Assembly: GCA_016927245.1 (NCBI GenBank)
Contig: JAFGNA010000016.1
Coordinates: forward strand, 1-34,044
Origin: Candidatus Woesearchaeota archaeon
GTDB lineage: Archaea; Nanobdellota; Nanobdellia; Woesearchaeales; WJKR01
Length of the DNA stretch: 34,044 nt
Reading direction: 5' to 3'
Shown here: positions 1 to 34,044 of the stretch, piece after piece
Layout: each line of letters opens with the position of its first letter
Position numbering within the stretch: position 1 is the first letter of the stretch
Translations under genes and position numbers: made by a program
The notes under the pieces: generated by a model
Seen by the model: only the letters and a program-made list of their open reading frames with translations
Database searches by the model: none
Told to the model about the DNA's origin: nothing

Positions 1-1
1 A

Positions 2-871
2 ACACTAAAAACATTCAAGACAAAAAACGGATTCCAAATCGGCGTGCGGGTCGTGGTGCCGCCGTTCCCCTACACCGACCAGGAGACCTTCAACGTCAAG
101 AGCAAAGGATCGACGATACGCTTAGCCGGCGGCACGGAAGGCGTGCACATCGAGGACGTCAAGATCATAGGTAACAAGTGGGTGGTCGCGGGCACATCAG
201 GAGTCGTGCTCACCGTGTGCGGATCGGGCGACACCATGGAAGAGGCCCGAAGACAGGCGTACAGCCGGATACGAGGAGTCAGCATACCGCGGATGTACTA
301 CCGCAACGACGTCGGCGCGAGATGGCATGACGAAGCTCCACTCCTCGAACGGTGGGGCTACCTCGCCCAAGCGCCCTCCCTCACGTTCGAGGAGGTAACC
401 TCAGAGACGTTCGACGAGCACACATCCCAACTGGAATCGACAGAGCAACTATACCCCCTTGCCATCAGGACGGCGACCGAGGAATACCGAGACATCATCG
501 CCACGCCTCGCTCCATCGCGCTGTTCGCCTACCTCGAAGGGAAGTACGTAGGCAACGCTATCGGGAGCATGCCGTCAAGCAAGGACCTACAGGACATAAA
601 GATAGCATTCCCCGCCAAGCCCGCAAACACCATCTACCTCTACAACATCTCAATACTCCCAGAGTTCCAAGGACGAGGCCACGGCCTCGCGCTCATGCGA
701 GCGTTTCTGGAACGATGCGAGGAGAAAGGATACACGCACCTGATCGGAACCTTCCGCAAGAACGGGTCATACGCCATCATCAAGAAATTCAACCCCGTGG
801 ATGAGCGGACGTTCAAGAACTGGGAAGGCACAGGAGAAGAGTTCGTTCGCTGCACAATCAAGCTTTCCTGA
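2..871 (+). CDS. PurD-like C-terminal domain fused to a GNAT acetyltransferase (5' partial)
   Basis: The reading frame is open from the first bases of the window, so the internal GTG at 44 is probably not the start; the gene begins upstream. The first about 105 residues resemble the C-terminal lobe of phosphoribosylamine-glycine ligase (ATP-grasp GARS): a VPPFPYTD segment, EGVHIEDV, then GSGDTMEEARRQAY and YYRNDVGARW, where PurD proteins have the 'EA..AY..v...yR.DIG' ending. After a WGYL segment the same frame continues into a GNAT fold: NTIYLYNISILPEFQGRGHG is the beta4/acetyl-CoA loop (Q/RGxGxG/A-like), followed by LMRAFLERCEEKGY. PurD joins phosphoribosylamine and glycine in purine synthesis; GNATs transfer acyl groups from acyl-CoA. 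The 'HAGT' segment typical of true PurD is not visible, so the ligase substrate may differ. Fusion is seen directly; function is inferred. Confidence 0.7.
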   Translation, partial: TLKTFKTKNGFQIGVRVVVPPFPYTDQETFNVKSKGSTIRLAGGTEGVHIEDVKIIGNKWVVAGTSGVVLTVCGSGDTMEEARRQAYSRIRGVSIPRMYYRNDVGARWHDEAPLLERWGYLAQAPSLTFEEVTSETFDEHTSQLESTEQLYPLAIRTATEEYRDIIATPRSIALFAYLEGKYVGNAIGSMPSSKDLQDIKIAFPAKPANTIYLYNISILPEFQGRGHGLALMRAFLERCEEKGYTHLIGTFRKNGSYAIIKKFNPVDERTFKNWEGTGEEFVRCTIKLS

Positions 872-924
872 GCATCAAGAACATGCCTGTGAACGAAACA
901 GCCACGACCAACCACACATCCACA

Positions 925-1003
925 ACTATTTAAAGGCCTTCAGCCCTCCTGTCAACAGTGACGAGTCGGAACGACGCGCGCAAGAACGAAAGAGCTTTAA
1001 GTA
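925..1003 (+). promoter_or_regulatory. Tandem TATA-like boxes upstream of pepA
   Basis: Two A/T-rich boxes stand in an otherwise G+C-rich gap: ctatttaaa at 925-933 and gctttaagta at about 994-1003. The second would give a start site near 1024, leaving a leader of about 45 nt ahead of the ATG at 1070, which has a purine-rich gagggggag ribosome site. The rest of the 872-1069 gap shows no convincing gene. Confidence 0.4.
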
Positions 1004-1069
1004 CCACGCAGCCAAAGGATGACGCCAGGCGACCGCCCACGAGGAACGCCGCAAGAGGGGGAGAAACGC

Positions 1070-2509
1070 ATGCGCATACACACCACGAAGACAGGAAAGG
1101 AGTCGCTCATCGCCGTGCCCGTCACCGAAGGATTCGACACGAAACAGTTCAGCAAGAAGACCCAGCACTACCTCGCAACGAAGCAGTTCTTCAAAGGCAA
1201 GCGAAGCACCCAACTCCTCATGCAAGGAAAGCCGGACGTGCTCTTCATCGGCATCGGAGAGCAACCAGCGCCTGACAGCATCCGAAAAGCGGCGGGCACC
1301 GCGGCGAAGCACGCGCGCGACCACCGCTGCGAGGAGTTCGCGTTCGACCTCAGGCCGATCAAGCAAGACCACGTCCAGGAAGCAGTCGAAGGAGCGCTGC
1401 TCGGGCTCTACACCTACCACGAGTACAAGAAACGGCAGAAAGACGACCCGAAAGACCCGACAGCAATGACCATCATATGCACCGAGGAGAAAGAAGCGCG
1501 CAAGCTCATCAAGCAAGGGAAAACTATTAGCGAAGGAGTCCTCCTCGTCAGGGACCTCGTGAACAGGCCTGCCAGCGACAAGACACCAGAAGCCGTCGCG
1601 AAACTCGCGCAAGCGCTCGGCAAGCGCTATGGGCTCAACGTCCGCGTCCTGGGCAAGAAGGACCTCGAACAGCTCGGCATGCGAGGACTGCTCAGCGTCG
1701 CCCGTGGCAGCGACAAGGAGCCAAAAATCGTCATCCTAGAACTCAACGCAAAAGCGAAGGAACCACTGACCGCGCTCATCGGCAAGGGCGTCACGTTCGA
1801 CGCGGGCGGCCTCCAGATCAAGCCAGACCCCGGCATCAGGGACATGAAGATGGACATGGCAGGCGCGGCGACCGTGCTCGGCACCATGGTCTCACTGGCA
1901 AGGCTCAAGCACCCCGGACGGGTCGTAGGCGCGATGGGACTCGTGGAGAACCTGGTAGGCCCGGACGCGTACAAGCCAGGAGACATCCTCACCTCATACA
2001 ACGGGAAGACCGTGGAAGTAGAGCACACCGACGCCGAAGGGCGGCTCGTGCTCGCGGACATGCTCGGGTACATCGAGGAAACCTACAAGCCCGCCAAGAT
2101 GATAGACCTCGCCACGCTGACAGGGGCGACGCTCTTAGGCCTCGGCACCAGGGTGGCAGCCCTGCTCGGCAACGACGATGAGCTCATCAAAGACGTCGAG
2201 CACGCATCAGCCGCCACGGACGAGCTCGTCTGGCGCCTCCCGCTCCGCAACCACTACAAAGAACTCATGAAAGGCTCCATCAGCGACCTGAGCAACATCG
2301 GCAAGAAACCCTCGCCCTTCGGCGGTCCCGGCACCATCACTGCAGCCGCGTTCCTCAGCGAGTTCGTCACCGACAAGACGGCGTGGGCACACCTCGACAT
2401 CGCCGGGACGGCTTTCAGCTACGAGGAGACAGACTACGTGCCGAAAGGAGGCACGGGGTGGGGGGTCAGGCTGCTCACGAGCATGCTCACGCAAACCAGT
2501 AACAGGTGA
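1070..2509 (+). CDS. pepA: Leucyl aminopeptidase, M17 family
   Basis: A 479-residue cytosolic metallo-aminopeptidase that removes N-terminal residues from peptides. The C-terminal catalytic domain carries the M17 signatures: GKGVTFDAGG with metal-binding Lys and Asp (about residues 238-247), DMKMDMAGAA, and HTDAEGRLVLADML (about 319-332; most relatives have NTDAEGR, here the Asn is His), followed by DLATLTGAT. The N-terminal about 160 residues form the less conserved M17 N domain. Length is normal for the family. I chose ATG 1070 over the in-frame ATG at 1019 because a purine-rich site precedes it and the intervening 17 residues look unlike a conserved N-terminus. It is followed after 6 nt by trxB and probably cotranscribed with it. 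Confidence 0.93.
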   Translation: MRIHTTKTGKESLIAVPVTEGFDTKQFSKKTQHYLATKQFFKGKRSTQLLMQGKPDVLFIGIGEQPAPDSIRKAAGTAAKHARDHRCEEFAFDLRPIKQDHVQEAVEGALLGLYTYHEYKKRQKDDPKDPTAMTIICTEEKEARKLIKQGKTISEGVLLVRDLVNRPASDKTPEAVAKLAQALGKRYGLNVRVLGKKDLEQLGMRGLLSVARGSDKEPKIVILELNAKAKEPLTALIGKGVTFDAGGLQIKPDPGIRDMKMDMAGAATVLGTMVSLARLKHPGRVVGAMGLVENLVGPDAYKPGDILTSYNGKTVEVEHTDAEGRLVLADMLGYIEETYKPAKMIDLATLTGATLLGLGTRVAALLGNDDELIKDVEHASAATDELVWRLPLRNHYKELMKGSISDLSNIGKKPSPFGGPGTITAAAFLSEFVTDKTAWAHLDIAGTAFSYEETDYVPKGGTGWGVRLLTSMLTQTSNR

Positions 2510-2515
2510 AACCAC
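2504..2515 (+). promoter_or_regulatory. Ribosome binding site overlapping the pepA stop
   Basis: AGGTGA at 2504-2509 contains the TGA stop of pepA and lies 6 nt ahead of the trxB ATG. A terminating ribosome would sit on the Shine-Dalgarno site of the next gene. The same stop-inside-SD design occurs before the genes at 9741 and 12666. Confidence 0.6.
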
Positions 2516-3457
2516 ATGGAAGAAAGAGACGTCATCATCCTAGGATCAGGGGTCGCCGGCCTCACAGCAGCCATCTACAACGCGCGGGCGGAGCTCAAGC
2601 CATTAGTGCTCACCGGGATGGCAGACGGCGGACAGATAGCCACGACCACCGTTGTGGAGAACTGGCCGGGAGAGCCCGACGGCATCATGGGCCCCGAACT
2701 CGTGCAGCGCATGAAGCGGCAAGCCGAGAAGTTCGGCGCCGAGACCAGGTTCGAGCAGGCCGTCTCCTATAAAGCTAATGAGGACGGCACGCACACCATC
2801 AAGACCGACAGCAACGAGTACCAAGCCTTGGCAGTCATCGTCGCCACCGGCGCGTCTGCCAGGTGGTTGGGGTTGCCGGATGAGGAGAAGTACAAGAGCA
2901 ACGGCGTACACACGTGCGCGACGTGCGACGGCGCGTTCTATAAGAACAAGGATATAGTCGTCGTGGGCGGCGGCGACGCGGCGTGCGAGGAGTCGGACTT
3001 CCTCACCAGGTTCGCCAGGAAGGTGACCTTGCTGGTACGCAAGGACCGTCTGCGCGCCTCGTTGCCGATGCGGGAGCGCGTGGAGAAGAACCCGAAGATC
3101 ACCATCAGGAGCCTGGCCCAGATCAGCAGGTACCTCGGCGACGAGAAAGGACTGCGCGGCATCGTCGTGCACGATAACAAGACTGGTGAGGAGTCAGAGA
3201 TGAAGGTCGACGGCGTCTTCCTCGCCATCGGGCACGTCCCAAACACCAGCATCTTCAAGGGAGCGCTGGACATGGACGAGCTAGGCTACCTCCGAGCGGA
3301 CCAGCATACCGAGACGAACATCCCTGGCGTGTTCGCCGCGGGCGACGTCGCCGACCACTACTTCCGCCAGGCCATCACCGCCGCAGGGACCGGGGCGGCG
3401 GCCGCGATCAGGGCTGAGAAATACATCGCGAGCAAGAGGCACGCAGACAGAAGATAG
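2516..3457 (+). CDS. trxB: Thioredoxin reductase (NAD(P)H, FAD)
   Basis: A 313-residue low-molecular-weight thioredoxin reductase that passes electrons from NAD(P)H via FAD to a thioredoxin or glutaredoxin-like partner. The N-terminal FAD dinucleotide motif is GSGVAGL (about residues 10-16); the redox pair is CATC at 134-137, embedded in the family motif HTCATCDGAFY; the NAD(P)H-binding motif VVGGGDAACEE follows directly; the C-terminal FAD motif is GVFAAGDV. Length matches the family. The start is fixed by the AGGTGA site and the 6-nt gap after pepA. It ends in TAG, showing that TAG is an ordinary stop in this genome. Confidence 0.95.
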   Translation: MEERDVIILGSGVAGLTAAIYNARAELKPLVLTGMADGGQIATTTVVENWPGEPDGIMGPELVQRMKRQAEKFGAETRFEQAVSYKANEDGTHTIKTDSNEYQALAVIVATGASARWLGLPDEEKYKSNGVHTCATCDGAFYKNKDIVVVGGGDAACEESDFLTRFARKVTLLVRKDRLRASLPMRERVEKNPKITIRSLAQISRYLGDEKGLRGIVVHDNKTGEESEMKVDGVFLAIGHVPNTSIFKGALDMDELGYLRADQHTETNIPGVFAAGDVADHYFRQAITAAGTGAAAAIRAEKYIASKRHADRR

Positions 3458-3525
3458 ACGCTCTCCTGCTCTTGCAGAAATCGTGAACGAACGCTGGCCT
3501 CGCAGCATTCCTTTCAATTCATCAT

Positions 3526-3539
3526 GCTGCTTAAGCAGC
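3526..3539. repeat. 14-bp perfect palindrome upstream of the rubredoxin-like gene
   Basis: GCTGCTTAAGCAGC reads identically on both strands and sits about 25 nt upstream of the TATA box at 3565-3573. It could be an operator for a dimeric regulator or the hairpin end of the trxB transcript; no T-run follows, which slightly favours an operator. Confidence 0.4.
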
Positions 3540-3564
3540 GAGCACCCCCGCAGCTAACGCAAGG

Positions 3565-3573
3565 CATAAATAT
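3565..3573 (+). promoter_or_regulatory. TATA box of a leaderless gene
   Basis: cataaatat centred 25 nt upstream of ATG 3594, the archaeal spacing for a transcript that begins at or next to the start codon. Confidence 0.6.
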
Positions 3574-3593
3574 CCTCCTCCCCTGCCAACCTC

Positions 3594-3788
3594 ATGCACG
3601 TCTGGGTCTGCAACGGGTGCCACGCGGAAATACCTGGTGAGAAGAGGCCGGACCGGTGCCCGCTCTGCGGCCAAGGAGCGAAAGGCTTCGATGAAGGGGA
3701 ACGGGAAGACCCTCCTGAAGAGGACAAGAAGTATTCTGAACTGTACAGGAAAGCCCTCGAGCAGCTCGAGGAGTACGAGGAAGGCTGA
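3594..3788 (+). CDS. Rubredoxin/rubrerythrin-type metal-binding small protein
   Basis: A 64-residue protein opening with WVCNGCHAEI and, after 18 residues, RCPLCGQGAKGF. The CxxC...CPxCG arrangement is the iron or zinc knuckle of rubredoxin-like domains, such as the one at the end of rubrerythrins. The last 30 residues are highly acidic and predicted helical. Electron transfer or peroxide defence would fit its position just after thioredoxin reductase, but it has its own TATA box (3565-3573), so it need not be in the same transcript. A structural zinc ribbon is the alternative. Confidence 0.75.
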   Translation: MHVWVCNGCHAEIPGEKRPDRCPLCGQGAKGFDEGEREDPPEEDKKYSELYRKALEQLEEYEEG

Positions 3789-3837
3789 GAGCCTCGGTAG
3801 ATAAAGCATTGCTCCCGCGAAGGATGAAGCGCAAAGC

Positions 3838-3845
3838 TCTTAAAC
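3838..3845 (+). promoter_or_regulatory. TATA box of the M3 peptidase gene
   Basis: ctcttaaa centred about 25 nt upstream of ATG 3867; supports this start and leaderless transcription. Confidence 0.55.
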
Positions 3846-3866
3846 CTGCCCGCCAGTCCCCCCACC

Positions 3867-5630
3867 ATGGATGAGGAGAAAGCGATATGGGACTTGCGAG
3901 ACCTCCTGCTAGGCAAGACCGTCGATGAGCTCGAGCAAGGAGTCAAGGAAAAGGTCGAGGATTTCAAGAAGTACCGCGACCGCCTCGGTGACGACGTGAC
4001 GCCCGCGTTGCTCAAGCAAATACTCATGGAGAAAGAAGACATCATGCTCTCCATGGAGGCCATCGGCGACTATTACGGGCTGCGGTTCAGCACCGACATC
4101 AAGGACCAGGAAGCCCTCGGCAGGATGACCTACTATGAACAGTTGTTCTCAGACTTGGGCAACGAGTTACTCTTCTTCCCCCTCTGGTTCATGCGACTCG
4201 ACGATGACAAGGCGGAAATGCTCATCGGAGCGGCCGAGCTCAATGACTACAAGTACTACCTCGAGAGCATCAGGAAAGCGAAACCGTACACCAAGGATGA
4301 GGAGACCGAGCGGCTGCTGAGCATCAAGGACAGCACCACCGGCGGGTTCTCCCAGCTGTACAGCATCTTCACGAGCGGGTTCTCCTTCGAGTTCGACGGC
4401 GAGGAAGGATTGACCCAGGACGAGCTCCGCAAGCACGTGTATGACCATGAGCCTGAGAAACGAGAAGCGGCGTACCGGCGGCTCCTCGCCCCTTATCAGG
4501 AGCACGAGACCTTGCTCACCGAGCTCTACAAGAGCATCTCCCTCGACTGGGACAATGACGGGATGAAGATACGCGGCTACAAGGACCCGTTGGACGTCAG
4601 GAATGTCAAGAATGACATCGACGAGCGGGCCGTGCAAGCCATGCTCAACGTCATCAGGCGGCACAACGACCTCTTCATCACTTATTTCAAGCTGCGTAGG
4701 GAGCTCAACGAGCGGCACGGCGCGGCGTACAAGCACAGCAGGTACCATATCTACGCGCCGTTCGCCGGTAGGACGGAGAAGACCTACGGCTACGAGGAGA
4801 GCAAGGAGCTCGTCCTGGACACGTACCGCAAGTTCGACGAACGGTTCTACGAGGCAGCGAAGGCCATCTTCGACGCAGGGCACGTGCACAGCCACCCGCA
4901 GCGGAACAAGCAACCAGGAGCGTTCTGCAGCTATCTCTGCGGCGTCGTGAAGCCCTACATCCTCCTCAACCATGACGGCACGGCACGCAGCCTCTTCACC
5001 ATGATGCACGAGTTCGGGCATGGCATACACGGCGTGCTCTCAGAGAAGCAGAGGCCGTTGGCGTACCGGCCGGCCATCCCCATGGCGGAGACGGCGAGCA
5101 TCATGGGCGAGATGCTGCTCGCCGACAGGCTGCTCCGGGAATCACGGGACGCTAGGGAACAAGCGTCCATCCTCATGCACCTCCTGGACAACGAGTGGGC
5201 GAGCATCGTCCGCCAGGCGCATTTCGCCTTGTTCGAGCAGGTAGCGCATGAAAAGATACGGGCAGGCGCCACGGCGGACGAGCTCGACGATGCCTACTGG
5301 GAGCTCTTGGGAGAGCAGTTCGGTGACATGACCATCCCGGAAGAGTTCAAGCAGGAATGGCACTATGTCCCTCACATCCATCACACCCCGTTCTATGTTT
5401 ACGCCTACGCCTGGGGCAACCTACTCGTCCTCGTCCTCTACGACCGGTACAGGGAGGAGGGGGGCTCATTCATCGACGACTACGTGCGCCTCCTCGAAGC
5501 GGGCGGGAGCAAGCGCCCACAGGACTTGCTCAGGGACCTCGGCATGGACCCTGCGAAAGAGTCGTTCTGGGAGGCGGGGTTCGCCATCATCAAAGAGCAG
5601 GTCGAACGGCTCCGCGGCCTCGACGTGTAA
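3867..5630 (+). CDS. pepF: Oligoendopeptidase F-type metallopeptidase (M3)
   Basis: A 587-residue cytosolic zinc peptidase of the M3B type, which degrades short peptides. The zinc site is HEFGHGIHG (H381, E382, H385), followed about 27 residues later by ETASIMGEML, whose Glu supplies the third ligand. The N-terminal half is the mostly helical domain that restricts access to the active-site channel, and the conserved HYVPHIHHTPFYVYAYAWG segment lies near residues 497-515. Length fits PepF (about 560-610). It is monocistronic by spacing, with its own TATA box. With PepA it forms a local peptide-degradation set. Confidence 0.92.
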   Translation: MDEEKAIWDLRDLLLGKTVDELEQGVKEKVEDFKKYRDRLGDDVTPALLKQILMEKEDIMLSMEAIGDYYGLRFSTDIKDQEALGRMTYYEQLFSDLGNELLFFPLWFMRLDDDKAEMLIGAAELNDYKYYLESIRKAKPYTKDEETERLLSIKDSTTGGFSQLYSIFTSGFSFEFDGEEGLTQDELRKHVYDHEPEKREAAYRRLLAPYQEHETLLTELYKSISLDWDNDGMKIRGYKDPLDVRNVKNDIDERAVQAMLNVIRRHNDLFITYFKLRRELNERHGAAYKHSRYHIYAPFAGRTEKTYGYEESKELVLDTYRKFDERFYEAAKAIFDAGHVHSHPQRNKQPGAFCSYLCGVVKPYILLNHDGTARSLFTMMHEFGHGIHGVLSEKQRPLAYRPAIPMAETASIMGEMLLADRLLRESRDAREQASILMHLLDNEWASIVRQAHFALFEQVAHEKIRAGATADELDDAYWELLGEQFGDMTIPEEFKQEWHYVPHIHHTPFYVYAYAWGNLLVLVLYDRYREEGGSFIDDYVRLLEAGGSKRPQDLLRDLGMDPAKESFWEAGFAIIKEQVERLRGLDV

Positions 5631-5636
5631 GAAAGG

Positions 5637-5644
5637 CTTATAAG
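5637..5644 (+). promoter_or_regulatory. TATA box for the membrane protein at 5667
   Basis: cttataag lies just after the pepF stop and is centred about 26 nt upstream of ATG 5667, favouring that ATG over the GTG at 5664. Confidence 0.55.
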
Positions 5645-5666
5645 CAAGCGTTTCGCTGGAAAGGTG

Positions 5667-6305
5667 ATGGCACCACCGCTGAACCTCACCGGCGCCAACC
5701 TGAACGACGCCTTGGCCACGACACTGCCAGAGGCGTTCGGCACGGTCAAGCCGCTTATCTTCTTCGTGCTCGGCATCGCCGTGTACTCATTCTTCATCTT
5801 CAAGTTCTACCGCTTCCTCGCGGAGCGCGACATCCTCAAGCTGAAATGGCACAAGAAGTACAGTTGGCATGAGGGATTCCTGGTCAAGGCGGCCAAGACG
5901 TTCTTCTACCTGCTTGAGCACGTCATTCTCGTCCCGGCCATCGTGTTCTTCTGGTTCGCGATCATGGCCGTATTATTGCTGTTCCTGAGCAAGAACCCGC
6001 CCGACCAGATCATGCTCATCAGCATGGCCATCATCGGTGCGGTTCGCATCACTGCTTATTACAGCGATGACCTGTCGCGGGACCTGGCCAAGATGATACC
6101 ATTCGCGCTTCTCGGCGTCTTCCTCGTCGACTTCGCGTACATCGACATAGGCACTGTCTGGGCGAGCTTCTACCAATTGCCGTTGTACCTGAACAACGTC
6201 GTGTTCTATCTCGTGTTCGTGGTGGGCTTGGAACTGGTGATGCGCATCTTCTATCTCATCTACCGCGCGGCGCATCCGGAACGGACGGACGCGAAGCAGG
6301 AGTGA
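5667..6305 (+). CDS. Multi-pass membrane protein of unknown function
   Basis: A 212-residue protein with about five hydrophobic segments: PLIFFVLGIAVYSFFIF near residues 30-46, VILVPAIVFFWFAIMAVLLLF near 89-109, one near 115-130 (ISMAIIGAVRITAYY), one near 140-158 (IPFALLGVFLVDFAYID), and NNVVFYLVFVVGLELVMRIFYLIY near 178-201. The loop between the first two is basic (KLKWHKKYSWHEG), suggesting a cytosolic face. No catalytic motif is visible. It resembles conserved membrane proteins I recall from DPANN genomes, but I cannot name the family. Confidence 0.8.
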   Translation: MAPPLNLTGANLNDALATTLPEAFGTVKPLIFFVLGIAVYSFFIFKFYRFLAERDILKLKWHKKYSWHEGFLVKAAKTFFYLLEHVILVPAIVFFWFAIMAVLLLFLSKNPPDQIMLISMAIIGAVRITAYYSDDLSRDLAKMIPFALLGVFLVDFAYIDIGTVWASFYQLPLYLNNVVFYLVFVVGLELVMRIFYLIYRAAHPERTDAKQE

Positions 6306-6372
6306 GGCGAGGACGATGAATAGGTGGTGAGTGAAAGCTCTTTTAGTGATGTCGATGTGTGCTGCCAAGGTC

Positions 6373-6792
6373 TTATGGAAACTCGCAACAGAACATGACA
6401 TCCCCACAGTCAACTGAGGAGAGGAACGACCTGCCGCCGTTCAGGTCGCACGCGGACGGCCTCATGCAGGTCTTCTTGGGGCCGGTGCAGGGCTCCATCC
6501 TGGATTCCACATCCGTGAAGCCCTCGAGCACGTCTTTGGAGTGCTGGTATTGGAGGTATGCTCCGAGCAAGTAGAGGAGGAGGACGAGGAGGGAGAGCAC
6601 CAGGCCGATGATGAGCCACGTCCTGCCTTCCCTCTGCGGGGATTCGGCCTGCTTCGACTGCTCGTTGAGGTAGTAGATGCCCAACAAAATGGCCGCCATC
6701 GCCACGGAGCGCGCATAGTTCGTCCAGAGGCCGAGAATGAATGACAGCACGGCCACCCCCGCAATCAGCATACCTTTAGTCTTGTAGGACAT
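6373..6792 (-). CDS. Two-TM protein with a six-cysteine C-terminal domain
   Basis: A 139-residue protein starting MSYKTKGML. Two hydrophobic segments (about residues 7-37 and 57-78) flank a short basic/acidic loop with SKQAESPQREGR. The last about 40 residues hold six cysteines spaced C-x6-C-x5-C-x13-C-x5-CC, ending near the C-terminus; this recalls the disulphide knot of clip-like domains, which also end in CG...CC. The domain is probably outside the cell and disulphide-bonded. ATG 6792 is preferred to the in-frame ATG at 6837 because a TATA box (6817-6826) lies at leaderless spacing upstream. No family is assigned. Confidence 0.75.
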   Translation of the reverse strand: MSYKTKGMLIAGVAVLSFILGLWTNYARSVAMAAILLGIYYLNEQSKQAESPQREGRTWLIIGLVLSLLVLLLYLLGAYLQYQHSKDVLEGFTDVESRMEPCTGPKKTCMRPSACDLNGGRSFLSSVDCGDVMFCCEFP

Positions 6793-6816
6793 CTGTCGAT
6801 TCGTCCCGCCACAAAG

Positions 6817-6826
6817 AATATTTAAA
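6817..6826 (-). promoter_or_regulatory. TATA box for the six-Cys membrane protein
   Basis: On the minus strand tttaaatatt is centred about 29 nt upstream of ATG 6792. Between this box and the pcna terminator (6838-6937) I see only a short hairpin-capable stretch (ctatcttacggtagatcg) and no gene. Confidence 0.5.
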
Positions 6827-6937
6827 ATTTTTGACACCTATCTGAAGAACTGTCTATCTTACGGTAGATCGGCGGCAACCTTGCCAACCCTTATCTCGAA
6901 CCTGGTCAACGGCATTCTCACATGACGGGTTGAGACG

Positions 6938-6943
6938 AAAAAA
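6938..6943 (-). terminator. Oligo-T terminator of pcna
   Basis: T6 on the minus strand begins 5 nt after the TAA stop of pcna, the typical archaeal T-rich terminator. Confidence 0.5.
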
Positions 6944-6948
6944 TCTTT

Positions 6949-7686
6949 TTAGTCGTTGTCCACCCTGGGCGCGAGGATGAACGCGAGCTGCATCTTGTTC
7001 AGAACGGCGTATTCTAGCCGTAAGGGGTAGTCGTTGCTGAACTTCACTATGGCCTTGTCCGCTAATTTTCCGCCCAGTATCATCTTCTTGAGGTATTCGA
7101 TGCTGTACTTCGATTTCTGCTTTCCTTCCACGACGATCTTGGTCTCCTCATCTGCAGGGATTTCGACCTTTGCTTTGGAGAGGTCTCCTGCCGAGGAGAT
7201 GGTGAGCTTGCCTTCCTCCGCGGCGAAGGTGACTGATTCGCCGATGATGTCCACGTCCTCTACCGCGTCGTTCAGCGTTGATGATTCTGTGGTGACGGTG
7301 GCGGCGAACTTGAGGTCAGGCACTTTCTGCTCCCGTTCCTCCGCTTCGATGATGGGGAGGTGGAAGGTCCTCGTGCTGGTCCCTTTGAGAATGATCTTGA
7401 GCTTGTTCTCTTCTTGCTCCAGGGTGAGCTGGTCGGCTGGTTTTGCCCGCCTGAGGACTTGCTTGAGGCTGTTGAGGTTGATGGTGATGATGGTCTCTTG
7501 CTTGACGTCGTACTCGACGAAGGTGCTGCTGAGCAGCTTGAACACGACCATGGCCACGTTCGCGGGGTCCATGGCGACTATCTGGATGGCGTCGGTGGTA
7601 ATCTTGAACTGGGTTTCGGCGACGAGCTCTGAGATGACGGCGATGCTTTCCTTGAGGTATTTCGGTTCTGCTAAGGTCATGCGCAT
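6949..7686 (-). CDS. pcn: DNA polymerase sliding clamp PCNA
   Basis: A 245-residue protein with the usual length of archaeal PCNA, which forms a trimeric ring on DNA and holds polymerases, ligase and nucleases. Visible family features are the opening MRMTLAEPKYLKESIAVISE, the DAIQIVAMDPANVAMV segment (about residues 33-48; compare GI...MDPS.VA/L), the linker/second domain with VEDVDIIGESVTFAAEEGKLTI, and the end YAVLNKMQLAFILAPRVDND, which corresponds to the PCNA C-terminal 'YLLAPRIE'. ATG 7686 is chosen over an upstream extension because it has a gggg purine site and a TATA box (7735-7746); ATG 7680 is an alternative. It follows RNase J on the same strand but has its own promoter. Confidence 0.95.
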   Translation of the reverse strand: MRMTLAEPKYLKESIAVISELVAETQFKITTDAIQIVAMDPANVAMVVFKLLSSTFVEYDVKQETIITINLNSLKQVLRRAKPADQLTLEQEENKLKIILKGTSTRTFHLPIIEAEEREQKVPDLKFAATVTTESSTLNDAVEDVDIIGESVTFAAEEGKLTISSAGDLSKAKVEIPADEETKIVVEGKQKSKYSIEYLKKMILGGKLADKAIVKFSNDYPLRLEYAVLNKMQLAFILAPRVDND

Positions 7687-7734
7687 TGGCTGTTCCCCCA
7701 CGTGGTTGCTATCGTCGGGAGAGAATAAGGTTTC

Positions 7735-7746
7735 GTTTATATAATT
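7735..7746 (-). promoter_or_regulatory. TATA box of pcna
   Basis: On the minus strand aattatataaac would direct initiation near 7713, giving a leader of about 27 nt before ATG 7686. Confidence 0.6.
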
Positions 7747-7756
7747 TGTTGAGCAA

Positions 7757-7781
7757 TAATTTATTTCAATATAGCTAATAA
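7757..7781. promoter_or_regulatory. A/T-rich element upstream of the pcna TATA box (weak copy)
   Basis: Plus-strand core atttcaatatagctaat resembles the element upstream of gyrA (atttctatatagtaaat) with one substitution and a one-base shift on each side. It lies about 11 nt upstream of the pcna TATA box. See the entries at 18886, 20567 and 27065. Confidence 0.3.
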
Positions 7782-7789
7782 ATTTTGGG

Positions 7790-7800
7790 AAAAAAAAAAA
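7790..7800 (-). terminator. Oligo-T terminator of the RNase J gene
   Basis: A run of 11 A on the plus strand (T11 on the coding strand) starts 2 nt after the RNase J stop. Confidence 0.65.
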
Positions 7801-7802
7801 CA

Positions 7803-9113
7803 TCACAGGTCGCGGCGCTCACCATTCCGCAAGACGAGGACGCGAGCATCAAGAACGCCGCTCCGCAAAGCACGCCGCCGGAACGCCTCCCTCTGAGAAT
7901 CCTCACCATGCACCGGCACGACATACGCAGGCTTGACGGCATCGAGGACTGCCTGGTGATCCCTCCCCGCGCCATGGCCAGAGACATGGAGATCCCTCAA
8001 CAACTCATACCCCCGATCCGCCAACTGGCGCTCCAACCGCTCCCGCGATTCCACAATGGCAGGGGTAGGAATGACCCGGTTCGAGAACACGACGACGTCA
8101 TTACGCCGGAACGGGACCAACCCCTCATCAACAATCCTGGACAGCACTGCCTTAGGCTCGCCCATGCCGCCAGTGACGACGAAGAGGTAATCCTGGAAAC
8201 AAGACACTTTGGACAACGCCTTACGCACCTTGGAACCGTAACGGACAACCTCATGCTCATCGATGAGCGAGGAGACGCCGACCTCCTTCGCCGCCTCGAG
8301 ATACTTCGCCATGGAACGGCCGACGAACATCACCTTACGACCCATCCTCCTGCCGATAGCGGCGATCTCACAGAGGCGCGCGACATGGCTGGAGAACGTG
8401 GTGACGAGGACATTCCTGCCTGTGAGGTCCCTTGAAAGGAGGGCATTCTCGAGGAGGAGCTTCGCACGTCTTTCAGAAGGGGTATGCTCGTCCAGGTCCG
8501 CATACAACGTGTCGATGATGAGAACCTCAGGCCGCAACGACCGCAAGCGGTCAAGGTCGGTGCGATTCCCCAAAGCGGGCGACTCGTCAAGCTTGAAATC
8601 GTTGAGGTAGAGGACGACGCCATACGGCGTGTGCAACGCAATCGCAGCGGTGTGCGGCGTAGAATGCGTGACCTCGACGAACTCCGCCTTGACGCGCTCC
8701 GAAAGAGGAAAAATCTCCCTGTACTCATGAGCGACCAGCTTGTTGCGCAGCTCCGCGCGCTTGTCCTGCACCAATCGCTGCGCCACCGCCATCGTGAAAG
8801 GAGTACCATGGACATCGCACGGGAAAGCATTCGCGAGGTAAGGCACGGCGCCTACATGGTCGAGGTGCGCGTGGCTGATGAGGACTGCCTTAACCCTATC
8901 CTTGTCCAAGACGTCGATGTCTGGCACTGCCTGCTCCTCGATGAGCAGCTTCTTGGAGAACCGATGGACGACGTCGTCATCATCCGAGAGCCGAACATAG
9001 TTATCCAAATGCAACCCCAGATCCAACACGAAGAGCTCGCCATCTACCTCGATAGCCGTGCAGTTCCTGCCGACCTCACCGTAACCGCCGACCGGGATGA
9101 GGGATAAGCCCAT
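7803..9113 (-). CDS. rnj: RNase J-type beta-CASP ribonuclease
   Basis: A 436-residue metallo-beta-lactamase/beta-CASP nuclease. In archaea RNase J is a 5'-3' exoribonuclease. It opens with LIPVGGYGEVGRNC, has the zinc motif HAHLDH at 81-86, then THSTPHT, LNDFKLDE (usually TGDFK), the beta-CASP insertion with VLVTTFSSHVAR and GRSM, and the C-terminal LHVSGHG...VPVHGE. Two small motif changes (LNDFK; SGHG rather than SGHA) are noted but the metal ligands appear intact. ATG 9113 is preferred to the in-frame ATG at 9158 because the N-terminus then begins right at the first strand and a TATA box (9135-9144) sits at leaderless distance. Confidence 0.9.
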   Translation of the reverse strand: MGLSLIPVGGYGEVGRNCTAIEVDGELFVLDLGLHLDNYVRLSDDDDVVHRFSKKLLIEEQAVPDIDVLDKDRVKAVLISHAHLDHVGAVPYLANAFPCDVHGTPFTMAVAQRLVQDKRAELRNKLVAHEYREIFPLSERVKAEFVEVTHSTPHTAAIALHTPYGVVLYLNDFKLDESPALGNRTDLDRLRSLRPEVLIIDTLYADLDEHTPSERRAKLLLENALLSRDLTGRNVLVTTFSSHVARLCEIAAIGRRMGRKVMFVGRSMAKYLEAAKEVGVSSLIDEHEVVRYGSKVRKALSKVSCFQDYLFVVTGGMGEPKAVLSRIVDEGLVPFRRNDVVVFSNRVIPTPAIVESRERLERQLADRGYELLRDLHVSGHGAGRDHQAVLDAVKPAYVVPVHGEDSQREAFRRRALRSGVLDARVLVLRNGERRDL

Positions 9114-9134
9114 GCGATGAAGGGAGAAAGACCT

Positions 9135-9170
9135 GTTTAAAAACATTCGCGGAAACAATATTTATAAATG
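9135..9170. promoter_or_regulatory. Divergent promoters: rnj (-) and tRNA-Leu (+)
   Basis: Minus-strand gtttttaaac (9135-9144) is centred about 26 nt from the rnj ATG. Plus-strand atatttataaatg (9158-9170) is centred about 31 nt upstream of the tRNA 5' end. The two boxes are separated by only 13 bp. Confidence 0.6.
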
Positions 9171-9194
9171 CCTGTGAAGTACTGCGCACACCAA

Positions 9195-9328
9195 GCGGGG
9201 GTATCGAAGCCTGGTCAAACGAGCGGGACTCAAGAGCAATTGAGTGCAGAGCCTCACGGCGATGAAGAAATTTGACTGCGACATCCCGTCCCTTAGTGGG
9301 TTCAAGGGTTCAAATCCCTTCCCCCGCA
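9195..9328 (+). tRNA. tRNA-Leu (anticodon CAA) with a 48-nt intron
   Basis: The acceptor stem GCGGGGG (9195-9201) pairs perfectly with CCCCCGC (9321-9327), with discriminator A at 9328; CCA is not encoded. The D stem is TCG/CGA around a GGTC-containing loop. The anticodon stem CGGGA (9224-9228) pairs with TCCCG (9284-9288); the loop reads CTCAAG then A, so positions 34-36 are CAA. The intron, 9235-9282, interrupts after position 37, the canonical archaeal site. A long variable arm (CCC TTAGT GGG) is typical of class II tRNA-Leu, and the T arm AAGGGTTCAAATCCCTT is intact. Splicing would be by the tRNA endonuclease at a relaxed bulge-helix-bulge whose 3-nt bulges fall at 9233-9235 and 9281-9283. 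Mature length is 86 nt. Confidence 0.95.
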
Positions 9329-9382
9329 CTTTTCCCCAAGACCAAACGAAACCATCATATACTCATCCTGTCTCCTGAGAGC

Positions 9383-9733
9383 ATGGCGCTCGAGCAGACG
9401 ATCGAAAGGATCAAAGACTACTTCTTCGGCACCGACATCACAGAACACTACCGCAAGCAAGCAGAGAAGCACCCGGAGCGGCGACGAGAGCTCCGCAAAG
9501 AGCGCAACAAATACCTCCTCGTCGGCAAAGCCATCCCAAACGTCATCAGCCTCAGCGGCGCGATAACCGCCTACTACCACCCCATAGCAGGGATGATGAG
9601 CATCGCGATCGGCGAAGGAACGAGGAGCGGGATGAAAGAAGAATTCCTCTACCAGAAACGAGAACACATCAAAAACGACATCTGCCGAAAGCTCGACGAG
9701 ACCATCGACATCCTCTCCAGAATGAACAGGTGA
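9383..9733 (+). CDS. Small protein with a central hydrophobic segment, unknown function
   Basis: A 116-residue protein starting MALEQTIERIKDYFFG. The first 45 residues are charged and helical (EKHPERRRELRKERNKY), residues about 50-78 are hydrophobic and Gly/Ala-rich (AIPNVISLSGAITAYYHPIAGMMSIAIGEG), consistent with one or two membrane helices, and the rest is charged. ATG 9383 is used rather than upstream in-frame codons, which would overlap the 3' end of the tRNA gene. It is coupled to the next gene by an AGGTGA site overlapping its stop. No family is recognised. Confidence 0.7.
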   Translation: MALEQTIERIKDYFFGTDITEHYRKQAEKHPERRRELRKERNKYLLVGKAIPNVISLSGAITAYYHPIAGMMSIAIGEGTRSGMKEEFLYQKREHIKNDICRKLDETIDILSRMNR

Positions 9734-9740
9734 TAACCAA

Positions 9741-9986
9741 ATGGCAAAGAAGACCAAGAACGCGACGAAGAAGAAAGCCGTCAAGAAGACAACGAGAAAA
9801 CACTGCAAACGGACGAACACCCGCGATAACGCCGGCGGCTTCATCTACTTCCTAGGATTCCTCGGCGCGGCAATCCACTACCTCAGCACCACGACAGGGT
9901 TCTGGTCCGGGCTGCTCGGCATCCTCAAATCATTCGTGTGGCCTGTGTTCCTCGTGCACGGCCTGCTCAAGCTCATAGGCGCATAA
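9741..9986 (+). CDS. Small Lys-rich two-TM membrane protein
   Basis: An 81-residue protein with a strongly basic N-terminus (about 13 Lys/Arg in the first 28 residues) followed by two hydrophobic segments, GGFIYFLGFLGAAIHYLSTTTGFW and GLLGILKSFVWPVFLVHGLLKLIG. The 'GFLGA...Y....GFW.G.LG.LK..VWP.FLV' pattern matches a widespread unnamed family of small membrane proteins in archaea and candidate-phyla bacteria that I recall but cannot name. The basic tail could contact nucleic acid or lipid head groups. The start is 7 nt after the preceding stop, with AGGTGA as ribosome site. Confidence 0.75.
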   Translation: MAKKTKNATKKKAVKKTTRKHCKRTNTRDNAGGFIYFLGFLGAAIHYLSTTTGFWSGLLGILKSFVWPVFLVHGLLKLIGA

Positions 9987-10025
9987 GCCATCCACCAGAA
10001 CATAGCATCATAGAAAACACAAAAA

Positions 10026-10033
10026 CTTAAAAG
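10026..10033 (+). promoter_or_regulatory. TATA box for the gene at 10055
   Basis: cttaaaag is centred about 25 nt upstream of ATG 10055. Confidence 0.5.
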
Positions 10034-10054
10034 AAACCGCCGACAGGGCACACC

Positions 10055-10576
10055 ATGTACCTCGGGGTGGACGAGTCCAACCACGGCCGCTATCCAGAGA
10101 TATTCGTAGGCGCGTTCACGACCGAGAAGAAATACACCAGGGAAGGCCACTTCGAGAAGCAACGAGACAACAACAGGGACTTCTGCCTCCCCTACTTGCA
10201 CCTCATCTTCACCAAAGAAGACGCGAAACGCATCGGCAAGAAGAACTTCCAGCTCATAGCGATCGCCGAGCTCGCCCGCTACGTCAACGACCTCAAACAA
10301 ATAGAGAAGATATTCGTCGACGGCGACATCCCTGACGTGAAGATGGAAGCACTCGAGCGAGCCGTGCACGCCATCAACAAGAAAACAAGAGTGCTAGGAG
10401 GCGCGCACCTGGACGAGAAGCTGCTCCTCGTGAACGAGGCGGACAACCGGGCGAACGCGCTCTACCGCTACTACAACCGCCACAAAGACATCACGAGGAG
10501 CGCGTACCGCGACCACCTCATCGAGAACCACCTGGAACGCTACCAAGACCACCTCCTCCGAACAGCAGCCTTCTGA
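10055..10576 (+). CDS. Uncharacterised protein with an RNase H-like/DUF3800-like pattern
   Basis: A 173-residue protein. It begins MYLGVDESNHG, a strand ending in DES, as at the start of RNase HII (GIDEAGRG) and DUF3800 proteins (YIDESG). A second strand, KIFVDGDIP (about residues 88-96), supplies another acidic pair, and a third acidic segment, NEADNRANALYRYYN (about 127-141), sits where these folds place a catalytic Asp. This spacing suggests a nuclease-type RNase H fold, but the family is not one I can name. The TATA box gives leaderless spacing. The last 59 nt overlap the 3' end of the convergent Nudix gene. Confidence 0.75.
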   Translation: MYLGVDESNHGRYPEIFVGAFTTEKKYTREGHFEKQRDNNRDFCLPYLHLIFTKEDAKRIGKKNFQLIAIAELARYVNDLKQIEKIFVDGDIPDVKMEALERAVHAINKKTRVLGGAHLDEKLLLVNEADNRANALYRYYNRHKDITRSAYRDHLIENHLERYQDHLLRTAAF

Positions 10577-11111
10577 ACCCCTCGAGCCCGCAGCGCTCCT
10601 TGAGCCGAAAAATGTGCAAGGAGAGGTGGACGAGCCGGAACCCCTCATCCGACAGCAAGCGCAGGAACTCATCCCAGGAATAGGACAAGACCTCTATCCG
10701 CTCGCCGGCGTCCAACAACTGCTCGCCCACCTCCCTGCATCCCCGCGCGATGAAGACGTGCTCGTCCCACGATATCTTGCTCCCCACAGGCAAGGTGACG
10801 TAATGCTCCCAGTCATCACTAGCCAGACCGGCCTCCTCGCGCAGCTCTCGCTTAGCAGCAGCCAACGGCTCCTCGCCCGCAGCGACGAACCCGCACGGCA
10901 GGCTCAGGAACGAGCCGGAACCAGGGTTCTCCTCCCTCGTCACCACGACCTTATCATCGACAACCGCAATGACCGTGGCGGAATCATTCCTCCTCACCGC
11001 CTCGAACGTCGCGTGAGAACCGTCAAACAACTCCTGATCCCATTGGTAGACATCAAAGATGACGCCAGAGAAAACCTTCCTCGCACCCATAGGGATGACC
11101 GCCCGTACCAT
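10518..11111 (-). CDS. Nudix hydrolase, possibly ADP-ribose/NDP-sugar pyrophosphatase
   Basis: A 197-residue protein with a complete Nudix box at residues 74-96: GFVAAGEEPLAAAKRELREE followed by AGL, matching Gx5Ex7REUxEExGU. The N-terminal part (VFSGVIFDVYQWDQELFDG...FEAVRRNDSATVIAVVDD) resembles the ADP-ribose pyrophosphatase group. Such enzymes hydrolyse nucleoside diphosphates linked to another group, using Mg ions bound by the REUxEE helix. Start 11111 is supported by a TATA box (11135-11142) at leaderless spacing; ATG 11090 is an alternative. The tail after residue about 175 is Gly-rich, low in conserved character, and overlaps the convergent gene by 59 nt. Confidence 0.88.
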   Translation of the reverse strand: MVRAVIPMGARKVFSGVIFDVYQWDQELFDGSHATFEAVRRNDSATVIAVVDDKVVVTREENPGSGSFLSLPCGFVAAGEEPLAAAKRELREEAGLASDDWEHYVTLPVGSKISWDEHVFIARGCREVGEQLLDAGERIEVLSYSWDEFLRLLSDEGFRLVHLSLHIFRLKERCGLEGFRRLLFGGGGLGSVPGGSR

Positions 11112-11134
11112 GAACGAATAACAGAACAGCACCC

Positions 11135-11154
11135 CTATAAATAATTTTATAAAC
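11135..11154. promoter_or_regulatory. Back-to-back TATA boxes (Nudix / MBL hydrolase)
   Basis: Minus-strand atttatag (11135-11142) is centred about 27 nt from ATG 11111, and plus-strand ttttataaac (11145-11154) about 25 nt from ATG 11175. Both divergent genes are expected to be leaderless within a 63-bp gap. Confidence 0.65.
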
Positions 11155-11174
11155 ACGCGAGCGACCCACCAGCT

Positions 11175-12155
11175 ATGCGAACGAGACACACGAAGAACCC
11201 AACCCTCAAAACCATCAAGCAAGGATACAAGGGCAACCCGATGCGCGACAGGAAATTCGTGAACACCTATCAGAACGGCAAGCACTTCACCTTCTGGGAC
11301 TTCATGAAATGGAACTGGAGCACCCGCAAAGAGCGGATAGCGCAGTGGAAGAAGGAGCCGCCGCTCGTCGTCAAGCGCATCACCGAACCCCTCCCGCGCA
11401 ACGAGGACAGCATCACCTGGCTGGGCCACGCATCATTCCTCATCACGCTCTCCGGCAAGCGCATCCTGATAGACCCCAACCTGGACAGCCACCTCTTCCT
11501 CCGACGACGCATCGCCAAGCCATGCACGGTCGCCACGCTCGGAAGCATCGACTACGTCTGCCTGTCGCACGGCCACCGAGACCACCTCGACAAGCCGACG
11601 CTACGACGCGTCAGGGGCAAGCCGAAAGCGCTGGTGCCGCTCGGCGCGAAGAAGCTAGTGAAACAGAGCAATCCACGGTTCACCGTCGAAGAAGCGGGGT
11701 GGTGGCAGCAATACCGAACCCCTAGCATGGAGGTATACTTCCTGCCGGCATCGCACCATCACAGGCGCGGCCTGTTCGACAAGGACAAGATACTCTGGGG
11801 CTCATTCCTCATCAAGAACGAGAAGCACACCATCTACTTCTCAGGCGACACCGCGTACGAGCAGCACTTCAAGCATATCAAGGAACAATTCCCAGGGATA
11901 GACGTGTGCCTCATGCCCGCAACCCTGTACAAGCCGGAGCACGTCATGCAAGCCACACACATGACACCAAAAGACTCCGTACGGGCGTTCTACGACCTCG
12001 GCGGCGAACTGTTCATACCGATGCACTACGGCACGATCAAGCTCCTGGAACGCGGATCGCAAGAAGCGCTACAAGAGGTCAAGGACGAGTTCAAGCGACG
12101 GAAGGACACGAAGAAGCTGCGCGTCCTCCACGTCGGGGAGACCTACGCGCTCTGA
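11175..12155 (+). CDS. MBL-fold hydrolase, UlaG/NAPE-PLD-like
   Basis: A 326-residue metallo-beta-lactamase-fold protein. Motifs in order: ITWLGHASFLI (about residues 76-86), IDPNLDSH, the zinc motif HGHRDHLD (about 132-139), LPASHHHRRG, YFSGDTAY (Asp ligand), MPATLYKPEHVM, and IPMHYGTIKL. The first about 70 residues, rich in Lys, Trp and Tyr, resemble the N-terminal extension of NAPE-phospholipase D-like proteins. No beta-CASP insertion is present, so it is not an RNase J/CPSF enzyme. A phosphodiesterase or lactonase role is plausible; substrate unknown. It ends 4 nt from the convergent operon at 12160. Confidence 0.88.
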   Translation: MRTRHTKNPTLKTIKQGYKGNPMRDRKFVNTYQNGKHFTFWDFMKWNWSTRKERIAQWKKEPPLVVKRITEPLPRNEDSITWLGHASFLITLSGKRILIDPNLDSHLFLRRRIAKPCTVATLGSIDYVCLSHGHRDHLDKPTLRRVRGKPKALVPLGAKKLVKQSNPRFTVEEAGWWQQYRTPSMEVYFLPASHHHRRGLFDKDKILWGSFLIKNEKHTIYFSGDTAYEQHFKHIKEQFPGIDVCLMPATLYKPEHVMQATHMTPKDSVRAFYDLGGELFIPMHYGTIKLLERGSQEALQEVKDEFKRRKDTKKLRVLHVGETYAL

Positions 12156-12159
12156 GAAC

Positions 12160-12666
12160 TCATTGCAAAGAAGCAAGCTTCTTCTCGATGCTCGCCAAGG
12201 CTGATTGCAGCTTGTCAGCCTCTGAGCGAGGGGGAGGAAGAGCGGATTCCTGCTCGGAATCATCATCTGCAGCAGCGTCATCCGCATGCCACGCAACCTC
12301 ATCCCGCATGTCAGGATGCTCGGCGTACCCAGCATCATCCTCAGCCCGCTCACGAGCAGCCGCCTCCTGCGCCCGCTTCTCCTCCAAGGCGCGCCGCAAT
12401 GCCTGCTTGCGCTCCTCCTCTGCCTGCCGGAGCCGCTGCAACGCCTCCTCGCGCAACTCCTTATCAGGGAAGAGGTCGTCAAGCTTGGAGAACAGCAACG
12501 AGAGCTCCTTCACCTGCTCCTGCAAGCCCCGCATCAACTCGAGCTTCCTCTGGCGGATGAACTGCACGTTACGGTTCGCCTGCAAGCAGCCGATAACCTT
12601 CTTGGAAGCCTCCAAGACGTCACGCCTGAACTCCCTCGGGTTACCGATCTTCACATAATACGCCAT
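12160..12666 (-). CDS. Helical coiled-coil protein, third gene of a three-gene operon
   Basis: A 168-residue protein. It opens AYYVKIGNPREFRRDVLEAS, with a short 'YVKI' strand like the two genes upstream of it, and then has helices with a bend at LFSKLDDLFPDKE (about residues 57-69), a long charged coiled coil (EEALQRLRQAEEERKQALRR, about 73-105), an acidic linker (AADDDSEQES) and a short terminal helix (LQSALASIEKKLASLQ). I recall similar small helical proteins in DPANN genomes but know no function. The start has a GAGGT site that overlaps the TAG stop of the preceding gene, showing translational coupling. Confidence 0.8.
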   Translation of the reverse strand: MAYYVKIGNPREFRRDVLEASKKVIGCLQANRNVQFIRQRKLELMRGLQEQVKELSLLFSKLDDLFPDKELREEALQRLRQAEEERKQALRRALEEKRAQEAAARERAEDDAGYAEHPDMRDEVAWHADDAAADDDSEQESALPPPRSEADKLQSALASIEKKLASLQ

Positions 12667-12672
12667 GCACCA

Positions 12673-12900
12673 CTACCTCGTCCCGAAGATGGTCTTGTCC
12701 ACCTCGTCCACCTTGCTCTCAATATCCTCCACATTAGCTGACCAAGCGGCCAACTCCCGGTCTTCCTCATCCTTGAGCTGGTTGATCTCGTTCAGCGTCC
12801 GCTTCGCCTCCTCAAGCTTCCCCTTTATCACGTCGAGGACGTCGAGCACCTCCTTGTACTCATCAATCTTGACAAAGACAGGAGCCATATCATCATCCAT
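12673..12900 (-). CDS. 75-residue helical domain protein, second gene of the operon
   Basis: Consists of one domain: a short strand PVFVKIDEY, then three predicted helices containing LDVIKGKLEEAK, a conserved AAW (W at residue 52) and VDEVDKTIF. It aligns without gaps over about 65 residues to the C-terminal domain of the gene immediately upstream. Its ATG (12898-12900) shares one base with that gene's TGA, a TGATG overlap, so both are translated together; this supports 12900 over the internal ATG at 12888. Function unknown; probably a self- or partner-interacting helical bundle. Confidence 0.8.
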   Translation of the reverse strand: MDDDMAPVFVKIDEYKEVLDVLDVIKGKLEEAKRTLNEINQLKDEEDRELAAWSANVEDIESKVDEVDKTIFGTR

Positions 12901-13862
12901 CAGGCATCACCCCTCTCAAACAATCGCATATCAATCGCTATCAAGCTCTCCTGGACATCGTTCAGCAAATCATGCCATGCCTGCACCTTCGCAGCAACGA
13001 TACCCTCATCATCGAGCACCCTGACGAGGTGGTCGCTCGCCTTGTGGACCAGCCGCTCAATCTCCACCATGCGCACCAACGCCTCCTGGTACTCGCTCTT
13101 CTCCACATATATCTCACGCTTCCCGTCACGCTTGAGCGTCACGCGCTCCTCCTGCACGGGCTCCACAGCGGCCTGAGCGCTCGCAGGAATCCCTCCTGAC
13201 GGCTCCTCAGCGAACCGCTGCTCCACAAAAGGCCGTGCCTCCTCGGGCTGTTGTATCGCTTCAGGAGGCGCCTGGGGCTCAGGCTCGAGAGGGATATCCT
13301 CCCGCTCAGGACCTGAAGGGAGCGGCGCCTGGGGCTCGGACGGACCCGCAAAGACTGGTTCACCAGGAGCGACAGGCGACTGCTCAGGAGTCTCAGGATT
13401 CTCAGGAAGCTGTTGGAATAACGGTTCATCCTCGAACCCTTGCCGGGACTCAGCAGGAGACTCATTAGCGAAAGGAGCGGGTTGAGGCTCAGGAACGGGC
13501 TCAACAGGAACACCAGGTGATTGCCCCACAGGCTGAGGCTCAGGAACGGGCTCAACAGGAACACTAGATGATTGCTCCACAGGCTGAGGCTCAGGAACAG
13601 GAAAAGACTCCTCAGGGGCGGGCGGAACTGGAGCAGGCGCCAATGAAGGCTGAGCGGACCGCGCAGGCACTGCTCCTTGCGGCATCTGCGGAGGAGCGGG
13701 CTGCGGTAAAGGCTGATACGTAGCGGGCGCCTGCGGAGGATTGTTGAACGGGTCCTCTCCTCCTCGCTGTGAGCCTTGCTGCCCGTTAGCGAACGGGTCG
13801 GCGGGCAACGAGCGGTCTATAGGCGTCGTATCCTGCTTCTTGCGAAAATTGAACAAGCCCAC
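12900..13862 (-). CDS. Pro/Glu-rich linker protein with a C-terminal helical domain, first gene of the operon
   Basis: A 320-residue protein with a GTG start: GLFNFRKKQ, then about 220 residues of low-complexity Pro/Glu/Gln sequence (disordered), then a folded C-terminal domain from about residue 248 (REIYVEKSEYQEALVRM ... VQAWHDLLNDVQESLIAIDM ... LF). That domain is homologous to the whole next protein. The linker contains a 51-bp (17-residue) tandem repeat with unit PEPQPVGQSPGVPVEPV. GTG 13862 is preceded by a strong GAGGGGAG site; frame continuation to 14150 would overlap the aCPSF2 gene and has no conserved look. No transmembrane segment. The architecture suggests a tethering or scaffold protein. 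Confidence 0.75.
   Translation of the reverse strand: MGLFNFRKKQDTTPIDRSLPADPFANGQQGSQRGGEDPFNNPPQAPATYQPLPQPAPPQMPQGAVPARSAQPSLAPAPVPPAPEESFPVPEPQPVEQSSSVPVEPVPEPQPVGQSPGVPVEPVPEPQPAPFANESPAESRQGFEDEPLFQQLPENPETPEQSPVAPGEPVFAGPSEPQAPLPSGPEREDIPLEPEPQAPPEAIQQPEEARPFVEQRFAEEPSGGIPASAQAAVEPVQEERVTLKRDGKREIYVEKSEYQEALVRMVEIERLVHKASDHLVRVLDDEGIVAAKVQAWHDLLNDVQESLIAIDMRLFERGDA
13483..13600 (-). repeat. 51-bp tandem repeat in the Pro-rich linker
   Basis: The plus-strand sequence tgaggctcaggaac recurs at 13483, 13534 and 13585, exactly 51 bp apart; the first two units are nearly identical and the third is partial. In protein this is a 17-residue repeat, so copy number can change without shifting frame. 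Confidence 0.85.
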
Positions 13863-13866
13863 ACAA

Positions 13867-13874
13867 CTCCCCTC
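13867..13874 (-). promoter_or_regulatory. Shine-Dalgarno site deciding a GTG start
   Basis: GAGGGGAG on the minus strand lies 4 nt before GTG 13862. A T/A-rich box (rc gtttttaatac, 13904-13914) further upstream could be the promoter. Confidence 0.5.
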
Positions 13875-13933
13875 TTTTTTAAAACCCCCCAGGCCTATAG
13901 GAGTATTAAAAACTTTCGGTTCTCGGAACGCGT

Positions 13934-15214
13934 TCAGAACTCCAGCTCGTCGAGCAGGCCCGGTCCATAGACCTCGCAACCAATCTCCTTGCGAGCCCAC
14001 CCCGCCAAGGCCTCCACCGACTCTGGGTCGCCATGCTGGATGATGAGCACCTTCGGATCGACCGCCCTGATATAGCCTTCCAATGCTTTCCGGTCTGAGT
14101 GGCCGGAGAAGTCGAACTTCTCCACTTGGCAATGCACCTTCGTCCGCCACCCCTTGAGGTACACGTACCCGTTATCGAGAAGCTCGCGGCCGTTGGTGCG
14201 CTTGCACTGGTACCCTGTAAGGAAGACTGCTGATCGCTCGTCATGCCAGAAATGCTTCAAGTAGTGGAGCACGGGCCCTCCTTGGAGCATGCCGCTCGTC
14301 GTCACGAAGATGCCCTGGTGCTCGGCGACGGCATTGCGCTCATCCTGGTTGCGAGGAGACTCCACGACATCATAGAACATGTGCGCGAGGCGGTCCTTGT
14401 TCTTGATGAACTGGCTCGGGTTGGCGAGGATGCGACGGGTGATCGTCTTGGCCATGCCATCGAAGTAGATAGGCACGTTGAACTTCTTCTTGCTCAAAAT
14501 CTGTAGGACCTCTTGCGCTCGGCCGACGGCGAAGACGGGTATGAGTACAGAGCCGCCCGCCTTGACCACTTCAGATACGCGCTGGAGGAACCGCTTAGCC
14601 ACCTCCTCCCTGTCAGGGAGGTCCCGGTAGCCATACGTCGCCTCGGTGATGAGGATGTCGATGGGTGCTCCGTATGAAGGCTTAGCCTCTTGGATGAGCA
14701 TGTTCGGCTTCACGTTCAGGTCGCCTGTGTAGAGCAACCGCTTGCCTTCGAGTTCGAGGAGGATGGAAGCGCTGCCAGGGATGTGGCCTGCGTTGAAGAA
14801 CGTTACTTCCAGCTCTCGATGCCTGAACTTCTCGTTGAAACGGACGGTGTGAACATCCTTCCTGACCTCTTTGAGATCAACCCGGCTAAACGCGGGGTGC
14901 AAGCGGCGGATGCGCGCGACCTCGTACGAGTCCTTGAGGAGCACCTTGGCAAGCGCGAAGGTCTGCGCCGTGCAGAAGATAGGACCGCGAAGGTTCTTGT
15001 GCTCGAAGAACGGCAGCCCGCCGGAGTGGTCCAGGTGGGCGTGGCTGAGGAAAACCCCGTCCAGGTCAGGGACATCGAAGACTCCTTTCGGGTAGGCGAA
15101 CCCGTCCTCCTTGAACTTGACCCCGCAGTCGAGCAGATAACGGTCGCCCTTCGTCTGGATCTCGATGCAGCTCCTCCCTACCTCCCTCGCAGCGCCGCGG
15201 AAGACGAGCTTCAT
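13934..15214 (-). CDS. Beta-CASP ribonuclease, archaeal CPSF2-like
   Basis: A 426-residue metallo-beta-lactamase/beta-CASP nuclease without the N-terminal KH domains of aCPSF1, hence aCPSF2-like. All motifs are visible: HAHLDH at 58-63, FFNAGHIPGSAS, YTGDLN, ITEATYGYRD, the beta-CASP motifs VLIPVFAVGRAQEVL and VTTSGMLQGGPVLHYL, DFSGHSDR, and IIQHGD. Such enzymes cleave RNA in transcript 3'-end formation or processing. Catalytic residues are intact. ATG 15214 has a TATA box (15236-15245) at leaderless spacing. It lies upstream of the helical-protein operon on the same strand, with a 71-bp gap. Confidence 0.92.
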   Translation of the reverse strand: MKLVFRGAAREVGRSCIEIQTKGDRYLLDCGVKFKEDGFAYPKGVFDVPDLDGVFLSHAHLDHSGGLPFFEHKNLRGPIFCTAQTFALAKVLLKDSYEVARIRRLHPAFSRVDLKEVRKDVHTVRFNEKFRHRELEVTFFNAGHIPGSASILLELEGKRLLYTGDLNVKPNMLIQEAKPSYGAPIDILITEATYGYRDLPDREEVAKRFLQRVSEVVKAGGSVLIPVFAVGRAQEVLQILSKKKFNVPIYFDGMAKTITRRILANPSQFIKNKDRLAHMFYDVVESPRNQDERNAVAEHQGIFVTTSGMLQGGPVLHYLKHFWHDERSAVFLTGYQCKRTNGRELLDNGYVYLKGWRTKVHCQVEKFDFSGHSDRKALEGYIRAVDPKVLIIQHGDPESVEALAGWARKEIGCEVYGPGLLDELEF

Positions 15215-15235
15215 AAGGGACGTGCGCGGAAAGGA

Positions 15236-15268
15236 GATATTTAAGCCTTGCGCAGGAACGCTTAAGTA
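15236..15268. promoter_or_regulatory. Divergent TATA boxes (aCPSF2 / AmrS)
   Basis: Minus-strand cttaaatatc (15236-15245) is centred about 26 nt from ATG 15214; plus-strand gcttaagta (15260-15268) is centred 26 nt from ATG 15290. Both transcripts should be leaderless. Confidence 0.65.
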
Positions 15269-15289
15269 GCGCTTCTCCTTACCTCTAGC

Positions 15290-16288
15290 ATGCGAGAAGC
15301 GTCATTCTGGGAACCTATGAGTGATGGCAAGGTGCGCTGCACGCTGTGCCCGAAACGGTGCGTTATCCCTCCTGGTAAGAAAGGGTATTGTGGTGTGCGG
15401 GAGAACAGGGAAGGGGCACTGTACGCTTTGACCTACGGCAAGCCTTGCAGCATGGCTGTCGACCCGGTCGAGAAGAAGCCATTGTACCACTTCCTGCCCA
15501 GCAGCAAGGCTTTCTCCATCGCCACGGCGGGGTGCAACATCAGGTGCGAGTGGTGCCAGAACTGGGAGATCAGCCACCCGAAGGAGGGCTTCATCATCGC
15601 GCCGTACGGCGATATTCCCCCTGAAGAAATCATCGCGGCGTGCAAGGATGCTGGGTGCCCGGTCATCGCGTTCACCTACACCGAGCCCACCGTCTTCTAC
15701 GAGTACATGCTCGACATCGCGAAACTCGCGCACAAGAAAGGTATCAGGACGGCGATGGTGAGCAACGGCTACATCGAAGAAAGGCCGTTGCGAGCACTGC
15801 TTCCTTACCTGGACGCGGCGAACATCGACCTGAAATCGTTCAGTGACTATTCTTATCGGCGGTGGACCGGCGCCCGGCTGGCGCCCGTGCTCGGCACCAT
15901 CGAGCGGTTGAAAGAAGCAGGGGTGCATCTCGAGCTTACCACGCTCATCGTGCCGGGGGTGAACGACACGGAGGAGGAGTTAGAGATGCTGTACTCATGG
16001 GTGGAGGACTCCTTGGGGGCTGACCAGGTCGTGCACGTCAGCAAGTTCTTCCCGTGCTACAAGGCAGAGGACAAGCCGCCAACGCCGATGGCCTCGCTGG
16101 AGCGGGCCTTGAGGATCGCTCGGGATCACTTGCAGTACGTCTACCTCGGCAACGTGGGCGGGGAGCGCGACACCCGTTGCCCGGCGTGCGGCGAGGTCGT
16201 GGTCGCCAGGAAAGCTGACGGCGCAGAGGTGCGAGTGAAGGATGGCATGTGCGCGTGCGGGCAGCGCATCAAAGGGGTGTGGGAATGA
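15290..16288 (+). CDS. amrS: AmmeMemoRadiSam-system radical SAM enzyme
   Basis: A 332-residue radical SAM protein. An N-terminal cysteine cluster CTLCPKRC (C18, C21, C25) with GKKGYCGVREN is followed by YGKPCSMAVDPVEKKPLYHF, then the SAM-cluster motif CNIRCEWC (C82, C86, C89). The C-terminal region carries CPACGE and MCACGQRIKG, possibly a second metal site. This order matches AmrS/pyruvate formate-lyase-activating-like proteins, named for co-occurrence with AMMECR1 and Memo domain proteins; the role of the trio is poorly understood. Neither partner is in the window. ATG 15290 fits the TATA spacing. ATG 15317 would drop conserved residues. Confidence 0.92.
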   Translation: MREASFWEPMSDGKVRCTLCPKRCVIPPGKKGYCGVRENREGALYALTYGKPCSMAVDPVEKKPLYHFLPSSKAFSIATAGCNIRCEWCQNWEISHPKEGFIIAPYGDIPPEEIIAACKDAGCPVIAFTYTEPTVFYEYMLDIAKLAHKKGIRTAMVSNGYIEERPLRALLPYLDAANIDLKSFSDYSYRRWTGARLAPVLGTIERLKEAGVHLELTTLIVPGVNDTEEELEMLYSWVEDSLGADQVVHVSKFFPCYKAEDKPPTPMASLERALRIARDHLQYVYLGNVGGERDTRCPACGEVVVARKADGAEVRVKDGMCACGQRIKGVWE

Positions 16289-16362
16289 TTTGCCGCTTTC
16301 TTGGAGCAGTTCCGGCAAACAACAGGAAAACCATTTGAAAAAAGAGCGTTCCCGTCCTCTGC

Positions 16363-17403
16363 ATGAAACGGTTGTTGCTCTTGGTGCTGCTTGTCCCGTT
16401 CGTCAGCGCTGAAGGATTGTTGGAGGGCGGGTTCACCATCACCTATAATGAGTCAGGCAACCTGACCGTGGAGACGGTGAACGTGAGCCTGCCGTTCACC
16501 ATCCCGTTCTCGTGCGAGGAGCCGGCCGCGGAAACGCCTGCGTGCGACAACCTCACCATCACCGGCCTACCCTTGGTGGCGGAGAGCGGCGAGAAGCTCT
16601 CGTATGGGTTCTCGCCTTGGCAGGATGGCGACGAGGTCATGTACTGGATCGAGGATGCCCACGGCGAGGTCGTGAAGCAGCCGTACACCACGACGAGCAA
16701 GTCGAAGAAGAGCTACACGCCATCCTTCGACGAGGACGAGAAGGCCATCTTCTTCAGGGCTGAGCGTGTGCGTGATGGGTGCGATCCTTCGTCCGCGTCT
16801 GCCGTCGTGGTCATCCTCGGGGAAGAACAAGCGGCGGCGGATGAGTGCGTGTGCGAGCCCATCGCTGATGAGTGCTCGTGCGGACCAGGTATTGTCTCGC
16901 TATACGTGCGCGCCAAGAAGTGGCAGGAGAACGTCACGTTGTACGGCAACGTCGAGGAGGGCGGGCTGTACGTCCTTTTCGGCGAGGAGCCTGTGCGTCA
17001 TCTTTCCCTCCCGGCAGGTGAGTTCAGCATGAGCATCAATCCTGGGAAGGGGAACAACACGTACGGGCTTGCGCCGCTCGGGTCGGTGAAGCTGGCCTCG
17101 TTCATGCTGGCGTACGAGGAGGGATCGTCCATTGAGGAAAATGACACTATGGGGAACAGCACGGTAGGGGATGACGCCTTATTGGGGAGTTACTCGTTCC
17201 CCGCGACGGGTGAGGTCATCCTGGATGACGGCGTTTCTGGGAACGCGACTTTGCTGGCTGCTATCGTCGGCGTCCTCGGCGTCTCGCTGGCCGTCGCGCG
17301 ATTCAGAACCAAAAGTTTAAGAAGCGGGGCTTGCTCTGAGAACCGGTATGGCGGATCGCGTCACGAAGCTGAGCAGGAAGGATGTCAAGGAGAAGGTGCG
17401 TGA
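16363..17403 (+). CDS. Secreted/cell-surface protein with N-terminal signal and C-terminal TM
   Basis: A 346-residue protein starting MKRLLLLVLLVPFVSAEG, a clear signal peptide with cleavage after SA. The ectodomain has several N-glycosylation sequons (NES, NLT, NVS), a Cys cluster CVCEPIADECSCGPG (about residues 164-178), and Ig-like-looking beta-rich stretches. A hydrophobic segment, ATLLAAIVGVLGVSLAVARF (about 294-313), would anchor it. The last about 33 residues are basic and cytosolic and overlap the next gene by 56 nt in another frame. TATA-like catttgaaaa (16332-16341) fits leaderless ATG 16363. Family not recognised; the Cys cluster suggests a disulphide-stabilised hinge. Confidence 0.75.
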   Translation: MKRLLLLVLLVPFVSAEGLLEGGFTITYNESGNLTVETVNVSLPFTIPFSCEEPAAETPACDNLTITGLPLVAESGEKLSYGFSPWQDGDEVMYWIEDAHGEVVKQPYTTTSKSKKSYTPSFDEDEKAIFFRAERVRDGCDPSSASAVVVILGEEQAAADECVCEPIADECSCGPGIVSLYVRAKKWQENVTLYGNVEEGGLYVLFGEEPVRHLSLPAGEFSMSINPGKGNNTYGLAPLGSVKLASFMLAYEEGSSIEENDTMGNSTVGDDALLGSYSFPATGEVILDDGVSGNATLLAAIVGVLGVSLAVARFRTKSLRSGACSENRYGGSRHEAEQEGCQGEGA

Positions 17404-17965
17404 CGGGTGGCTCAGGGCCGTCGTACTGTTTGAGATGGTCGGCAGCCCGAAGGAGCACATCGAAAAAACCTTGCAGGCGTTCCTCGACAACATTAATACT
17501 GACAGTAATATCATCACCTTGTCTGAGGACTTCGAGGAGGCCATCGAGATCGATGAGAGTAACGGCTTGTTCAGCGTCGCGGCGGAGGTGGAGTACCTCG
17601 TGTTCGGCCTGGAGAAGCTGACGTGGTTCGCGTTCAACTTCATGCCTGCCTCGATAGAGATCAAGGATCCTTCAGAGCTAACCTTCAGGGAGAGGGATTT
17701 CACTAATTGGATGAATGACTTGCTCGCGAAGCTGCACGAGGTGAACACGCAGTTCACCGCGTTGAAGACTGAGAAGGATGGCTTGCTCAGAAACTTCAAC
17801 GCTTCTATCAGGAATAATGTTTTGTTGGCTGTGGAGGGGTCGATGACGCCTGCTGAGATAGCGGGCAGGATAGGCGTGCAGGGCAAGGATCTCGAGCCGT
17901 TCCTCGAGGCCATGGTGAAGGAGAAGCGGCTGGTCAAGGACGGGAAGAAGTACAAGAAGAAATAG
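17348..17965 (+). CDS. Conserved protein with C-terminal winged-helix-like segment
   Basis: A 205-residue soluble protein. The N-terminal half has GWLRAVVLFEMVGSPKEHIE (about residues 18-37), a pattern I recall from a conserved DPANN family. It continues with AAEVEYLVFGLEKLTWFAFN and FMPASIEIKDPSEL, then a coiled coil (about 118-150), and ends in a compact helix-turn-helix-like stretch, VLLAVEGSMTPAEIAGRIGV followed by KDLEPFLEAMVKEKRLVKDG and a Lys-rich tail. The end resembles a winged helix. The start is ATG 17348, with a TATA box (17314-17322) inside the preceding gene. Ends in TAG. Function unknown. Confidence 0.8.
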   Translation: MADRVTKLSRKDVKEKVRDGWLRAVVLFEMVGSPKEHIEKTLQAFLDNINTDSNIITLSEDFEEAIEIDESNGLFSVAAEVEYLVFGLEKLTWFAFNFMPASIEIKDPSELTFRERDFTNWMNDLLAKLHEVNTQFTALKTEKDGLLRNFNASIRNNVLLAVEGSMTPAEIAGRIGVQGKDLEPFLEAMVKEKRLVKDGKKYKKK

Positions 17966-17982
17966 GTCGCCCGTTGCGCGTT

Positions 17983-18771
17983 TCAGAGCTCCCTTCTGAT
18001 GAACTCTTTGAGTTTTTCTGAGGCACGGGTCCTCTCTCCGTAGATCTCAGGTTTTGCCTGCGCGTATTTCATGAGGAGTTCGTGCAGTCTCTTGTTCGTC
18101 CCGGCGGCGTGCTCCCCGGCGGAGAGCGCTTGCTTGAGGTGCCGGTCCACTTTGCCGAGCATCTTGCTGACTATCTTGTAGTTGCTGCGGAGCGAGACGA
18201 GGAGTTGCTTCGCCCATTCGACGTCATCCTTGACGTTCCCGATGTCATCGATGTCCGTGTTGTTGAAACGGTTGACGTCTTCTGCCGTGGTGAAGATATC
18301 CCTCGCTGCTCTCGTGAGCGCGTCCATCTCTTCTTCCAGGAGGTCTTCCTCTTCCCATAACTCCTTGAGCTCTTTCTCTTCCTTCTTCGCGCCGATACTG
18401 CCTGCTAGCGCGCGGAGCTGCTTGATTGCGGGGAGCATGCCTTTCACCTCTTCGCTGACGTTGAGGCATCCCATGCGGAGGAAGTCGTGGTAGGCTGATT
18501 TTATGAGGGTGAAGAGTTCTGTCAGGTCGCTTATGGTTTCCTCTAATTCTTCTTTCTCCTTGTCATCATGCGCACCGTGCTCAAGGTAGCCTTCCATCAG
18601 CTTGATATAACCCCTGAGCCCTTTATGGGCTTGTCTTAAGACTCCTTCGAGCCGGTTGTGGTGCTCGTGGATGTACTTGTAGGATATTAATTCTTGCCCT
18701 AAGTGGTTCTCGATCTCTCGGCCATCCTTGAGGAGCGATTCCGCCAGCCGACGTAAATAACCGTCACCCAT
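17983..18771 (-). CDS. Long helical protein, unknown function
   Basis: A 262-residue protein, almost wholly predicted helical with heptad-like stretches and very few Pro/Gly: LRRLAESLLKDGREIENHLG at the start, an acidic helix KEKEELEETISDLTELF near residues 71-87, and a run of Glu/Leu (KEEKELKELWEEEDLLEEEM, about 131-150). No signal peptide or TM. It is convergent with the preceding gene, 17 nt apart. The ATG at 18771 is preceded by AGGTGAT with good spacing, and a TATA-like box (rc gtttaaataat, about 18815-18825) lies about 45 nt upstream, so this transcript has a leader. A structural or scaffold role is only a guess. Confidence 0.8.
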   Translation of the reverse strand: MGDGYLRRLAESLLKDGREIENHLGQELISYKYIHEHHNRLEGVLRQAHKGLRGYIKLMEGYLEHGAHDDKEKEELEETISDLTELFTLIKSAYHDFLRMGCLNVSEEVKGMLPAIKQLRALAGSIGAKKEEKELKELWEEEDLLEEEMDALTRAARDIFTTAEDVNRFNNTDIDDIGNVKDDVEWAKQLLVSLRSNYKIVSKMLGKVDRHLKQALSAGEHAAGTNKRLHELLMKYAQAKPEIYGERTRASEKLKEFIRREL

Positions 18772-18885
18772 TGACTATCACCTGTGATTGGAAGTGTCTG
18801 GCTTTCAGGCTCAGGATTATTTAAACATTGCTATGTTTGGGTTTTTGCTTGTGGGTGGTGTGTGAAGCTGATACGCATTCAATAG

Positions 18886-18903
18886 TTTCTATAAAGAAAA
18901 TAT
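18886..18903. promoter_or_regulatory. Shared A/T element upstream of scpB
   Basis: TTTCTATAAAGAAAATAT, an imperfect inverted repeat (TTTCT/AGAAA around a TAxA centre). The same 18 bases occur at 27071-27088 upstream of tfb, and a close relative is upstream of gyrA. It lies about 17 nt upstream of the scpB TATA box, the position of an activator or repressor site for archaeal promoters. Confidence 0.55.
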
Positions 18904-18920
18904 CTCTTCGCCAAACAAAC

Positions 18921-18930
18921 ATTTTTAAAC
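18921..18930 (+). promoter_or_regulatory. TATA box of scpB
   Basis: atttttaaac is centred about 27 nt upstream of ATG 18953; leaderless spacing. Confidence 0.55.
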
Positions 18931-18952
18931 AGCCATCGACGCTACCATCATC

Positions 18953-19855
18953 ATGGGCGAGGTTCCAGGCATCGAAGAAGTGGAAGCAGTCCTATTCGCC
19001 AGCGGCAAGGCCATGGAAGAAGACCACATCAAGGAGCTCACCAGGCTCAAACCCCAAGAAACCAAGCAAGCGCTGGAAGCACTGAAGGAATCCTACGCCG
19101 GTAAGGACTCCGCATTGTTCATCTGGAACGAAGGCACCAAGTGGAAGATCAACGTCAAGGAGAAGTACGTCGGACTCGTCAAGACCCTCGCAGCGGAGAC
19201 CGAGCTGTCCATGCCTGTCCTGGAGACGCTCGCAGTGATAGCCTACCGCACCCCCATCCTCCAGTCAGAGGTCATCAAGACCAGGGGTGAAGGGGCGTAC
19301 GAGCACGTCGCCGAGCTCGCCGACAAGGGATTCATCACCAAGGAGCGGTTCGGGAGGAGCTACAAGCTCAAGATCGCGGACAAGTTCTACCACTACTTCG
19401 ACGTCACGGGCGACCAGGACATCAGGGATGCGTTCTCCCAAGCCAAGCAACCAGACCCTGAGAAGCACGCGCAGCGATTGCAGAAACGGCTAGGAAGGCT
19501 GCGGGTCGTGGACGCCGAGAGCGACGAGGACCGCGAGAAGGCACGCAAGGAGACGCAACTCGAGATCTATAGCATCGAGCAGCAGCGAGAAGACGACAAG
19601 AAGCACTACCTCAACGGGTTTGAATCACGGCTGCAGGAAGTGAAGGGGCGCGTGGACGAGGCAGAAAAAGACATCCTGGAGAAGAAGCGGGAAGCCGAGG
19701 CTCGACTGGCAGAAGAAGGGCAAGGGACAGGCGGGGAAGCGCCGACGAAGGAAGCCCTCAAGGAGCAAGAGAAGAAGGACTATGAGGACGAGGATCCCCA
19801 GGACTTCGTCAAGGATATCGAGTCGCGGATCGACGAGTTGACCAAGAACGAGTGA
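18953..19855 (+). CDS. scpB: ScpB homologue (segregation and condensation protein B) with C-terminal extension
   Basis: A 300-residue protein. Residues 1 to about 165 match the ScpB double winged-helix: EVEAVLFASGKAMEEDHIKE, then KYVGLVKTLAAETELSMPVL, ETLAVIAYRTPILQSEVIKT and VAELADKGFITKERFGRSYK. ScpB works with ScpA/kleisin and SMC to compact and separate chromosomes. The remaining about 130 residues form a highly charged, helical extension (for example KKRLGRLRVVDAESDEDREK and AEKDILEKKREAEARLAEEG), well beyond the usual about 180-200-residue length. ScpA and SMC are not in the window. Start is supported by the TATA box at 18921-18930. Confidence 0.88.
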   Translation: MGEVPGIEEVEAVLFASGKAMEEDHIKELTRLKPQETKQALEALKESYAGKDSALFIWNEGTKWKINVKEKYVGLVKTLAAETELSMPVLETLAVIAYRTPILQSEVIKTRGEGAYEHVAELADKGFITKERFGRSYKLKIADKFYHYFDVTGDQDIRDAFSQAKQPDPEKHAQRLQKRLGRLRVVDAESDEDREKARKETQLEIYSIEQQREDDKKHYLNGFESRLQEVKGRVDEAEKDILEKKREAEARLAEEGQGTGGEAPTKEALKEQEKKDYEDEDPQDFVKDIESRIDELTKNE

Positions 19856-20059
19856 GGGCCATGGCCTGTAGTCCATCTCGTTCTTGGGATGCTCTATCCC
19901 ACCCACGTGTTCAATGAGGCGCGGTACACCACCCAGTAAGGGCGCTCGCACCGGAAACAGAGGGAGGCGGCCACGCGACCTCTTAAAAAGATGGTAGTGC
20001 AGCCCAGCGGTCACGCGCAGCGCAAAAATATATGAATGGGAGCCGCTCCTCTCCTTCTC

Positions 20060-20293
20060 ATGTTCGTCGTCCGCTGCCCTGCGTGCAAGCACACCATGCG
20101 GTACCAGCCCGTGAAGGAAGGCATGGTGTCGGAGAAGAAGAAACGGTGCGTGTACTGCGGGCACACGTTCAAGATACACCCATCTTTGATCGACAGCAGG
20201 ATTGTGCGCGAGGAGGAGCAGCGCACGTCCTCACCGTTGTTCCACACGCCGGAGCAGGCGAGGTCGCTCGAGGAGAAGGCAAAGCATAAATAG
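20060..20293 (+). CDS. Small zinc-ribbon protein
   Basis: A 77-residue protein with one zinc ribbon: VRCPACKHTMRY (Cys at 6 and 9), then, after about 20 residues, RCVYCGHTFKI. The remaining 40 residues are charged (EEQRTSSPLFHTPEQARSLE). It could bind nucleic acid or act as a small accessory factor. ATG 20060 is chosen over ATG 20036 because it places the ribbon at the N-terminus, and a TATA-like aatatatg (20027-20034) is at leaderless spacing. The preceding 19856-20059 gap holds a short gggatgctctatccc hairpin and no gene that I can support. Confidence 0.75.
   Translation: MFVVRCPACKHTMRYQPVKEGMVSEKKKRCVYCGHTFKIHPSLIDSRIVREEEQRTSSPLFHTPEQARSLEEKAKHK
20284..20291 (+). promoter_or_regulatory. 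TATA box for the two-TM gene
   Basis: cataaata is centred about 27 nt upstream of ATG 20315 and overlaps the end of the zinc-ribbon gene. Confidence 0.5.
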
Positions 20294-20314
20294 GAATGGT
20301 TCCCTGTAAGGGCC

Positions 20315-20527
20315 ATGTTCAGCCATTTCAAGCTGCTCAAGCCTGCCCACAAGATGTTCTTCTCGTTGCTCATCGGCGTCGCTGTCGTGGCGTTCTGGCG
20401 CGGTGCGTGGGGCCTCATGGACTTGTACGTCTTGCCCGGCAACCCGTCGGCGAGCTTCCTGTTGTCCATGGTTGCAGGGCTCGCCATCCTCGCCATCACG
20501 CATTATTGGAGCAAGGAGTTGACCTGA
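20315..20527 (+). CDS. Small two-TM membrane protein
   Basis: A 70-residue protein: FSHFKLLKPAHKMFFSLLIG, then VAVVAFWRGAWGLMDLYVLP (first TM), and SASFLLSMVAGLAILAITHY followed by WSKEL (second TM). The 'RG.W.L.D.Y.LP.NP' loop and the 'HYWSKEL' end form a distinctive pattern I recall in other DPANN genomes; no function is known to me. It is followed by a T-run terminator. Confidence 0.75.
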   Translation: MFSHFKLLKPAHKMFFSLLIGVAVVAFWRGAWGLMDLYVLPGNPSASFLLSMVAGLAILAITHYWSKELT

Positions 20528-20544
20528 TACGAGACCGATGCTCA

Positions 20545-20551
20545 TTTTTTT
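20545..20551 (+). terminator. T7 terminator
   Basis: Seven T residues 18 nt after the stop of the two-TM gene, before the gyrA regulatory region. Confidence 0.5.
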
Positions 20552-20561
20552 AAACCAAAAT

Positions 20562-20597
20562 AATTAATTTCTATATAGTAAATTCTATAGTGAAAAC
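20562..20597. promoter_or_regulatory. Two tandem copies of the shared A/T element upstream of gyrA
   Basis: Copy 1, AATTTCTATATAGTAAAT (20567-20584), and copy 2, AAATTCTATAGTGAAAAC (20580-20597), overlap slightly. Copy 1 with its flank shares the 14-mer AATTAATTTCTATA (20562-20575) with the tfb upstream region (27065-27078). They sit about 20-50 nt upstream of the gyrA TATA box. Confidence 0.55.
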
Positions 20598-20615
20598 AAA
20601 TGGTGAAAACACAAG

Positions 20616-20626
20616 GCTTAAAAAAA
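20616..20626 (+). promoter_or_regulatory. TATA box of gyrA
   Basis: ggcttaaaaaa; predicted start site near 20647, leaving a leader of about 40 nt before ATG 20686. Confidence 0.5.
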
Positions 20627-20685
20627 CCAGAACCTACCCTATTCTCGACGAGAAAAGAGCACGTTCTCAACAGGAAAAACACACG

Positions 20686-23178
20686 ATGAAAAAGGACGAA
20701 GAGACGACCCCGCCAGCAGCGACGCCAAGAAAACACGAGCGAATCATCCCCCGCGTCATCGAAGACGAGATGAAACAATCATACCTAGACTACGCCATGA
20801 GCGTCATCATAGGCAGAGCGTTGCCAGACGCCAAAGACGGCCTCAAACCCGTACACAGACGCATCCTACACGCAATGAACGACATGGGCATGAAGCACAA
20901 CACCGCCTTCAAGAAATCAGCGCGCATCGTAGGCGAAGTGCTCGGAAAATACCACCCGCACGGCGACAGCGCAGTCTATGAGGCCATGGTCAGGATGGCC
21001 CAGGACTGGTCGCTCCGCTACCCCCTCGTCGACGGGCAAGGCAACATGGGAAGCATCGACGGCGACAACCCCGCAGCCATGCGCTACACCGAGGCCAGAA
21101 TGAAACGCCTCGCAGAAGAGATGCTCGCCGACATAGAAAAAGAAACAGTCGACATGGTCGACAACTTCGACGGCTCGTTAAAAGAGCCTTCAGTCCTGCC
21201 CACCAAAATCCCCAACCTCCTCATGAACGGCTCCAGCGGCATAGCCGTCGGCATGGCCACAAACATCCCGCCGCACAACCTCACAGAGATAGGACAGGCC
21301 ATCATCACGCTCATCGACCGACCGGAAGCAGACGTCCAAGAGCTCATGCAGCACGTCAAAGGACCAGACTTCCCCACCGGCGGCATCATCCAAGGCAGCG
21401 CAGGCATCAGCAACGCGTACGCGTACGGCAAAGGACGCATAAAAGTACGAGCCGTCATCGAGGAAGAAGAGCGCAACAAAGGACGAAGATTGATCATCAA
21501 AGAGATACCCTACCTAGTCAACAAGTCCCTCCTCATACAACAGATAGCCGACGGCGTAAGGGAGAAGAGGATAGAAGGCATCAGGGACATCAGGGACGAA
21601 AGCGACCGGAAAGGCATGCGCATCGTCATCGAGCTCAAGAACGACGCCAACCCCGACGTCCTCACCAACCAACTCTACAAGCACACCCGCTGCCAAGAGA
21701 CCTTCAGCATCAACAACCTCGCACTAGTCGACGGCCAGCCGAAAGTCCTCGGGCTCAAAGAACTCCTGCAACTGTTCATCGACCACCGAAAAGAAGCCAT
21801 CACTAGACGCACCGCGTACGACCTCAAGAAAGCGAAGCAGAAAGCGCACATCCTCGAAGGACTGGTCAAGGCATTAGAACACATCGACGCCATCATCACA
21901 CTCATCAAGAAAGCGGCGGACGCGCAAGCAGCACAAGCCCAACTCATGACCGACTACGCGTTATCAGAGGAGCAGAGCAAGGCCATCCTCGAGATGCGGC
22001 TGTCACGACTAGCAGCCCTCGAACAGGAGAAGATAAGGAAAGAGCTGCAAGAAACACTAGTGCTCATCAAGGAACTCCAAATGATACTCGACGACGTCAA
22101 CAAAGTACTAGGCATCATCAAGGAAGAGACCAAGGGCGTCATGCTAAGATACGGAGACGCCAGGAGGACGAGGATAATGGAAGGAGGCGATGACGATGAC
22201 ATCGACCTCGAAGACCTCATCGACGAGGAAGACATGGTCGTCACGATCAGCACGGCAGGCTACATCAAGCGGTTGCCGATACACACCTACAAGGCACAGA
22301 AAAGAGGCGGCAAGGGCGTGAAAGGGGCGACGACGAGGGAGGATGACGCGCTCACCCACCTCTTCATCGCGAACACGCACCACCACCTCCTCGTGTTCAC
22401 CAACGAAGGACGAGTCCACTGGCTGAAAGTGTACAGGATACCCGAAGCGAGCAGGTACAGCAAAGGGACTGCTATCATCAACCTCATCAGCAAAGGAAAG
22501 GAAGAACGCGTCAGCGCAGTCATCCCCGTCAAGGAATTCGACGACCAGAACTACCTCACCTTCATCACGAGGAAAGGGACGCTCAAGAAGACAGTGCTAC
22601 GAGCATATTCTCGACCACGGCAAGGAGGCATCATCGCACTCAACCTCGCCGAAGGGGACGACCTCGTCGATGTGCGCAAGACCGGCGGCAAAGACCAGCT
22701 CCTAATAGCGACGGCGAAAGGCATGGCCGTCAAGTTCCATGAGCGTGACGTCAGGCCAACAGGAAGGGCAAGCACCGGCGTGCGAGGCATCACCCTAAAC
22801 GAGAGGGACAGGGTCATCGGCATGGTCAAGGCGCCTGACAACGGTATCCTCGCCACCATCACGGAGAACGGGTACGGCAAGAAGACCAGAATAGACGATT
22901 ACCGCCTCATCAGCAGAGGCGGCAAGGGCGTCAGAAACATCATCTGCTCACCGAGAAACGGAGACGTCGTGAGCGTGAAGCTCGTCGAAGACAACGACGA
23001 TCTCATGTTCATCACCAGGAAAGGCATCGTGATCAGGACCCCTGTGAAGGACATCAGCATCATCGGGAGGAACACGCAAGGCGTACGGCTCATGCGGCTC
23101 GCAGAAGGAGACAAGGTCGCCACAGCAGCCAAGATCGTAGAGGAAGAGAACGGCGAGGTGCACGAGACCGAAGAATAA
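20686..23178 (+). CDS. gyrA: DNA gyrase subunit A
   Basis: An 830-residue type IIA topoisomerase breakage-reunion subunit. The winged-helix core has [40 protein letters not shown], and the catalytic tyrosine Tyr134 in [11 protein letters not shown]. The C-terminal beta-pinwheel begins after an acidic stretch ([16 protein letters not shown]) and contains QKRGGKG (about residues 538-544), the GyrA box required for negative supercoiling, so this is gyrase rather than topoisomerase IV. In the quinolone region the Ser equivalent to E. coli 83 is kept, and position 87 is Glu. ATG 20686 is preferred to an in-frame GTG at 20590, which would lie upstream of the TATA box. gyrB is not in the window. Bacterial origin by transfer is established for archaeal gyrases. 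Confidence 0.95.
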
Positions 23179-23179
23179 G

Positions 23180-23188
23180 TTATATATA
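23180..23188 (+). promoter_or_regulatory. TATA box for the gene at 23212
   Basis: ttatatata begins 2 nt after the gyrA stop and is centred 28 nt upstream of ATG 23212, favouring it over ATG 23203. Confidence 0.55.
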
Positions 23189-23211
23189 CCCCTGCGCCCC
23201 CAATGACCCCT

Positions 23212-23703
23212 ATGTACATCAACGCCGAACGGCTCAGGGAGAAAGGCTGGTCAGAAGCGGAAATCAAGCACGCGCAACGCATCGTGAACAAGGCCAAGCG
23301 GCACAAGCACCCCCACCACCACCTCCTGGACGAGGCCATCTACTGGGGAGTCCTGTTCCTCGCCATCGGGACCATCATCGCCAATACGTACTGGGTCATC
23401 CCGCTCTTCTTCTTCAGCAAGAGCACCGTGCTCTACCCGGTCATCATCATCATGGCACTCGCGTACGGCACCCTCTTCAGCCACGTCATCAAAGACCTCG
23501 AGCACCTCGAACGACACCACCACATCATATTCTCAGCAGCCATCCCCATCACGAGCATCACCAGCTTCTTCCTCATCCTCACCCGTATGAAAGACCTCGA
23601 GGCCGTCAGCGGCATCAAGCACGGCATCGCCCTCACCGCGGTCATATTCACCATCTTTTTCATCCTGCCCTACCTGTACGAGCTCACCCAGCGACGGAAG
23701 TGA
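23212..23703 (+). CDS. Four-TM membrane protein, unknown function
   Basis: A 163-residue protein. The cytosolic-looking N-terminus is YINAERLREKGWSEAEIKHA plus a His/Lys-rich stretch (NKAKRHKHPHHH). Four hydrophobic segments follow: YWGVLFLAIGTIIANTYW, a segment with STVLYPVIIIMALAYGTLF, IIFSAAIPITSITSFFLIL, and ALTAVIFTIFFILPYLYEL. The 'LRE.GWSE.EI..A..I' opening resembles a family I recall from DPANN genomes, without a function. The next gene starts 7 nt later, so the two probably form an operon. Confidence 0.78.
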   Translation: MYINAERLREKGWSEAEIKHAQRIVNKAKRHKHPHHHLLDEAIYWGVLFLAIGTIIANTYWVIPLFFFSKSTVLYPVIIIMALAYGTLFSHVIKDLEHLERHHHIIFSAAIPITSITSFFLILTRMKDLEAVSGIKHGIALTAVIFTIFFILPYLYELTQRRK

Positions 23704-23710
23704 ACAGCCC

Positions 23711-24088
23711 ATGAACCTCCGCGAATGGACCAAGATATTCCTCACGCAACGGGACCTCCTCAAGCAAGAGCTAAGGTCATTGGAGGAGACCGACGACGGG
23801 TTCGTGATGCACAAGAAGGACAGTACCACGACGAAAGCGTCGGTACGGGAAACGCTCGGCGAGCCGAGCGACGGCATCATCGTCTGCCCCAACACCAGGA
23901 AGAATGTGGAGGCGCTGGCACGGGAATGGCAAGGATTCTCGTCGCGGCAAGAACTCCTCATCGTGTTCGCCAACCCGGACACCAACGAGAAATGGCTCAT
24001 CAAACCACACCATCACGGCAGGATAGCGGACGAGGAGAGCCTTGAGCAAGGACTGCTAGCCATGCACGAAGCGATTACGGCAGTATGA
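23711..24088 (+). CDS. Small soluble protein, unknown function
   Basis: A 125-residue protein: NLREWTKIFLTQRDLLKQEL, GFVMHKKDSTTTKASVRETL, then GIIVCPNTRKNVEALAREWQ and ELLIVFANPDTNEKWLIKPH. It alternates strands and helices, has a single Cys, and ends near residue 125 with a helical AMHEAITAV. It starts 7 nt after the preceding membrane gene. I do not recognise the family; the pairing suggests that it works at the cytosolic face of that protein. Confidence 0.72.
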   Translation: MNLREWTKIFLTQRDLLKQELRSLEETDDGFVMHKKDSTTTKASVRETLGEPSDGIIVCPNTRKNVEALAREWQGFSSRQELLIVFANPDTNEKWLIKPHHHGRIADEESLEQGLLAMHEAITAV

Positions 24089-24096
24089 GAGGAAAC

Positions 24097-24105
24097 TATT
24101 AATAC
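24097..24105 (+). promoter_or_regulatory. TATA box of radB
   Basis: ctattaata is centred 27 nt upstream of ATG 24128. Confidence 0.5.
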
Positions 24106-24127
24106 TCAGCCCTCCACCTCTGAGGCC

Positions 24128-24802
24128 ATGGACACCAAGCTATCCACGGGCTCGGCAGTCATGGACTGGCTCCTCGAAGGAGGATATGAGCATGACTGCA
24201 TCACCACTATCTACGGGCCTGCAGGCTCGGGAAAGACCAACCTGTGCCTCATCGCGGCGGTGTCCACGCCCAATGACAAGAAGGCCTTGTACATCGACAC
24301 CGAAGGCAGCTTCTCCATCGCTCGGCTCAAACAACTCACCGATGACTGGGAGACAGTGCTGGGACGCATCACCATCCTGCAACCCACCACGTTCGAGGAG
24401 CAGAAACAGGTGTTCGAGAAGCTCAAGGACCTCGTGAACCGCAAGATAGCCGTCATCATCCTCGACTCTGCCGCCATGCTCTATCGGATAGAGATGGGCA
24501 AGACCAAGGACGTCCACAAGGTCAACCGAGATCTCGGCGTGCAACTGGCCTACCTCACCCAGATTGCGCGAAAGCAGCAGATACCAGTACTGGTGACCAA
24601 CCAGGTCTACGCGGACTTCGAGGACAAGGAGAAGATAAAGATGGTCGGCGGCGACCTCTTGCGATATGCGAGCAAGTGCCTCATCGAGCTGCAGAAGATA
24701 GGTGGCGGGCGACGCGCCATCCTGCGCAAGCATCGCTCCATCGAGGACGACAAGCACGTCGACTTCAAGATAGTGGACAAGGGAGTGGTGGAGCATGGCT
24801 AG
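24128..24802 (+). CDS. radB: DNA repair and recombination protein RadB
   Basis: A 224-residue RecA-family ATPase consisting of the core only, without the N-terminal helix-hairpin-helix domain of RadA, which is the mark of RadB. Walker A is GPAGSGKT (about residues 30-37), followed by ALYIDTEGSFSIARLKQL; Walker B is AVIILDSA (D near 112). VLVTNQVYADFEDKEKIKMV and GGDLLRYASKCLIELQKIG follow. RadB is a recombination mediator that supports RadA. Its end overlaps the next gene's start by 8 nt. Confidence 0.93.
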   Translation: MDTKLSTGSAVMDWLLEGGYEHDCITTIYGPAGSGKTNLCLIAAVSTPNDKKALYIDTEGSFSIARLKQLTDDWETVLGRITILQPTTFEEQKQVFEKLKDLVNRKIAVIILDSAAMLYRIEMGKTKDVHKVNRDLGVQLAYLTQIARKQQIPVLVTNQVYADFEDKEKIKMVGGDLLRYASKCLIELQKIGGGRRAILRKHRSIEDDKHVDFKIVDKGVVEHG

Positions 24803-25064
24803 GGAAGGGTGGTTCCTGCGCATCGTCATCTTCGCCCTGCTCTGGGTCATCGGGGCGTTCTTCTTCGGCAGCTACGGCGGCAGCATCGGCACGTACGGCA
24901 GCATGATCTACATCGGCAATACCATTCTCGGCAGCAGCCTGAGCGAGGACGGCGGGAGCATCGCCACGCTCATCATCAGCTTCATCATCACCGCGGCCAT
25001 CTACTACATCATCGCGGAGATCGTCACGCTCGTCCTGACAAGGGTGTTCGGGAGGAGCGAATGA
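24795..25064 (+). CDS. Small membrane protein overlapping radB
   Basis: An 89-residue protein with two or three hydrophobic segments: FLRIVIFALLWVIGAFFFGS, and GGSIATLIISFIITAAIYYI extending into IAEIVTLVLTRVFGR. The Gly/Ser-rich loop (YGGSIGTYGSMIYIGNTILG) is unusual. The ATG lies within the last codons of radB (8-nt overlap, different frame), so it is translationally coupled. It is followed by the convergent rpsB gene. No family is recognised. Confidence 0.72.
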   Translation: MAREGWFLRIVIFALLWVIGAFFFGSYGGSIGTYGSMIYIGNTILGSSLSEDGGSIATLIISFIITAAIYYIIAEIVTLVLTRVFGRSE

Positions 25065-25072
25065 GAGAAAGG

Positions 25073-25080
25073 AAAAAAAA
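25073..25080 (-). terminator. T8 terminator of rpsB
   Basis: Eight T residues on the minus strand, 7 nt after the rpsB stop. Confidence 0.6.
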
Positions 25081-25087
25081 GTCTTCG

Positions 25088-25690
25088 TCAATCCTCTGAG
25101 AAGTCATCGAGCTGGTAGGAGAACTCCTCGTCCTTCTTGATCACGCCTCGCTGCTTGAGGTAGAGCTTCGCGAGCAACCAGTACACCAGGCCGAGGGACT
25201 TCTTGCCCTTATTGTTGCATGGCATCACGAGGTCTATGCCGTTCGCCTGGTTGTTCGTGTCGCACAGGGCGATGACGGGGATGCCGACCTTCTGCGCGTC
25301 CGCGATGGCGTTCTTGTCAGGCCACGCGTCGGTGACGAGCATGATCTTCGCTTCGACGAAGTCCCTGAGGTTCGGGTTGGTCAGGACGCCAGGGGGGTAG
25401 CGGCCAGCGAAGTACTTGCAACCAGTGGCCTCGGCGAACATCCTGACCGGCTTCCAGCCGTTCTCGCGCCTGCTCACCGCGAGGATGTCCTCGGGGGGGA
25501 ACTGCGCGAGGAAGTTCACCGCTAGCCGTATTCGCTCATCGATGGCCTGGATGTTCAGCACGGAGAGGCCGTCAGGCCTGGTCTTGTAGATGAAGTTCGC
25601 CATATGCTTGGTCCGGAACTTGGTGCCGATGTGGATGCCGCTCTTCAGGTAGTCATCGTTGGGGATGAGCAGCTCTTGGTCTTCTACCAT
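25088..25690 (-). CDS. rps2: 30S ribosomal protein uS2 (archaeal)
   Basis: A 200-residue archaeal-type uS2. Features: LIPNDDYLKSGIHIGTKFRT, FIYKTRPDGLSVLNIQAIDE, GRYPPGVLTNPNLRDFVEAK, VTDAWPDKNAIADAQKVGIP, and VIALCDTNNQANGIDLVMPC followed by NNKGKKSLGLVYWLLA. It binds the head/platform junction of the small subunit. ATG 25690 is chosen over TTG 25699 because AAGGAG (25701-25706) is at proper distance only from the ATG. The leader may be structured (see 25709-25747). Confidence 0.95.
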   Translation of the reverse strand: MVEDQELLIPNDDYLKSGIHIGTKFRTKHMANFIYKTRPDGLSVLNIQAIDERIRLAVNFLAQFPPEDILAVSRRENGWKPVRMFAEATGCKYFAGRYPPGVLTNPNLRDFVEAKIMLVTDAWPDKNAIADAQKVGIPVIALCDTNNQANGIDLVMPCNNKGKKSLGLVYWLLAKLYLKQRGVIKKDEEFSYQLDDFSED

Positions 25691-25708
25691 AGGTATCAAC
25701 TCCTTGTT

Positions 25709-25747
25709 GTCCGCCCGTCTTTTTTACCTTGGGGCGGCGCTGCGGAC
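25709..25747 (-). promoter_or_regulatory. Possible structured rpsB leader with two exclusive hairpins
   Basis: Two pairings compete: GTCCGC/GCGGAC (25709-25714 with 25742-25747) and CCGCCC/GGGCGG (25711-25716 with 25732-25737). They end within a few bases of the AAGGAG site. A TATA box just after thpR (rc gtttataaatct, 25800-25811) would give a leader of about 88 nt that contains this region. A second TATA-like box, rc ggtaaaaaag, lies within the loop, so a shorter transcript is also possible. Confidence 0.35.
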
Positions 25748-25818
25748 GGCTCTTGAGCAGGGCCGAACGCGTCGGTTCTGAGAGGGAAGAACAAGAGTCT
25801 GTTTATAAATCTGGTGGT

Positions 25819-26343
25819 TTATTCTGTAGCTTTGAATGTCTCTAGGGCCTCATACACAGGCCCTAATGCTGTCAGCGTGCTCTTGTACAGCTTGAACGCT
25901 CTGACAGGGAATGATAACTGCTTGACGCGCAGCCGCGCCACTTCAGCGAGCAATCGCAGCCTTTCCTGCTCCTGGGCGCGCTTGACCCTGGCGAGGGTGA
26001 GGTGCGCTCTGAAGCTCTTCTCAGGGGTGAACAGCTCGTCAATCTTCCGCTGCAGCGAGAATAGCCCTTCATCGTCCTCTAGGCCGACCCAGAGCACTCG
26101 TGGGTTCTCTGGCGAGGGAAAGAAGCCAGCGCCGCTCAGCCTAAGCGTGAACGGGGAGAAATCGATGGTGCTGAGGCGGTCGATGACCGGCTCTGCCGAT
26201 GGTCGCTCGCCGAGGAAGTTCAGGGTGAGGTGGATGTTCTTTGGCTGGATGAGCCGCAATTCCTGCCTGTCGAGGGATCGTTGCAAGAAGGCGAGGTGCT
26301 CCTTGACCGAATCAGGGACGTCGATGGCGACAAAGAGCCTCAT
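25819..26343 (-). CDS. thpR: RNA 2',3'-cyclic phosphodiesterase (2H family)
   Basis: A 174-residue 2H phosphoesterase with both catalytic motifs: HLTLNFLG at 38-45 and HLTLARVKR at 114-122. It opens RLFVAIDVPDSVKEHL, typical of ThpR/LigT. These enzymes open 2',3'-cyclic phosphates on RNA ends and were first noted for joining tRNA halves, which fits a genome with an intron-containing tRNA. Length is normal. A minus-strand TATA (ttttttatag, 26365-26374) is centred about 26 nt upstream of ATG 26343. Confidence 0.93.
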   Translation of the reverse strand: MRLFVAIDVPDSVKEHLAFLQRSLDRQELRLIQPKNIHLTLNFLGERPSAEPVIDRLSTIDFSPFTLRLSGAGFFPSPENPRVLWVGLEDDEGLFSLQRKIDELFTPEKSFRAHLTLARVKRAQEQERLRLLAEVARLRVKQLSFPVRAFKLYKSTLTALGPVYEALETFKATE

Positions 26344-26364
26344 AGGGGGAGGGGAAAGAAAAAA

Positions 26365-26375
26365 CTATAAAAAAA
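26365..26375 (-). promoter_or_regulatory. TATA box of thpR doubling as T-run after the TRAM gene
   Basis: Minus-strand TTTTTTTATAG lies 7 nt past the TRAM gene end and about 26 nt before the thpR ATG; it may serve as terminator and promoter at once. Confidence 0.45.
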
Positions 26376-26381
26376 TTGTGT

Positions 26382-26975
26382 TCAGATTTCAGGGTTCTTC
26401 TTCTCGTCTTCCTCTGGTTCCTCATCAGTTGGTGACGGCTCGAAGTCCTCTTTCTGCACGAACGGCTCGGCGAGCTCTTCTGGCTCCTCATCGATAGGCT
26501 CCTCGGGAGGGGCGACCTGGTTCTTGGGGGAGGGCTCCTCATCAGGCTCGTCCGGGCCGAAATCATCCTCTTCCGGCTCCTCTTCAGCAGGCTCCTCATC
26601 AGGCTCGTCCGTGGGCTCGTCGCCGAAGTCCTCTGAGTCTTCTATCTGCTCTGCTTGCGCGGCGACGTTCTCCATCTCCTTCACCCGTGTCTCGGCGGCG
26701 GATGGTTGCCGCTTCGGCGCGGCGGCCGCGACTGGTCCTTGCGCCTGGCCTATGACCTCTGCGAAGCCGACCTTGCGCAGCACCTTGGTCACGCGGATGC
26801 GGACTTCGTCGCCTTCCTTCACGTTCGGGACGAACAGGACGAATCCGTCCTTCTTCGCTACGCCGTCGCCTTTCTCGCCGACTGCCTCGATGTGCACGTC
26901 CAGTTCTTCGCCCTCATTGACGGGGGGGCGCTTCCCGAATTGTTCTCCTCTGTCCCTTCCATAATTTCCGTACAT
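26382..26975 (-). CDS. TRAM-domain protein with a long acidic tail
   Basis: A 197-residue protein. Residues about 15-72 form a TRAM domain: VNEGEELDVHIEAVGEKGDG, VAKKDGFVLFVPNVKEGDEV, and RIRVTKVLRKVGFAEVIGQA. Archaeal TRAM proteins bind RNA and act as cold-shock-like chaperones, usually as stand-alone proteins of about 60-80 residues. Here a KRQPSAAE linker leads into about 115 residues dominated by Glu, Asp and Pro (EDSEDFGDEPTDEPDEEPAE), surely disordered and strongly negative. ATG 26975 is preferred to ATG 26981 because the GGTGA site (26985-26990) is 9 nt away rather than 3. Confidence 0.85.
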   Translation of the reverse strand: MYGNYGRDRGEQFGKRPPVNEGEELDVHIEAVGEKGDGVAKKDGFVLFVPNVKEGDEVRIRVTKVLRKVGFAEVIGQAQGPVAAAAPKRQPSAAETRVKEMENVAAQAEQIEDSEDFGDEPTDEPDEEPAEEEPEEDDFGPDEPDEEPSPKNQVAPPEEPIDEEPEELAEPFVQKEDFEPSPTDEEPEEDEKKNPEI

Positions 26976-27035
26976 TTGCATTTGTCACCTGCTTTCCACC
27001 AGCTAGGGGCTGGTGCTTGTCTGGAGAGGAAGCTG

Positions 27036-27046
27036 ATATTTAAGCT
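27036..27046 (-). promoter_or_regulatory. TATA box of the TRAM gene
   Basis: Minus-strand gcttaaatatc would start transcription about 45 nt ahead of ATG 26975, consistent with its use of a ribosome site. Confidence 0.45.
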
Positions 27047-27064
27047 TTGGTGTCAGGGAGGAAA

Positions 27065-27092
27065 AATTAATTTCTATAAAGAAAATATATAG
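27065..27092. promoter_or_regulatory. Shared A/T element upstream of tfb
   Basis: Contains TTTCTATAAAGAAAATAT (27071-27088), identical over 18 nt to the site upstream of scpB, plus the preceding AATTAA shared with gyrA, and runs into tatatagg. It sits about 28 nt upstream of the tfb TATA box and could also affect the divergent TRAM gene. Confidence 0.55.
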
Positions 27093-27116
27093 GTTTCCCT
27101 ATCACGCCATCGTAAA

Positions 27117-27126
27117 CCTTATAAGT
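27117..27126 (+). promoter_or_regulatory. TATA box of tfb
   Basis: ccttataagt; predicted start site near 27148, giving a leader of about 70 nt with a purine-rich gagaga before ATG 27221. Archaeal tfb leaders of this length allow post-transcriptional control, but I see no named riboswitch. Confidence 0.45.
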
Positions 27127-27220
27127 AATCGACGCTTTCCTACTACCACCTGGAATCCTGATACCGGCCTTCTGGAGCAATATCAAGGAGCATCCACGAG
27201 TTCACCAAAGAGAGAGACCT

Positions 27221-28117
27221 ATGGCCCCCACGCTGAAACGCTGCGCCGAGTGCGGCAGCATGAACATGGAATACCACCCCGACAAGGGGGAAATCATCTG
27301 CAAAGACTGCGGACTCGTCCTCGAAGACAAGATGATAGACTTCGACAAGGAATGGCACGAATCAGACGACAACGCCGAGAAGCGCAGACGAGCAGGAGCC
27401 CCGCTCACCTACACGCACGCAGACAGAGGCCTCGGCACCCAGATAGGAACACAGCAAGAACTCAGGAAACTAGGAGACAGCAAGTTCTTCCGCCTCCGCA
27501 GATGGCAGCAACGAACCATGACCGGCCTCGAGCGCAACCTCAAGCAAGCACTGTCGGAAATACACCAACTCACCAGCGCGCTCACCCTCAGCAAGCAAGT
27601 AGAAGAAGAATGCGCCCGCATCTACACCCTAGCAGCGCAGAAAGGGCTCGCCAAAGGACGGCAGATAGAAGAGCTCGCAGCGGCCAGCTGCTACATCGCC
27701 TGCCGCAACTTCGACGTGCCCAAGCACATCAAAGAGATAAGCGAGAAGAGCGGCGTCGACCGAAAAGTGCTGCACCGCAACTACAAGCACCTCATACGCA
27801 ACCTCAACCTGCGCGTGACGCAATCAGACCCGGCAGACTTTGTCTTCAAGTTCGCCTCCAAGCTCAAACTGTCAGCAGAGACCCAGACGCTCGCCATCGA
27901 CATCATCGAGCAAGCAAAAGAGAAAGCCATCACCTCAGGAAAAAGCCCTGTCGGCATCGTCGGCGGAGCCATCTACATCGCCAGCATGATCAACAAAGAG
28001 AAAAGAACGCAAAGCCAGATAGCCAAGGAGATAGGAGCGACCGAGGTCACCGTGCGCAACAGGTACAAGGACCTCATCGACAACCTCGACCTCGGCGTCA
28101 TCGAAGCAAGCGCGTAA
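27221..28117 (+). CDS. tfb: Transcription initiation factor TFB
   Basis: A 298-residue TFIIB homologue that bridges TBP-bound promoters and RNA polymerase. The N-terminal zinc ribbon uses C8, C11, C27 and C30 (RCAECG...ICKDCG). The B-reader/linker region follows with RRRAGAPLTYTHADRGLGTQ and IG (about residues 55-77). Two cyclin repeats (about 105-195 and 200-295) end in TEVTVRNRYKDLIDNLDLGV, the helix-turn-helix that reads the BRE. Length and all motifs are standard. It is the gene expected to act on the TATA boxes listed in this window. Confidence 0.96.
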   Translation: MAPTLKRCAECGSMNMEYHPDKGEIICKDCGLVLEDKMIDFDKEWHESDDNAEKRRRAGAPLTYTHADRGLGTQIGTQQELRKLGDSKFFRLRRWQQRTMTGLERNLKQALSEIHQLTSALTLSKQVEEECARIYTLAAQKGLAKGRQIEELAAASCYIACRNFDVPKHIKEISEKSGVDRKVLHRNYKHLIRNLNLRVTQSDPADFVFKFASKLKLSAETQTLAIDIIEQAKEKAITSGKSPVGIVGGAIYIASMINKEKRTQSQIAKEIGATEVTVRNRYKDLIDNLDLGVIEASA

Positions 28118-28141
28118 GCAAAAGCATTCTCAAGGACAAAG

Positions 28142-28151
28142 ATTTATATAT
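28142..28151 (+). promoter_or_regulatory. TATA box for the secreted protein at 28173
   Basis: tttatatatg is centred about 26 nt upstream of ATG 28173. Confidence 0.55.
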
Positions 28152-28172
28152 GTTCAGCTCGTTGAGCACCCT

Positions 28173-29030
28173 ATGAAACAAGCAATAACCATCTTCATCT
28201 TCTTCCTCACCATAAGCGCAGCAGCAGCTGACATCACCCTCATCACCAGCGAGGAGAAGGCTGAGGAACCAACAAGAGCATTCACCATCACCAGCGGCGA
28301 CGCCATCACCATCACCACGCCCTACGACTACGACCGCGTCACCGTGTTCATCGACGGAGAAAACATCGACGAGTACGAGAACGCCCAGGCAGGAGACGCC
28401 AAGACGTACAAAGCCACGACCGGCAACCACGACGTCGAGGCGAGAGGGCTCAAGAAATACACCTACACCTGGGAGGACTACAACACCCTCAAAGACGACG
28501 AGCCCGTCAAGCTAGCGTACGCCAAGTACGACAAGAGCGACCGCGAAGTCAAATTCATCCTGGAAGGAGCGGACATCATCCACCCCAACAGGATGAACAC
28601 CACCACGAAGAGCTTCAAAGACAGCTATGACGACTACGCCGTCACGATCAACCAAGAGCAACAACTCAACTGCTACCCCTCCATCACCACGGGCGAAGAC
28701 GTCTTCTTCAGCTGCAGGACGATGGGCACCTACGCGCACCGCATCGACATCGAAGCAACGCTCGGCGTGAGGGAGCAACGAACAGTGAGCGTCAACGCGG
28801 CCGAGACAGGAAAAGACGCACAAGAAACAATAACAGAAACGGACGAGACACCCATAGCGAACGACATCGAACTGCACGACACCATCAAGGAACCGGCAAC
28901 GCCCATCCCGCTCACCGCGTTCGTCATCCTCCTCTTCCTCTCGTTCGCCACCATCCTCTTCATAGCCAGCCACCACACCTACGAGAGCAAGCTCGCAGGC
29001 ACGCACCACCCCCAGAAAAAGAGGAAGTAA
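28173..29030 (+). CDS. Signal-anchored surface protein with C-terminal TM
   Basis: A 285-residue protein. The signal peptide is KQAITIFIFFLTISAAAADI with cleavage near residue 19. The ectodomain is Thr- and Asp-rich with a beta pattern (SGDAITITTPYDYDRVTVFI), two Cys (in NCYPS and FSCRT) and one sequon (NTT). A hydrophobic segment near residues 246-266 (TAFVILLFLSFATILFIA) would anchor it, with a short basic tail ending KKRK. Topology is outside-in type I. Family not recognised. Confidence 0.75.
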   Translation: MKQAITIFIFFLTISAAAADITLITSEEKAEEPTRAFTITSGDAITITTPYDYDRVTVFIDGENIDEYENAQAGDAKTYKATTGNHDVEARGLKKYTYTWEDYNTLKDDEPVKLAYAKYDKSDREVKFILEGADIIHPNRMNTTTKSFKDSYDDYAVTINQEQQLNCYPSITTGEDVFFSCRTMGTYAHRIDIEATLGVREQRTVSVNAAETGKDAQETITETDETPIANDIELHDTIKEPATPIPLTAFVILLFLSFATILFIASHHTYESKLAGTHHPQKKRK

Positions 29031-29033
29031 GAA

Positions 29034-29393
29034 TCAACCAAGGGGATGACGAAGACCAGTCCCATAAAAATCCCTGATGGACGACTCGAAACGATGCTGC
29101 AACCTCAAAGCCCCATAGAAGTCGCGACCACCGTTCGGCACGATATACGCGTGCACGTACCGCGCCCCATCACGGCAATCCTCAAAGCACTTCACGAACA
29201 ACGCGTCCCTGCACGAAGCGTCAGGCTCCAACCGGCACCACCCAGCCACCTCGAGACGCTCCATGACTGACGAATACAACTCGTCATCGACGAGCAACGA
29301 CCGCGGCAAGCCCAACGACGCGTAAACCTGCAAGAACACCCCCAGATCATCCTTCACGAACTGATCCAAAGTCTTACCGGTATCAGCAAGCAT
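29034..29393 (-). CDS. Small soluble protein, unknown function
   Basis: A 119-residue protein starting MLADTGKTLDQFVKDDLGV. It has four Cys (WCRLE, SCRDA, KCFED and DCRDG), spaced unlike a zinc ribbon, and a mixed alpha/beta pattern (GARYVHAYIVPNGGRDFYGA). ATG 29393 is strongly supported by AGGAGGT two nt upstream; the in-frame ATG at 29438 would put that site inside the gene. A TATA-like box (rc gatttttattcc, 29419-29430) lies about 30 nt further up. It ends 4 nt from the convergent surface-protein gene. I do not recognise the family. Confidence 0.65.
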   Translation of the reverse strand: MLADTGKTLDQFVKDDLGVFLQVYASLGLPRSLLVDDELYSSVMERLEVAGWCRLEPDASCRDALFVKCFEDCRDGARYVHAYIVPNGGRDFYGALRLQHRFESSIRDFYGTGLRHPLG

Positions 29394-29395
29394 AA

Positions 29396-29402
29396 ACCTC
29401 CT
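29396..29402 (-). promoter_or_regulatory. Strong Shine-Dalgarno site
   Basis: AGGAGGT on the minus strand, 2 nt from ATG 29393; the strongest ribosome site in the window and the reason for this start choice. Confidence 0.65.
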
Positions 29403-29450
29403 ATGAGGGAAGCACGGGAATAAAAATCTTATCATCAAAGAAAAAAAAAG

Positions 29451-29496
29451 ATTTATTAATCAGTAATACCACAACACCCAACAGGCGCCAAGCGCC
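29451..29496 (+). promoter_or_regulatory. TATA box and leader hairpin of the gene at 29515
   Basis: atttattaat (29451-29460) is TATA-like. Its transcript would begin near 29482, so the hairpin GGCGC-CAA-GCGCC (29484-29496) would form at the very 5' end, just before a GAGG site at about 29499. Confidence 0.35.
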
Positions 29497-29514
29497 GCGA
29501 GGAAACGCATCGGC

Positions 29515-29961
29515 ATGCACCAACACGCACCCATCCTCCTCCTCATATTCATAGCGAACGTCATCCTCGTCCGCAAACTCCTCCCCTACCAGGAGACCAT
29601 CGCGCGAGGCGTCGAGATAACCCTCGTCGGGGCGCTCCTCTCAGGATACTGGTTCGGACCGAAAGCAGGGCTCCTCCTCGGCGGCGCCTTCATCGCAAGC
29701 AGCTTCGCCGCCAGCGCCTACATCGGGCCAGAACTCCTCGTCGCGCTCCCCGCAGGCATGTTGCTCGGCCTGTTCGGCGCGGCCGCGGCGAAGACAGGCA
29801 TAAGCATCGGCACGGCAGGAGTCATGGGCATTCTCCTCTACTGCGCAGTCATCGACATCATCCTCATCAAGGCCTTCGGAGAAGACGACTACCTAGGCAT
29901 GGCCGTAAGCGACCTCGGACTCATCGCCACGAACTGGGCAGTCATACGACTCCTCTTCTGA
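29515..29961 (+). CDS. Multi-TM membrane protein, unknown function
   Basis: A 148-residue, very hydrophobic protein with about five segments: ILLLIFIANVILVRKLLPY, ITLVGALLSGYWFG, GLLLGGAFIASSFAASAYIG, LLVALPAGMLLGLFGAAAAK and GVMGILLYCAVIDIILIKAF, with a possible last segment GLIATNWAVIRLLF. Gly/Ala richness and small loops resemble transporter-like or ECF-like S components, but no motif confirms that. It is convergent with radA. Confidence 0.75.
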   Translation: MHQHAPILLLIFIANVILVRKLLPYQETIARGVEITLVGALLSGYWFGPKAGLLLGGAFIASSFAASAYIGPELLVALPAGMLLGLFGAAAAKTGISIGTAGVMGILLYCAVIDIILIKAFGEDDYLGMAVSDLGLIATNWAVIRLLF

Positions 29962-29972
29962 AGAAGAAAGGG

Positions 29973-29979
29973 AAAAAAA
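29973..29979 (-). terminator. T7 terminator of radA
   Basis: Seven T residues on the minus strand immediately follow the radA stop (29981-29983). Confidence 0.55.
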
Positions 29980-29980
29980 G

Positions 29981-30991
29981 TCACGCGTCACGCAACGAGT
30001 CCTCAGCCACGACGAACACGCACTCGGCATCCGCCAAGTTAGGAGCATCCACCAGCTTGGCCACACGCGTCCCCTTCTTACCCCGGCGCAAGTAGATACG
30101 GAACGTGCTATTATGACCGACGATGTGGCCGCCGATAGCCTCAGTCGGGTCGCCGAAGAACTGGTCAGGCTTCGCCATGACCTGGTTCGTGACGTACACG
30201 CAACAATTATGGGTGTCCGCCAACCTGGACAAGACGTGCATGTGCTTGTTCAGCTTCTGCTGCCGCTCAGCCAAGGTGCCGCGGCCGACGAACTCAGCCC
30301 GGAAATGCGCGGTGAGCGAGTCCACGATGACCAACCGGACCTTCAAGCCCTGCCGCACCAAGTCCTCTACCTTCTCGGCAAGGAGCATCTGGTGATCAGA
30401 GTTAAACGCGCGCGCGACCTTGACGTTCTGGAGCACCTTCTCAGGGTCCAAACCAGCGCCCTTCGCGAACTGCACGATACGCTCAGGCCGGAACGTGTTC
30501 TCAGTATCGATGTACACCGCGACGGCCTCGGAATCATCACGCTGCACGTTCACGGCCAAGACGTGACCGATCTGCGTCTTACCGCTGCCGTACTGGCCGA
30601 AGCACTCAGTGATGGCACCCGTCTCAAAGCCGCCCGCGAGCATGTCATCGAAAGCCTGCGAACCAGTCTTGATCTTCAGCACGCCCTCACGCTTCTTCAA
30701 GAGGTCAATACCTGACTGGAAGCCCATGTCCAACGCGTCACGAGCGGCATGGACCATCTTCCTCGCCACCGCCTCAGAGACACCAGACGCATCCACCAAC
30801 TCGCCAGGAGTGGCGACGGCGATGCTCATCACATCCTCGAACCCGCCAGCCGCCAGCTTCTCAGCAGTGGCCGCGCCTACGCCAGGCAAGTCCATCACCT
30901 TCGGCACCACGACAGGCGACGGCTCCTCCGCCACTGGCGTCTCCTCTACAATCACTGCATCCTCTCGTGTCTCAGTCTTCACCTTCGCCAT
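29981..30991 (-). CDS. radA: DNA repair and recombination protein RadA
   Basis: A 336-residue archaeal RecA/Rad51 recombinase. After an about 30-residue Val/Glu/Pro-rich leader segment, a helix-hairpin-helix domain (MDLPGVGAATAEKLAAGGFE) is followed by the family signature FQSGIDLLKKREGVLKIKTG. The core has Walker A GQYGSGKT (about residues 131-138), YIDTENTFRPERI, Walker B VRLVIVDSLTAHFRAE, the loop motif VYVTNQVMAKPDQFFGDPTE, and GGHIVGHNSTFRIYLRRGKK. It forms filaments on ssDNA for strand exchange. ATG 30991 is preferred to ATG 30997 because of spacing from GGTGGT. Second gene of a two-gene operon. Confidence 0.96.
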   Translation of the reverse strand: MAKVKTETREDAVIVEETPVAEEPSPVVVPKVMDLPGVGAATAEKLAAGGFEDVMSIAVATPGELVDASGVSEAVARKMVHAARDALDMGFQSGIDLLKKREGVLKIKTGSQAFDDMLAGGFETGAITECFGQYGSGKTQIGHVLAVNVQRDDSEAVAVYIDTENTFRPERIVQFAKGAGLDPEKVLQNVKVARAFNSDHQMLLAEKVEDLVRQGLKVRLVIVDSLTAHFRAEFVGRGTLAERQQKLNKHMHVLSRLADTHNCCVYVTNQVMAKPDQFFGDPTEAIGGHIVGHNSTFRIYLRRGKKGTRVAKLVDAPNLADAECVFVVAEDSLRDA

Positions 30992-31003
30992 GATCATACC
31001 ACC

Positions 31004-31306
31004 CTATACGTCCTCTGCATCGATGCTCTCTGTGTCCTGCAACGCCAGGAACTCATACGCCTTCTGCGCCACCAAGGAGACCTTGGGCAGGTCGTTCACG
31101 CGCATCGTGCTCGTGGCCTGCCAGTTGCCATCCTTATCCTGATAGCTCCGCTCCACCGTGATGGTGAAATACTGCTGCGGCTTGCCATCTCGCTCAGTCT
31201 CATTGGACCAAATCGTCGCAGAAATCGGTCCGGCCTTGAACTTCTTCTCAGGCCGCTTCTTCCCCATAACCTCGTCGAGCGTGGGGGCCCTCGGTTTACT
31301 CTCCAT
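31004..31306 (-). CDS. Small conserved protein upstream of radA (ssDNA-binding candidate)
   Basis: A 100-residue protein: KKFKAGPISATIWSNE, QQYFTITVERSYQDKDGNWQ, ATSTMRVNDLPKVSLVAQKA followed by YEFLAL. The pattern 'AG.ISA.IW...ER.Y.DkdGnWq.T...nDLPK...va.kAyEfl' belongs to a small widely distributed family that I recall from archaeal and bacterial genomes without an assigned role. A compact beta sheet plus one helix is likely, as in PC4-like ssDNA-binding folds; that comparison is inference. It has a good AAGGAGGG site and ends 13 nt before the radA ATG. Confidence 0.75.
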   Translation of the reverse strand: MESKPRAPTLDEVMGKKRPEKKFKAGPISATIWSNETERDGKPQQYFTITVERSYQDKDGNWQATSTMRVNDLPKVSLVAQKAYEFLALQDTESIDAEDV

Positions 31307-31437
31307 AACGCATCCCTCCTTGCTTTCGCGTCTTGTTTCAACACCCCCTTCCTATCATGCGCTGCCAGGGCGCCAGGGGTGGGAGGATACCGGCTCATCA
31401 CCGGCAAAGAAGAGGAAGGAACAGGGTTTTATATATG
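31307..31437 (-). promoter_or_regulatory. Promoter and about 100-nt leader of the radA operon
   Basis: Minus-strand catatataaaac (31426-31437) is a strong TATA box; the start site should fall near 31405. The leader carries a six-codon ORF (ATG ATA GGA AGG GGG TGT TGA, about 31352-31372) and the AAGGAGGG site near 31315-31322. This is one of the longest leaders in a window where most first genes are leaderless. Confidence 0.45.
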
Positions 31438-31458
31438 TTCTGGGCACGAGTGACCAGT

Positions 31459-31473
31459 GCTTTTTAAAAAGAG
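31459..31473 (+). promoter_or_regulatory. TATA box for the gene at 31493
   Basis: gctttttaaaaagag is centred 27 nt upstream of the GTG at 31493, supporting a leaderless GTG start; an alternative box at 31481-31489 would point to ATG 31514. Confidence 0.45.
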
Positions 31474-31492
31474 GACAAAGGCATAAGAAACC

Positions 31493-32443
31493 GTGACGAT
31501 TCCCGCGAAAACGATGGAACAACTGGAAGAACTCATCGCACAGGAACGAGTGCAGGAACTCATCGCGCGCCTCAAACGCACGACCAGCATCCCCTTAACC
31601 CAGGCGCGACGAGCCATCACGACGAACAGCCCCTACCAAGAGGCAAGGCGAGCGGTCGCCGACGCGGCCGCGAAAGCAGCGACCGAACACCTTCGACAGC
31701 GCCACTACCTCATCAGCGGCGAACTCATCCTCGCAGGCAGCGAGGCATATGGCTGCGAACGATGGGAATTCAAGGACCACATCATCAACCAAGGCGACAA
31801 GGATGTCTCTGGCTCGTTCAAGCAACGATTCAAGGAACAACGAGAAGAGCGATACCAGAAAGCCCTCGTCGGGGACCTCGTCGGCGACAGATGGAAGCGC
31901 GTCTACAAGGAAATCGTCAACAAGAAGCAGAAAGTGTGGTACGACAAAGCGCACGAGGAAGCAGTCCGTACCGACATCCGAAAGGAATACTTCACACCGA
32001 AACCCCCAGGGAAAAGGAAGAAAAAGGAGAAAAGACCACGAAGAGAGGACGCGTACCAGCAAGCCCGCCAAGCACACCCCACAACAACACGAGAAGAAGC
32101 GCCCACGGCCGAAGAACGGCCGAAGGACGCCGACGCGTTCGCCGAGCGCTACGGGCTCAGTGGCGAAGCATCCCCCTACACAATCAAGAACGAGCGGTTC
32201 ACCATCGACCGGTTCCTCTACACCCACGGGTTGGGAGCGAGGCATGAACAGGAACGAGAAGAGCTGCGCCGACGCACCATCAGGGGCGGAGCGTTCGAAG
32301 AGATGATCAAGGGAAAGGAAGAAGGCACGATTGATGAGCGAAAGCTCGGACAACTCGCGACGCTGTACAAAGACCGGCACGGCCATGAGTTCCGCGAAGA
32401 CCTCAACGCGGTGTTCGGCGAACTCCAGAGACAACATTTTTAA
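31493..32443 (+). CDS. Highly charged, basic helical protein, unknown function
   Basis: A 316-residue protein rich in Lys, Arg and Glu. The N-terminal 60 residues are helical (MEQLEELIAQERVQELIARL). A middle part, LILAGSEAYGCERWEFKDHI and YQKALVGDLVGDRWKRVYKE, looks folded. A Pro/Lys/Arg-rich stretch at about residues 163-185 (PKPPGKRKKKEKRPRREDAY) resembles a nucleic-acid-binding linker. The C-terminal domain includes SPYTIKNERFTIDRFLYTHG and KLGQLATLYKDRHGHEFRED. No family is recognised. GTG 31493 is assumed from TATA spacing; ATG 31514 would remove 7 residues. Confidence 0.72.
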   Translation: MTIPAKTMEQLEELIAQERVQELIARLKRTTSIPLTQARRAITTNSPYQEARRAVADAAAKAATEHLRQRHYLISGELILAGSEAYGCERWEFKDHIINQGDKDVSGSFKQRFKEQREERYQKALVGDLVGDRWKRVYKEIVNKKQKVWYDKAHEEAVRTDIRKEYFTPKPPGKRKKKEKRPRREDAYQQARQAHPTTTREEAPTAEERPKDADAFAERYGLSGEASPYTIKNERFTIDRFLYTHGLGARHEQEREELRRRTIRGGAFEEMIKGKEEGTIDERKLGQLATLYKDRHGHEFREDLNAVFGELQRQHF

Positions 32444-32469
32444 ACCAGGCGCGTCGTCCGAGAAGGCAA

Positions 32470-33189
32470 ATGACCATCACCGCCATCATCTTCGACCTCG
32501 ACGGCACCCTCGTCAACAGCATCCCCGCCAACTACCGAGCCGCGAAGCGAGCAGCGGCCAAGTTCGGCATCGCCATCGACAAAGAAGACTTCGCTCACGT
32601 GAACGGGATGAGCACCGAAGAAGGGCTCGCCTGGGTCATCAAGCAAAAAGGCGGAGGCCGAGAGATAGACCTGGAAGCCGTGTACGCGGAGAAACGCAAG
32701 GAACAGCCACGCATCAACGAGGAGACAACCATCTACCCTTACACCCTCCCAGCGCTCAAACGGCTCAGCCAGGCGTACACCCTTGCCATCGCGACGAGCG
32801 GCACACGCCCCTGGCTCGACTACATGCAAGAGCGGTTCGGCCTCGAACAGCACATGCGCGCCACGGTCACGGCGAGCGAGGTGCCCCACTCGAAGCCAGA
32901 CCCGCGCATCTTCCTCCAAGCCGCTGAGCGCATCGATAAGCCAGCAGAGGAGTGCGTCGTCGTAGAAGACAGCACGAACGGCATCATCGCCGCCAAGCGC
33001 GCAGGCATGGCCGCCATCGCCATCCTCACCACGACGAACAAAGCGTTGTTCACAGGAGAAGCAGCACCAGACCTGTTCATCAAGAACCTCGGAGAGCTCG
33101 ACCAGGACGCCATCGAGAGAGCGGACAGCAGAGCCTCAATACGGCGGCAAGCAGAGAACGACAACCACTCACCATATGAACACATATAA
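32470..33189 (+). CDS. HAD-superfamily phosphatase/phosphomutase-like
   Basis: A 239-residue haloacid dehalogenase-fold hydrolase. Motif I is FDLDGTLVNS (nucleophile D9, acid/base D11), motif II is IATSGTRPWL, motif III is the Lys in HSKPDPRIFLQAAERI, and motif IV is VVEDSTNGIIAAKRAG. The helical cap between motifs I and II (about residues 16-85) places it in the beta-phosphoglucomutase/phosphoglycolate phosphatase subgroup. Substrate cannot be read from sequence. TATA-like tttttaaac (32437-32445) is about 29 nt upstream of ATG 32470. Confidence 0.88.
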   Translation: MTITAIIFDLDGTLVNSIPANYRAAKRAAAKFGIAIDKEDFAHVNGMSTEEGLAWVIKQKGGGREIDLEAVYAEKRKEQPRINEETTIYPYTLPALKRLSQAYTLAIATSGTRPWLDYMQERFGLEQHMRATVTASEVPHSKPDPRIFLQAAERIDKPAEECVVVEDSTNGIIAAKRAGMAAIAILTTTNKALFTGEAAPDLFIKNLGELDQDAIERADSRASIRRQAENDNHSPYEHI

Positions 33190-33190
33190 A
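33182..33190 (+). promoter_or_regulatory. TATA box of the YjbQ gene
   Basis: catataaac is centred 26 nt upstream of ATG 33212 and overlaps the end of the HAD gene. Confidence 0.55.
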
Positions 33191-33211
33191 CCCTGAGCCA
33201 CCCCTACCTCC

Positions 33212-33616
33212 ATGCAACGGACGTTCACCATCACCACGAAGGAGCGAGAAGCACTCTACGACATCACCGAGCAAGTAGAGGGCATCGTACGCGAGAGCGG
33301 CGTCAAGCAAGGAACGTGCCACGTGTACGTCAAGCACGCCACCGCCGCCATCATGATACAGGAGAACTGGGACGACTCGGTGCAACGGGACGTGATAACC
33401 CTGCTCAGGAAGATCATCCCGAGAGGCGCGTGGGAGCACGACCGGCAAGACGGCAACGGCGACGCGCACCTCAAAGCAGGCATCGTCGGCCCCTCAGAGA
33501 CCATCCCCGTCAAGGACGGCAAGCTCGACAAGGGGAGGTGGCAGGACCTCTTCTTGTGCGAGTTCGACGGACCACGAGACAAGCGAGAAGTCATCGTGAC
33601 GGTGACACGCGCATGA
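33212..33616 (+). CDS. YjbQ/UPF0047 family protein
   Basis: A 134-residue protein of the YjbQ family, reported to have thiamine-phosphate synthase side activity and of uncertain main role. Family signatures visible: GTCHVYVKHATAAIMIQENW (His and Glu of the usual H-T/A-A-I-x-x-x-E-N motif), NGDAHLKAGIVGPSETIPVK, and GRWQDLFLCEFDGPRDKREV. Length is normal and conserved residues look intact. Its TGA overlaps the ATG of a tiny downstream frame (ATGA at 33613-33616). Confidence 0.92.
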   Translation: MQRTFTITTKEREALYDITEQVEGIVRESGVKQGTCHVYVKHATAAIMIQENWDDSVQRDVITLLRKIIPRGAWEHDRQDGNGDAHLKAGIVGPSETIPVKDGKLDKGRWQDLFLCEFDGPRDKREVIVTVTRA

Positions 33617-33699
33617 GCACTGACGACGACGTCAAGCGCGCCCTGTAGGCAGGCACGAGCGAGGAGAAGCGGCAGGCGTGTCTCAAGAAGATGTTCTGA
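33613..33699 (+). pseudogene. Tiny frame with in-frame TAG, coupled to the YjbQ gene
   Basis: ATG at 33613 overlaps the YjbQ stop (ATGA). The frame reads MSTDDDVKRAL, then TAG (33646-33648), then AGTSEEKRQACLKKMF and TGA at 33697-33699. Codon choice on both sides of the TAG is like the neighbouring genes, and the two halves join into one amphipathic helix pattern. TAG is a regular stop in this genome (trxB, radB, the gene ending at 17965), so genome-wide recoding is unlikely. This may be a decayed 28-residue gene, an 11-residue peptide, or chance. Confidence 0.3.
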
Positions 33700-33725
33700 G
33701 TTCGAGAAATCCCTCTCACATAAAC

Positions 33726-34043
33726 TCAAATATCAGGGCCTATAGGGGATCCAGGAAGAGAAGGACAACCAATAGAATGTTCTGTGTTTTCAGCAAAACA
33801 ATATTCACATTCAGGATCATAGCAGCCAGTATAAGTACACCCCCCATTCACACAATCAATATCAGGAATACCGCATCCACAGTCACAGTCTCCATCACCG
33901 TAATAGCTAGGAATGCAGAGCCAGGTTTCGTCAGCAGCACAGGTTCCACAATCCTCTGGACAAGTTTTACATGTTTCACCATTATTACATGAACCATCAC
34001 CACAACAACTTCCACAGTCTTCAGGACAAGTTTTACATGTTTC
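33726..34043 (-). CDS. Cysteine-rich repeat protein, C-terminal part (gene continues beyond the window)
   Basis: An open frame runs from the window end to TGA at 33726-33728. It gives 105 residues with about 22 cysteines: GETCKTCPEDCGSCCGDGSC, NNGETCKTCPEDCGTC, then CDCGCGIPDIDCVNGGCTYT and GCYDPECEYCFAENTEHSIG, ending PLPGSPIGPDI-like. The unit CGDGxCNxGETCxxCPxDCG is a known repeat in secreted Cys-rich proteins of archaea and some bacteria. No start codon is in the window. Base composition is plainly A+T-richer than the rest, with codons such as TGT, GAA and AAT instead of the C/G-ending codons used elsewhere. It is probably a large extracellular protein and may be acquired. Confidence 0.75.
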   Translation of the reverse strand, partial: ETCKTCPEDCGSCCGDGSCNNGETCKTCPEDCGTCAADETWLCIPSYYGDGDCDCGCGIPDIDCVNGGCTYTGCYDPECEYCFAENTEHSIGCPSLPGSPIGPDI

Positions 34044-34044
34044 A
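33958..34044 (-). repeat. Two 21-bp exact repeats within the Cys-rich gene
   Basis: ggacaagttttacatgtttc plus one base occurs at 33958-33978 and again at 34024-34044, 66 bp (22 codons) apart. It encodes the GETCKTCP segment of the Cys-rich repeat. Further copies probably lie beyond the window. Confidence 0.8.

Follow-up and report, generated by a model that had tools for sequence, protein, structure and literature searches.

A near-perfect palindrome recurs at promoters in the genome of this woesearchaeal archaeon, and its truly conserved copy lies upstream of cdc6, outside the window (i.e. the whole analysed stretch of 34,044 nucleotides, which is contig C4 of a genome of 24 contigs and 1,109,711 bases). 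We consider it probable that one sequence-specific, dimeric DNA-binding regulator uses this box as its operator. The sequence features on which this reading is based are (i) the symmetric 14-bp core, (ii) tandem copies spaced by 14 bp, (iii) placement, in this genome, at promoters only, just upstream of the predicted TATA, (iv) conservation within the genus and (v) the order-wide copy at cdc6. Together, they suggest that one protein may link about 30 boxed promoters, of genes for replication, transcription, translation and division, to chromosome replication.

The box spans about 22–26 bp, with a core of TTTC-YATATR-GAAA and A/T flanks (idealised form TTATTTTCTATATAGAAAATAA). In the window, the 18-mer TTTCTATAAAGAAAATAT is identical at positions 18886–18903, upstream of scpB, and 27071–27088, upstream of tfb, exactly as the first-pass annotation had reported. 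Allowing up to three mismatches yields one further match, which is the 18886 box on the opposite strand; dinucleotide shuffles predict none. The shared 18-mer belongs to a 14-bp palindrome (TTTCTATATAGAAA) that A/T stretches flank on either side. That annotation described an imperfect TTTCT/AGAAA inverted repeat; this holds for the scpB and tfb copies, which depart slightly from perfect symmetry, but the element overall is a near-perfect palindrome.

The scpB box (TTTCTATAAAGAAA, 18886–18899, 25 bits; boxes are given without strand) matches the tfb copy exactly, with the shared 18-mer extending to 18903, and recurs before scpB in the congener G001. A putative TATA-like element (TTTTAAAC, 18923–18930, plus strand), identified like those below by a scan of sequence and spacing, lies 23 nt past the box, and scpB itself occupies 18953–19855 on the plus strand (Pfam SMC_ScpB, E 3e-33). 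Upstream of gyrA, where two related copies had been noted, there are two abutting palindromes with a spacing of exactly 14 bp (box 1, TTTCTATATAGTAA, 20568–20581, 29 bits; box 2, ATTCTATAGTGAAA, 20582–20595, 22 bits), and this tandem layout is preserved in G001. They are followed by a putative TATA-like element (CTTAAAAA, 20617–20624, plus strand). The mechanical gyrA open reading frame begins at GTG 20590, within the box; ATG 20686 is favoured as the true start because of the TATA position, so that gyrA, recognized from its reading frame and order-wide homologues, likely spans 20686–23178 (plus strand). The tfb box (27071–27084), in which the 18-mer is repeated exactly, is the top-scoring site of the genome (34.8 bits) and lies 34 nt before a putative TATA-like element (TTATAAGT, 27119–27126, plus strand). 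Its gene (27221–28117, plus strand) encodes a divergent second TFB, recognized by 53% identity to the copy on contig C9 and to the TFBs found in relatives; the other TFB (C9:14290) is the common type of the order, and the box is present only at the divergent tfb. The weaker pcna form was also recovered (7764–7777, 26.2 bits), 19 nt from a putative TATA-like element on the minus strand (TTATATAA, 7737–7744), with pcna at 6949–7683 on the same strand (Pfam PCNA_N and PCNA_C).

We then scanned the whole genome with a palindromic matrix fitted on this genome, for which seed sites were chosen for similarity to the window sites; genes were called by a simple hexamer model (1,180 genes, 90% coding). 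The scan gave 28 sites above 20 bits, whereas 40 symmetric column-permuted matrices gave 0.5 on average and never more than 2, and the matrix trained here also detects boxes in independent genomes. The earlier view of a shared promoter element, rather than random intergenic noise, is thus borne out. All 28 sites fall in promoter regions. Three of them are inside called reading frames (pcna, pheS and one short frame), each at the 5′ end, where the called start is doubtful. Pairs of palindromes exactly 14 bp apart are present at gyrA, the uL3 operon, the L34e promoter and C21:73.6 kb. Among the 24 gene-oriented sites that have a TATA-like hexamer, the first such hexamer lies 16–24 nt past the box in 14, and the box is therefore predicted to be placed directly upstream of the expected BRE position.

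Besides scpB, gyrA, tfb and pcna, boxes are found at cdc6 and a divergent TrmB-family gene, ftsZ, PAN, tRNA endonuclease, RNase Z, Trm5 and MBF1, and also at MazG, a MutY-like glycosylase, uL3, uS13, L34e, a pseudouridine synthase, PheS, an HTH protein and several unknowns. Weaker boxes occur near TyrRS and TFE-alpha, and one box lies 436 nt from a DnaG-like gene (named from its sequence; Pfam gives Toprim only). A single regulator tied to growth or the cell cycle had been proposed: the common element and the boxes at cdc6, ftsZ and pcna agree with this, but the set is far broader and includes ribosomal proteins, tRNA synthetases, tRNA processing, PAN and MBF1. The expected enrichment at replication and division genes is suggestive only, with about 18 of 30 boxed genes sorted by hand as information or division genes versus 6 of 20 genes with random boxless promoters. 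On contig C20, a stretch of about 1 kb with no gene call (52.9–53.9 kb, minus strand) lies downstream of a box and TATA; an Rfam search for a non-coding RNA behind the C20:53931 box gave no match. In G001 and in another genome, G005, this box lies 56–58 nt from RNase Z.

In this genome, nearness to cdc6 is no worse a predictor of a box than gene function. Three contigs (C4, C20 and C21) carry 22 of the 28 boxes (p 2e-11), and 21 of their 80 promoter units are boxed versus 9 of 416 elsewhere (p 9e-12). For the closed relative G011, a sample of 200 kb contains orthologues of 18 box targets, and all of these fall less than 70 kb from cdc6, a distance within which 100 of all 1,180 genes lie; given the size of the sample, this clustering is no more than a lead. 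In G005 and G046, the boxes are scattered over many contigs. GC skew, used to place the origin, shows no clear turn around cdc6. One non-promoter context was seen in G005, where a long intergenic stretch between two convergent genes contains six box-like sites within some 500 bp (C9:149445–149931), 31 kb from cdc6; this cluster could be origin- or centromere-like.

Conservation differs markedly among the copies. In the congener G001, boxes recur at no fewer than 13 of these promoters, and both tandems (gyrA and uL3) are preserved. Conservation at orthologous promoters, which the first-pass annotation had made a test, thus holds for scpB and gyrA within the genus, but among 30 genomes of almost all different families, this one included, the box is kept at tfb in 4, at pcna in 2 and at gyrA in 5. 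By contrast, a significant box is present within 700 nt upstream of cdc6 at 52 of 62 named woesearchaeal loci; 50 of the 62 exceed 22 bits, compared with a mean of 0.9 for permuted matrices, even though no other genome contributed to the matrix. The logo of these cdc6 boxes is symmetric, with C/G at ±4 in 96–100%. Searching with the Cdc6 alignment of this genome gave, as its nearest named relatives, mainly MAGs of Woesearchaeota and other DPANN archaea. Matches to the 22-mer with up to three mismatches are found in 168 of 238 genomes of the order, while the reversed control is almost empty, and in the few-box genomes whose listed sites were compared, one site adjoined cdc6. In other families, boxes lie upstream of smc, TBP, gyrB, SRP54, uL11, S3Ae, uS2, HerA, IleRS and GlyRS (all named from sequence). 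Since the cdc6 copy is kept order-wide, whereas most genomes lack the copies at tfb, pcna and gyrA, the cdc6 box is likely the ancestral anchor and the promoter set lineage-specific.

The cdc6 box is central in an AT-rich intergenic region of 400–700 bp, which is usually common to a divergent TrmBL2-like winged-helix gene, and lies 120–550 nt from the start codon, unlike the promoter distance at other genes, which counts against the operator reading. The protein encoded by this divergent gene (C21:62679–63482) and/or its paralogue (C21:90181–90990) is the most likely binder, at slightly less than an even chance. Both score above the PF01978 cut-off of 25.6 bits (74 and 66 bits, respectively), so the candidate is assigned to the TrmB family; it contains PF01978 and PF11495. 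Its closest solved relative is TrmBL2, a chromatin protein and repressor of Thermococcales (PDB 5BOX, 5BPI, 5BPD and 5BQT), with which it aligns across nearly the full length (E 8e-22). The two are similar in size (264 versus 267 amino acids), and the candidate retains the Y50/D51 pair, which is listed as a DNA-contact pair (PMC4158304). The TrmB-family gene is present in 57 of 60 families, and the two TrmBL2-like paralogues are strongly conserved order-wide, with one copy usually divergent from cdc6. This gene adjoins cdc6 at 29 of 40 boxed loci versus none of 7 boxless loci (p 5e-4, which relatedness among the genomes makes optimistic). However, the cdc6 box persists at 11 boxed loci without that neighbour. 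No box was found at copies of the gene unlinked to cdc6, and the gene is therefore not consistently autoregulated; autoregulation was rejected on this ground. Presence or absence of the gene per genome was uninformative as a test of the binder, the gene being nearly universal.

Comparison with known TrmB-family regulons shows both likeness and difference. In Thermococcales, TrmBL1/Tgr acts on the TGM motif TATCAC-N5-GTGATA, and operators upstream of BRE/TATA lead to activation while those at the start site lead to repression (PMC4158304). The woesearchaeal box resembles these as a putative archaeal palindromic operator at many promoters, upstream of BRE/TATA as in the activating case: it is an inverted repeat with a TATA-like element 16–24 nt downstream at most sites, and the candidate binder bears the PF01978 and PF11495 domains. 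However, the core (TTTCYATATRGAAA) matches neither TGM nor TACT-N3-AGTA (PMC4158304), which weighs against the TrmBL2-like binder, and the Thermococcales targets concern sugar metabolism, whereas those here concern replication, translation and division and are anchored at cdc6. TrmBL2 itself binds coding and intergenic regions, whereas a defined palindrome would be expected to be bound here. Haloarchaeal CdrS (PMC7439475, PMC8406309) is comparable as a regulator linked to division genes (ftsZ); it is a ribbon-helix-helix protein encoded with ftsZ2, has 18 ChIP sites in Haloferax and is reported absent from DPANN (PMC7439475). Our literature search found no account of a TrmBL2-like protein for DPANN, and no earlier description of the box motif or of a Woesearchaeota regulon.

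Orc1/Cdc6 itself could instead bind the box, in which case the AT-rich region upstream of cdc6 would be the origin, the single box its recognition element and the promoter copies a DnaA-like regulon tying expression to initiation. The most conserved box of the order does adjoin cdc6, at the centre of the AT-rich region, and it remains there in genomes whose TrmBL2-like gene lies at another locus or precedes cdc6 in the same orientation; the present genome has its boxes clustered around cdc6. Initiators doubling as transcription factors are known (PMC8203912). In Sulfolobus, Orc1-2, an Orc1-family protein, is a global promoter regulator whose ANTTTC element is fitted by the half-site ATTTTC (PMC9738581). 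Yet Orc1-2 uses a non-palindromic hexamer, acts on DNA-damage genes and is a non-initiator paralogue (PMC9738581). The box also resembles ORB and mini-ORB elements as a dyad adjoining cdc6 in an AT-rich region, but archaeal ORBs are asymmetric in use and monomer-bound, and several flank an origin, whereas here the box is single and symmetric, has no G-string and no G bias in its flanks, and shows no directionality, CTATATTG occurring in both orientations; further copies lie at dozens of promoters. The winged-helix (wH) residues of Cdc6 are unchanged in genomes without a cdc6 box, which argues against the idea; the GC skew at this region, with no clear turn, was uninformative about the origin. 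We regard binding by Orc1/Cdc6 as unlikely, but as the main rival to the TrmBL2-like candidate. Genomes that lack Cdc6 were uninformative as a test, since several have Cdc6-bearing congeners and the absences resemble assembly gaps.

A third regulator, such as MBF1 or the small HTH protein at C3:32569, seems rather unlikely to bind the sites: the promoters of both are boxed, suggesting autoregulation, but of these two only the MBF1 box is seen again in G001. A role as an origin-domain or chromosome-organising site (cf. parS, Noc and matS), its place in AT-rich promoters being incidental, is improbable. The concentration on three contigs and the six-box cluster between convergent genes in G005 would fit such a role, but this genome has its boxes at promoters without exception and at a preferred distance from the TATA, and in G046 and G005 they are dispersed across contigs. 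A crude six-frame regular-expression search for a ParB-box protein, made with a ParB/Noc-like binder in mind, gave background matches only. Intergenic DNA is A/T-richer than genes, which could produce similar promoter sequences by chance and with no common binder; this is scarcely credible given that permuted matrices of equal composition, by which chance likeness was ruled out, find 0.5 sites against 28, that the same promoters are boxed in G001 and that the cdc6 box is order-wide.

Under the preferred reading, of an operator bound by one dimeric regulator, we infer that a dimer would occupy the two TTTC/GAAA half-sites, spaced about one helical turn. At most promoters it would sit just upstream of BRE/TATA, which is where archaeal activators contact TBP or TFB, and would probably help or gate TBP/TFB there. 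Replication, division, transcription and translation genes would then obey the same signal as cdc6. A more specific version, which is possible but somewhat doubtful, is that a single protein bound to the box, either a TrmBL2-like chromatin factor or Orc1/Cdc6, acts at the woesearchaeal origin region upstream of cdc6 and that its sites have spread to origin-proximal promoters in this lineage, directly coupling the expression of replication, ribosome and division genes to origin state. If true, such sites would be what the DnaA-box regulon is in bacteria, in archaeal form.

The box bears on how growth is linked to replication in DPANN archaea: an order-wide cis-element by cdc6 that also marks growth-gene promoters supplies one DNA sequence and two candidate proteins, all named, that are testable in vitro without culturing. 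Two further features of the window were observed, i.e. a tandem repeat at 13483–13598 (unit 51 bp, 2.3 copies) and, at the contig end (33958–34044), a 21-bp repeat with copies 66 bp apart, whose minus-strand reading is a cysteine-rich repeat protein. The contig break probably falls inside the latter repeat.
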